Positions 1 through 64,000 of a stretch of DNA of 64,000 nt are shown in pieces; the stretch's first letter is position 1, and each line of letters begins with the position of its first letter. Both the position numbers and the translations under genes were made by a program. The DNA lies in contig NZ_KB890603.1 in NCBI RefSeq assembly GCF_000373145.1, forward strand, positions 124,001-188,000, written 5' to 3'. This DNA is from Thermus oshimai DSM 12092. GTDB lineage: Bacteria; Deinococcota; Deinococci; Deinococcales; Thermaceae. The notes beneath the pieces are model-generated. The model had not been told where the DNA came from and searched no databases. It saw only the letters and a list, made by a program, of their open reading frames with translations.

Positions 1-1
1 C

Positions 2-3414
<3,413 letters not shown>

Positions 3415-3423
3415 GATGGGGCC

Positions 3424-3882
3424 ATGCTCACCTGGGTGGACCTCCTGGCCCTCTTGAGCCTGAGCCTGGCCCTGGCCTTGGGGGTCCGGGTGGGCCTCCC
3501 CTTCCTGGGGGCGGGGCTTGGGGTCGTCCTCTACCTCCTCCTGGCCGCAGGGGGGATGACGGGCTGGGGGTGGGCCCTGGGGCTTGGCCTCCTCCTGGGG
3601 GTGCTTTTCAAAACCCTCCCCCTCCCCCCCTTAAGCCCCTTGTGGGAGCGGGCCCTCGGGGGCCTGGGCGGGGGGGTGGTGGGCCTCTTCCTGGCCCTGG
3701 TCCTCTGGACGGGCTTCCCCTTTGAGGTCCTGCCCGGGGCGGGGGTGCGCTACCCGAGCCTCCGCCTCCCCACCCCGGTGTACGAGGGGGTGGGGCAGAG
3801 CCCCTTCGCCCGGGCCGCCTTCCGCTGGGCCTGGGAAACCCCTTGGGCCAGAAGGGCCCTTGGGCTGGAACGCCGCCCCTAG
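3424..3882 (+). CDS. Small membrane protein, possibly CvpA-like
   Basis: A 152-residue protein with about four hydrophobic segments (residues 6-25, 27-43, 48-62 and 80-98) and a soluble C-terminal tail of about 45 residues. The N-terminal [17 protein letters not shown] pattern recalls CvpA-family proteins, but the match is weak and I assign no function. It starts nine bases after pheT and is probably cotranscribed. Its stop codon overlaps the convergent pfkA stop in a CTAG tetranucleotide. Confidence 0.75.
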
Positions 3883-4847
3883 AGGGCCAGGACCCGGGAG
3901 AGGGCGAGGAGGTCCCGGCGGATGTCCTTCCTGCGCTCCACCGCCTCCTTGAGGGGGGTGATCTCCACCTCCCCCTCCACCTCCCCCACCATGACCCCGC
4001 TGGCCCCCCCCGTGAGGGCCTCCACCGCCGCGGCCCCCAGGCGGCTCGCCAGCACCCGGTCCTTGGCCGTGGGGGCGCCCCCCCGCTGGATGTGGCCCAG
4101 GACCGTCACCCGGGCCTCCAGGGCCATGTGGGCCCGGATGGCCTCTAGAAGCCCCGCGGCCCCCCCGGGGTAGGCCCCTTCCGCCACCACCACGATGGAG
4201 CTGGTCTTGCCCCGGGCCTGGGAGGCCAGGAGGGTTTCGGCCACGGCCTTGGGGTCCACGGGCTCCTCGGGCAGGGCGATGACCTCCGCCCCCCCCGCGA
4301 GCCCCACGTCCAGGGCGATGAAGCCCGCGTGCCGGCCCATGACCTCGATGAAGAAGACCCGCTCGTGGCTGGCCGCGGTGTCCCGGATGCGGTCGATGGC
4401 CTCGAGGGCGGTGTTCACCGCGGTGTCAAAGCCGATGGTGTAGTCCGTGCCGTAGAGGTCGTTGTCAATGGTGCCCGGGACCCCCACCACGGGGATGCGG
4501 TGCTCCTCCAGAAGGCGCATGGCCCCCCGGAAGGTCCCGTCCCCCCCGATGGCCACCAGGCCCTCTATCCCTGCGGCCCTAAGCTTCTCCGCCGCCTTGG
4601 CCCGGCCCTCCTCGGTCATGAACTCCTGGCTTCGTGCGGTGAGGAGGATGGTCCCCCCCCGCTGGAGGATGTTGGCCACGTCCCGCACGCCCAAGGGGAG
4701 CATCTCCCCCAGGACCATGCCCGCGTAGCCCCGCCGTATGCCGATGACCTCCACCCCCAGGGCGTAGGCCTGGCGCACCACGGCCCGGATGGCCGCGTTC
4801 ATGCCCGGGGCGTCCCCGCCGCTGGTGAAAACCCCAATCCGCTTCAT
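3879..4847 (-). CDS. pfkA: 6-phosphofructokinase
   Basis: ATP-dependent phosphofructokinase (322 aa) that makes fructose 1,6-bisphosphate, the committed step of glycolysis. Visible motifs are the N-terminal [30 protein letters not shown] and [11 protein letters not shown]. The Gly in PGTIDND (Lys in pyrophosphate-dependent enzymes) supports ATP as donor. It is the last gene of a leftward operon and its ATG overlaps the rsmI stop by four bases (ATGA). Confidence 0.97.
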
Positions 4848-5632
4848 TCCTCCTCCATGGCCAGGCGATAGGCCTCGTTCCGGGAAAGACCCCGCTCCAT
4901 GAGCGCCTTAACGAGCGCTTTTCCCCTTAGCCCCTCCCCCTTTAAGGCCTCCAGGAGGGCCCGGCCCTCCGGGGGGGCCTCCTCCTTGGGCGCCAGGACC
5001 AAGACGAACTCCCCCCTGGGCTCCTGGAAGTGGGCCAGGGCCCCTTCCAGGGTGCCCCGGTAGACCTCCTCGTGAAGCTTGGTGAGCTCCCGGGCCACCG
5101 CCACGGGGTGATGGGGGCCGTAGACCTCGAGGAGGTCCTCCAGGGTCTTCCTGAGGCGGTGGGGGCTCTCGTAGAGCACCGCGGTCCGCCCCTCCCGGGC
5201 CAGGGCCTCGAGGCGGGCCCTCCGCTCCTTCCCCCCCTTGGGCAGGAAGCCCTCAAAGGTGAAGCGGTGGGTGGGGAGGCCGGAGACCACCAGGGCGGGG
5301 ATGAGGGCGGTGGGACCAGGAAGCGCTTCCACTCGCCACCCCCATTCTAAGGCCAACCGGACCAGCTCCGCCCCGGGGTCGGAGATCCCCGGGGTGCCCG
5401 CGTCCGTGGCGTAGGCCACGTAGCGGTAAGGGGCGAGGACCTCCTTGGCCCGCCCCACCGTGTGCTGGTCCAGGCGCAGGGTGGGGGTAGGGATCCCGTA
5501 GTGGCGGAGGAGGAGGCCCGTGCGCCGGGTGTCCTCGCAGGCCACCACCTCCGCCTCCTTCAGGACCTCCAGGGCCCTTAGGGTGATGTCCTTGAGGTGG
5601 CCGATGGGGGTGGGGACCAGGACCAGGCGCAC
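4844..5632 (-). CDS. rsmI: 16S rRNA 2'-O-ribose C1402 methyltransferase
   Basis: A 262-residue SAM-dependent methyltransferase of the tetrapyrrole-methylase fold, expected to 2'-O-methylate C1402 of 16S rRNA in the decoding centre. Family motifs are visible: an N-terminal [28 protein letters not shown], and [15 protein letters not shown]. The C-terminal 60 residues include the [10 protein letters not shown] helix typical of RsmI. It lies one base downstream of the zinc-ribbon gene and overlaps pfkA, so it is in the same operon. Confidence 0.95.
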
Positions 5633-5633
5633 G

Positions 5634-6125
5634 CTACAGGAGGATGGGCCTGAGGTACTCCAGGGCCTTGCGGAAGGGGAGCTGGTACAAGGAGCCCGAG
5701 GGCAGGGAGAACTCCAAAAGGTCCTCCGCCCCCTGGAAGAGGATGCGGCGCAGGGCGAGGGGCCCTTCCTGGCCCTCCACGTGGACGGTGAGGTAGTCGG
5801 GCTCCAGGTTGGGCTCGTCCTCCGCCTCCTTCGGGGGCTCCTCCCCCACCCCCTCCTCCAGGCGGGCCAGGGCCTCCTTGAGCTCCGCCCTAAGGACCCG
5901 CACCTCCTCCTCCAGGGTCCCGTCGCTGAAGCGTAAGACCACCTCCTCTCCCTCGCCGAAGGCCTCGAGGCCGAAGAGGACCTCCCCTTCCGCCGGGGGC
6001 TCCACCACCTCCAGGGTGCCGTCGGAGAGGAGCTTCAGCACCGCCCCGCAGGCCTCGCAGTCCAGGATCTCCCCGGGCTTTACCCCCTCCAGGTCCAAGG
6101 CTTCCCCGCACACCGGACAGACCAT
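5634..6125 (-). CDS. Zinc-ribbon protein with LysW-like N-terminus
   Basis: A 163-residue acidic protein of unknown function. Residues 3-27 hold two CxxC pairs (CPVCGEALDL and CEACGAVLKL) separated as in LysW/ArgW carrier proteins, and the next residues (VKPGEILDCEACGAVL) also follow that pattern. It lacks the LysW C-terminal EDWGE tail and continues into a Glu-rich coiled coil (about 65-105) and a C-terminal domain of about 55 residues. A strong AGGAGG precedes the ATG by six bases. It lies between ppa and rsmI in the leftward operon. The zinc ribbon is seen; any carrier role is only a possibility. Confidence 0.85.
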   Translation of the reverse strand: MVCPVCGEALDLEGVKPGEILDCEACGAVLKLLSDGTLEVVEPPAEGEVLFGLEAFGEGEEVVLRFSDGTLEEEVRVLRAELKEALARLEEGVGEEPPKEAEDEPNLEPDYLTVHVEGQEGPLALRRILFQGAEDLLEFSLPSGSLYQLPFRKALEYLRPILL

Positions 6126-6166
6126 ACCCGCCCTCCTAAGGGGATTCTACGCCCGGGAAAAGGGGC

Positions 6167-6694
6167 CTAGCCCCCGTAGCGGGCCATGGAGGCGCGGATC
6201 TCCGCCAAGGCCTCCTCCCGGCCCCGCCAGCCCGTGACCTTGACCCACTTGCCCTTCTTGGCCTCGAGGGCCTTGTAGGTCTCAAAGAAGTGCTGGATCT
6301 CCTGCTTCACCCCCTCGGGCACGTCCCCGATGTCCTGGATGTGGTCCAGCCTTTGGTCCTCGGCCACCACCCCCAGGATCTTGGCGTCCTGCCCCTTCTC
6401 GTCCTCCATGAGGAGGAGGCCCACGGGCCGGACCTCCACCACCACCCCGGGCAGGAAGGGGTAGGTGGAGAGGATGAGCCCGTCCAGGGGGTCCCCGTCC
6501 TCGCTTAGGGTGGAGGGGATGAAGCCGTAGTCCCCAGGGTAGAACTGGGCCCCAGGCAGGACCCGGTCCAGCTTGATGGCCCCGAGCTCGGGGTCGTACT
6601 CGTACTTGTTGCCCGAGCCCTTGGGCACCTCGATGACCATGTGGACCACCTCGGGCGCCTTTTTCCCCACGGGCAGGCTCTTCAGGTTCGCCAT
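6167..6694 (-). CDS. ppa: Inorganic pyrophosphatase (family I)
   Basis: Soluble Mg-dependent pyrophosphatase (175 aa) that hydrolyses PPi released by biosynthetic reactions. The family signature DGDPLDGLIL with its three metal-binding aspartates is present, with the upstream NKYEYD and PGDYGFIPST segments. It starts ten bases after the GDPD gene, so the two are likely cotranscribed. Confidence 0.97.
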   Translation of the reverse strand: MANLKSLPVGKKAPEVVHMVIEVPKGSGNKYEYDPELGAIKLDRVLPGAQFYPGDYGFIPSTLSEDGDPLDGLILSTYPFLPGVVVEVRPVGLLLMEDEKGQDAKILGVVAEDQRLDHIQDIGDVPEGVKQEIQHFFETYKALEAKKGKWVKVTGWRGREEALAEIRASMARYGG

Positions 6695-6704
6695 AGCCCC
6701 CCCA

Positions 6705-7337
6705 TTATACGAGGGCCTCCGGCCGGTCCCCCACCAGGGCGTCCACCCCCATCCGGACTAGCTCCTCCGCCCGGGCGCGGCTGTTCACCGTCCAGGCCAG
6801 GAGGCGGTAGCCCTGGGCCTTGAGCCGGGCCACCCCTTCTGGGGTGAGGAGGCGCTCCTCGGGGTGGAGCCATTCCACCCCCAGGCACGGGGCCAGCTCC
6901 TCCGCCTCCCGTACGCTGTAGAGAAAGCCCAGGGGCCTGACCCCAAGCCGCTTCAGGCGCAGGAGGGCCAGGGGGTCAAAGGAGCTCACCCAGACCCTGG
7001 GGGAGGGGTGGCGGCCCAGGAGCCGGGCCAGGGCCTCCTCCCGGCCGTCCGTCTCCCCGGGGATGCTCTTGAGCTCCACGTTGATCCAGGCCTCCGGGAA
7101 GGCCTTCAAGACCTCTTCCAGGGTGGGCACGTAGGGGGGAAGGTCCTCCCGCTTTAGGGCCCGGACGGGCACGCCCTCCAGGGTGAAGTCGTGGTGCACC
7201 ACCAAGACCCCGTCTTCCGTGAACTGCACGTCCAGCTCAAACCCGTCCAGCCCGGCCTCGAGGGCCAGGGCGAAGGCTTCCAGGGTGTTCTCTTTGGCCT
7301 TTAGGGGTGCGCCCCGGTGGCCCAGACGGAGGGGCAT
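6705..7337 (-). CDS. ugpQ: Glycerophosphodiester phosphodiesterase
   Basis: A 210-residue GDPD-family TIM barrel that cleaves glycerophosphodiesters to glycerol 3-phosphate and an alcohol. Catalytic and metal-binding motifs are visible: LGHRGAPLKAKENTLEAF near the N-terminus, DGFELDVQFTEDG, VVHHDFTL and a later NVELK. The ATG at 7337 gives the usual start just before the HRG motif; the longer open frame upstream overlaps the divergent gene and is not supported. A TATACT element ends six bases before the ATG, suggesting a leaderless transcript. It is the first gene of the operon running to pfkA. Confidence 0.93.
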   Translation of the reverse strand: MPLRLGHRGAPLKAKENTLEAFALALEAGLDGFELDVQFTEDGVLVVHHDFTLEGVPVRALKREDLPPYVPTLEEVLKAFPEAWINVELKSIPGETDGREEALARLLGRHPSPRVWVSSFDPLALLRLKRLGVRPLGFLYSVREAEELAPCLGVEWLHPEERLLTPEGVARLKAQGYRLLAWTVNSRARAEELVRMGVDALVGDRPEALV

Positions 7338-7343
7338 GGGGGG

Positions 7344-7351
7344 AGTATACA
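7344..7351. promoter_or_regulatory. Shared symmetric -10 element for divergent leaderless genes
   Basis: The sequence AGTATACA reads TATACT on the minus strand (7349-7344), six bases before the GDPD ATG, and TATACA on the plus strand (7346-7351), eight bases before the ATG at 7360. Neither gene has room for an ordinary leader with a Shine-Dalgarno site. I see no good -35 box for either direction. Confidence 0.6.
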
Positions 7352-7359
7352 ATGGGGCC

Positions 7360-7983
7360 ATGGGCAAGTATGAAGCCGAGCTCGCCCGCCTGGGGGAGTC
7401 CCCCCTCCTGAAGCTGGAGGGTCCTGGGGGTCTTCTGGCGGTGACGGAGCGGGAACTCCTGTTGCTGGACGAAGGAGGGGTGAGGCGCCTGGCCTTGGCC
7501 CAGATCCGCCGGGTGGCCCGGGCGGAAGGGGGGGTGGTGCGGGTCCAAGGGGAGGAGGCCTTCTTAGACATCCCCCTTAAGGCCTTCCCCGTGGAGGAGC
7601 TCAAGGGCTTTCTGGAGGGGCTCAAGCCCCACGTGGCCCGGGCGCGCAAATCCACCCAGGCCCCGCCCCCCAAGCCCCCCGAACCCCCCAAGCCGGTGTG
7701 GGAGGAAGAACCGCCCCCACCCGCAGCCAAGCCCCCTTCCGTGGAGCTGGCCCCGGAACCGGCCCCAACCCCACCCCAGCCGGCGCCCGCCGCCCCACCA
7801 GCCCCAGGGGGGCGGAACCCTTTGGCCCTCCCCTTGCGCCTGGTGGCCCTCCTGAGCCTGGCCTACGCCGTGGCCTTCCTGGCCCTGAACCCGGGGGCCG
7901 ACCCCTGGGCCCAGATGGGGGCGGCGCTTGGGGGGCTTGGCCTAGCCCTCACCGCCTGGTCCGCCTCTACCTCCTCGCGGTAG
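7360..7983 (+). CDS. Hypothetical protein, Pro-rich linker and C-terminal membrane hairpin
   Basis: A 207-residue protein I do not recognise. Residues 1-90 look like a small folded domain (possibly a PH-like or short beta domain, LLAVTERELLLLDEGGVRRL). Residues 95-150 form a linker rich in Pro, Ala and Glu. The last 50 residues contain two hydrophobic helices (about 158-172 and 183-199), so it is likely membrane anchored with a cytoplasmic N-terminus. The ATG at 7360 follows a TATACA element and lacks a Shine-Dalgarno site. Its 3' end probably overlaps comEA. Confidence 0.8.
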   Translation: MGKYEAELARLGESPLLKLEGPGGLLAVTERELLLLDEGGVRRLALAQIRRVARAEGGVVRVQGEEAFLDIPLKAFPVEELKGFLEGLKPHVARARKSTQAPPPKPPEPPKPVWEEEPPPPAAKPPSVELAPEPAPTPPQPAPAAPPAPGGRNPLALPLRLVALLSLAYAVAFLALNPGADPWAQMGAALGGLGLALTAWSASTSSR

Positions 7984-8264
7984 CCCTCCTGGGCCTTTCA
8001 GCCCTCTGGCCCAAGGTCTTCCCCCATCCCGCCCCCGTGCGGGTGGAGGCCCTGGGGAAGGTGGCTTTCACCCCCCTTCCCCCCGCCCCGGTGAGCCTCA
8101 ACGAGGCCAGCTACGAGGAGCTCCTGGCCCTGCCCGGGGTGGGGCCCGCCCTGGCCCAGAGGATCCTGGAGGGCCGCCCCTACCGAGAGGTGGAGGACCT
8201 CCTCCAGGTGAAGGGGATCGGCCCCAAGACCCTGGAGCGGCTTAGGCCCTACGTGCGGCCATGA
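7956..8264 (+). CDS. comEA: Competence protein ComEA (DNA-binding helix-hairpin-helix)
   Basis: Membrane-anchored DNA receptor for natural transformation. An N-terminal hydrophobic segment (RLYLLAVALLGLSALW) is followed by a short linker and two helix-hairpin-helix motifs (LLALPGVGPALAQRI and LLQVKGIGPKTLERL) that bind double-stranded DNA outside the membrane. The start is uncertain: no ATG, GTG or TTG lies in frame close before the membrane segment. I place it at CTG 7956 (102 aa); the next canonical choices are GTG 7698 (far upstream) and GTG 8037, which removes the anchor. The stop overlaps the comEC ATG (ATGA). Confidence 0.85.
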   Translation: MVRLYLLAVALLGLSALWPKVFPHPAPVRVEALGKVAFTPLPPAPVSLNEASYEELLALPGVGPALAQRILEGRPYREVEDLLQVKGIGPKTLERLRPYVRP

Positions 8265-10282
8265 AGTCCGTCGGCATCGGCCTTGGCCTGGGGGGGCTTT
8301 TAGGAGCCCTCGCCCTCCTCCACCCCCTCTGGGCCCTGGGGCTTCTTGGCCTTCCCCTCCTCCGCCTTCCCTTCCTCCTGGGCTTCCTCCTCGTCCTGGG
8401 GCGCGGGGTCCTCCTCCCCCTCCCCGAGCCCCCTTACGGGGTGCGGGTGGAGGGGGTCTTCCGGGTGGAAGGGGGGTTTACGGGGTGGGAAGGCCACCGC
8501 CTTTGGGTGGCCCACTACCCTCCTTTGGAGGACGGGCTTTACCGGCTACGGGGGTACATCGCCCCCCCAGAGGGGCGGACCAACCCCGGGGGGCTGGACC
8601 AGCGGGCCTGGCTCCTTTCCCAGGGGTCCAAAGGGGTCCTGAAGGCGGAAGAGGCGGAAAGGGTAGGGGGAATGGGAGGCTTTGGGGAGGCCTTCCGAAA
8701 GCGGCTCGCCCAAGGGCTTTCCCCCGAGACCAAGGAGGTCCTGGAAGGCCTCGTCCTGGGGGAGAAACGGGGCCTGGAGGAGCTCTACCCTCTTTTCCAG
8801 AAGGCGGGGCTTGCCCACCTCCTGGCCCTTTCCGGGCTCCATGTGGGCCTCCTCCTCGGGGCCTTCCTCCTCCTCTACCCCTTGGGAAGGGCGCGCTTCC
8901 TCCTCGCCCTTCTGGCCCTGGGCTTTTACCTGCTCCTGGCCGGGCCGAGCCCCTCTTTGGTGCGGGCGAGCCTCATGGGGGGGCTTTCCCTCCTGGGGCT
9001 CCTCCTGGGCCTGGGGCGGGCGGGGGTGCTCCAGGGGCTGGGGGTGGCCCTCTTCCTCCAGCTCCTCCTCCGGCCGGAGGCGGTCTTGGGCCTCGGCTTC
9101 CAGCTCTCCCATTTGGCCGTCCTCGGCATGGCCCTGGTCCTTCCCGCCCTGAGGCCGCCTCCGGGGCCCTGGGGGTGGGTCCTGGGGGGCCTCGCCGCCA
9201 CCCTGGCGGCCCAAAGCCTCCTCCTCCCCCTCCTCCTCCACCATTTCCACCTCCTGCCCCTCCTAAGCCCCCTCACCAACCTCCTGGCCCTGCCCCTGGC
9301 CGCCCTCCTGGTGCCCCTGGGGTTCCTGAAGCTCTTCCTCGGGGCCCCCCTTGCCCCCCTGGCGGAGCCCCTGGCCCAAGGGCTCCTGGCCCTGGCCGAG
9401 GGGGGAAGCCGGGGCCCCCTTCTCCGCATGGGGGAGATCGCCCCTCTGGGCTTCGCCTTCTACTACCTAGCCCTCCTCCCCCCTCTCCTCGCCCTCCACG
9501 GCCGCCTTCCCTGGGGGAAGGCCCTCTTCCTGGCCTCCTTCCCCACCCTTCTGAGCCTCCTCCAGGCCTGGCCCAAGCCCCTGGACCTCTGGGCCCTGGA
9601 CGTGGGCCAGGGGGACGCCTTCCTGGCCCGGCTGGGCGGGGCCGAGGTCCTGGTGGACGGGGGGCGGCCCGAGATGGGGGAGAGGGTGGTGCGGGCCCTT
9701 AGGGCCCTCGGGGTGGAGGCCCTAGAGGTCCTGGTGGCCACCCACCCCGACGCCGACCATGCGGGGGGGCTCCTTAAGGTGGTGGAGGAGGTCCCGGTGG
9801 GCCTCGCCCTCCTCTCCCCCGCTTTTGGGGAGGAAGATCCCCTGGCGAGGGCCCTAAAGGAGAAGGGGATCCCCACCCTGCGGCCGGGGGCGGGGACGCG
9901 CCTACGGGTGGGAAGGGGCACGGTAGAGGTCCTCTGGCCGGAGACCTTAAGCGGGGAGGAGAACCGGGACGGCCTGGCCCTCCTCCTGGGCTTCGGCAAG
10001 GGTAAGGCCCTCCTCCTCGCCGACCTGCCCCAGGAGGCCGAAGAGGCCCTGGAGGCCCCCCCGGTGGAGGTCCTCAAGGTGAGCCATCACGGTTCCCGCA
10101 CGGGCACGAGCCTACGGCTTTTGGAGCAGGCCCGACCCAAGGTGGCCCTCATCGGGGTGGGGAAAAACCCCCACGGCCACCCCCACCCTGAGGTGCTGGA
10201 GCGGCTAAAGTCCCATGGGGTGCGGGTCTACCGCACGGACCGGGACGGGGCGGTGCGGGTCCTCTTCGGCTACGCCTGGTAG
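8261..10282 (+). CDS. comEC: Competence DNA channel ComEC/Rec2
   Basis: Polytopic membrane protein (673 aa) that carries single-stranded DNA across the inner membrane in natural transformation. The first 440 residues hold about ten hydrophobic helices including the Competence domain (LLALSGLHVGLLLGAF). The C-terminal third is a metallo-beta-lactamase-like domain with LDVGQGDAFLARL, THPDADHAGG (about 494-503) and KVSHHGSRTGT motifs, expected to degrade or process the non-transported strand. It is translationally coupled to comEA and converges on parB with a 13-base overlap. Confidence 0.96.
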   Translation: MKSVGIGLGLGGLLGALALLHPLWALGLLGLPLLRLPFLLGFLLVLGRGVLLPLPEPPYGVRVEGVFRVEGGFTGWEGHRLWVAHYPPLEDGLYRLRGYIAPPEGRTNPGGLDQRAWLLSQGSKGVLKAEEAERVGGMGGFGEAFRKRLAQGLSPETKEVLEGLVLGEKRGLEELYPLFQKAGLAHLLALSGLHVGLLLGAFLLLYPLGRARFLLALLALGFYLLLAGPSPSLVRASLMGGLSLLGLLLGLGRAGVLQGLGVALFLQLLLRPEAVLGLGFQLSHLAVLGMALVLPALRPPPGPWGWVLGGLAATLAAQSLLLPLLLHHFHLLPLLSPLTNLLALPLAALLVPLGFLKLFLGAPLAPLAEPLAQGLLALAEGGSRGPLLRMGEIAPLGFAFYYLALLPPLLALHGRLPWGKALFLASFPTLLSLLQAWPKPLDLWALDVGQGDAFLARLGGAEVLVDGGRPEMGERVVRALRALGVEALEVLVATHPDADHAGGLLKVVEEVPVGLALLSPAFGEEDPLARALKEKGIPTLRPGAGTRLRVGRGTVEVLWPETLSGEENRDGLALLLGFGKGKALLLADLPQEAEEALEAPPVEVLKVSHHGSRTGTSLRLLEQARPKVALIGVGKNPHGHPHPEVLERLKSHGVRVYRTDRDGAVRVLFGYAW

Positions 10283-11056
10283 CCCAGGCGCTCCAAGAGG
10301 GCCTCCAACTCTTCCAGGGAGCGGTAGTGGATGACCACCCGGCCCCTTTTCCCCCCCACCACCCGCACGGGAAGGCCCAGGTGGCGGGAAAGCTCCAGGG
10401 AAAGCGGGGAAGGCTCCTTAGGGGCCTTCTCCTTAAGCCGCTCCTTCAGGGCCTCCGCCTGGCGCACGGAAAGCCCCTTTTCCAGAATCTCCCTAAGCCC
10501 CCAAAGCCGCTTTTCCTCCGGGAGCATGAGGAGGGCCCGGGCGTGGCCCGCGCTGATCCGCCCCTCCTCCAGGGCCTCTAGGACCTCCTCGGGAAGCTGG
10601 AGGAGCCTCAGGGCGTTGGCCACCGTGGGCCTGGCCTTCCCCACCCGCCGGGCCACCTCCTCCTGGGTGAGGCCCATCCCGAGGAGGGCCTGGTAGCCCC
10701 GGGCCTCCTCCACCGGGGAGAGGTCCTCCCGCTGGAGGTTCTCCACTAGGGCGATCTCCAGGGCCTCCTGGTCCGTGAGGTCCCGCACCAGGGCGGGGAC
10801 CTCCGTAAGCCCCGCGAGGAGGGCCGCCCGGTAGCGCCTTTCCCCCGCCACCACCTCGTACCCCTCCCCCTTGGGGCGGACCAGAAGGGGCTGGAGGAGG
10901 CCCTTTTCCCGGATGGAGTCCGCAAGCTCCCTTAGGCTCTCCTCGGAAAAGCGCCGCCTAGGCTGGTGGGGGTTGGGCTTAAGGGCGGAGAGGGGCAGGC
11001 GCACCACCCCCCCACCCCCCTTGGGGAGCAGGGCCTCGAGGCCCCGCCCCAGGCCG

Positions 11057-11073
<17 letters not shown>
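10270..11073 (-). CDS. parB: Chromosome partitioning protein ParB (Spo0J)
   Basis: CTP-dependent DNA clamp (267 aa) that loads at parS sites and helps segregate the origin region. The N-terminal ParB/Srx domain is visible ([15 protein letters not shown], then [12 protein letters not shown] at about residue 78), followed by the DNA-binding helix-turn-helix region ([23 protein letters not shown]) and a C-terminal dimerisation domain. It overlaps the parA 3' end by 17 bases. Matching parS sequences lie nearby at 12541 and 13679. Confidence 0.96.
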
Positions 11074-14356
<3,283 letters not shown>

Positions 14357-14362
14357 CCCCTT

Positions 14363-14397
14363 ACTTTACCCAACCCCTTAAGGGTCTGGCTTAAAAT
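14363..14397. promoter_or_regulatory. Divergent mnmG and dnaA promoter region
   Basis: On the minus strand TAAAGT (14368-14363) lies six bases before the mnmG ATG. On the plus strand TAAAAT (14392-14397) lies 37 bases before the dnaA TTG and could be its -10 element; no convincing -35 is visible. There is no DnaA box in this gap, so autoregulation by DnaA here is not evident. Confidence 0.5.
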
Positions 14398-14434
14398 AGC
14401 CCAGGTGGCCCTAGGGGCTAGGGAGGGAGGGACC

Positions 14435-15745
14435 TTGACCCACGAGGCGGTCTGGCAACACGTCCTGGAGCACATCCGCCGCAACATCACCGAGGTGGAG
14501 TTCCACACCTGGTTTGAACGGATCCGCCCCCTGGGGATCCACGAAGGGGTGCTGGAACTCGCCGTGCCCACCTCCTTCGCCCTGGACTGGATCCGCCGCC
14601 ACTACGCGGGCCTCATCCAGGAGGCCCTGGCCCTCCTGGGGGCCCAGGCCCCCCGGTTTGAGCTCCGGGTGGTCCCCAGCACCCCCGTGCAGGAGGACAT
14701 CTTCCAGGCCCAAAAGCCCGAGGTCCCCCAGCCCAAGCTGAACCCCAAGTACACCTTCGAGAACTTCGTGGTGGGGCCCAACAACTCCATGGCCCACGCG
14801 GCCGCGGTGGCCGTGGCCGAATCCCCGGGGCGGGCCTACAACCCCCTGTTCATCTACGGGGGGGTGGGCCTGGGGAAGACCCACCTCATGCACGCGGTGG
14901 GCCACTCCGTGGCCAAGCGCTTTCCCCACCTGAAGATCGAGTACGTGTCCACGGAGACCTTCACCAACGAGCTCATCAACGCCATCCGGGAGGACCGGAT
15001 GACGGAGTTCCGGGAGCGCTACCGGTCCGTGGACCTGCTCCTGGTGGACGACATCCAGTTCATCGCGGGCAAGGAGCGCACCCAGGAGGAGTTCTTCCAC
15101 ACCTTCAACGCCCTCTACGAGGCCCACAAGCAGATCATCCTCTCCTCCGACCGCCCCCCCAAGGACATCCTGACCCTGGAGGCCCGGCTCCGGAGCCGCT
15201 TTGAGTGGGGCCTCATCACCGACATCCAGCCCCCCGACCTGGAGACCCGCATCGCCATCCTGAAGATGAACGCGGAGCAGCGGGGGCTGCGGATTGGGGA
15301 GGATGTCCTGGAGTACATCGCCCGCCAGGTGACCTCCAACATCCGCGAGCTGGAAGGGGCCCTCATGCGCACCATCGCCTACGCCTCCCTAAACGGGGTG
15401 GAGCTCACCCGGGCCGTGGCCGCCAAGGCCCTTTCCGACATCTTCGCCCCCCGGGAGGTGGAGGTGGACCCCTTGGAGATCGTGCGCAAGGTGGCGGAGC
15501 GCTTCGCCCTAAAGCCCGAGGAGCTCACGGGCAGCGGCCGCCGCAAGGAGGTGGTCCTCCCCCGGCAGGTGGCCATGTACCTGGTGCGGGAGCTCACCCG
15601 GGCCTCCCTCCCCGAGATCGGCCAGCTCTTCGGGGGGCGGGACCACACCACGGTGCTGTACGCCATCCAGAAGGTGCAGGAGCTCTCCGAAAGCGACCGG
15701 GAAGTCCAGGCCCTCCTCCGGAACCTCAAGGAGGAGCTCCTATGA
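14435..15745 (+). CDS. dnaA: Chromosomal replication initiator DnaA
   Basis: AAA+ initiator (436 aa) that binds DnaA boxes and melts oriC. Domain I (about 1-85) starts with [19 protein letters not shown]. Walker A is [15 protein letters not shown], Walker B is LLLVDDIQF, and domain IV ends with the DnaA signature [16 protein letters not shown] chose the TTG at 14435, preceded by GGGAGGGAGGG, because it matches the known Thermus N-terminus; the upstream open frame is antisense to mnmG. The oriC boxes begin five bases after the stop. Confidence 0.96.
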
Positions 15746-15749
15746 CCCC

Positions 15750-15967
15750 TGTGGATAACCTGTGGATAACCCTGTGGATAACTGGGCTTGGCCTGTGGAT
15801 AACCCTGTGGATAACCTGTGGAAAACCCGGGGGGGTCTGGGGGCTGTGGATAACTGGCCGGTTTTCCACACGTTATCCACAGGGAAGCGGGGGTTATCCA
15901 CAGGGGTTATCCACAAGCCCTTTGCCGTCTGGGAGCAGGTTTTCCCCCCGTTATCCACATATCCACA
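15750..15967. repeat. Thirteen DnaA boxes in mirrored orientation
   Basis: Seven boxes read TGTGGATAA on the plus strand at 15750, 15761, 15773, 15794, 15806, 15817 (variant TGTGGAAAA) and 15845. Six read on the minus strand at 15862 (variant TTTTCCACA), 15873, 15894, 15907, 15951 and 15959 (variant ATATCCACA). Orientation flips once, near 15857, so the array is a large head-to-head arrangement. Confidence 0.95.
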
Positions 15968-15971
15968 GGCC

Positions 15972-15986
15972 CTACTACTACGACTA
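15972..15986 (+). promoter_or_regulatory. DnaA-trio element
   Basis: After the last box (ends 15967) and a GGCC spacer come the triplets CTA CTA CTA CGA CTA. The complementary strand therefore reads 3'-GAT repeats, the pattern described for DnaA-trios in Bacillus subtilis, which bind DnaA as it loads on single-stranded DNA. The spacing (box, short GC spacer, trios, then AT-rich DNA) matches that model. Confidence 0.8.
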
Positions 15987-16022
15987 CGGGTTTTTAAGAT
16001 CTTTAAAAAGAAAAACCCGTAG
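15984..16022. repeat. AT-rich inverted repeat at the putative unwinding element
   Basis: The 12-base arm CTACGGGTTTTT (15984-15995) is repeated inverted as AAAAACCCGTAG (16011-16022). The 15 bases between are A/T-rich and themselves nearly palindromic around AGATCT (15998-16003). It could assist strand opening, act as a dnaA terminator, or both. Confidence 0.8.
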
Positions 16023-16046
16023 TAACAGTAAAGGAGGCAAGGAAGA

Positions 16047-19873
<3,827 letters not shown>

Positions 19874-19876
19874 ATA

Positions 19877-19900
19877 CCCCCGCCAAAGCTTGGGCGGGGG
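19877..19900. terminator. Hairpin between convergent pyk and subtilase genes
   Basis: CCCCCGCC (19877-19884) pairs with GGCGGGGG (19893-19900) around an AAAGCTTG loop. The six-base T run lies on the protease side of the stem on the minus strand (19904-19909), so neither direction has a textbook trailing U tract. It may still end both transcripts. Confidence 0.55.
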
Positions 19901-19927
19901 CCCAAAAAAGCCTTCGGAGCTACGCCT

Positions 19928-21118
19928 TTAGAAGCCCCTCACGTTCAGGAAGGGCTCCGGGTGGGGGTGGCCCGAGGTGTTGGTCCAGCCCGCGGTGCTC
20001 TCGGCGTTTTGCAAGAGGGCGGCCTTCACCTGGGCCGGGGTGTGGCCCGGGTAGCGGGAGAGGACCAGGGCCGCGGCCCCGGCCACGTGGGGCGTGGCCA
20101 TGGAGGTGCCGCTGATGGTGTTGTAGGCCGTGGTGGAGGTGTGCCAGGTGGAGAGGATGCCCACCCCGGGGGCCGCCAGGTCCACGTCGGGGCCGTAGTT
20201 GGACCAGGAGGGCCAGTCGTCTCGGCTGTTGGTGGCGCTCACGGTGATGGCCTCGTCGTAGGCCGCGGGGGTGTGGTTGGCCGCGTCGTCCCCCTCGTTC
20301 CCCGCGGCCACCACCACGGTGATGGCGTGGTCGCACACCGCCTTCTGGATGGCGTTGTGGAGGGCATCCCGGGAGCGGACGCTGGGGCAGTACTGGCCGT
20401 CTTGGTCGTCGGTCCCCGCACCCCCCAGGCTCATGTTCACCACCTTGGGTTTGCCCCCGTTGTTGTGGGCGATGACCCAGTTGAGGCCCTGGACGATGCC
20501 GCTGATGCTCCCCGAGCCCGAGCCTGAGAGCACCTTCACCGCGTAAAGCTCCGCCGCGGGGGCCACCCCCAAGACCCCCACCGCGTTGTTCACCGCGGCG
20601 ATGGTGCCCGCCACGTGGGTGCCGTGGCCGTTGTCGTCGTCGTAGGCCGCCTTGCACCGCCCCCGGCACTTCACCACCGCGTAGCCCCCTTTGAGGTTGG
20701 TCAGGTCCTCGTGGCCCACCTTGATCCCCGTGTCCAGCACGTAGACGGACACGTTCCCCCCCTTGGCCTGGGTGGTGGGGGCCCCGATGCGCTCCACCCC
20801 CCAGGGGACGGTCTGGGCGTAGGCCTGGACGGGCCGGTCGGGGGTGAGGCTTTGCACGCGGGGGTCCTGGGCCAGGCGCTGGGCCAGGCCCGGGGGGAGG
20901 TTTCTCAGGACCACCATGCCCAAGGCCTCCAGCCGGTCCTCCGCGGCCACCGCGAGCCCATGGTCCCGGGCCAGGGCCTCCGCCGCCGCCCCGGGCTTGA
21001 GGAGGGCGATGTAGGTGCCCCCCTCGCCGGCCAGGGGCCTAAGGGTCTCGGGGGTCTTTACGGCGTTCTGGCAGGCCGCCAGGAGGAAAAGCCCCAAAAA
21101 GATCGCCCATTTGCGCAT
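19928..21118 (-). CDS. Subtilisin-like serine protease, proteinase K/aqualysin type, lipoprotein signal
   Basis: Secreted S8 protease of 396 residues. The catalytic triad is seen as Asp129 (VLDTGI), His165 (NGHGTHVAG) and Ser339 ([12 protein letters not shown]), with the oxyanion-hole Asn274 (AAGNEGD). Residues 35-102 look like an I9 propeptide. The N-terminus ([16 protein letters not shown]) has a lipobox with Cys16, so the precursor may be lipid anchored. Paired cysteines (151, 155, 244, 262) recall the disulfides of proteinase K-type enzymes. The ATG at 21118 follows GGGAGGCGG. It lacks the C-terminal pro-region of aqualysin I. Confidence 0.92.
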
Positions 21119-21144
21119 ACCGCCTCCCTTGGTGTACGCCGGCC

Positions 21145-21174
21145 AGTCTAGGGCCCGGGGGGCGGGGGCGTCAA
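21145..21174 (-). promoter_or_regulatory. Promoter of the subtilase gene
   Basis: On the minus strand TTGACG (21174-21169) and TAGACT (21150-21145) are separated by 18 bases, a good sigma-A promoter. It leaves a leader of about 20-25 bases containing the ribosome-binding site. Confidence 0.7.
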
Positions 21175-21178
21175 GGCC

Positions 21179-21184
21179 TATAGT
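21179..21184 (+). promoter_or_regulatory. -10 element of leaderless pyrF
   Basis: TATAGT ends seven bases before the pyrF ATG, which has no usable Shine-Dalgarno site between them. It lies beside the divergent protease -35 box. Confidence 0.55.
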
Positions 21185-21191
21185 GGGGGGC

Positions 21192-21959
21192 ATGGACTTC
21201 CTCCTCGCCCTGGAACGCCCCCCCCTGGTCCTGGGGGTGGATCCGAGGCCCGAGCTCCACGGGAAAGACCCCTTGGCGGACATCCGGCGCTACGCCCTCG
21301 AGGCCATGGAGGCCCTGGCCCCGGGGCTATGCGCGGTGAAGTTCCAGCTGGCCTTCTTTGAGGCCCTGGGGGCGGAGGGGGTGGGGCTTCTCCTTGAGCT
21401 TGCGGCCGCCGCGCGGGTGTTCGGCCTCCCGGTGATCTTTGACGGCAAGCGGGGGGATGTGGGCTCCACCGCCAGGGCCTACGCGGAGGCCTACCTGGTG
21501 CGCTTTCCGGGCAGCGCCCTCACCGTGAACCCCTACCTGGGCCTGGACGCCCTTGCCCCCTTTCTGGAGGCGGCCCGGGCCCATGGGGGGGCCCTTTTCG
21601 TCCTGGTGAAGACCTCCAACCCGGGCTCGGGCTTCCTCCAGGACCTCCCCGTGGAGGGGCGGCCCCTCTACCTCCACCTGGCGGAGGCCCTGGCCCGTTG
21701 GGAGGGGGATGGGGAGGGGTTCGGCCGGGTGGGGATGGTGGTGGGGGCCACCTACCCCGAGGCGGTGGCCGGGGTGCGGGCCGTGGCCCCCAGGGCCCCC
21801 CTCCTCCTCCCCGGGGTGGGGGCCCAAGGGGGGAAGCCCTTGAGGGGCCCTGGCCTCCTGAACGCCGCCAGCCGCGCCCTCTTCTACCCCGGGGGGAGGC
21901 CGGACCTGGAGGCCGCCCTAAAGGCCCAGGCCGAGCTCCTGAAGGCCCTGGTAGAGTAG
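21192..21959 (+). CDS. pyrF: Orotidine 5'-phosphate decarboxylase
   Basis: Last step of UMP synthesis (255 aa). The catalytic loop [18 protein letters not shown] lies at about residues 84-101; this spacing is typical of the longer type-2 family of OMP decarboxylases. [14 protein letters not shown] at the N-terminus is also diagnostic. I chose ATG 21192 because the longer frame runs through the divergent protease. It is followed five bases later by pyrE. Confidence 0.96.
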
Positions 21960-21964
21960 GAGGG

Positions 21965-22516
21965 ATGGACGTCCTTGGGCTTTACCGCAAGACGGGGGCC
22001 CTGCTGGAGGGCCACTTCCTCCTGCGCTCGGGCCTCCACTCCCCCCTTTTCCTCCAGTCCGCGGCCCTCCTCCAGCACCCCCTCTACGCGGAGGCGGTGG
22101 GGGAGGCCTTGGGCCGGCTCTTTGAGGAGGAGGGGGTGGACTTCGTGGTGGGGCCCGCCCTGGGGGGCGTGGTCCTCTCCTTCGTGGTGGCGAGGGCCCT
22201 GGGGGCCCGGGCCCTTTTTGCGGAGAAGACCCCCTCTGGGGAGATGACCCTGCGGAAGGGGCTCACCGTAAACCCCGGGGACCGCTTCCTGGCGGTGGAG
22301 GACGTGGTGACCACGGGGGAAAGCGTCCGGAAGGCCATCCGGGCGGCGGAGGAGCGGGGCGGGGTCCTGGTGGGCGTGGGGACCATCGTGGACCGGAGCG
22401 GGGGGAAGGTGGCCTTTGGCGTGCCCTTTAAAGCCCTGGCCCGCCTCGAGGTCCCCCAGTACCCCCCCGAGGCCTGCCCCTTGTGCCGGGCGGGCCTGCC
22501 CCTGGAAGAGGTATGA
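21965..22516 (+). CDS. pyrE: Orotate phosphoribosyltransferase
   Basis: Makes orotidine monophosphate from orotate and PRPP (183 aa). The PRPP-binding motif LAVEDVVTTGESVRKAI is at about residues 111-127, and the N-terminal LLEGHFLLRSGLHSPLFLQ matches the family. It follows pyrF behind GTAGGAGGG and its stop overlaps the next ATG (ATGA). Confidence 0.97.
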   Translation: MDVLGLYRKTGALLEGHFLLRSGLHSPLFLQSAALLQHPLYAEAVGEALGRLFEEEGVDFVVGPALGGVVLSFVVARALGARALFAEKTPSGEMTLRKGLTVNPGDRFLAVEDVVTTGESVRKAIRAAEERGGVLVGVGTIVDRSGGKVAFGVPFKALARLEVPQYPPEACPLCRAGLPLEEV

Positions 22517-23517
22517 GGGTCCTTTTCGCCCTTCTCCTCCTTTGGGGAAGCGCCCTGGCCTCCCCCGAGGTCCAAGCGGCCCAGGAGGCCCTGGAGGCCT
22601 GGCTTAGGGGGGCGCTTTCCCCGACGCTGGAGGACCTCCTCCGGGCCTCCCCCGAGGAGGCCCCGGAGTTCCTCCGGCGCTACGCCCAGTTTCCCCCGCC
22701 CCCTCCGGGCCTGGAGGTGAACCGGAAAGAGCCCCGCCTGGAGGGGAACCGGGTCTACTTCCCCGCCGCCCGGGGGGAGGAGGTGGGGGAGGTGGGGGTG
22801 GTCCTGGAGGGGGGGCGGGCGGTGCGGGTCTTCTACCGGCCGGAAGGGGCGGGCCCCCCGGCCTACCTCTTCACCCCGGGGGCGGGGCTCGGCTTCCTCC
22901 TCCTAAGCCTCCTCTGGGCCTACCTCCTCCTCACCCCGAGCCCCTTTCGCGCCCGCTTCTTGGAGGCCTTGGCCCTCCTCAAGGAAAGGCGGGGGCTTTA
23001 CCTTTTCACGAACGCCCTCCTCTACGGCCTCTTCGCCCTGGGGGCCCTTCTCGCCTACGCCCTTCCTGGGCTTGCCGGAGGGGTCCAGGCCCTCCTCGGG
23101 GGGGCCCTGGAGGCCTTGGGGCTGGGCCGGGCGGCGGAGGCGGGGGTCTTCGCCCTGGCGGGGGTCATCTTCAGCTGGAACTTCACCCAGGGCCTCTTCC
23201 TCACCGGCCTCCTCCCGGCCCTTCTCCTGGGGTGGCCGGTCCTCCTCCTCAACGCCCTCCGCTACCTCGTCTTCGGCTTCGCCCTCTCCCCGGCCCTTTT
23301 GGGGGGGGTCTTCCTCCTCCACCTGCCCACCCTCCTCCTGGAGCTCCAGGCCTACATCCTGGTGACCTTTGGGGGGCTTAGCCTCCTCCTCCGGGTGGTC
23401 CGGGGGGAGGGGTACAGGAGGGGGCTTAAGGACCTCCTCCTTTCCTTTTACCTGGGGGCCTTTTTCCTCCTCCTCGCCGCCTGGTACGAGGCCTTTGAGG
23501 TAGGCTTCCTGCTATGA
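22513..23517 (+). CDS. Membrane protein, possibly SpoIIM-like
   Basis: A 334-residue protein with a signal peptide (RVLFALLLLWGSALA), an extracytoplasmic domain (about 18-115) and six or so membrane helices in the remainder. The C-terminal pattern (LPTLLLELQAYILVTFGGL, LLLAAWYEAF) recalls stage II sporulation protein M/DUF95 membrane proteins, but the resemblance is loose. It overlaps pyrE and gpsA by four bases each, so it is translated in one operon with them. Function unknown. Confidence 0.82.
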   Translation: MRVLFALLLLWGSALASPEVQAAQEALEAWLRGALSPTLEDLLRASPEEAPEFLRRYAQFPPPPPGLEVNRKEPRLEGNRVYFPAARGEEVGEVGVVLEGGRAVRVFYRPEGAGPPAYLFTPGAGLGFLLLSLLWAYLLLTPSPFRARFLEALALLKERRGLYLFTNALLYGLFALGALLAYALPGLAGGVQALLGGALEALGLGRAAEAGVFALAGVIFSWNFTQGLFLTGLLPALLLGWPVLLLNALRYLVFGFALSPALLGGVFLLHLPTLLLELQAYILVTFGGLSLLLRVVRGEGYRRGLKDLLLSFYLGAFFLLLAAWYEAFEVGFLL

Positions 23518-24479
23518 AGGTGGCCATCCTAGGCGCGGGGGCCTGGGGCACGGCCCTGGGCGTGGTCCTGGCCTCCAAGGGGATTCCCGTGGCCCTTTGG
23601 GCCCGGAGGAAGGAGCAGGCCGAGGCCCTAAGGCAGGCGCGGGAGAACCGGGAACACCTCCCGGGGGTGCCCCTCCCCGCCTACCTCTACCCCACCCCCG
23701 ACCCCGAGGAGGCCCTGGCGGGGGCGGAGTTCGCCGTCCTGGCCATCCCCACCAAGGGCCTGGAGGAGGCGCTCAAGACCCTTCCCAAGGCCCCCTGGTA
23801 CCTCTCCACCGCCAAGGGGTTTTTCTTCCGGGAAGGGCGGCTTTTCACCCCGGCGGAGCTGGTGGAGGCCATAACGGAGCGGGAGGCGGCCGTCCTCTCC
23901 GGCCCCAACCACGCGGAGGAGGTGGCCCGCTTCCTGCCCACGGCCAGCGTGGCCGCGGGGCCTAGGGCGGAGCGGGTGCAGGCCCTCTTCTCGGGGCCCA
24001 CTTTCCGGGTCTACACCAGCCGGGACCGGCGGGGGGTGGAGCTGGGGGGCGGGATGAAGAACGTCCTGGCCCTGGCCGCGGGGATGGTGGATGGGTTGGG
24101 CCTGGGGGACAACGCCAAGGCCGCCCTCCTCACCCGGGGTCTTAGGGAGATGGTGCGCTTCGGGGTGGCCATGGGGGGGGAGGAGGCCACCTTTTACGGG
24201 CTTTCGGGCCTGGGGGACCTCCTGGCCACCGCCTACAGCCGCCACTCCCGCAACCGCGGGGCGGGGGAGGCCCTGGTGCGGGGGACCCCCTTGGAGGCCC
24301 TGGAGGTCCGGGGGGTGGTGGAGGGGCTTTACGCGGTGCGGGCCCTCATGGCCTGGGCCAAGGCGGAAGGGGCGGAGCTCCCCATCGCCGAGGCGGTCCA
24401 CCGGGTGGTCTACGAGGGGCTGGACCCCATGAAGGCCCTTCTCGCCCTCATGGGGCGGGAGCCCAAGCCGGAGCTATAG
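23514..24479 (+). CDS. gpsA: Glycerol-3-phosphate dehydrogenase [NAD(P)+]
   Basis: Reduces dihydroxyacetone phosphate to sn-glycerol 3-phosphate for phospholipid synthesis (321 aa). The NAD(P)-binding [19 protein letters not shown] is at residues 3-21, [11 protein letters not shown] and [20 protein letters not shown] mark the GpsA catalytic region, and [20 protein letters not shown] follows. Its stop overlaps the convergent korB stop within CTATAG. Confidence 0.97.
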
Positions 24480-25388
24480 GGCGAACTCCCCTAGGAGGCC
24501 CTCGAGGTCCAAAGGCTCCGTGGGCCCCTGCGCGGGGTAGACCCCGGGGTAGCGGGGGAGGAAGGCCTGGAGCCTTTCCTCAAAGGTGGGGAGCTCCGCC
24601 TTCCAGAAGAGGCCCACGGGGATCCTCTCCCCCCACTCCAGGGCCTTTTCTTGGAAGCGGGTCATCTTTTCCTCCAGGACCTCCGGGGGCAGGCCCTCGG
24701 GGACGAAGGGATCGTACCCCTCCTCCTCCAGCCGGTAGAGCCTGGGGGCGAACCACTCCTTGGTGTGGAGGTCGTTGTAGGTGGGGCAGGGCTGGAGGAC
24801 GTGGAGGAAGGCCAGGCCCTTATGCTCTATCCCCGCCTTGATGAGCTCTTTGAGCCCCTTCACGTCGTAGGCGTACCCCCGGGCGATGAAGGTGTACCCC
24901 GAGGCGAAGGCCAGGAGGAGGGGGTTGATGCGGCCCTGGGGGTTGGGCTTGGGGAGGCTTTTGGTCTTCTCCCCCAGGCCCAAGGTGGGCCCCGCCTGCC
25001 CCTTGGTGAGGCCGTAGACCTCGTTGTCGTAGAGGATGTAGAGGAGGTCCACGTTCCGCCTGCCCGCGGCCACGAAGTGCCCGGCCCCGATGCCGAGCCC
25101 GTCCCCATCCCCCCCCACGGCCACCACCGTGAGGTGGGGGTTGGCGAGTTTCGCCCCTTGGGCCACGGGGAGGACGCGGCCGTGGAGGGTGTGGACCCCG
25201 TAGAGGTTCAGGTAATGGGGGGTCTTGGCCGAGCAGCCGATGCCGGAGAAGACCGCGGTCTTCGTGGGGTCCTTCTTCAGCTCAAAGAGGGCCATCTGCA
25301 GGGCAGAGAGGATGCCGTAGTCCCCGCAGCCCGGGCACCAGTCGGGTTGCTTTTCCGCCTTGTAGTCCGCAAGCTTGAGCTCCACCAT
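24474..25388 (-). CDS. korB: 2-oxoacid:ferredoxin oxidoreductase beta subunit
   Basis: Thiamine-diphosphate subunit (304 aa) of an enzyme that oxidatively decarboxylates a 2-oxoacid (2-oxoglutarate, pyruvate or both) with ferredoxin as acceptor. Cys18 and Cys21 in WCPGCGDYG, Cys in [10 protein letters not shown] and Cys in LQPCPTYND are the expected ligands of one [4Fe-4S] cluster. The ThDP motif is [17 protein letters not shown] to [14 protein letters not shown] 25388 is one base after the korA stop. The substrate cannot be decided from sequence alone. Confidence 0.94.
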
Positions 25389-25389
25389 G

Positions 25390-27240
25390 CTAAACCCCTT
25401 TCCTGAGGACGACCCGCTCGGGGGCATCCCCCTTCAGGATGGCCTTGAGGGCCGCCACCGCCTCCTCCAGGGCGATGGGGCGGCCGTTGTACTTCACCAC
25501 CCGGTGGTGGACCTTTTTCAGGGTTTCCCCCTGCACCAGGTCGGCCAGCTGGCCGGAGTAGTTGTGCTCCAGGGTGACGAGCCTTCTGCCCTCCAGGAGG
25601 TGGGCGATCCGGGGGAAGGGCCAGAGGAGCCTGAGGTGGAGGTAGCCCACCCCGGGAAGCTCCTCCAGGGCCTCCAGGACCGTCCCCTTCACCGAGCCCC
25701 ACCCCAGGACCAGGACCTCCCCGTCCCGGAAAAGGGTGTACTGGTCCTCTTCGGGGATCTCCTCCAGGGCGGTCTTTAGCTTTTGCATGCGCTTTTCCAT
25801 CTGGTACTCCCGGAGGACGGGGTCTTCGGTGATGTGGCCCTCGAGGTCGTGCTCGTCCGAGGTCATCCAGTAGAAGCCCCCGGGGGTGCCCAGGGGGATG
25901 AAGGGGGAGATCCCGTCCCCTTCGTGGGCGTAGCGGGCGTAGGGCCCGAACCCCTCTTGGGGCGGCAGGCGTTTCTCCCCATCCAGCCGGAGGACCCTCA
26001 GGGCCTCCTTGGGGAGGCTCTGGGCGCTGGAAGCCAGGAACTTGTCCAGGAGGTGGACCACCACCGTCTGGTAGCGCCAGGCCCAGGCCAGGGCCTTCTG
26101 GGCGTCCAGGAAGGCGTCCAGGATGTCCCCCGAGGCCAGGACCAGGCGGGGGTACTCCCCGTGCCCGCCCCGTAGGGCGAAGTGGAGGTCCCCCTGCTCC
26201 GTGCGGGTGGGCAGGCCCGTGGAGGGCCCGCCCCGCTGGTAGAGGGTCACCACCAGGGGGGCCTCGATCATCCCCGCGAAGCCCATCCCCTCGGCCATGA
26301 GGCTGAAGCCGGGGCCGCTGGTGGCGGTGGCCGCCCTGGCCCCCGTGAGGGCCGCCCCGATGGCCATGGTCACCGCGGCGATCTCGTCCTCCGTCTGGAC
26401 CACGGCCACGTCCGCCCCCTTGAAGGCGGTGTGGGCCTCGAGGTAGGTGGACTCGTCCGTGGCCGGGCTGATGGGGTAGTAGGTCTGGAAGCGAAGCCCC
26501 CCGGCGAGCTTCCCCAAGGCCGCCGCCTGGGCCCCGGTGAGGTAGACCCGGCCGGGCTCGTAGCCGTTTAGGTGGAGGCGGAAGGGGAGCTTGGGCACCT
26601 CCTCCCGGTACACCGCCTCGGCCACCGCCCGGTTGAGCTCCAGCACCTTCCCCCTGAACTGCAGGGCCAGCGCCTCCAGCAAGGGCTCCAAGGGGTAGTC
26701 CAGGAGGTGGAGGCTTGCGGCCACGGCGATGGTGTTCAGGGTGCGCCGGGCCTGGAGGGAGGGCACCCCGAGGGCGCTCCCGATCCGTTCCGCCACCTCC
26801 TCGTAGGGGTAGGGGAGGGGCTGGACCCCCGCTTCCACGTGGGCCGAAAGGATCTCCTTGAGGCTTGGGTCCCTCTTCCCAAGCCGCTCCTCCACCGCCT
26901 CCGCCAGGCGGTGGTCCAGCATGGGGAGCTTGTGCAGGCTTAGCTCCAGCACCCGGGGGTCGTAGAGGAGCACCCCCCCGGCCCGCACCTCCCCCAGGTG
27001 GCGCACCAGGGTTTCCCCGTCCAGGGCCACCAGCATGTCCACCCCTTCCCGGAAGGCCTGGACCGGTTTTCGCCCCAGTCTCACGTCCAGGTAGGAGTGC
27101 CGCCCCATGATGTTGGAGTGGTACTCCCGCCTGGTGGCCACCCACCACCCCCCCTTGCCCACCGCCCGGGCGAAGAGGGTGGCCGCGGTCTCTATGCCGC
27201 CCCCTTGGGGCCCTCCCACCCGCCAGGTGAAGTCATCCAT
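25390..27240 (-). CDS. korA: 2-oxoacid:ferredoxin oxidoreductase, fused gamma-alpha subunit
   Basis: A 616-residue subunit in which a gamma domain (residues 1-185, [20 protein letters not shown]) precedes the alpha pyrimidine-binding domain. This gamma-alpha fusion with a separate beta is the two-subunit architecture found in archaea such as Sulfolobus and in some thermophilic bacteria. The alpha domain contains [14 protein letters not shown] (the YPITP-type motif), [16 protein letters not shown] and [17 protein letters not shown]. It is the first gene of the leftward pair and is translationally adjacent to korB. Confidence 0.94.
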
Positions 27241-27292
27241 AAGGACCCTCCTTTTCCCGCATAACTTACCCCTAACCCCCAGGCCTTGGCTA

Positions 27293-27313
27293 GGGGCATT
27301 TGTACAAGCGGGG
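27293..27313. promoter_or_regulatory. Conserved CATTTGTAC motif upstream of korA
   Basis: The 21 bases contain GGGGCATTTGTACAAGC. The core CATTTGTAC also occurs before the PCu(A)C-sco1 operon, and a one-or-two-base variant occurs before the caa3 operon. It is about 55 bases upstream of the korA start, a place for an activator or repressor site. Confidence 0.4.
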
Positions 27314-27314
27314 C

Positions 27315-27776
27315 CTACTCCTCCCGGTCGGCCTGGTGGAGCCTCCGGCCCCAGAGGCTTCGGGGGGCATGGTGCTCCAGGACCAGGGCCCGCACCTCGG
27401 GGTCTTCCAGGCGCTCGGCCAGGTAGAGGGGGTGGTGGCGGCGCACCTGGAAGGCCCCGAGAAGCCCCCCCCGCACGGGGTAGGGGGGGAGGGGAGGGGC
27501 GAAGAGGCCGGTGAGGATCCTTTCCAGGGGGCGGTAGGGCCTCAGGGCCTTGCCCGCGTCGTGGAGGAGGGCCGCCCGGAGGACATAGGGGGGGGCCTCG
27601 GGGTGGGCCTTGAGGAGGCGGCGGGCCACCCGCACCCCGTGCTCCCGGTCCCGGGGGTCCATGGCGAGGTAAAGCGCCCGCTCCTCCCCCTTTAGGAGGC
27701 TTAGGGCGAAGGCGTCGTCGGGGCGGGCGAGGTGCGGGAAGAAGGCCTTGAGGAGGCGCTTTAGGCGCTTTTTCAC
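27315..27776 (-). CDS. HD-domain protein
   Basis: A 153-residue protein with an HD metal-phosphohydrolase pattern: HGVRVARRLLKAHP, then LRAALLHDAGKALRPY (the HD pair) and later RHHPLYLAERL and LVLEHHAPR. The nucleotide or other substrate is unknown. The GTG at 27776 starts two bases after the CsoR-family stop, so it is likely in that operon. The longer open frame reads into the repressor gene out of frame. Confidence 0.82.
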   Translation of the reverse strand: MKKRLKRLLKAFFPHLARPDDAFALSLLKGEERALYLAMDPRDREHGVRVARRLLKAHPEAPPYVLRAALLHDAGKALRPYRPLERILTGLFAPPLPPYPVRGGLLGAFQVRRHHPLYLAERLEDPEVRALVLEHHAPRSLWGRRLHQADREE

Positions 27777-27778
27777 CC

Positions 27779-28060
27779 CTAGACGAACTTCTTCAGCATG
27801 TTGGCGATCTCTTCCGGCTTCCTGGGGTCCACCTTCCCCTCGGAGACCTCCGCGGCGCAGACGTTTAAGAACTCGTGCAGGATGAGGGTGGCCGCGGCCT
27901 CCATGGCCTTCTTGGTGGCGGTCATCTGGGTCAGGACCTCGTCGCAAGGACGGCCCTCCGCCACCATCTTCTGCAGGCCCCGCACCTGGCCCTCGATGCG
28001 CCGTAGCCGCTTGAGGATGTTCTCCACGGTTTCGTTCCCGAGATCGGTGGTCCGGGTCAT
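27779..28060 (-). CDS. CsoR/CstR-family metal or sulfur-responsive repressor
   Basis: A 93-residue all-helical DUF156 repressor (ILKRLRRIEGQVRGLQKMV). Cys39 (GRPCDEVLTQ) and Cys68 (FLNVCAAEV) are conserved. The position that is histidine in copper-sensing CsoR, three residues before the second Cys with one more between, is Phe64 here; the only nearby His is 62. That argues against a normal Cu(I) site and suggests a dithiol sensor of the CstR type. I chose ATG 28060, which follows a TATAAT by six bases. Confidence 0.88.
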   Translation of the reverse strand: MTRTTDLGNETVENILKRLRRIEGQVRGLQKMVAEGRPCDEVLTQMTATKKAMEAAATLILHEFLNVCAAEVSEGKVDPRKPEEIANMLKKFV

Positions 28061-28066
28061 GGGGGC

Positions 28067-28072
28067 ATTATA
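28067..28072 (-). promoter_or_regulatory. -10 element of the CsoR-family gene, overlapping the dnaX stop
   Basis: TATAAT (28072-28067) lies six bases before the ATG at 28060. The dnaX stop codon TAA (28070-28068) is inside this hexamer. The repressor gene is therefore probably transcribed on its own as a leaderless mRNA in addition to any readthrough. Confidence 0.65.
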
Positions 28073-29663
28073 TACCATTACCCCCTATCTCGTCCTCGCT
28101 TAAGGGTTCCTCGGCCTCCTCCGCCCTGGGCTTCCGCACCCAAAGGAGCCTCCCCCCCAGGCGGCGGGCCAGGTGCCGTAGGAGGGTTTCGGGGTCTTCC
28201 GGGGCTTCGGGAAGGGGGTCCTTGGCCTCCTCCCTGGGCGGGGGAGGGGGGCTTTGGCTTGGGGGGAGCTCTTCCCTCAGGCCCCGCGGCGGGCTTGCCT
28301 TTTTGGTGGATTCAGGGGCGGTCAGGGGGCTTTTTTTTTCCGCCCCTTCCCCTTTCTGGATCTCCAAGGCCCGCACCCCGAAGACCTGGGCGGCCACGGG
28401 GAGGAGGGCCGCCCGGTGCTCCAGGGCTTTTTGGTGGTGGAAGGCCTTGGCCTCGGGGAAGCGGAGGTAGAGGGTGTCCCCCTCCAGGGCGATCTCCGCC
28501 TCCCGCACGAAGGCCCGGAGGGTGGGCTTTAGGGCGTCCAGGAAGGCCCGCACCGGCGGGGCCTCCTGGGCTGGGGGAGCGGGGTCCTTGGGGGGTTCAA
28601 GGGGCCTGGCCTCCGCCTTGGGGGGTGGGGGAGCGGGGGTTCCTTCGGTGCGGAAGGGGAAGCCCGCCTCCAGGAGGACCACCTCGAGGCCCAAGGCGTC
28701 CGAGCGGCGGGAAAGCCTTTCTAGCCCCTCGTCCAGGGCCTTCATGGCCGCGATGAGGGCCACCTCGGAGGGGCCTTTACCCCCTTCCACCTTGGCGTAA
28801 AGGTGCCCCCGCAGCACCTCCAGAAGCCCCCCCACCAGGCTCCTCGGGGCGAAGCCCTGGGCGTAGAGGGCGCGGGCCAGGGCCAGGGCCCTTCCCGTAT
28901 CCCCCTGGAAGAGGGCCTCCGCCAGGCCCTCCAGCCCCTCCTTGGGGGGAAGGCCTAAGGCCTCCTCCACCCGGGCCAAGGTGATCTCCTCCAGGAGGAG
29001 GAGGCGGTCTAGGAGGCTTTCCGCGTCCCGCATGGCCCCGTCCGCCAGCCGGGCCACGAGCCTCAAGGCCTCCTCCTCCGCCTCCCGGCCCACCTCCTTT
29101 AGGATCCGCCGCAGTTTGGCCACGATCTCCTCCTCCTTCAGGCGGCGGAAGCGGAAGTGCTGGGTGCGGGAGAGGATGGTGGGGGGCATGCGTTCGGGCT
29201 CGGTGGTGGCGAAGACGAAGAGGACGTGGGGCGGGGGCTCCTCGAGGGTTTTCAGGAGGGCGTTGAAGGCGCTTTTGGAGAGCATGTGGGCCTCGTCCAG
29301 GATGAAGACCTTCCTGGGGGCGGAAAGGGGGGCCAGGTGGATCCTCTCCCTCAGCTCCCGCACGTCCTCCACGGAGTTGTTGCTGGCCGCGTCCATCTCC
29401 AGGACGTCGGGGTGGCTCCCCTGGGCCACGGCCCGGCAGTGGGAACAGACCCCGCAGGGGCGCTCCCCCCCTCCCGTGCACCCCACGGCCATGGCCAGGA
29501 GCCTGGCGGTGGTGGTCTTCCCCACCCCCCGGGGCCCGGAGAAGAGGTAGGCCTGGGCCAGCCGTCCCTCGCGGATGGCCCGCTTCAGGGGCTCCTTCAC
29601 GTGCTCCTGGCCCACCACCTCCTCAAAGGTGAGGGGGCGGAAGGAGCGGTAGAGGGCGCTCAC
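28068..29663 (-). CDS. dnaX: DNA polymerase III tau/gamma subunit
   Basis: Clamp-loader ATPase (531 aa for tau). Walker A is [16 protein letters not shown] (about 42-57), the zinc cysteines are in CTGGGERPCGVCSHC, the DEXX motif is FILDEAHML and sensor 1 is VFATTEP. Residues after about 365 form the Pro-rich tau-specific region. A run of nine A residues at codons 442-445 should cause transcriptional slippage and yield the shorter gamma form. The GTG start at 29663 has TATACT seven bases upstream and no Shine-Dalgarno site. Confidence 0.96.
   Translation of the reverse strand: MSALYRSFRPLTFEEVVGQEHVKEPLKRAIREGRLAQAYLFSGPRGVGKTTTARLLAMAVGCTGGGERPCGVCSHCRAVAQGSHPDVLEMDAASNNSVEDVRELRERIHLAPLSAPRKVFILDEAHMLSKSAFNALLKTLEEPPPHVLFVFATTEPERMPPTILSRTQHFRFRRLKEEEIVAKLRRILKEVGREAEEEALRLVARLADGAMRDAESLLDRLLLLEEITLARVEEALGLPPKEGLEGLAEALFQGDTGRALALARALYAQGFAPRSLVGGLLEVLRGHLYAKVEGGKGPSEVALIAAMKALDEGLERLSRRSDALGLEVVLLEAGFPFRTEGTPAPPPPKAEARPLEPPKDPAPPAQEAPPVRAFLDALKPTLRAFVREAEIALEGDTLYLRFPEAKAFHHQKALEHRAALLPVAAQVFGVRALEIQKGEGAEKKSPLTAPESTKKASPPRGLREELPPSQSPPPPPREEAKDPLPEAPEDPETLLRHLARRLGGRLLWVRKPRAEEAEEPLSEDEIGGNGI
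28331..28339 (-). other. dnaX transcriptional slippage run (A9)
   Basis: The coding strand reads GCGG, nine A, then GCCCCC. In T. thermophilus a run of nine A at the equivalent place causes RNA polymerase slippage and produces both tau and gamma. Frame changes here would end translation soon after, close to the expected gamma length. Confidence 0.85.
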
Positions 29664-29669
29664 AAGGGC

Positions 29670-29676
29670 TAGTATA
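29670..29676. promoter_or_regulatory. Shared symmetric -10 element of dnaX and the divergent gene
   Basis: TAGTATA serves as TATACT on the minus strand (29676-29671), seven bases before the dnaX GTG, and as TAGTAT on the plus strand (29670-29675), seven bases before the GTG at 29683. The two start codons are only 19 bases apart. Confidence 0.6.
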
Positions 29677-29682
29677 GAGGGG

Positions 29683-30171
29683 GTGCGGAGCTTTCTTTCC
29701 CTTCACGTGAATGCGCCCTTGGAGGCGGTCCGCCCCTGGGCCGAGGGGCGGACCCTGGGGGCGGGGGTCTACCTCCTCCCCGACCCCCCCTGGACGAGCC
29801 TCTACCACGAGGCCCTCGAGGCGGGGGAGGACCCAGAGGCCCTTCGGGCCTTCCTCCAGGACCTCTCCCGTCTAGGCCCCGCCCTGGCCTTTTTGGTGGT
29901 GGAGGAGGAGAACCTCCTCTTCCTCCAGGCGGAGGGGGGGCGGGTTCTGGGCGAGATCCGGAAGGGCCCGGAGCTCGGGGAGGCCTTCCTGGCCCCAGGG
30001 GGCCTGGAGGGGGTGTTCTCCCGGGCGAAGGCCCTCCCTCCCCTTTCCGCCGCCTTGGCCCTGGCCCAGGCCTTCGGCCTCCATCCGGACCACGCCGCCC
30101 TCGGCTTTCTGGACCTCTTGGAGGCGGAGGAGGAAGAGGGGCTTCCTGAGGAGGTGGTCTACCTTGAGTGA
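29683..30171 (+). CDS. Hypothetical protein
   Basis: A 162-residue acidic soluble protein I do not recognise. It has no signal peptide or membrane segment. The pattern alternates predicted strands and helices (LGPALAFLVVEEENLLFLQAE, then LSAALALAQAFGLHPDHAAL), and ends in an acidic tail (EAEEEEGLPEEVVYLE). It begins with GTG directly after a TAGTAT element and its end overlaps the argB start, suggesting cotranscription with argB. Confidence 0.78.
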   Translation: MRSFLSLHVNAPLEAVRPWAEGRTLGAGVYLLPDPPWTSLYHEALEAGEDPEALRAFLQDLSRLGPALAFLVVEEENLLFLQAEGGRVLGEIRKGPELGEAFLAPGGLEGVFSRAKALPPLSAALALAQAFGLHPDHAALGFLDLLEAEEEEGLPEEVVYLE

Positions 30172-30931
30172 ACCCCTTTTGGTCAAGGTGGGGGGGAGCC
30201 TGAAGGGGGCGGAGGCCCTTTTGGAGGAGCTCGCCTGTTACCCCGGCCCCCTGGTCCTGGTCCACGGGGGCGGGCCCCGCATCGGGGCCTTTTTGGAACG
30301 GCTTGGCTTCCCCACCCGCTTTGAGGGGGGCCTGAGGGTCACCCCCCCGGAGCAGATGGAGGCCGTGGAGATGGTCCTCACCCTGGTGGGGAAGGAGCTC
30401 GCCCAGGGGCTAAGCCAGAGGGGCCGCCCGGCCCTCGCCCTAAGCGGGCGGGACGCCCTTCTCCTAAGGGGCCGGGCCCTGCCCCACCTGGGGCGGGTGG
30501 GGGAGGTGGTGGGGGTGGAGGTGAGGCCCCTGCTTGCCCTCCTCGAGGCCGGCTACACCCCCCTCCTCGCCCCCATCGCCCTGGACGAGGCGGGCCCCTT
30601 GAACGTGAACGCGGACACCGCCGCGGGGGCGGTGGCGGGGGCCTTGGGCTGGCCCGTGGTCTTCCTCACCGACGTGGAGGGGGTCTACCGGGACCCCAAG
30701 GACCCCGCTAGCCGCCTCCCCCACCTGACCCGGGCGGAGGCCCTGGCCCTGAAGGCGGAAGGGGTCCTCCAGGGGGGGATGATCCCCAAGGTGGAGGCGG
30801 CCCTAAAGGCCCTGGAGGCGGGGGCCCCTTGGGCGGCCATCGCCCGGGGGGGGCCTGGGGTGCTTTCGCGGGTCCTTGGGGGAGAGGCGGGGACGCGGTT
30901 CACCTTAGAAGCCCCAGGAAGGCCCGCATGA
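30164..30931 (+). CDS. argB: Acetylglutamate kinase
   Basis: Amino-acid kinase (255 aa) expected to phosphorylate N-acetylglutamate in arginine synthesis. Motifs are LLVKVGGSLKG, LVHGGGPRIGAFL, the substrate-binding GLRVTPPEQMEAVEMVLT, NVNADTAAGAVAGAL, FLTDVEGVYRD and GGMIPKVEAA. The RVT sequence fits ArgB better than the lysine-pathway LysZ. The TTG at 30164 overlaps the previous stop by eight bases. It stands apart from other arg genes here, and its 3' end overlaps the convergent DJ-1 gene by 32 bases. Confidence 0.9.
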   Translation: MSEPLLVKVGGSLKGAEALLEELACYPGPLVLVHGGGPRIGAFLERLGFPTRFEGGLRVTPPEQMEAVEMVLTLVGKELAQGLSQRGRPALALSGRDALLLRGRALPHLGRVGEVVGVEVRPLLALLEAGYTPLLAPIALDEAGPLNVNADTAAGAVAGALGWPVVFLTDVEGVYRDPKDPASRLPHLTRAEALALKAEGVLQGGMIPKVEAALKALEAGAPWAAIARGGPGVLSRVLGGEAGTRFTLEAPGRPA

Positions 30932-31397
30932 AGCCGGGGAGGTCCTTGGGCCCCTGGGCGGTGACCAGGGCGCCGTCCACCACCACCCCCTCTTCCTGGT
31001 AAAGCCCCCCGGCGTTTTCCAGGTCCGCCCGGATGGAGAAAAACCCCGTGACCCTCTTCCCCCGCACGAGCCCCGCGCTGATGAGCACCCAGCCCGCGTG
31101 GCAGATGGCCCCCAGGGGCTTTCCCTCCTCCGCCACCCGCCGCACCAGGGCCAGGACCCCCGGGCTTCGGCGCAGGTAGTCGGGGGCGAACCCCCCGGGG
31201 ATGAGAAGGCCGGAAAGGGGCGGGGCCTTTTCCGCGGCCACCTCCGCCTTCCAGGCGAAGCCCGACTTGGCCTGGTAGGTCCGCTCCTCGGGTCCGATGA
31301 CCAGGGGGGTGTACCCGGCCTCGAGGACCCGGTAGTAGGGGTAGATGAACTCCCGTTCGTCAAAAAGGTCCGCCAGGAGAATCCCGATGGGCTCCAC
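30900..31397 (-). CDS. DJ-1/PfpI family protein
   Basis: A 165-residue class I glutamine-amidotransferase-like protein with the nucleophile elbow AICHAGWVLISAG (Cys at about 99) and an upstream acidic residue in PIGILLADLFDEREF. Members are described as proteases, chaperones or glyoxal-adduct deglycases; which applies is not visible. The GTG at 31397 has GGAGGTG five bases upstream. It is preceded by the CoA-type Nudix gene and overlaps it by 38 bases. Confidence 0.9.
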   Translation of the reverse strand: MEPIGILLADLFDEREFIYPYYRVLEAGYTPLVIGPEERTYQAKSGFAWKAEVAAEKAPPLSGLLIPGGFAPDYLRRSPGVLALVRRVAEEGKPLGAICHAGWVLISAGLVRGKRVTGFFSIRADLENAGGLYQEEGVVVDGALVTAQGPKDLPGFMRAFLGLLR

Positions 31398-31947
31398 GCC
31401 ACACCTCCAGGAACTCCCTCAGGATATTCCCCGTCACCCCCCAGATGTCCACCCCCCGCCAGGGGTAGTGCCAGACCCTGCGCCCAAGCCGCTCCTCGCT
31501 CCAGGGCCTGATCAGGAGGAGTTCCTCCAGGGGGGCGAGGAGGAGCTCGGCCACCTCCTTGGGGTTTGGGCGGAGGGGAGGGAGGTCCTCCCGGTAGACC
31601 ACCACCGGCTGGACCAGGAAGCCCTGGGGGGAGAGGGTGGGGGAGAGGAAGCCCAAAGGCTCCACCCCCCTAAGCCCCACCTCCTCCTCCGCCTCCCTTA
31701 GGGCGGCCTCCACCACCCCTTCCCCGGCCTCCACCACCCCCCCGGGGAAGGCCACCTGCCCCGCGTGGGTGGGGAGGTGGGGGCTCCGTCGGGTGAGGAG
31801 GAGGTGCGTCCCCAAAAGGGGCACGGCCACCGCGGCGAGCCGGAAGCCCCTAGGGGGCTCTAGCTCCGGCAGGCCCTGAGGGAGCGCCGCCTTAAGGCGC
31901 TCTCGGGGTCCAGGCCCTTCTTGGCGAAAAGCCCCACCAGGTTCCAA
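31360..31947 (-). CDS. Nudix hydrolase, CoA pyrophosphatase type
   Basis: A 195-residue Nudix protein. The Nudix box GGVVEAGEGVVEAALREAEE continues EVGL and matches G-x5-E-x7-REUxEExGU. Just before it, LLTRRSPHLPTHAGQVAFPGG fits the CoA-pyrophosphatase signature (LLxxR...HxGQxxFPGG). It likely cleaves CoA or its oxidised derivatives to 3',5'-ADP and phosphopantetheine. The only canonical start is TTG 31947, which overlaps mazG by 88 bases; the true start could be a non-canonical codon nearer RERLKAAL. Confidence 0.85.
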   Translation of the reverse strand: MEPGGAFRQEGPGPRERLKAALPQGLPELEPPRGFRLAAVAVPLLGTHLLLTRRSPHLPTHAGQVAFPGGVVEAGEGVVEAALREAEEEVGLRGVEPLGFLSPTLSPQGFLVQPVVVYREDLPPLRPNPKEVAELLLAPLEELLLIRPWSEERLGRRVWHYPWRGVDIWGVTGNILREFLEVWRGAHRDSPGGPF

Positions 31948-32444
31948 AGCGCTTCCTCCAGGTCGCCCGCTTCCAGGGCCCTTTTCAGCCCCTCCTCCGA
32001 GCCTGGGTCCACGCCCTTTTTCTGGAGCTCGTAGGCCCTAAGGAGGGTGGGCAGGCCCTTGGGCAGGCCGCAGGGGTCCTCCCGCTTGCCCTCCTGGGCC
32101 TTCAGGTCCTCCCAGCGGGCCTTCACCTCCTCCGCCGTCTTCGCCTCCCCTTCCCCGAAGACGTGGGGGTGCCGGCGGATGAGCTTTTCCACGATGGCCT
32201 TTTCCACGTCGCTGTAGGTGAAGCGGCCCTCCTCCTCGGCGATGACGCTGTGGAAGGCCACCTGGAGGAGGACATCCCCGAGCTCCTCCGCCATGGCCTC
32301 GGAATCCCCCGAAAGGAGGGCGTCCGCGGCCTCCGCGGCCTCCTCCAGGAGGTAGGGGACCAGGCTTTCGTGGGTCTGGACCCGGTCCCAGGGGCACCCT
32401 CCGGGGCCTCTTAGGCGGCGCATCACCTCAAGCAGGCGTTCCAT
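31860..32444 (-). CDS. mazG: Nucleoside triphosphate pyrophosphohydrolase MazG
   Basis: All-alpha NTP pyrophosphohydrolase (194 aa) that removes noncanonical nucleotides. The MazG signature is visible: GGCPWDRVQTHESLVPYLLE, EEAAEAADAL and EELGDVLLQVAFHSVIAEE with the metal-binding ExxE and ExxD residues, then a partial second domain. Two ATGs are possible; 32444 has an AGGGAG ten bases upstream and is preferred over 32453. The gene overlaps both neighbours. Confidence 0.94.
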   Translation of the reverse strand: MERLLEVMRRLRGPGGCPWDRVQTHESLVPYLLEEAAEAADALLSGDSEAMAEELGDVLLQVAFHSVIAEEEGRFTYSDVEKAIVEKLIRRHPHVFGEGEAKTAEEVKARWEDLKAQEGKREDPCGLPKGLPTLLRAYELQKKGVDPGSEEGLKRALEAGDLEEALWNLVGLFAKKGLDPESALRRRSLRACRS

Positions 32445-32871
32445 GCCCCCCATTCTCCCTTAAGAGGAGGGCCCCGAGGAGGGAGAGGCCCACCAAGAGG
32501 AGGCTTAAGGGGTCCAGGGGGGCGGGCTCCAGCACCCACCCCCCAGGGCCCGGAGCGGGGAGCCCCGTGGTGCGGGTGAGGAGGAAGAGGAGGAAGAGCG
32601 TCCCCGCCAGGTACCGCCCAGCCCGCACCCACCCCGCCCCCAGGCGCACCTCCAGGAGGGGCAGGAGAAGGAGGCTTAGGCCGTAGCCGAGCTCCAGGGC
32701 CAGGAGGACCATGAAGAGGAGGCCGTACCAGAAGCCCGGGGTCCTAAGGGCCAAGGCGGGGTCCTTAAGCCGGAAGACCTCCCCGCAAAGCCCGCCGCCC
32801 AGGGGGGTATCCCCAAACCCCAGGAGCTGGAGGAAGAAGGGGAGGATGAATAGAAGGGCGGGAAGCCGCAT
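32428..32871 (-). CDS. Four-helix membrane protein, unknown
   Basis: A 147-residue protein with about four membrane helices (residues 3-17, 49-73, 85-100 and 121-137) and an N-terminal segment that could be a signal peptide. A periplasmic loop contains one Cys (GGLCGEVFRL). No family recognised. It is the first gene of the leftward cluster with mazG, the Nudix gene and the DJ-1 gene and overlaps the mazG start. Confidence 0.75.
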   Translation of the reverse strand: MRLPALLFILPFFLQLLGFGDTPLGGGLCGEVFRLKDPALALRTPGFWYGLLFMVLLALELGYGLSLLLLPLLEVRLGAGWVRAGRYLAGTLFLLFLLTRTTGLPAPGPGGWVLEPAPLDPLSLLLVGLSLLGALLLRENGGHGTPA

Positions 32872-32896
32872 GCCCCAAGCCTACCCCCTCCCAAGA

Positions 32897-32932
32897 GGGC
32901 AGTACAAATGTCCCCCTTCCCCCGGGTACCCT
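32897..32932 (+). promoter_or_regulatory. Motif and -10 element before the copper-chaperone operon
   Basis: GGGCAGTACAAATGTCCCCC (32897-32916) contains GTACAAATG, the inverse of the motif at 27293, and resembles the site before the caa3 operon. TACCCT (32927-32932) ends six bases before the ATG at 32939 and is a likely leaderless -10; the motif then covers its -35 region. Confidence 0.45.
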
Positions 32933-32938
32933 AAGCCC

Positions 32939-33358
32939 ATGCGGCGCCTGGTCTTGCTGATGCCCTTTGTGCTGTTGGCCTTGGCCCAGGTGGAGGTCCT
33001 GCCCGGCTGGGTCCGGCTCCTTTCCCCCACGGCCAAGACCACCGCGGCCTACCTCACCCTGGTGAACCGGGGGGATAAGCCCCTCCGCCTCCTCGGGGCG
33101 GAAACCCCGGTGGCCGAGCGGGTTTCCCTGCACGAGACCTACCACCTCCAGCGGGAAGGGCAGACGGTGATGGGCATGCGCCCCGTTCCCCACCTGGACC
33201 TGCCCCCCGGGGGGCGGGTGGAGCTCAAGCCCGGGGGGTACCACCTCATGTTGGAGGGCCTGAAGCGCCCCCTGGAGGCGGGGGAGAAGGTGGAGCTCAC
33301 CCTGGTCTTCCAGGGGGGGCTTAGGGTCAAGGTCTTGCTCCCTGTGGAGATGCGATGA
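32939..33358 (+). CDS. PCu(A)C-type periplasmic copper chaperone
   Basis: A 139-residue exported protein with a cleavable signal (RRLVLLMPFVLLALAQ). The Cu(I)-binding methionine and histidine pattern is present: HETYHLQREGQTVMGMRPVP, then a final YHLML with the HxM pair. PCu(A)C proteins pass copper to the CuA centre of cytochrome oxidase. Its stop overlaps the sco1 ATG, which supports that role next to oxidase genes in the same window. Confidence 0.92.
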   Translation: MRRLVLLMPFVLLALAQVEVLPGWVRLLSPTAKTTAAYLTLVNRGDKPLRLLGAETPVAERVSLHETYHLQREGQTVMGMRPVPHLDLPPGGRVELKPGGYHLMLEGLKRPLEAGEKVELTLVFQGGLRVKVLLPVEMR

Positions 33359-33939
33359 AGCGGGTCTTGCCTTTCCTCATCGTGGCCGGGCTTCTCCTCC
33401 TGGGGTACCTCCTCCTTCCCAAAGGGGGCCACGCGTTCCACGGCACCCGGCTCCTCAACCCCAAGCCCGTGGACTTCGTCCTGGAGGGGCCGGAAGGCCC
33501 GGTGCGCCTTTCCGAGCTTGGGGACAAGCTGGTCCTCCTCTTCTTCGGCTACGTCCACTGCCCCGACGTCTGCCCCACCACCATGCTGGCCCTGAAGCGG
33601 GCCTATGAGGGGCTTTCCCCAGGGGAACAGGAAAGGGTACAGGTGATCTTCGTCAGCGTGGACCCCAAGAGGGATTCTCCCCAGGTGGCCGACCAGTACG
33701 CCAAGGCCTTTAACCCCCGTTTCCTGGGGCTTTCCGGTAGCGAGGAGGCCGTGCGCCAGACCGCTCAGACCTTTGGGGTCTACTACCAGATAAGCCAGTA
33801 CCGCTCCCCGGAGGACTACCTGGTGGACCACACGGCCACCACCTTTGTGGTCCAGGGCGGGAAGCTCGTCCTCCTCTTCAGCCCCGACAAGGTGGAGGAG
33901 ACGGACAAGGTGGTGGCCGATCTCAAGGCGCTCCTTTAG
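33355..33939 (+). CDS. sco1: Sco1/SenC copper-delivery protein
   Basis: Membrane-anchored thioredoxin-like protein (194 aa) that helps build the CuA centre of cytochrome oxidase. An N-terminal anchor (VLPFLIVAGLLLLGYLLL) is followed by GYVHCPDVCPTT with Cys69 and Cys73, and the third copper ligand His159 in VDHTATTF. It is coupled to the PCu(A)C gene (ATGA). Its stop overlaps the convergent ZIP gene stop in TTAG. Confidence 0.95.
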   Translation: MKRVLPFLIVAGLLLLGYLLLPKGGHAFHGTRLLNPKPVDFVLEGPEGPVRLSELGDKLVLLFFGYVHCPDVCPTTMLALKRAYEGLSPGEQERVQVIFVSVDPKRDSPQVADQYAKAFNPRFLGLSGSEEAVRQTAQTFGVYYQISQYRSPEDYLVDHTATTFVVQGGKLVLLFSPDKVEETDKVVADLKALL

Positions 33940-34727
33940 CCCAGGGCCACGTCCAGGGCCATCATGACGGCGAAGCCCAGCATGGCCCCCAAGGTGGAGA
34001 TGTCCCCGCTTTCCTTCTGGCTTTCCGGGATGACCTCCTCCACGATAACGTAGACCATGGCCCCCGCGGCCAGGGCCATGAAGTAGGGGAGGAGGGCCAT
34101 CATGTGGGCCACCAGGGCGGCCCCCAGGAGGGCGGCCAGGGGCTCTAGAAGGGCGGAAAGCTGGCCGTAAAACCAGGCCACCCCCGGGCTCACCCCGGCC
34201 CGCCTCAGGGGCCAGGCCACCGCCAGGCCCTCGGGGACGTTTTGGATGCCGATCCCCAGGGCCAGGGCGATGGCCCCGCCCAGGGTGGCCGCCCCCGTGG
34301 GGTCGGCCCCCACGGCCCCGAAGGCCACCCCCACCGCCAGGCCCTCGGGGAAGTTGTGCAGGGTGATGGCCAGGATGAGCAGGGTGGTGCGCCGCCAGGG
34401 GGTCTTGGGGCCCTCCGCGGCCTCCCGGGGCTCGCCCAGGTGGAGGTGGGGCAAGACCGCGTCCAGAAGCCGGATCAGCCCGCCCCCCAGGAGGAAGCCC
34501 AGGATGGCGGGCACCAGGGGGTTCATCCCCTGGGCCTCCGCGGCCTCCATGCCGGGGAGGAGGAGGGAGAAGACGCTGGCCGCCAGCATCACCCCAGCGG
34601 TAAAGCCCAGCATCCCGTCCAGGAGCTTGCGGCTGGGCTCCTTGGTGAGGAAGACGCTGGCCGCCCCCACCGCGGTGAGGCCCCAGGTGAAGAGCCCCCC
34701 GAGGAGGGCGTAGAGGATCGGGTCCAT
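33936..34727 (-). CDS. ZIP-family divalent metal transporter
   Basis: A 263-residue protein with eight predicted helices. Helix 4 carries LHNFPEGLAVGVAFG and helix 5 QNVPEGLAVA, the HNxPEG and (H/Q)NxPEG metal-site signatures of ZIP proteins, and VEEVIPES follows in helix 7. Likely imports Zn, Mn or Fe. The ATG follows a TAAAAT element by six bases (leaderless), and that element overlaps a DtxR/MntR-type palindrome, which suggests metal-dependent repression. Confidence 0.94.
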   Translation of the reverse strand: MDPILYALLGGLFTWGLTAVGAASVFLTKEPSRKLLDGMLGFTAGVMLAASVFSLLLPGMEAAEAQGMNPLVPAILGFLLGGGLIRLLDAVLPHLHLGEPREAAEGPKTPWRRTTLLILAITLHNFPEGLAVGVAFGAVGADPTGAATLGGAIALALGIGIQNVPEGLAVAWPLRRAGVSPGVAWFYGQLSALLEPLAALLGAALVAHMMALLPYFMALAAGAMVYVIVEEVIPESQKESGDISTLGAMLGFAVMMALDVALG

Positions 34728-34734
34728 GCCCCTA

Positions 34735-34752
34735 TTTTAGGCAAACCTAAAA
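34735..34752. promoter_or_regulatory. DtxR/MntR-type operator at the ZIP promoter
   Basis: TTTTAGG CAAA CCTAAAA is a perfect seven-base inverted repeat with a four-base centre. It matches the TTAGGnnnnCCTAA core of DtxR/IdeR/MntR-family operators. The minus-strand TAAAAT (34739-34734) used as -10 of the ZIP gene is inside it, so a bound repressor would block transcription. Confidence 0.7.
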
Positions 34753-34791
34753 ACCGGGTAAAGCCCCCTTTGGGGTATCCTGAGGGTAGGT

Positions 34792-35856
34792 ATGCTGGAC
34801 AAGCTTGCGCGCCTAGAAGAGGAGTACCGGGAGCTGGAAGCGCGCCTGGCGGACCCCGAGGTCCTAAAAGACCCCGCGCGCTACCAGGCCCTTTCCCGGC
34901 GGTACGCGGAGATGGGGGAGGTCATCGCCTTGATCCGCGCCTACCGCAAGGTCCTGGAGGACCTGGAGGGGGCGGAAAGCCTCCTCGAGGACCCCGAGCT
35001 CAAAGAGGTGGCCAAGGCGGAACGGGAGGCCCTTCTTGCGGAGAAGGCCCGGCTGGAGAAGGAGCTGGAGCGCCACCTGCTCCCCAAGGACCCCTTGGAC
35101 GAGAAGGACGCCATCCTGGAGATCCGGGCCGGCACCGGGGGGGAGGAGGCGGCCCTTTTTGCCCGGGACCTCTTGGAGATGTACCTTCGCTTTGCCGAGG
35201 AGATGGGCTTCCAGACGGAGATCCTGGACTCCAACCCCACCGGCCTTGGCGGGTTTTCCAAGGTGGTGGTGGAGATCCGCGGCCCCGGGGCCTACGGCAC
35301 CCTGAAGTACGAGAGCGGGGTGCACCGGGTGCAGCGGGTGCCCGCCACCGAGACCCAGGGGCGCATCCACACCTCCACGGCCACGGTGGCCGTCCTGCCC
35401 AAGGCGGAGGAGTCCGACTTCCAGCTCAACATGGACGAGATCCGCATTGACGTGATGCGGGCCTCGGGCCCCGGGGGCCAGGGGGTGAACACCACGGATA
35501 GCGCCGTGCGGGTGGTCCACCTGCCCACGGGGATCATGGTCACCTGCCAGGACTCCCGCAGCCAGATCAAGAACCGGGAGAAGGCCCTCATGATCCTGCG
35601 GAGCCGCCTCCTGGAGATGAAGCGCCAGGAGGAGGCGGAAAAGCTAAGGCAGACCCGGCTGGCCCAGATCGGCACCGGGGAGCGGGCGGAGAAGATCCGC
35701 ACCTACAACTTCCCCCAGTCCCGGGTCACGGACCACCGCATCGGCTTCACCACCCACGACCTCGAGGGGGTCCTCTCGGGCCGCCTCCAGCCCCTCCTGG
35801 AGGCCCTCAAGAAGGCGGACCAGGAGCGCCAGCTGGAGGCCATGACCGAAGCGTGA
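34792..35856 (+). CDS. prfA: Peptide chain release factor 1
   Basis: Terminates translation at UAA and UAG (354 aa). The catalytic SGPGGQGVNTTDSAVRVVHL with the GGQ tripeptide is at about residues 224-243, and the RF1-type recognition motif is in HRVQRVPATETQGRIHTS. TATCCT (34776-34781) and a GAGGGTAGG ribosome-binding site precede the ATG. The stop overlaps the Nudix gene start. Confidence 0.97.
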   Translation: MLDKLARLEEEYRELEARLADPEVLKDPARYQALSRRYAEMGEVIALIRAYRKVLEDLEGAESLLEDPELKEVAKAEREALLAEKARLEKELERHLLPKDPLDEKDAILEIRAGTGGEEAALFARDLLEMYLRFAEEMGFQTEILDSNPTGLGGFSKVVVEIRGPGAYGTLKYESGVHRVQRVPATETQGRIHTSTATVAVLPKAEESDFQLNMDEIRIDVMRASGPGGQGVNTTDSAVRVVHLPTGIMVTCQDSRSQIKNREKALMILRSRLLEMKRQEEAEKLRQTRLAQIGTGERAEKIRTYNFPQSRVTDHRIGFTTHDLEGVLSGRLQPLLEALKKADQERQLEAMTEA

Positions 35857-36323
35857 TGCGCCGCGAGATCCTGGTGGTGGCGGCCATCCTCCTGGACCGC
35901 CAGGGGCGGGTGCTCCTGGTGGGGAACGACTGGGGGCGGCGGGGCCAGGTGCGCTACACCCTCCCGGGGGGCACGGTGGAGGCGGGGGAGACGGCGCTGG
36001 AAGCCCTGGTGCGGGAGGTGCGGGAGGAGACGGGCCTTAGGGTGAAGGCCATAGAGCACCTGGCCTACGTGGTCCAGGTGGAGGACCGGCGCAAGAACGA
36101 GCGCACCCTGGCCATGGCCTTCCGGGCCTCCTACGAGGGGCTTTTGAACCCCAAAGACCCCGACGGCCACATCGTGGAGGCCCGCTTTTACGCCCCGGAG
36201 GAGGTGGAGGCTAGGCTGAAGGGCCACCTCCCCCTGTTTGAGCCCCTCATGGGCTACCTCAAGGGGGAACGGGGGCGGTTTTACGCCTACGGGGGCTGGG
36301 GCGTGCCGGGGGTCAGGGTCTAG
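35856..36323 (+). CDS. Nudix hydrolase
   Basis: A 155-residue Nudix protein. The box GGTVEAGETALEALVREVRE, followed by ETGL, fits G-x5-E-x7-REUxEExGU. Thermus has several Nudix enzymes acting on ADP-ribose, Ap-nucleotides or ADP-sugars; the substrate is not evident. The ATG overlaps the prfA stop (TGATG). The C-terminus (FYAYGGWGVPGVRV) has no family match I know. Confidence 0.88.
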   Translation: MRREILVVAAILLDRQGRVLLVGNDWGRRGQVRYTLPGGTVEAGETALEALVREVREETGLRVKAIEHLAYVVQVEDRRKNERTLAMAFRASYEGLLNPKDPDGHIVEARFYAPEEVEARLKGHLPLFEPLMGYLKGERGRFYAYGGWGVPGVRV

Positions 36324-36459
36324 GTACCCCGCCGGGGCGTGTGTTTCGCTGGGAGCCCCAAAAGGGGGGGTGGTGGGCGGCGCCCTTCCGCCGCGTGGGG
36401 GGGTTGGGAGGGTAGGCCCCTTTGGGGGGAAGGTTAGGGTCCTCGAGGGGCCCCTCTGG

Positions 36460-36465
36460 TAGGAT
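36460..36465 (+). promoter_or_regulatory. -10 element of the M32 carboxypeptidase gene
   Basis: TAGGAT ends six bases before the GTG at 36472, with no Shine-Dalgarno site in between. The 148-base gap before it is G/C-rich and otherwise holds only a short CCCC-AAAA-GGGG hairpin at about 36357. Confidence 0.5.
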
Positions 36466-36471
36466 GGCTCC

Positions 36472-38007
36472 GTGAAACCGGAAGACGCCTATCAGGCCCT
36501 CCTCACCTGGCACAAGGAGACCGCCTACCTGGCCTCCTTGGGGGCCCTGGCCGCCTGGGACCAGCGGACCATGATCCCCAAGAAGGGCCACGAGCACCGG
36601 GCCCGGCAGATGGCCGCCCTGGCCCGCCTCCTCCACCAGCGCTCCACCGACCCCCGCGTCGGGGAGTGGCTGGAGAAGGTGGAGGGAAGCCCCCTGGTCC
36701 AGGACCCCCTCTCCGACCCGGCGGTGAACGTGCGGGAGTGGCGCCAGGCCTACGAGAGGATGCGGGCCATCCCCGAAAGGCTTGCGGTGGAGCTCGCCGA
36801 GGCGGAGAGCGAGGCGGAAAGCTTCTGGGAGGAGGCCCGGCCCAGGGACGACTGGCAGGGCTTTCTGCCCTACCTCCGCCGGGTCTTTAGCCTCACCAAG
36901 GAGAAGGCGGAGGTCCTCTTCGCCCTCCCCCCCGCCCCCGGGGACCCCCCTTACGGGGAGCTTTACGATGCCCTCCTGGACGGGTACGAGCCGGGGATGC
37001 GGGTTCGGGAGTTAGAACCCCTTTTCCGGGAGCTGGAGGGGGGGCTAAGGGGGCTTCTGGACCGCATCCTGGGAAGCCCCAGGCGCCCCGACACCGCCCT
37101 CCTCCACCGCCCCTACCCCAAGGAGGCCCAGCGGGCCTTCGCCCTGGAGCTCCTGGAGGCCTGCGGCTACGACCTCGAGGCCGGCCGCCTGGACCCCACC
37201 GCCCACCCCTTTGAGATCGCCATCGGCCCCGGGGACGTGCGCATCACCACCCGCTACTTTGAGGACTTCTTCAACGCGGGGATTTTCGGCACCCTGCACG
37301 AGATGGGCCACGCCCTCTACGAGCAGGGCCTGCCCAAGGCGCACTGGGGCACCCCCCGGGGGGAGGCGGTCTCCTTGGGGGTCCACGAGTCCCAAAGCCG
37401 CACCTGGGAGAACCTGGTGGGCCGCTCCCGGGGCTTCTGGGAGCGGTTCTTCCCCCGGGCCAAGGAGGTCTTCGCTAGCCTGGCGGACGTTTCTCTGGAC
37501 CAGTTCCACTTCGCCATCAACGCGGTGGAGCCATCCCTCATCCGGGTGGAGGCGGACGAGGTCACTTACAACCTCCACATCCTGGTGCGGCTGGAGCTGG
37601 AGCTGGCCCTTTTCCGGGGGGAGCTCGCCCTGGAGGACCTCCCCGGGGCCTGGGCGGAAAAGTACCGGGCCTACCTAGGCGTGGCCCCCAAGGACTACAA
37701 GGACGGGGTTATGCAGGACGTGCACTGGTCCGGGGGGCTTTTCGGCTACTTCCCCACCTACACCCTGGGGAACCTCTACGCCGCCCAGTTCTTCAAGAAG
37801 GCCGAGGCCGACCTCGGCCCCCTGGAGCCCCTGTTCGCCCGGGGGGAGTTCCGGCCCTTTTTGGACTGGACCCGCAGGAACATCCACCAGGAGGGGAGCC
37901 GCCTCCGCCCCCGGGCCCTGGTGGAAAAGGTCACCGGGGAACCCCCTTCCGCCCGGGCCTTCCTGGACTACCTCGAGGCCAAGTACCGCGCCCTCTACGG
38001 CCTTTAG
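36472..38007 (+). CDS. Thermostable M32 metallocarboxypeptidase (Taq family)
   Basis: Zinc-dependent carboxypeptidase of 511 residues, the size of the T. thermophilus and Taq enzymes. The zinc motif HEMGH is at residues 276-280 ([15 protein letters not shown]), and the third ligand Glu is in [15 protein letters not shown]. The enzyme releases C-terminal residues other than proline. It starts with GTG right after a TAGGAT element, apparently leaderless, and stands alone between prfA-nudix and the convergent groESL. Confidence 0.95.
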
Positions 38008-38031
38008 TCTTTGGGCCCCTCGGCGGGGCAT

Positions 38032-38062
38032 AAAAAACCCCCCGGGAACTTCCCGGGGGGTT
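38032..38062 (-). terminator. Rho-independent terminator of groES-groEL
   Basis: AACCCCCCGGGA (38036-38047) pairs with TCCCGGGGGGTT (38051-38062) around ACT. On the minus strand the stem is followed by six T residues (38037-38032), a classic terminator for groEL. On the plus strand it may also stop the carboxypeptidase transcript but has only TT after it. Confidence 0.9.
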
Positions 38063-38075
38063 AGCCTTCTAGGCC

Positions 38076-39710
<1,635 letters not shown>

Positions 39711-39718
39711 TCACCTCC

Positions 39719-40021
39719 TTAGGAAAGGACCGCCAAGAGGTCCCGCTCGGAGAGGATCACGTACTCCTCGCCGTCAATCTCGATCTCCGTGCCGCCGTAC
39801 TTGGCGAAGACCACGATGTCCCCCTCCTTGACCTCGAGGGGCACCTTCTGGCCGTTCTCCAGGACGCGGCCCGTGCCCACCGCGATCACCTTGCCCTTCT
39901 GGGGCTTCTCCTTGGCGGTGTCGGGCAGGACGATGCCGCCCTTGGTCTTGGGCTCCTCTTCAATCCGCTTGACCACCACGCGGTCGCCTAGGGGTTTGAT
40001 CACGGTCTTCACCTCCGCCAT
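39719..40021 (-). CDS. groES: Co-chaperonin GroES (10 kDa)
   Basis: Seven-fold lid of the GroEL chamber (100 aa). The N-terminal [18 protein letters not shown] and the mobile loop [16 protein letters not shown] are present. ATG 40021 is chosen because AAGGAGG lies eight bases upstream; GTG 40027 is too close to that site. It heads the groESL operon behind a consensus promoter and a CIRCE-like repeat. Confidence 0.97.
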
Positions 40022-40035
40022 ACCCACTCCCTCCT

Positions 40036-40062
40036 TTGACGCTCAAAGGGTGAGAGTGTCAA
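40036..40062. promoter_or_regulatory. CIRCE-like operator (HrcA type)
   Basis: TTGACGCTC, nine bases, GAGTGTCAA forms a 9-N9-9 inverted repeat with one mismatched pair. The spacing and general sequence match the CIRCE consensus TTAGCACTC-N9-GAGTGCTAA. It lies between the groESL -10 box and the groES start, the normal position for HrcA control. Confidence 0.75.
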
Positions 40063-40072
40063 GCCAAGGGTC

Positions 40073-40102
40073 ATTATTCCGGAGCCCCTTAGGGTCTGTC
40101 AA
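40073..40102 (-). promoter_or_regulatory. groES-groEL promoter
   Basis: On the minus strand TTGACA (40102-40097) and AATAAT (40078-40073) are separated by 18 bases. This is the best sigma-A promoter match in the leftward half of the window and directly precedes the CIRCE-like element. Confidence 0.8.
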
Positions 40103-40119
40103 GGGGGTTGAGGCTTCCC

Positions 40120-40905
40120 TTATAAACCCCGCTGCCTTAAGGCTTCGTAGAGGAGGAGGGCCGCGGCCACGGAGACGTTGAGGCTGTCCGCCACGCCCCG
40201 CATGGGGATCCGCACCCGCGCCCTTGCCCCCTCCAGCCAGGCCTCGCCTAGGCCCCGGTCCTCCGACCCCACCAGGAAGGCCACCCCGCCCCGGTAGTCC
40301 TCCTCCCAGTAAAGCCGCTCCCCCCTGGGGCTTGCGGCCACGGTCTTCAGGCCCCGTTCCCTTAAGAACCGGGCCAGCTCCTCCTCGGAAACCGGGAGGA
40401 CGGGGAGGTGGAAGAGGACCCCGGTGGCGTTGTGGACCACCTGGGGGCTATAGGGGTCCACCCCCCCGGCCACCAGGACCAGGTGGGCCCCGGCCGCGTC
40501 CGCGCTCCTCAGGATGGCCCCCAGGTTCCCCGGCTTCTCCACCCCGATGGCCGCCAGGACCAGGGGGTTTTCGGGCAGGCGCACCTCGGAAAGGCGCCTT
40601 TGGGGGATGGGGAAGGCGGCCAGGACCTGGGCGGGGTTTTCCCGGGTGGAAACCCGCTCCAAGGCCCTTTGGGAGAGGAGGAGGACCTCCTCCGCCTCCC
40701 CCATGAGGGCCTTCCCCTCCGGCCCCGCCTGGGGGCCGAGGACCAGGACCTTGGGCCTAAGCCCCGCGGAAAGGGCCCGCTCCACTTCCCTCAGGCCCTC
40801 CACCAGGAAAAGGCCCTGCTCCTTTCGGCCCCGCCGCTCTTTGAGCTCGGCCAGGGCCTTCACCCGGGGGTTCTTGGGGCTAGCGATTTCTAAGACGGAG
40901 GGCAT
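40120..40905 (-). CDS. TrmH/SpoU-family RNA 2'-O-methyltransferase
   Basis: A 261-residue SPOUT methyltransferase. An N-terminal substrate-binding domain (KELKERRGRK type, about 1-90) precedes the knotted catalytic domain with LAAIGVEKPGNLGAILRSAD, FLVGSEDRGLGEAW and IPMRGVADSLNVSVAAALLL, the three SpoU motifs. The target could be 23S rRNA or tRNA; not decided here. ATG 40905 is chosen; it overlaps the preceding gene by 26 bases. Confidence 0.92.
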   Translation of the reverse strand: MPSVLEIASPKNPRVKALAELKERRGRKEQGLFLVEGLREVERALSAGLRPKVLVLGPQAGPEGKALMGEAEEVLLLSQRALERVSTRENPAQVLAAFPIPQRRLSEVRLPENPLVLAAIGVEKPGNLGAILRSADAAGAHLVLVAGGVDPYSPQVVHNATGVLFHLPVLPVSEEELARFLRERGLKTVAASPRGERLYWEEDYRGGVAFLVGSEDRGLGEAWLEGARARVRIPMRGVADSLNVSVAAALLLYEALRQRGL

Positions 40906-43102
40906 ACTGGGCGATCCTGGGACCCTTAAGCTCGAGGTCCACGCGCTCCACCTCCGGGAGCTCTTCCAAAAGCCGGGAGAGGCGGAGGAGGATCTCCCGG
41001 TAAGGGCCGGGGTCCACCCCCGCGGCCTTGAGGGGCCCAAGGAGCTCCTCCGCGTCCTTTTCCGTAAGGGGGGAGAGGCGCTGGCCCAGGGGCTGGTCCC
41101 CCAGGGGCGTGGGGAGGAGGAGGGTGAGGACGGGGCCGAAGAGGGGGTGGGGCTCCGCCCTGAGCTTCAGGTGGAGGCCCTCCCCTTCCCCCAAGGGGAG
41201 GCCGAAGGCCTTTAGGAGCTCCCCTTCCGCCAAGGGGCCTTCCAGGAGCTTCCGGGCCCGTTCCACCTGGAGGTCCGGGAAGTCGGGGAAGTGGAGGGGC
41301 TCGGCCCGCCAGCGGGCGTACCCCCAGGCCCGGGCCAGGGCGATGGCCGCGGACTCGGGGAAGCGGTAGAGGGGGATCTCCCCCTGAACCCGGGCCCGGA
41401 TGCCCGCCTCCCCCATGACGCAGGCCATGAGGAGCTTCTCCCCCCCCTGGGCCTGGAAGAGGGGCCTTAGGGCCTCCTCCCCCGAGGCGAAGCCCATGGG
41501 CACGTGGAGGAGGAAGACCGTGCCCGCCTCCGAGGAAAGGGCCTCGGCCACCGCCTTTTCGTAGTCCTCCCCTTTGGCGGTGGAGCCCAGGTCCACGACC
41601 TCCACGGAAAGCCCCCCCTCCTTTAGGGCCTCCAGGGCCAGGTTGGAGGGCCCGGAGGCGTTGGCGATGAGGCGGACCCGCTCGTTTCTGGGGAGTTTCC
41701 CCGAGGCCAGGAGGGCGGCCACGTCAAAGGCCTCCTCGAGGCTGTTGGCCCGGATCACCCCCGCCTGGGCGAAGAGGGCCCGCACCAGGGGGTCGCGGGA
41801 GGGGTGGACGGCCAGGATGGGCTTCTTCTTCCCGATCCGCCGGGCCAGGCGGGAGAAGCGCCGGGGGTTCCCGAAGCTTTCCAGGTAGAGGAGGATGAGG
41901 CCCGTGCGCTCGTCCTCCTCCCAGAACTGGAGGAGGTCGTTGGAGGAGACGTCCGCCTTGGCCCCTAAGGAGACGAAGGCGGACACCCCAAGCCCCATCC
42001 CCTCCGCGTAGGCCATGACCGCCCGCCCCAGGGTGCCGGACTGGCTGGAGATGGCAAGCCCCCCCGCTTTGGGCAGGGGGACGAGCCCCGCGGCCAGCCG
42101 CACCTCGGGGTGGGTGTGGACGAGGCCCAAGGAGCCCGGCCCCAAGAGGCGCATCCCGTGCCGCCGGGCGAGCTCCGAAAGCTCCGCCCCCTCCTTTGGG
42201 CTGAAGCCGGTGGTGAGGACGATGGCCGCCCGCACCCCCCGCCTGCCCGCAGCCCTGAGGGCGGAGGCCACCCGCTCCTTGGGCACCGCGATCACCGCCA
42301 GGTCCACGGGGAGGGGGAGGCTTTCCAGGTTGGGGTAGGCGAGCAGGGGCCCCACCGTGCCCCCGGGTCCGATGGCCTCGTTCACCGGGAAGACCGGCCC
42401 CTGGAAGCGGCCTAAGACCAGGTGCTCCAGCACCCGGTAGCCGATGCTTTCGGGGTCGCGGCTCGCCCCCACCACCGCCACCCCCCGGGGGAAGAAGAAG
42501 GGGTGGAGGCTGGCGATGGTGGAGACCTTCTCCCGCCACTCAAAGCGCTCCGCCGCTTTCTCCTCCATGAGGATGGGGAAGCGCACCTCCACCTCCCCCC
42601 CCTCCCGGTGGGCCTCCACCTGGAAGCCGCTTTCCTGGAAAACGGAGAGCATCTTCTGGTTCTCCGCCAGGGTGAAGGCCTGGAAGAGGCGCACCCCCCT
42701 TTTGGCGGCGATGAGGGCGAGCCTCTCCAGGAGGAGGGTGCCGAGGCCCTTCCCCTGGTAGGCCTCGTCCACCAGGAAGGCCACCTCCGCCTTGTCCTCC
42801 CCCTTCCCCCGCACGTACTCCCCCGTGGCCACGATCCTGGGGGGGTCCCCGGCCAGGACGATGAGGGTCACCTTCTCCTCGTCGGGGCGGGCGGAGAGGA
42901 GGAGCTCCGCGGCCTTCTCGGGGCTGATGGGGGAGAAGAAGCGCATCCTTAGGGTTTCCGGGGAGAGCCGGCTTAGGAACTCCACGAAAAGGGGTTTGTC
43001 CTTGGGGGTGGCCCGGCGGAGGAGGGCGGTGCGGCCGTCCTTGAGGAGGACGGGGCCCTCCTCGAGGCCGTGCTGGGGGGTGGGCGGGGGCACGTAGCCC
43101 AT
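40880..43102 (-). CDS. GNAT domain fused to ADP-forming acyl-CoA synthetase-like protein
   Basis: A 740-residue protein. Residues 10-165 form a GNAT acetyltransferase domain (EVAFLVDEAYQGKGLGTLLLERL is the acetyl-CoA loop). From about 195 a CoA-binding and two succinyl-CoA-ligase-like domains follow (GVAVVGASRDPESIGYRVLE, LLGPGSLGLVH, AISSQSGTLGRAVM). The C-terminal ATP-grasp part is much shortened (from about 620), so the synthetase activity may be lost. Related fusions with GNAT at the C-terminus are the Pat lysine acetyltransferases. ATG 43102 follows GAGAAT by six bases. Confidence 0.87.
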   Translation of the reverse strand: MGYVPPPTPQHGLEEGPVLLKDGRTALLRRATPKDKPLFVEFLSRLSPETLRMRFFSPISPEKAAELLLSARPDEEKVTLIVLAGDPPRIVATGEYVRGKGEDKAEVAFLVDEAYQGKGLGTLLLERLALIAAKRGVRLFQAFTLAENQKMLSVFQESGFQVEAHREGGEVEVRFPILMEEKAAERFEWREKVSTIASLHPFFFPRGVAVVGASRDPESIGYRVLEHLVLGRFQGPVFPVNEAIGPGGTVGPLLAYPNLESLPLPVDLAVIAVPKERVASALRAAGRRGVRAAIVLTTGFSPKEGAELSELARRHGMRLLGPGSLGLVHTHPEVRLAAGLVPLPKAGGLAISSQSGTLGRAVMAYAEGMGLGVSAFVSLGAKADVSSNDLLQFWEEDERTGLILLYLESFGNPRRFSRLARRIGKKKPILAVHPSRDPLVRALFAQAGVIRANSLEEAFDVAALLASGKLPRNERVRLIANASGPSNLALEALKEGGLSVEVVDLGSTAKGEDYEKAVAEALSSEAGTVFLLHVPMGFASGEEALRPLFQAQGGEKLLMACVMGEAGIRARVQGEIPLYRFPESAAIALARAWGYARWRAEPLHFPDFPDLQVERARKLLEGPLAEGELLKAFGLPLGEGEGLHLKLRAEPHPLFGPVLTLLLPTPLGDQPLGQRLSPLTEKDAEELLGPLKAAGVDPGPYREILLRLSRLLEELPEVERVDLELKGPRIAQYALRLRNR

Positions 43103-43106
43103 GCCC

Positions 43107-44186
43107 CTATTCTCCCCCAAAGCGCAGGGGTTCGTGCCCCCGCACCACCTGGAGGCGGAGGCCGTGGGCCAGGAGGACCCCTTTGAGCGCCAGGGCCCGC
43201 TGGAGCCCCGGGGGGACGCCGAAGGCCTTCCGCCCCCTCTCCCCCGGGAAGAGGAAATAGCCCTCGGGGAGGAGGAGGAGAAGCCCCTCCCGGGCCCTTT
43301 TGGCCCCCTTGAGGGCCCCTTCCAGGAAGGCCCGTTCCGCGGCCTGGGTGATCAGGAGGTAGGTGCTCCCCGGGGGCGCGGGGGGCGGGGGGGTGGGGGT
43401 GGGGCTTGGGGCGAAGCGGGCGAGGAGGGCGAGGGCCCTTTGGAGGTGGGCCCGGCCCCGGCCCAGGGGAAGCCTCCCCCCTCCCAGGGAAAGCCCGAAG
43501 GCCATCCCCTCCCGCTCCGCCTGGAGGAGGAGCCAGGCGGCCAGGCTCGCCGCGTGGTCCGGGTAGGCGGGGTGGAGGCTTTGGCCGTCCAGGTGGAGGA
43601 AAAGGGCCCCCTGCATCCTGCGCTCGGGCTCCCGCACCAAGGGCTCCCCCCGGCGCAAGGTGGCCTTCCGGGCAAGAAGCCTCGGGGGGTCCCCGGGCCG
43701 GTAGGGGCGGAGGCCTTTGGCCTCCAGGGGGTCGGGAAGACCCCTTGGGGTCCTTAGGCCTTCCAGGAAGAAGCCAGGGGCGGGGCGGAAAGGGGGGAGG
43801 GGCCTCAGGGCAGGGTAGACCAGGGCCTCCCCCAAGGGGAGGAGGAGGGTCCTTCGGGGGAGGCCCAGGAGGCCCGTGGCCTCGAGGCCCAAGGCCAGGG
43901 CGTGGGCCCCCCGGCGGCGAAGGCGGTAGGGGAGGGGGAGGGTGAGGCGGTGCCGCCCCCAGGCCAGGCCCCCTAGGCGTAAAGGCGGGGTGCCGAGGGG
44001 GGCACAAGGGGGCACCTCCCCCCGGAGGAGGACCGGCAGGGGGGCGAGGAGCTCCACCTCCACCCGTGCCTCCCCCTCCGCCCCGGGGAAGCCCACGGGA
44101 AGCCCCACCCCTTGGGCCCGAGCCCGGAGGAGGCTTGGGGCGAGGAAAAGGGCAAAGAGGAGGGCGAGGAGAAGGAGAAGGCTCAC
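43107..44186 (-). CDS. DUF58 protein
   Basis: A 359-residue protein with an N-terminal membrane segment (LLLLLALLFALFLAPSLL) and the DUF58 signature GLRPYRPGDPPRLL followed by RKATLRRGEPLVREPE at about 160-195. A von Willebrand-like fold follows. DUF58 genes are usually linked to MoxR ATPases, as here: the GTG overlaps the moxR stop (GTGA). The role of such clusters is poorly known. Confidence 0.9.
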   Translation of the reverse strand: MSLLLLLALLFALFLAPSLLRARAQGVGLPVGFPGAEGEARVEVELLAPLPVLLRGEVPPCAPLGTPPLRLGGLAWGRHRLTLPLPYRLRRRGAHALALGLEATGLLGLPRRTLLLPLGEALVYPALRPLPPFRPAPGFFLEGLRTPRGLPDPLEAKGLRPYRPGDPPRLLARKATLRRGEPLVREPERRMQGALFLHLDGQSLHPAYPDHAASLAAWLLLQAEREGMAFGLSLGGGRLPLGRGRAHLQRALALLARFAPSPTPTPPPPAPPGSTYLLITQAAERAFLEGALKGAKRAREGLLLLLPEGYFLFPGERGRKAFGVPPGLQRALALKGVLLAHGLRLQVVRGHEPLRFGGE

Positions 44187-45097
44187 GCCGCTTCCACCGG
44201 AACGGGCACCGCCCTAAGGGCCTCCTCCACCAGGCCCTCGGGGGTCAGGCCGGAAAGCTCCGCCTCCAGCCTCAGGAGGAGGCGGTGGGGGATGGCCGCC
44301 CGGAAGGCCCGCTGCAGGTCCTCGGGGACCAGGTAGGCCCGCCCCTCCAGGAGGGCGAGGCCCTGGGCCAGCCGCTCCACCTGGAGAAGGGCCCGGGGCG
44401 AGGGGCCAAGCCGCACCTCCCCCCGTCCCCTGAGCCAGGCGGAAAGGGCCAGGAGGTAGTCCAAAAGCTCCTCCGAAACCCTCACCTCCGCCACCCGCCG
44501 CCTTAGGTCTAGGATCTCCTCCGCCCCCGCCACGGGGGTGAGGCCCTCCAGGGGGTCCTTGCCCCTAAGGGCCTTGAGCAGGGCCTTTTCGTCCGGGTAG
44601 CCCAGGGCCAGCCGGGCGGCGAAGCGGTCCCGCTGGGCCACGGGGAGGGGAAAGGTGCCCTCCTCCTCCACCGGGTTCTGGGTGGCCAGGACGAAGAAGG
44701 GCTTCGGGAGGGGGTGGGTCTTCCCCTCCAGGGTCACCTGCCCCTCGGCCATGGCCTCCAGGAGGGCGGACTGGGTCCTGGGGGTGGCCCGGTTGAGCTC
44801 GTCCACCAGGAGGACCTGGGCGAAGAGGGGGCCCTTTTCCCAGACCAGGCTCCCTTCCCGAAGGAGGTAGGTCCCCGTGAGGTCCTGGGGCAGGAGGTCG
44901 GGGGTCATCTGGATGCGGCCGAAGGCCAGGCCCAAGGCGCGGGCCAGGGCCTTGGCGAAGGTGGTCTTGCCGGTGCCCGGCACGTCCTCCAGGAGGAGGT
45001 GCCCCCCCGAGAGGAGGGCGGCGAGGGCGAGCTTGAGGGTCTCCTCCCCTACGAGGACCCGCCCGGCTAGGCTTTCCCGGACCCGTTCGTAGAACAT
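44183..45097 (-). CDS. MoxR-family AAA+ ATPase
   Basis: A 304-residue ATPase with Walker A LLEDVPGTGKTTFAKALA (about 39-56), Walker B LLVDELNRATPRTQSALLEA and sensor FVLATQNPVEEEGTFPLPVAQ. MoxR proteins act as chaperone-like remodelers for partner complexes. ATG 45097 is chosen as it places the family start; it overlaps the upstream DUF4129 gene by 31 bases and is coupled to DUF58. Confidence 0.95.
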   Translation of the reverse strand: MFYERVRESLAGRVLVGEETLKLALAALLSGGHLLLEDVPGTGKTTFAKALARALGLAFGRIQMTPDLLPQDLTGTYLLREGSLVWEKGPLFAQVLLVDELNRATPRTQSALLEAMAEGQVTLEGKTHPLPKPFFVLATQNPVEEEGTFPLPVAQRDRFAARLALGYPDEKALLKALRGKDPLEGLTPVAGAEEILDLRRRVAEVRVSEELLDYLLALSAWLRGRGEVRLGPSPRALLQVERLAQGLALLEGRAYLVPEDLQRAFRAAIPHRLLLRLEAELSGLTPEGLVEEALRAVPVPVEAA

Positions 45098-46395
45098 ACG
45101 CTCAGGATACCCTTCAAGGCTTCTTCCGCTTCCCCGGCGCATTCTTCCCCCACCTCTCCCCCGTAGCGCACGGGGAGGTAAAGCCCGGTGAGCCGGGCCA
45201 GGTCCGGGGCCACTTCCGGAAGCGCCCGGGCTATACGGGCCTGGTAGGCCAAGGGGCCCTCAAAGGGGAAGCGGGGAAGCCCTTCCGCCTTCAGGGCCTT
45301 CAAGGCCAGGGCGTAGGCCCGGCGCACCCGGTCTTGGGGCAGGGCCTCCCTTTGGGGAATCCCTCCTCTCCCCCTCTTTTCCTCCTTTTCCCCTCCCGCC
45401 TCCTTCCCCCTGGCCCGCCAGGCGAAAAGGAGGAGGAGGGCGAGGAGGGCCAGGGTGAGGGAGGCGGAAAGGGCGGCCAGAGCCACCCCCGCCTCCCCCA
45501 GGGCCCGGGGGCCGGGCTCCACCCTGGGGGGTTCCCCGGCCTCGAGGCCCCCCAGGCCCCCCAACGCGCTCCCCCCTCCCGCCCCGCCCTCACCCCCCAG
45601 GCTTCCCAAAAAGGCGAAGAGCCCCAGGAGGGCGGGCAGGGCGAGGAGGAGGGGGAGGAGGTGGACCCCCCTTAGGGCTGGCCCCCGCCCCCTCCCGAGG
45701 AGGAGGGCCCCGGTGAGGAGCAGGAGGAGGAGGGCGAGGGGCAGGGCGTACCCCAGGGCCCGGTCCAGGAGGGGCACCCAGGGGGGGAAGCCCCCTTCCG
45801 GCGGGGCGTAGACCACCCCGCCTTCGCCGGGGAGGCCTGGGGGCCTTGGGGCTAAAGGGGTAGGGCGGGGAAGGGCGGGGAGGGGGAGGGCGGGCCAGGG
45901 GAGGTGGGCGAGGGCTAGGCCCATGGCCCCGAAAAGGAGGGGCAGGAGGGCCCCCAAGGGGCTTAAGAACCCCCGCTGCCCCGCGAGGGCCAGGAGGTGG
46001 AGGCCGTGGAAGGCCCCGAAGAGGCCCAGGCCCGCCGCCCCTAAGGGGAGGGCCGGGGGGAGGAGGAAAAAGCTCGCCCAAAGCCCCTCCCTCCGGTCCA
46101 GGTAGAGCCCCAAGAGGAGAAGGCCCAGGCTGGTCTTGGCCCAAAGGAGGGGCCAGCCCGCCCCGGGGGCGTGGAGGAAGCCCGGCAGGAAGGCGAGCCA
46201 GAGGAAGCCCCCCGGGTAAAGCCTCTTTCCGAAGAGGAGGAGGCCAAGCCCGAGGGCGAGGGGAAACGCCCCCAGGCCGAGCCCCAGGGCCAGGATTCCC
46301 CCGCCCAGGGCGAGGGCGAACGCCCGGAGGAGCTGGGGACCCACGGCCTTAAGGATAAAGGAAGGGCCCGGATGGCCTGGCGGTGCTGGTAACAT
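45067..46395 (-). CDS. Membrane protein with C-terminal DUF4129-like domain
   Basis: A 442-residue protein. The first 170 residues hold about six membrane helices, a loop region (about 175-215) follows, then further helices around 225-245, 255-275 and 325-345. The last 100 residues (RVRRAYALALKALKAEGLPR to LTGLYLPVRYG) resemble the DUF4129 domain found after transglutaminase-like proteins in MoxR clusters. No transglutaminase triad is present. It heads the moxR-DUF58 operon, divergent from pgi by only six bases. Confidence 0.82.
   Translation of the reverse strand: MLPAPPGHPGPSFILKAVGPQLLRAFALALGGGILALGLGLGAFPLALGLGLLLFGKRLYPGGFLWLAFLPGFLHAPGAGWPLLWAKTSLGLLLLGLYLDRREGLWASFFLLPPALPLGAAGLGLFGAFHGLHLLALAGQRGFLSPLGALLPLLFGAMGLALAHLPWPALPLPALPRPTPLAPRPPGLPGEGGVVYAPPEGGFPPWVPLLDRALGYALPLALLLLLLTGALLLGRGRGPALRGVHLLPLLLALPALLGLFAFLGSLGGEGGAGGGSALGGLGGLEAGEPPRVEPGPRALGEAGVALAALSASLTLALLALLLLFAWRARGKEAGGEKEEKRGRGGIPQREALPQDRVRRAYALALKALKAEGLPRFPFEGPLAYQARIARALPEVAPDLARLTGLYLPVRYGGEVGEECAGEAEEALKGILSVCSTNGSGKA
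46390..46395 (+). promoter_or_regulatory. -10 element of leaderless pgi
   Basis: TAACAT ends six bases before the pgi ATG. The same bases include the divergent gene's start codon, so the two transcripts begin in overlapping DNA. Confidence 0.5.
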
Positions 46396-46401
46396 ACCCC
46401 C

Positions 46402-47646
46402 ATGCTGCGCCTGGACACCCGCTTCCTCCCGGGCTTCGGGGAGGCCCTCCGCCAAAACACCCCCCGCCTCCTCGAGGCCCGCTCCGCCCTCTTGGCCCGA
46501 AAAGGGGAGCCCGGGGCGATGCTCGGTTGGCTGGACCTCCCCGAGGACACGGAAACCCTAAGGCTCATCCGCCGCTACCGGGAGGCGAACCCCTGGGTGG
46601 AGGACTTCGTGCACATCGGGATCGGGGGAAGCGCCCTTGGCCCCAAGGCCCTGGAGGCCGCCTTCGGGGACGGGAGGGTGCGCTTCCACTTCGTGGACCA
46701 CGTGGAGCCCGAGCCCCTACGGGCCCTCCTCGCCCGGCTGGACCCCGGGAAAACCCTGGTGAACGTGGTTTCCAAGTCCGGCGCCACCGCCGAGACCCTG
46801 GCCGCCTTCCTCCTCTTCCTCCGCTGGTTGGAGGAGGCCCTGGGAGAGGGGTGGCGCCGCCACGTGGCCGTGACCACCGATCCCCAGAAGGGCCCCTTGC
46901 GGGCCTTTGCCGAACGGGAGGGCCTTGCGAGCTTCCCCATCCCCGAGGAGGTGGGGGGGCGGTTCTCCGTCCTCTCCCCGGTGGGCCTCCTCCCCCTGGC
47001 CTTCGCCGGGGTGGACCTGGAGGCCCTCCTCGCGGGGGCCAGGAAGGCCAACGCCCAGGCCCAAGGGCCGCTGGAGGAGGCCCTTCCCCTCCACACCGCC
47101 CTCCTCCAGGACCTCCATAGGGAGCGGCCCATCAGCGTCTTCATGGTCTACTCGGAAAGGCTCAAGCACCTCCCCTTCTGGTTCGTCCAGCTCCACAGCG
47201 AGTCCCTGGGCAAGCGGGATCGGGAGGGGAGGAGGGTGGGCACCACCGCCCTTCCCGCCCTAGGCCCCCAGGACCAGCACGCCCAGGTGCAGCTTTTCCG
47301 GGAAGGCCCCCCGGACAAGCTCATCGCCCTGGTGATCCCGGAACACCCGGTGGAGGACCTGGAGATCCCCAAGGCGGAGGGCCTCGAGGCCGCGGCCTAC
47401 CTCCAGGGCAAGACCTTCCACCGCCTCCTCAGGGCCGAGGCCGAGGCCACCTACCAGGCCCTGGCCGAGGCCGACCAGCGGGTCTACGCCCTGTACCTGG
47501 AACGGGTGGACCCCTACGGGGTGGGCTGGCTCCTCCAGCACCTCATGTGGCAGACCGCCCTCCTGGGGGAGCTTTGGGGGGTGAACGCCTTTGACCAGCC
47601 GGGGGTGGAGCTGGGCAAGGCCCTGACCCGGGCCCTCCTGGGCTAA
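46402..47646 (+). CDS. pgi: Glucose-6-phosphate isomerase
   Basis: Interconverts glucose 6-phosphate and fructose 6-phosphate. At 414 residues it is the short bacterial form. Signatures are FVHIGIGGSALGPKALEAA, VVSKSGATAETLA (sugar-phosphate site), VGTTALPALGPQDQHAQVQL and the C-terminal GKTFHRLLRAEAEAT with GVNAFDQPGVELGK. It appears to be transcribed alone from a TAACAT element adjacent to the start. Confidence 0.96.
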   Translation: MLRLDTRFLPGFGEALRQNTPRLLEARSALLARKGEPGAMLGWLDLPEDTETLRLIRRYREANPWVEDFVHIGIGGSALGPKALEAAFGDGRVRFHFVDHVEPEPLRALLARLDPGKTLVNVVSKSGATAETLAAFLLFLRWLEEALGEGWRRHVAVTTDPQKGPLRAFAEREGLASFPIPEEVGGRFSVLSPVGLLPLAFAGVDLEALLAGARKANAQAQGPLEEALPLHTALLQDLHRERPISVFMVYSERLKHLPFWFVQLHSESLGKRDREGRRVGTTALPALGPQDQHAQVQLFREGPPDKLIALVIPEHPVEDLEIPKAEGLEAAAYLQGKTFHRLLRAEAEATYQALAEADQRVYALYLERVDPYGVGWLLQHLMWQTALLGELWGVNAFDQPGVELGKALTRALLG

Positions 47647-47696
47647 ATGGAAGCGTGGAAATAAGTTTGTGATACCTTAAACATAAGGAGGCTGGC

Positions 47697-49286
47697 ATGG
47701 AGCGCCTGGAGCCCCTTGGTATATATCCAAAAAAGCAGGTTTTTTGGAACACGGTTTCCCCCATCCTGGTGGAGCACACCCTGGCCCGGGGGGAGGGGGT
47801 TTTGGCCCACAAGGGATCCTTGGTGGTGGACACCACCCCCTACACGGGCAGAAGCCCCAAGGACAAGTTCGTGGTGAAAGACCCCGAGGTGGAGGGGGAG
47901 ATCTGGTGGGGGGAGGTGAACCAGCCCTTCCCCCCCGAGGCCTTTGAGGCCCTCTACGCCCGGGCCACCGCCTACCTTTCCGAGCGGGACCTCTACGTCC
48001 AGGACCTCTACGCGGGGGCCGACCGGCGCCACCGCCTGGCGGTACGGGTGGTGACGGAAAGCCCCTGGCACGCCCTCTTCGCCCGCAACATGTTCATCCT
48101 CCCCCGCCGCTTCCCCGAGGACGACGAGGTGGAGCGCTTCACCCCCGGCTTCACCGTGGTCCACGCCCCCTACTTCCTGGCCGACCCCGAGCGGGACGGC
48201 ACCCGGAGCGAGGTCTTCGTGGGCATCAGCTTCCGGAAGCGGGTGGTTCTCATCGTGGGCACCCGCTACGCGGGGGAGATCAAGAAGAGCATCTTCACCG
48301 TGATGAACTACCTCATGCCCAAGAAGGGCGTCTTCCCCATGCACGCCTCCGCCAACGTGGGCAAGGAGGGGGACGTGGCGGTCTTCTTCGGGCTTTCCGG
48401 CACCGGCAAGACCACCCTCTCCACCGACCCCGAACGCCCCCTCATCGGGGACGACGAGCACGGCTGGAGCGAGGAAGGGGTCTTCAACTTCGAGGGGGGG
48501 TGCTACGCCAAGGTCATCCGCCTCTCCCCCGAGTACGAGCCCCTTATCTACAAGGCCTCCAACCAGTTTGAGGCCATCCTGGAGAACGTGGTGCTGAACC
48601 CGGAAAGCCGCCGGGTGGAGTGGGACGACGATTCCAAGACGGAAAACACCCGCGCCTCCTACCCCATCGCCCACCTGGAGAACGTGGTGGAGTCCGGGGT
48701 GGCGGGCCACCCCAAGGCCATCTTCTTCCTCTCCGCGGACGCCTACGGGGTCCTCCCCCCCATCGCCCGGCTTTCCCCCGAAGAGGCCATGTACTACTTC
48801 ATCTCCGGCTACACCGCCCGGGTGGCGGGCACCGAGCGGGGGGTGACGGAGCCCAAGGCCACCTTCTCCGCCTGCTTCGGGGCCCCCTTCCTCCCCCTCC
48901 ACCCTGGGGTCTACGCGGAGATGCTGGGGGAGAAGCTCCGCCGCCACCGCCCCCGGGTCTACCTGGTGAACACCGGCTGGACCGGGGGGCCCTACGGGGT
49001 GGGCCGCCGCTTCCCCCTGCCCGTGACCCGGGCCCTCCTCCGGGCCGCCCTCTCCGGGGTCCTGGAGGGGGTGCCCTACCGGAAGGACCCGGTGTTCGGC
49101 TTTGAGGTGCCCCTCGAGGTCCCCGGGGTGCCCGCCGAGCTTCTGGACCCCAGGGCCACCTGGGCCGACCCCGAGGCCTACGACCGGCAGGCCCGGAAGC
49201 TCGCCCACCTTTTCCAGGAAAACTTCGCCAAGTACGCGGACGGGGTGCCGGAGGCGGTGCGGAAGGCGGGGCCAAAGGTGGAGTAG
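47697..49286 (+). CDS. pckA: Phosphoenolpyruvate carboxykinase (ATP)
   Basis: Gluconeogenic enzyme (529 aa) that converts oxaloacetate and ATP to phosphoenolpyruvate. The family motifs are [15 protein letters not shown] (P-loop, about 238-252), [20 protein letters not shown] and [20 protein letters not shown] lies five bases before the ATG. The 50-base gap after pgi is unusually A/T-rich and should contain its promoter, but I could not settle on a -35/-10 pair. Confidence 0.97.
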
Positions 49287-49294
49287 GCCAGGCC

Positions 49295-49321
49295 ACCCCT
49301 TGCCAAATAGGGGCAAGGGGT
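49295..49321 (+). terminator. Hairpin after pckA
   Basis: ACCCCTTGCC (49295-49304) pairs with GGCAAGGGGT (49312-49321) around AAATAGG. It is followed by ATTAGGCTTCC, not a T run. GGCCACCC (49291-49298) could also pair with GGGTGGCC (49337-49344), giving a larger alternative structure. Confidence 0.6.
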
Positions 49322-49353
49322 ATTAGGCTTCCCCCTGGGTGGCCTACGTGATA

Positions 49354-49372
49354 GGGACAAATGTACTTGCCC
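49354..49372. promoter_or_regulatory. Conserved motif upstream of the caa3 operon
   Basis: GGGACAAATGTACTTGCCC resembles the reverse complement of the site before the PCu(A)C gene (GGGACATTTGTACTGCCC); the core TGTACT and both GGGACA and TGCCC flanks agree. It lies about 60-75 bases before the ctaAB start. Confidence 0.4.
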
Positions 49373-49379
49373 CCCAGAG

Positions 49380-49417
49380 CCGCCCCTTTGGCAGAATGGT
49401 AGGTACTGCCGTGGCGG
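49380..49417. repeat. Inverted repeat in the ctaAB leader
   Basis: CCGCC (49380-49384) pairs with GGCGG (49413-49417), and GGCAG (49390-49394) with CTGCC (49406-49410), enclosing AATGGTAGGTA. The structure ends right at the GGGGGATGGG ribosome-binding stretch. It may be an RNA hairpin or a protein-binding dyad; GGTACTGCC also echoes the motif above. Confidence 0.45.
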
Positions 49418-49430
49418 GGGATGGGATCCT

Positions 49431-51248
49431 ATGAGAAACCGCGCGATGGTACCTTACGCCTGGGGTGTGCTGGTCTGGAACGTTCTGGTGGCCCTCTTCG
49501 GGGCCTACGTGCGGGCCACCGGGGCGGGGGCCGGGTGCGGCGCCCACTGGCCCACCTGCAACGGGGCCATCATCCCCCGCGCGCCCCAGGTGGAAACCCT
49601 CATCGAGTTCACCCACCGGGCCACCTCCGGCCTGGCCTTCCTTTCCGTCTTGGCCCTTTTCCTCCTGGCCCTAAGGGCGTTGCCCAAAGGCCACCCGGCC
49701 CGCTTCGGGGCGGGGCTTTCCCTCCTTTTCATGGTCACGGAAAGCCTGGTGGGGGCCTCCCTGGTCCTCTTCGGCTGGACCGCTCATAACGTGAGCGCGG
49801 AGAGGGCCGTGGTCCAGATGGTCCACCTGGCCAACACCTACTTCCTCCTGGCCGCCTTGGCCCTCACCGCCTGGTGGGCCTCCGGGGGGGCCCCCTTGCG
49901 CCTTAGGGGGCAGGGGGCGGTGGGGGGTGCCCTTCTTCTTGGCTTCCTGGCCCTCCTCTTCCTGGGGATGAGCGGGGCGGTGACCGCCCTGGGGGACCTC
50001 CTCTTCCCGGTGCGGAGCACCCTCGAGGCCCTGGAGCGCTCCCTCACCCCCGGGGAGCACTTCCTGGTGCGCCTCCGGGTCCTCCACCCCCTGATCGCGG
50101 TGAGCGTGGGGCTTTACGTGGTCTTCGCCGGGTACCTGGTGGCCTACCTCCGGCCCTCCCCCCTCACCCGCACCCTGGCCCACGCCCTGGCCTACCTCTA
50201 CGGGGTCCAGCTCCTGGCGGGCCTGGTGAACGTCTGGCTGAAGGCCCCGGTCTGGATGCAGCTCCTCCACCTCCTCCTGGCCTACGGGGTCTGGCTCCTC
50301 TTCCTCTTCCTGTCCGCGGCCGCCTTGGCCCAGGGGGCCCGGCGGGTGGAGCTCGGGGAGGGGGGCGGCGAGGTCCACCGGGGCACGGGGGGGGCCACCT
50401 GGAAGGACTACCTGGCCCTCACCAAGCCCCGGGTCATCAGCCTCCTCCTCTTCACCGCCCTCTTTGCCACCCTCATCGCCGCCCGGGGCTGGCCTGGGCT
50501 CAAGCTCTTCCTGGTGGTGGCCCTCGGGGGGTACATGATGGCGGGGGCGGCCAACGCCATCAACATGGTGGTGGACCGGGACATCGATGCCCGGATGAAG
50601 CGGACCTCGAGGCGGCCCACGGTCACCCAGAGGATCTCCAGCCGGGATGCCCTCCTCTTCGCCTTCTCCCTGGCCCTTCTCGCCTTCCTCATCCTCTGGT
50701 GGGGGGCGAACCTCCTTTCGGCCACCCTGGCCCTCATGGGGCTCATCTGGTACGTCCTGGTCTACACCCTCTACCTCAAGCGCCGCACCTGGCACAACAT
50801 CGTCATCGGGGGGGCCGCGGGGGCCTTCCCGCCTCTTGTGGGCTACGCCGCGGTGACGGGGGACCTTAACCTCTTCGCCTGGTACCTCTTCGCCCTCATC
50901 TTCTTCTGGACCCCCGTGCACTTCTGGGCCCTGGCCCTCATGATCCAGGACGACTACCGGGCGGTGGGGGTGCCCATGCTCCCCGTGGTCTTAGGGGAAA
51001 GGGTCACGGTGCTCCAGATCGCCCTCTACGCGGTCCTCACGGCCCTCATCTCCCTGATGCCCCTTCTCCTGGGGGAGCTTGGCCCCACCTACCTGGCCTT
51101 CAGCCTTATCCTTAACGGGTTGCTTATCCTTAAGAGCCTGGCCCTCTACCGCCACCCCGAGCGAAAGGCGGCGGTTTCCCTGTATAAATACTCCATGCTC
51201 TATCTCGCCCTCTTGTTCGTGGGCATGGCGGTGGATCGGGCGCTATAG
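49431..51248 (+). CDS. ctaAB: Fused heme A synthase (CtaA) and heme O synthase (CtaB)
   Basis: A 605-residue membrane protein joining two steps of heme A synthesis in one chain. Residues 1-300 form the COX15/CtaA part with eight helices and heme-ligand histidines ([36 protein letters not shown]). Residues 318-605 form the UbiA-type farnesyltransferase with [19 protein letters not shown] (Asp-rich, prenyl-diphosphate binding). A hydrophilic linker (about 298-318) joins them. CtaB acts first, then CtaA. It heads the caa3 operon. Confidence 0.95.
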
Positions 51249-51257
51249 GGAGGGAAG

Positions 51258-54658
<3,401 letters not shown>

Positions 54659-54673
54659 GGCCTCGCTTCTCGG

Positions 54674-54699
54674 CCCCCCACCCGCGGGTGGGGGGTTTG
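54674..54699 (+). terminator. Rho-independent terminator of the caa3 operon
   Basis: CCCCCCACCC and GGGTGGGGGG form a perfect 22-base palindrome (54674-54695) followed by TTTGCTATTTC. It directly follows the caa3 genes. Confidence 0.85.
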
Positions 54700-54713
54700 C
54701 TATTTCTTGAGGT

Positions 54714-55427
54714 ATGCGCCTTCTGGTGGTGGACTTTGACTACTTTTTCCCCGTGCCTCAAAGGCGGGAAGACCCCCTGGCCCCCCTCTTTGCCTGGGCC
54801 CACTTTGAAACCCCCTACCACCTGGGGGAGGCGTGGGAGGGGCGGGCGTTGGCCTTTCTCCTGCGGGGGATTCCCCTTCCGGAGGCCCGGGGGTGGGAGG
54901 GGTTTTGGGATAGGTTTTCCTTTGCTCCGGGGGCGCGCCTTTTCTACGCGGACTCCAACGCCCTGGCCTTCCACCCCCGGGTGCGGGAGGGGGTGGAGGA
55001 GGTGGTCCTCTTTGACGCCCACCACGACGCGGGCTACCGCCCCTTGGGGGAGGAACCCGCCTGCGACGACTGGATGGTCTTCTACGCCCGGCAAGGGGTG
55101 GCGCTTAAGGTCTTCTACCCCCCCTGGCGGGACCCCGCCCAGGAGCCCGAGTCCCAGGTGCCCCTGGAGCGGGCCCTGGACCCCGGGGGGAAGGTGGAGG
55201 GGGTGTTCCACCGGGCCTTCCTCTGCCGCAGCGGGGCCTGGGTCCCGCCTTGGGCGGACGGGGCCTTCTTCCGCTTTCTGGAGGCGGCTCCTCTCTCCAA
55301 GGAGGCCCTGGAACCCCTTTCGCCCCGCCCTTTTGACCTTAAAGCCCTGAAGCGGCGCGTGGAAGGGGAGGCCCTAGGCCTTTGGATCCTGGAAGCCCTT
55401 AGGGGTCATGGACCCAGGCCCCGTTGA
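54714..55427 (+). CDS. UPF0489/arginase-like putative metallohydrolase
   Basis: A 237-residue protein with an N-terminal VVDFDYFFPV and a central LFDAHHDAGYRPL. The DAHHD sequence is the metal-binding pattern of arginase-fold hydrolases and of UPF0489 (C5orf22-like) proteins; I did not see the other usual arginase motifs complete. Substrate unknown. The ATG follows TATTTC and TTGAGGT. It lies between the two oxidase operons and its 3' end overlaps a convergent small gene by 22 bases. Confidence 0.72.
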   Translation: MRLLVVDFDYFFPVPQRREDPLAPLFAWAHFETPYHLGEAWEGRALAFLLRGIPLPEARGWEGFWDRFSFAPGARLFYADSNALAFHPRVREGVEEVVLFDAHHDAGYRPLGEEPACDDWMVFYARQGVALKVFYPPWRDPAQEPESQVPLERALDPGGKVEGVFHRAFLCRSGAWVPPWADGAFFRFLEAAPLSKEALEPLSPRPFDLKALKRRVEGEALGLWILEALRGHGPRPR

Positions 55428-55681
55428 CCCCTCCCGCTTTCAGGGCCTGTGCGGCAGCCGCCGCCTCCAGGGCCCTTAGGGGTGCGGCCCGCATGCTTTC
55501 CCAGGTACCACGCGAGGGCCCCCACCAGGAGGTAGGGCAGGGGAACGAGAAGGGCCACCCCGATCCAGCCCGGCCCGCCCCCCGTGTGGGCCGGCAGGCC
55601 GCACCAGGCCCCGGGCAGGGAGAGGTCCTGGGCTAGAGCCAGGCTAGCGGCCCAGGAGAAGCCTACGAACTTCGGCCACAT
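55406..55681 (-). CDS. Small predicted membrane protein at the end of the second oxidase operon
   Basis: A 91-residue open frame beginning with an ATG inside the end of the subunit IV gene. It has a signal-like segment (FVGFSWAASLALAQ), a short Cys/His-containing loop (GAWCGLPAHTGG) and one membrane helix (WIGVALLVPLPYLLVGALAW), then a Gly-rich tail. It is in phase with operon layout and would cover an otherwise empty 215-base stretch. Not recognised; the tail overlaps the convergent UPF0489 gene. Confidence 0.5.
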   Translation of the reverse strand: MWPKFVGFSWAASLALAQDLSLPGAWCGLPAHTGGGPGWIGVALLVPLPYLLVGALAWYLGKHAGRTPKGPGGGGCRTGPESGRGQRGLGP

Positions 55682-55985
55682 ACTGCCCTTCAGGAAGGAG
55701 GATGGCCACGAGGGCCAGAAGGAGGAGCGGCGGAAGGAGGACGGCGTAGACGAGCCCCACTCGTTCAAAGCGGAGGTGCATGAAGTAGGCCACGATAAGC
55801 CCCGCTTTAAGGAAGGCAAAAGCGGCGATGAGAAACCGCCTCAGGGCCAAGGGGTGGACCTCAAAGTAGTCCAGAAGGTAGGAAAGGGCGCTCAGAACGA
55901 AGAGGAGGCCCCAGACGAGGAGGTAGACCCCGATGGGCTGGTGCTGCTCGCCCCGGTGGGTCAGGTTTTCCGAACCGTGTTCCAT
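55644..55985 (-). CDS. Cytochrome c oxidase subunit IV (second oxidase)
   Basis: A 113-residue protein with three helices (about 17-38, 47-68 and 77-98), typical of the small prokaryotic subunit IV. IAAFAFLKAGLIVAYFMHLRFE is the recognisable stretch with its MHL motif in the second helix. ATG 55985 follows GGGAGG. It lies 11 bases after the subunit III gene. Confidence 0.85.
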   Translation of the reverse strand: MEHGSENLTHRGEQHQPIGVYLLVWGLLFVLSALSYLLDYFEVHPLALRRFLIAAFAFLKAGLIVAYFMHLRFERVGLVYAVLLPPLLLLALVAILLPEGQYVAEVRRLLLGR

Positions 55986-55996
55986 GCCAACCTCCC

Positions 55997-56659
55997 TCAG
56001 AAGAGGTAGAAGAAGGCGAAGATGAAAACCCAGACCAGGTCCACAAAGTGCCAGTAAAGCCCGGCCACTTCCACCCCCACGTAGCTCCCCGTCCGGTCGT
56101 AGATGCCCTGGAGGACGCGGATGGCCACCGCGGCAAGGTAGATGGCCCCTATGGTCACGTGCAAGCCGTGAAAGCCCGTGATGGTAAAGAAGGCCGCCCC
56201 AAACTGGGGGGCCCCCATGGGGTTGCCCCAGGGCCGGAAGCCCAAATCGCGGATGAGATGGATCCACTCGTAGGCCTGCATGCTCACGAAGGTGAGGCCG
56301 AGGAGGACGGTCAGGCTCAGGAAAAAGGCGGTGTAGGGCCGGTTTTTGTTGTAGGCGTGGTACACGGCAATGGCCATGGTGCCGCTGGAGCTGATGAGGA
56401 CCACGGTCATGATGGCGATGAGGAGGAGGGGGATCTCCCTCTCCCCCAGGTGGAGGGCGAAGACCTTAGCGGGTTCGGGCCAGGGCTCAGTGGCGGCTAG
56501 GCGGGCCGCGGCGTAGCCCGCCAGGAAAGAGCCGAAGATGAAGCTGTCGGAAACCAGGAAGATCCACATCATGGCCTTAGCCCAGACCACGCGGAAAGCC
56601 TGAAGGTCGGCTCCCCAGTCCTGGGCTAGGCTGCGGAAGAGGCCGATGGGTCCTTGCAT
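55997..56659 (-). CDS. Cytochrome c oxidase subunit III (second oxidase)
   Basis: A 220-residue protein with about five to seven helices. It carries the subunit III signatures WIFLVSDSFIFGSFLAGY, SMQAYEWIHLIRD, FFTITGFHGLHVTIGA and the C-terminal GLYWHFVDLVWVFIFAFFYLF. AGGGAGG precedes the ATG. It is nine bases after the second subunit III-like gene. Confidence 0.93.
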   Translation of the reverse strand: MQGPIGLFRSLAQDWGADLQAFRVVWAKAMMWIFLVSDSFIFGSFLAGYAAARLAATEPWPEPAKVFALHLGEREIPLLLIAIMTVVLISSSGTMAIAVYHAYNKNRPYTAFFLSLTVLLGLTFVSMQAYEWIHLIRDLGFRPWGNPMGAPQFGAAFFTITGFHGLHVTIGAIYLAAVAIRVLQGIYDRTGSYVGVEVAGLYWHFVDLVWVFIFAFFYLF

Positions 56660-56668
56660 ACCTCCCTC

Positions 56669-57250
56669 CTAACTCCAAAGCAACAGGGTGAGGAGAACAA
56701 GCCAAACGCCAAAGAGGTAGTGCCAGTAAAGGGCGGTGAACCGGAGAAGGACAGGCTCGCGCCGCCCCAGGGCTACTCCTAGGGCAACCGTCCCCCCAAG
56801 GAGGTGGAGGCCATGGAGCCCGGTGGCCAGATAGAAAAAGGCCCCCGCTGGGCTTTCGGCCGGGGCATAGCCTAGGCTGAGGAGGAGCTGCCAGGCCCCA
56901 AGTTGCCCCAGAATAAAGGCGAACCCTAGGCCAAGGCCGCTATAGGCCCAGCCCTCCCCCAGGGCCCAGCCGAGCTGGGCCCGCCTCGAGGCCCCTTCCA
57001 GGGCCCAAGAGGCCAGGCCGAGGAGGAGGGTGTTGAGGAAAAGGAGGGGGGGTTTGGGCAGGCTCTGCCAATCCGGGAAGCCCATCCGCACCAGGTAGGC
57101 GCTGAGGAGGGCGGCGAAGAGGCTGGTCACCACCCCCAGGAGAACGAGAAGCCCCACAAGACCCGTGGGTAAGAGGAAGCGCTCCCCACCTTCCCCCCCA
57201 CCTCCGAGGTCCTTTGGGGGAGTGGGGGGAGGTTCGATCAACCTAGGCAT
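56669..57250 (-). CDS. Second subunit III-like protein
   Basis: A 193-residue protein with five helices after a Pro-rich N-terminus (IEPPPTPPKDLGGGG). Segments FYLATGLHGLHLLGGTVAL and FTALYWHYLFGVWLVLLTLL show subunit III homology but it is shorter and differs from the neighbouring subunit III. Two consecutive subunit III genes occur in some bacterial aa3/alternative-complex operons. Its start overlaps the subunit I 3' end by eight bases. Confidence 0.88.
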   Translation of the reverse strand: MPRLIEPPPTPPKDLGGGGEGGERFLLPTGLVGLLVLLGVVTSLFAALLSAYLVRMGFPDWQSLPKPPLLFLNTLLLGLASWALEGASRRAQLGWALGEGWAYSGLGLGFAFILGQLGAWQLLLSLGYAPAESPAGAFFYLATGLHGLHLLGGTVALGVALGRREPVLLRFTALYWHYLFGVWLVLLTLLLWS

Positions 57251-58985
57251 CTTCTCCCTCCTCAGCCCCCCCGCTCAGAACGGGCGGGGCGTTTTGGGGA
57301 ATGAAGTCGGCCTCGTGGTCTGGAGGGCTGTACTCGTAGGGCCAGCGGTAGACCACCGGGGGGGGCTCAGGGCCCCAGTTGCCATGGGGAGGCGGGGAGG
57401 GGGTTTGCCACTCCAGGGTGGCCGCCCCCCAGGGGTTGTCCGGGGCCTTGGTCCCCCGGAAGTAGGAGTAGACCAGATTGAAGCCAAAGAGAAGCTGAGC
57501 CACGCCCACCAAGAGGGCTATGGCGGTGATGAACTCGTTCAGCATGTGGGCCGAGGGGGGTACGAAGTTCAGGCCCTCGAGGGTGGCGTAGCGCCTCGGT
57601 ACCCCCATGAGGCCCAGGAAGTGCATGGGGAAAAAGATGAGGAAGGTGCCCACGAAGGTGGCCCAGAAGTGGATCCGCCCCAGGGTTTCATTCAGCATCC
57701 GGCCCGTGGCCTTGGGGTACCAGTGGTAGATCCCTCCAAAGATGGCCATAATGGCCGCCACCCCCATGACCATGTGGAAGTGGGCCACCACGAAGTAGGT
57801 GTCCTGGAGGGGGAAGTCCACGATCGCGTTACCCAGGAGGAGTCCTGTAAGACCCCCCACCACGAAGGTGTTGAGGAAGCCTATGGCGAAGAGCATGGGC
57901 ACCGTGAGGCGGATCCGCCCTTTGTAGAGGGTGAGGAGCCAGTTGTAGGTCTTGATGGCCGAGGGGATGGCCACGATCAGGGTGGTGATGGCGAAGAAGA
58001 AGCCCAGGTAAGGGTTCATTCCGCTGGTGTACATGTGGTGGGCCCAGACCACGAAGGAGAGGGCGGCGATGGCCACCAGGGAAAGGACCATCATCCGGTA
58101 GCCGAAGATGGGCTTGCGGGCATGAACGGAAACCAGCTCGGAGATGATCCCCATAGCGGGCAGGATGACGATGTAGACTTCGGGGTGGCCGAAGTACCAG
58201 AAGAGGTGTTGCCAAAGAAGGGGGCTTCCCCCTTCATAGGGCAAGCGTTGCCCGAACTGGAGGAGGGCGGGCATGAAGAAGCTCGTGTGTAGGGTGCGGT
58301 CCAGGAGCATCATCACGCACCCTACGAAAAGAGCAGGGAAGGCGAGAAGGGCCATGACGGAGGCGATGAAGATGCCCCAGACCGCAAGGGGCATGCGCAT
58401 AAGGGTCATGCCCCTGGTCCTGAGCTGAAGGACGGTGGTCACGTAGTTCAGGCCGCCCATGGTGGCGGCGGCGATGAAGAGAAGCAAGGAAACCAGCATG
58501 AGGACGATCCCCCAATCGTACCCTGGGGTGCCCCGGGTGATGGCCTGGGGGGGGTAGAGGGTCCAGCCCGCCCCTGTGGGCCCTCCAGGGACGAAGAAGG
58601 AAGCAAGGAGCACCAGGACGGAGAGCAGGTAAACCCAGTAGGAGAGCATGTTGACAAAGGGATAGGCCATGTCCCGGGCCCCCAGCATGAGGGGGATCAG
58701 GTAGTTGCCGAAGCCCCCCAGGAGAAGGGCGGTGAGGAGGTAGATGACCATGATCATCCCGTGGAGGGTCATGGCTTGGTAGTACTGCCCGGCGTCCAGG
58801 GTCCCCGGGAAGGCCAGTTCCAGGCGCATGGCCCAGGAGAGGGCCATGCCAAGGGCCCCCACCAGGAGGGCCGTAACCATGTACTGGATGGCGATGACCT
58901 TATGGTCTTGGCTGAAGACGTAACGGGTCCAAAAGCTCCTGGGTTCGGGGCCGATCCGGTGGTCGTGGTAGCTCTTGTGTTCCAT
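57243..58985 (-). CDS. Cytochrome c oxidase subunit I (second oxidase, A1 type)
   Basis: Catalytic subunit of 580 residues with 12 helices. Heme and copper ligands are visible in TLHGMIMVIYL, WYFGHPEVYIVILP (His267, Glu269), WAHHMYTSGMNP and [14 protein letters not shown]. The GHPEVY glutamate makes it an A1-type pump, unlike the neighbouring caa3. N-terminal 25 residues are hydrophilic. Codon use is less strictly G/C-ending than in neighbours. Confidence 0.95.
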   Translation of the reverse strand: MEHKSYHDHRIGPEPRSFWTRYVFSQDHKVIAIQYMVTALLVGALGMALSWAMRLELAFPGTLDAGQYYQAMTLHGMIMVIYLLTALLLGGFGNYLIPLMLGARDMAYPFVNMLSYWVYLLSVLVLLASFFVPGGPTGAGWTLYPPQAITRGTPGYDWGIVLMLVSLLLFIAAATMGGLNYVTTVLQLRTRGMTLMRMPLAVWGIFIASVMALLAFPALFVGCVMMLLDRTLHTSFFMPALLQFGQRLPYEGGSPLLWQHLFWYFGHPEVYIVILPAMGIISELVSVHARKPIFGYRMMVLSLVAIAALSFVVWAHHMYTSGMNPYLGFFFAITTLIVAIPSAIKTYNWLLTLYKGRIRLTVPMLFAIGFLNTFVVGGLTGLLLGNAIVDFPLQDTYFVVAHFHMVMGVAAIMAIFGGIYHWYPKATGRMLNETLGRIHFWATFVGTFLIFFPMHFLGLMGVPRRYATLEGLNFVPPSAHMLNEFITAIALLVGVAQLLFGFNLVYSYFRGTKAPDNPWGAATLEWQTPSPPPHGNWGPEPPPVVYRWPYEYSPPDHEADFIPQNAPPVLSGGAEEGEDA

Positions 58986-58998
58986 CCCACACCTTCCT

Positions 58999-59793
58999 TT
59001 ACTGGCCCATCAGCTGGGCCACGGTGGGTTGGGCCTCGAGCCAAGCGGCGAAGGCCTCGGGGGGTTCTACCTGGACCTGGCCCACCATTCGGGAATGCCC
59101 GAGGCCGCAGTATTCAGCGCAGAGGACCTGGAAGGAACCCGGCCTCGTGGGGGTGAACCAGATCCGGGTCACCATCCCGGGGACGGCGTCCATCTTTACC
59201 CGGAACTCGGGGACGTAGAAGTTATGGATCGCATCGTTGGCCCTTAAAAGGAGGAGGACGGGCTGGTTCAGGGGAAGGTGGAGGGGGCCTCCGAGGACCA
59301 CCACGTCGTCCAAGGCTGCCGGATCCCTGGGATCTACACCGAAGGGGTTGGCGGGGGAAGCCAAACGAGCCTCCCCCCGGCCCAGGCGCCCGTCGGGGCC
59401 GGGGTACCGGTAGGCCCAGATCCACTGCTGGCCCAGGACCTCTACCTGGAGGGCGGACCTAGGTGGAGCCACCAGCTGGGCGTAGTAGTAGAGCCCCGGG
59501 GCGAGGAGGAGGACGATGCCCAGGGTGGTGAGGGTGATAAGGCCGCCCTCGAGGCGGCGATCGTCCGTAAGGTAGGCCGCTCGGCCTGGGGCACGTTGGG
59601 CGAGAACGTAGGCCAAGAAGAGGTTGATTCCCAGGTAGGCCAGGCCGGTTACGGCGAGGGAAAAGACGATAAGCCTGTCCAAGGCGCCCCAGTTGGAGGC
59701 TAGGGGGGTGAACCACCAGGGCCGAAAAAGGGCTAGCCCCATGGCCGCCAACACCATGAGGACGAGGGCCAAAGCCAAGGCCAACTTGTGCAT
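58999..59793 (-). CDS. Cytochrome c oxidase subunit II (second oxidase, no heme c)
   Basis: A 264-residue subunit with three hydrophobic segments (about 3-22, 41-65 and 87-106) and a periplasmic CuA domain. The CuA ligands Cys225, Cys229, His233 and Met236 are in CAEYCGLGHSRM, with an earlier HNFYVPEF. There is no fused cytochrome c. ATG 59793 follows AAGGGAGGG. It is the first gene of the leftward operon. Confidence 0.93.
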   Translation of the reverse strand: MHKLALALALVLMVLAAMGLALFRPWWFTPLASNWGALDRLIVFSLAVTGLAYLGINLFLAYVLAQRAPGRAAYLTDDRRLEGGLITLTTLGIVLLLAPGLYYYAQLVAPPRSALQVEVLGQQWIWAYRYPGPDGRLGRGEARLASPANPFGVDPRDPAALDDVVVLGGPLHLPLNQPVLLLLRANDAIHNFYVPEFRVKMDAVPGMVTRIWFTPTRPGSFQVLCAEYCGLGHSRMVGQVQVEPPEAFAAWLEAQPTVAQLMGQ

Positions 59794-59832
59794 AAGCCCT
59801 CCCTTTAATACCCCCTGTGCTCTTGAGGGAGG

Positions 59833-59840
59833 ATTATACA
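59833..59840 (-). promoter_or_regulatory. -10 element of the second oxidase operon
   Basis: On the minus strand TGTATAAT (59840-59833) is an extended -10. No good -35 lies 17 bases upstream. It overlaps the divergent tRNA promoter region. Confidence 0.55.
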
Positions 59841-59843
59841 CCC

Positions 59844-59872
59844 TGGACAAGCCGCGGGGCTTCCCCTATAAT
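59844..59872 (+). promoter_or_regulatory. Promoter of the tRNA cluster
   Basis: TGGACA (59844-59849) and TATAAT (59867-59872) are separated by 17 bases, close to the full sigma-A consensus. Transcription would start about seven bases before the first tRNA. Confidence 0.85.
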
Positions 59873-59885
59873 CACAAAGGCTTTG

Positions 59886-59961
59886 GGGCCGTTAGCTCAG
59901 CTGGCAGAGCAACCGACTTTTAATCGGTAGGTCGCAGGTTCGAATCCTGCACGGCCCACCA
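59886..59961 (+). tRNA. tRNA-Lys (anticodon UUU)
   Basis: 76 bases with a complete cloverleaf: acceptor GGGCCGT/ACGGCCC, anticodon loop CTTTTAA (TTT), T arm GGTTCGAATCC and an encoded CCA end. Confidence 0.97.
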
Positions 59962-59963
59962 AT

Positions 59964-60038
59964 GGCCCCATCGTCTAGCGGTCAGGACGCGGCCCTCTCA
60001 AGGCCGAAACGGGGGTTCGATTCCCCCTGGGGTCACCA
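59964..60038 (+). tRNA. tRNA-Glu (anticodon CUC)
   Basis: 75 bases: acceptor GGCCCCA/TGGGGTC, anticodon loop CTCTCAA (CTC), T arm GGTTCGATTCC and encoded CCA. It starts two bases after tRNA-Lys. Confidence 0.97.
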
Positions 60039-60039
60039 C

Positions 60040-60116
60040 GGGCGGCTAGCTCAGCTGGCCAGAGCGCTCGCCTTACAAGCGAGAGGTCGTAGGTTCAAGT
60101 CCTACGCCGCCCACCA
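60040..60116 (+). tRNA. tRNA-Val (anticodon UAC)
   Basis: 77 bases: acceptor GGGCGGC/GCCGCCC, anticodon loop CTTACAA (TAC), T arm GGTTCAAGTCC and encoded CCA. It follows tRNA-Glu by one base. Confidence 0.97.
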
Positions 60117-60128
60117 GCTCCAGGACAC

Positions 60129-60166
60129 AACGCTACCCCCCTCGGAAGCGAGGGGGGTTTGGCGTT
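60129..60166 (+). terminator. Terminator of the tRNA operon
   Basis: CCCCCCTCG (60136-60144) pairs with CGAGGGGGG (60149-60157) around GAAG, and AACGC outside pairs with GCGTT. TTT follows the inner stem, and a further T7 run follows at about 60174. Confidence 0.8.
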
Positions 60167-60376
60167 ATCCGGTGTTTTTTTCCCCAAGGCGCGGTGCAGG
60201 AAGGCCAGGTCGGTGAGGGGGTTCACCCCGGCCACCCGGCAGGACCAGGGTGTCCCGCCGCGCCATCCCGAAGGCCCGGGCCAGGGTTCCGTGGGGGTGC
60301 GGAGGCCGAAGCGGCAGAGGAGCTCAGCCCCGTCCTGGCTTACCCCAAAGACCTGGGCCCCAAGCTTCTGGATCCT
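60167..60376. other. Gap without a supported gene
   Basis: These 210 bases between the tRNA terminator and fni hold no frame with a plausible start. One minus-strand frame reads GAQVFGVSQDGAELLCRFGL and then RVAGVNPLTDLAFLHRAL before running on toward the tRNA-Val gene, without ATG or GTG at its upstream end. It may be a degraded gene fragment, or chance. Confidence 0.4.
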
Positions 60377-62943
<2,567 letters not shown>

Positions 62944-62989
62944 ATGGGCCAAAGTCTACCCTCTGGCCTGGGGGCAATCTGGCCCTGGG

Positions 62990-64000
62990 CTACACCCAGC
63001 GCACGGCCTCCACCCCCCGCACCCCGGCGATGGCCTTCTGGAGGCTTTCCCGCTCCCCGTCCTGGATGGGGAGCCGGAGGCGGATCCGGGCCTTGGGGCC
63101 CAGGATCCGGGTTTCCGAGCCCAGGGCGCTTTTGCCCGCCTCGGCCACCACCTGCATCACGTCCCGGAGGAGGCCGGTGCGGTCCTGGGCCAGGACCTCG
63201 AGGGTGGCCACCTTCCCCCCCACCCCCTCCCAGTAGGCCCCGATGACCCGGTCCGCCTCCGGGCCCTGGAGGATGCGGCGCAGGTTGGGGCAGTCCGCCC
63301 GGTGGACCGTCACCCCCCGCCCCCGGGTGACGAAGCCCAGGATGCTGTCCCCCTTCATGGGCTCGCAGCAGGAGGCCAGGCGGATGGGGGCCTGGAGGTC
63401 CTGCTCCAGGCGGATGCCCCACTCGTTCTTGGGGACGGGTTTGGGCTTTTCGGGCCTGGCCAGGGCCTTGGGGTAGAGGAGTTCGGCCACCGCCTTGGGG
63501 GTGGTGCGGTTCAGGGCCAGGGCCAGGTAGAGCTCCTCCGGGGAAGGGGGGAGGCCCAGGCGCTTGGCCGCCTCCTCCAGCTGGCTGTCCGTGGGCTTGG
63601 GGAGGCCCCGGCGCTTGAGGTAGCGCTCCAGGAGGGCCTGGCCCTTCTCCAGGGTTTCCTGGCGCTCTAAGGCGCGGAAGTACTGGCGGATCTTGCTCTT
63701 GGCGCTCCGGGTCTTGGCGAACTCCAGCCAGCCCTTGGAGGGGTGGGCGTTTTTGGCGGTGAGGATCTCCACCATCTCCCCGTTCTGGAGCTCGTAGGAG
63801 AGGGGGACGATGCGCCCGTTCACCTTGGCCCCCACCATGTGGTGGCCCACCTCGGTGTGGATGTGGTAGGCGAAGTCCACGGGGGTGGCCCCTTTGGGCA
63901 GGTTGATGATCCGCCCCTTGGGGGTGAAGACGAAGACCCGCCCCCCCAGGAGGTCTTTGGTCACCGCCTCCACGAACTCCCGGGAGCTAGAAAACTCCTG
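62990..64000 (-). CDS. relA: RelA/SpoT-family (p)ppGpp enzyme, C-terminal part (partial)
   Basis: The gene runs off the right edge; about 336 C-terminal residues are seen. A TGS domain (VFVFTPKGRIINLPKGATPVDFAYHIHTEVGH type, soon after the edge) is followed by a helical and Cys-containing linker (ASCCEPMKGD, HRADCPNLRR) and a C-terminal ACT domain (EVLAQDRTGLLRDVMQVVAE). The synthetase and hydrolase domains lie outside the window. It makes or degrades the stringent-response alarmone. Confidence 0.95.
   Translation of the reverse strand, partial: QEFSSSREFVEAVTKDLLGGRVFVFTPKGRIINLPKGATPVDFAYHIHTEVGHHMVGAKVNGRIVPLSYELQNGEMVEILTAKNAHPSKGWLEFAKTRSAKSKIRQYFRALERQETLEKGQALLERYLKRRGLPKPTDSQLEEAAKRLGLPPSPEELYLALALNRTTPKAVAELLYPKALARPEKPKPVPKNEWGIRLEQDLQAPIRLASCCEPMKGDSILGFVTRGRGVTVHRADCPNLRRILQGPEADRVIGAYWEGVGGKVATLEVLAQDRTGLLRDVMQVVAEAGKSALGSETRILGPKARIRLRLPIQDGERESLQKAIAGVRGVEAVRWV

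Follow-up and report, generated by a model that had tools for sequence, protein, structure and literature searches.

The DNA considered here, from Thermus oshimai, forms the core of its chromosomal origin (oriC) and was analysed as part of a segment of 64 kb (the window). The genes for the initiator DnaA and the sliding clamp DnaN are separated by a gap of 301 bp (Table 1), in which a box scan finds 13 DnaA boxes, seven reversed followed by six direct. With one mismatch allowed, the 64-kb window contains 31 DnaA boxes against 6.5 expected; one such box, TTATCCCCA at 16105-16113, lies within the start of dnaN. The GC fraction is 0.40 at 15950-16049 and about 0.70 in the flanks, and CGGGTTTTTAAGATCTTTAAAAAG follows directly after the left of two trio arrays, that is, 3' of 15986 on the + strand.

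Table 1. Features of the dnaA-dnaN region of T. oshimai, in window coordinates
Feature	Position	Strand	Remarks
dnaA, initiator	14435..15745	+	TTG start; Pfam Bac_DnaA, Bac_DnaA_C, DnaA_N; PF00308 E 1.2e-74
Seven reverse DnaA boxes	15750..15853	-	TGTGGATAA / TGTGGAAAA on the + strand; exact TTWTCCACA matches
Six direct DnaA boxes	15862..15967	+	last two are the platform beside the trios; pair kept across the genus
Second-last direct DnaA box	15951-15959	+	TTATCCACA
Last direct DnaA box	15959-15967	+	ATATCCACA; overlaps TTATCCACA
GGCC spacer	15968..15971	.	GGCC or GCCC in relatives
Left DnaA-trio array	15972..15986	-	+ strand CTA CTA CTA CGA CTA; order as in the BUS of PMC8287927
Perfect 13-bp inverted repeat	15983-15995 / 16011-16023		ACTACGGGTTTTT / AAAAACCCGTAGT; spans the core; peculiar to T. 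oshimai
A/T-rich core, presumed unwinding element	15987..16019	.	edges GC-containing; most of the 13-bp inverted-repeat arms inside
Right (mirror) trio array	16020..16031	+	top strand 5'-TAG-TAA-CAG-TAA-3'; faces the left array across the A/T core
dnaN Shine-Dalgarno AGGAGG	16032..16037	+	immediately 3' of the right array
dnaN, sliding clamp	16047-17171	+	Pfam PF00712, PF02767, PF02768

In the basal unwinding system (BUS), DnaA bound to its boxes is guided onto DnaA-trios and stretches the strand that carries them (PMC8287927). Such systems have been predicted in 1755 of 2070 origins (85%) (Pelliciari 2021, PMC8287927), and unwinding by the DnaA of Deinococcus radiodurans in vitro depends on both DnaA boxes and trios (PMC8287927). 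Because the BUS is predicted so widely and works for D. radiodurans, we regard the left array as a further case of the known kind; judging by its layout, it is an ordinary BUS. The order of last box, GGCC, trios and A/T-rich DNA at oriC, proposed in a preliminary description of this DNA, is borne out at 15951-15986, between dnaA and dnaN. The site has the clustered DnaA boxes of an oriC (the 13 in the gap), and the array runs CTA CTA CTA, then CGA CTA, starting 4 bp from the last box. It accordingly offers at least three consecutive trios no more than 16 bp from a box, with the 3' end of their strand meeting that box. The strand presumed to be bound is the bottom one, 5'-TAG-TCG-TAG-TAG-TAG-3'. 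The string CTACTACTAC, with at most one mismatch, matches 8 times in the 64 kb, where 0.45 would be expected; of these matches, three are register-shifted copies at the left array, and another exact copy is found at 59482.

The comparison of the DNA upstream of dnaN covered all 27 Thermus genomes together with over 60 others from the order. Conservation goes far past what chance would give: the block of two boxes, GC spacer and trios is almost letter-identical in 27 of the 27 Thermus genomes, and the same sequences occur in Thermus arciformis, T. tenuipuniceus, T. composti and other named Thermus; TTATCCACAtATCCACAG(G/C)CCCTACTACTAC hardly varies within Thermus and is present in most genomes of the order's other families. 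The left array is thus conserved in related origins, in the whole genus and most of the order. The preliminary description named a lack of triplet conservation in related origins as grounds for refuting its Bacillus subtilis-type reading; the triplets are in fact conserved, both within Thermus and through the order, and the reading is further supported by order, spacing and strand. Its view of the locus as a clear instance in Deinococcus-Thermus holds in that the instance is real, but it is not the first in the phylum, the D. radiodurans BUS having been tested before (PMC8287927). The trio units it listed also form a genuine array, except that the fourth, CGA (15981-15983; 3'-GCT-5' on the bound strand, where it reads TCG), is without the central A of a trio. 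Most Thermus genomes have CGA or CGG at this unit, Meiothermus-like relatives mostly CTA, and the CTA repeats of the left array are more regular in the rest of the Thermaceae than in Thermus; possibly, filament growth is stopped or tuned at the odd unit. In a single family of the order (L072-L090), the left array is shortened to CTACTA followed by TATATAG or GGGAG, and the trio element of this family may work differently.

The interval originally described, 15959-16010, covers the left array and ends just short of a second one on the opposite strand. We searched for trios of the set reported for B. subtilis and Helicobacter pylori (TAG, TAA, AAG and CAG); the right array is the only run of at least four of these on either strand of the 64-kb window, and its NAN triplets are in phase and all of known types. 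Among Thermus species the starts of the two arrays are 41-54 nt apart, and the right one differs by whole triplets (TAG-AAG-CAG-TAA, TAG-TAG-TAG-CAG-TAA, TAG-TAA-TAG-CAG-TAG). With near-duplicates removed by clustering at 85% and the remainder treated as independent, a treatment under which shared ancestry still inflates the statistics, the mean longest trio run in 19 Thermus representatives is 3.89, compared with 1.63 in the reverse orientation and 1.91 in dinucleotide shuffles (the observed value is reached by 0 of 400). The run is only 2 in 5 of the 27 Thermus genomes, and short or degenerate in some relatives. In 18 other Thermaceae, the mean is 2.17 versus 1.22 for the control and 1.64 for shuffles (0/400 for the mean), and the count of runs of at least 3 is matched by 17 of 400 shuffles. 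For 32 other members of the order, the corresponding means are 1.50, 1.28 and 1.32 (15/400); the signal outside the Thermaceae is weak, with most other families near chance. At the level of 5-mers, AGTAG is the top word at +30 to +65 from the left array in the other Thermaceae (12/18; 2.4 expected, maximum of 7 in 300 shuffles), and TAGTA in the remaining families (8/32; 1.5 expected, maximum of 5). The sequence, strand, spacing and conservation of the facing arrays can be read directly from these genomes.

In Thermus, the right array abuts the Shine-Dalgarno sequence of dnaN and there is no DnaA box beside it. Both features would be expected if only the left array, as an ordinary BUS, were functional and the TAG repeats on the right were retained for the expression of dnaN, as part of its leader or promoter. 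This explanation appears unlikely to us. With the Shine-Dalgarno sequence and the leading As masked, the signal persists, the mean run in Thermus still being 3.47 versus 1.89 (0/300 shuffles). The distance between the right and left arrays is about 35-54 nt, while that to dnaN spans 63 to 940 bp: in the other Thermaceae, AGTAG is enriched near the left array although dnaN is 70-940 bp away, and several Meiothermus-like genomes have 140-940 bp between the BUS and dnaN, yet AGTAG, where present, keeps within 35-47 nt of the left array. Moreover, the array recurs in origins of other phyla, some of them beside dnaG or other genes. As a sole cause, the dnaN leader is rejected; the spacing tracks the left array, not dnaN.

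Because shared ancestry inflates the tests within the order, other phyla were sampled. When 84,980 species genomes were scanned for a left BUS followed by TAGTARNAG within 17-47 nt, 31 loci were returned, namely 7 in Thermus, about a dozen in Acidobacteriota, 8 in cyanobacteria and singles elsewhere. Given that such a pattern scan selects for its own result, we also made even random draws by phylum that required the left BUS alone, setting aside the centre genomes as well as matches outside origins. Runs of at least 3 were present in 6 of 9 Cyanobacteria, 3 of 7 Acidobacteriota and 4 of 6 Chloroflexota, and in 0 of 22 on the control strand; in these three draws the mirror array also surpasses shuffles. 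Several of the relatives from other phyla were checked and adjoin dnaA and/or dnaN. The mirror array was absent from the random draw made in the phylum of the Bacillota MAG G113 (L103), 0/9; over all four phylum draws, the control strand gave 0/31 with runs of at least 3. Together, these comparisons lend the facing array good support. Among viral contigs, none with the double pattern was found. L147 and L165 were left out as apparently not origins, and the matches L154-L162, all from the Acidobacteriota genome G317, were rejected as origins: they are nine copies of a BUS-like string within one shared repeated sequence, mostly near contig ends, which is probably a mobile element.

In the Thermaceae, a search on the right side of the mirror array gave no DnaA-box-like site, the best match being equal to that in shuffles. 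For this reason, we call the Thermus right array trio-like and not a second full BUS, and the missing box is the main weakness of the mirror-array reading; occupation of trios in B. subtilis has been reported to require a nearby box, which counts against a boxless array. An adjacent box in the matching orientation is present elsewhere. Four Thermogemmatispora-type Chloroflexota (L175-L178) carry what we term a twin BUS, in which each side has a box pair, a GC spacer and trios, in the layout TTATCCACA-TTTCCACA-GGCC-CTATTACTACTGCTA ... TAACAGTAGTAG-GGGC-TGTGGAAA-TGTGGATAA; a fifth candidate (L109/L132) has the same layout as far as the box, at the contig end. These loci adjoin dnaG, within a stretch with about 20 further DnaA boxes. 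Only one small group has the twin BUS: four exact matches and one cut contig among 47 members of the class, in mutually similar genomes. In the Bacillota MAG L131, TAG-TAA-TAG-TAA is followed by a GC stretch and TGTGGATAA, between dnaA and dnaN. Boxes at BUS spacing behind a mirror array are the strongest argument that it would be a true DnaA-trio element. The four twin-BUS loci also contain, at about 1500-1600 in BUS orientation, an inner inverted repeat, ATATCCATC / GATGGATAT, inside the core.

The same boxes bear on the idea that some other protein than DnaA, such as a DnaD-like or DciA-related loader factor, binds the right array as a single strand, by analogy with the DnaD recognition element. 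In B. subtilis, DnaD reads the strand opposite the trios (PMC10201434), and DciA occurs in Thermus-Deinococcus and Cyanobacteria (PMC5109545). However, the units of the right array match DnaA-trios both as triplets and in their 5'-3' sense, and the mirror triplets of the twin BUS adjoin DnaA boxes at BUS spacing; we rate such a protein site as distinctly improbable.

It is very doubtful that the two sides are principally an inverted repeat for a hairpin or cruciform, extruded in the melted core or serving as a terminator or leader hairpin, with their trio likeness secondary: the perfect 13-bp repeat of T. oshimai (DNA fold z = -4.7) and the paired T-to-A changes in both box arms of the twin BUS between L177 and L176 would fit, but the case is strong in the window species only, with fold z about 0 in most non-Thermus Thermaceae and no covariation within Thermus or the other Thermaceae. 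Pairing is not kept by compensatory change, the complementarity of a genome's own left and right sides being no better than that between genomes (permutation p 0.11-0.81), and what is conserved is the triplet run and its strand, not the pairing. The perfect repeat is, from this comparison, best described as a species-level feature superimposed on mirrored triplets.

We favor a reading in which DnaA acts at both ends of the core. DnaA on the two direct boxes (15951-15967) would be led across GGCC onto the bottom-strand trios (15972-15986) and would stretch this strand so that the A/T core melts, as in the standard BUS mechanism; once the core is open, DnaA would engage the top-strand mirror array (16020-16031) as well. 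With no box behind the Thermus right array, DnaA would have to come from the box cluster, and the array would thus be reached without an adjacent box, presumably by DnaA delivered from the 13 boxes, while in Thermogemmatispora-type origins the mirror array would be served by its own box pair. Each DnaA filament would hold one strand and recruit one helicase into the core, yielding two helicases that point apart. We infer binding of DnaA to the right array, opening of the core and loading of the helicases from this arrangement, and consider it somewhat probable that DnaA docks on both strands of the melted core as a means of symmetric loading of two helicases without DnaD. The preliminary description had the origin opening in one direction, toward dnaN. 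This is incomplete, given that a facing trio array bounds the dnaN side of the core on the other strand, which suggests an opened zone with two ends. The chances seem to us about even that a double-ended module, with facing arrays of trios on opposite strands, converging DnaA filaments and one helicase for each, is common in bacteria without DnaD; the twin BUS of the Thermogemmatispora type would be its complete form, and Thermus, many cyanobacteria and some Acidobacteriota would have the second array without boxes.

Several characterized origins resemble parts of this arrangement. The B. subtilis BUS (boxes 6/7 and trios, PMC8287927) shares with the left side in Thermus the tandem boxes, short GC spacer, bottom-strand trios, A/T-rich DNA and location between dnaA and dnaN; however, it is described as having one trio array on one strand and DnaD reading the other, whereas in Thermus a second, facing array closes the far end. 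The BUS of D. radiodurans, a member of the same phylum, likewise needs boxes and trios for strand separation, and the tests covered the cognate boxes and trios only (PMC8287927). The trios of H. pylori, TAG-TAA-CAG-TAG (PMC10316083), differ by a single letter from TAG-TAA-CAG-TAA of Thermus, but are the ordinary DUE trio set of that origin, not a second array that faces another. In Thermotoga maritima, the DUE eTrio TAG-TAG-TAG is a trio block away from the box-proximal trios and is bound by cluster-held DnaA (PMC10316083); by analogy, it might serve as a model for how the boxless Thermus right array is reached. For the B. subtilis DRE, a role in organising how the second helicase is loaded, on the strand across from the trios, has been proposed (PMC10201434). 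This element is bound by DnaD and lies opposite the trios themselves, whereas the Thermus right array lies beyond the A/T core.

The oppositely directed loading of two helicases at one origin has been stated to be unsolved, and recent work explicitly poses the question of how the second helicase is loaded in bacteria without DnaD (PMC10721633, PMC10201434). One answer could come from a concrete sequence element, namely another trio array on the other strand. If the reading is correct, the annotation of origins would shift from a one-directional to a symmetric module in several phyla. As far as we have found, the right mirror array has not been described previously: the literature searched for trios on both strands, inverted or mirrored, does not report a facing array, and an earlier mention is possible in the 2016 origin paper or in supplementary tables, which were outside the search.

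Some of the genomes of the order have further peculiarities around dnaN. In the Meiothermus-like L035, L038, L042, L043 and L050, dnaN lies 290-940 bp off the BUS with a promoter-like TGTTAGAAT ahead of it, an arrangement that, on its sequence, separates the origin from dnaN expression in these genomes. In L028 (genome G014), a small contig carries a second dnaN-like gene that is divergent (47% identity), and several genomes of the order have additional genes of this type.
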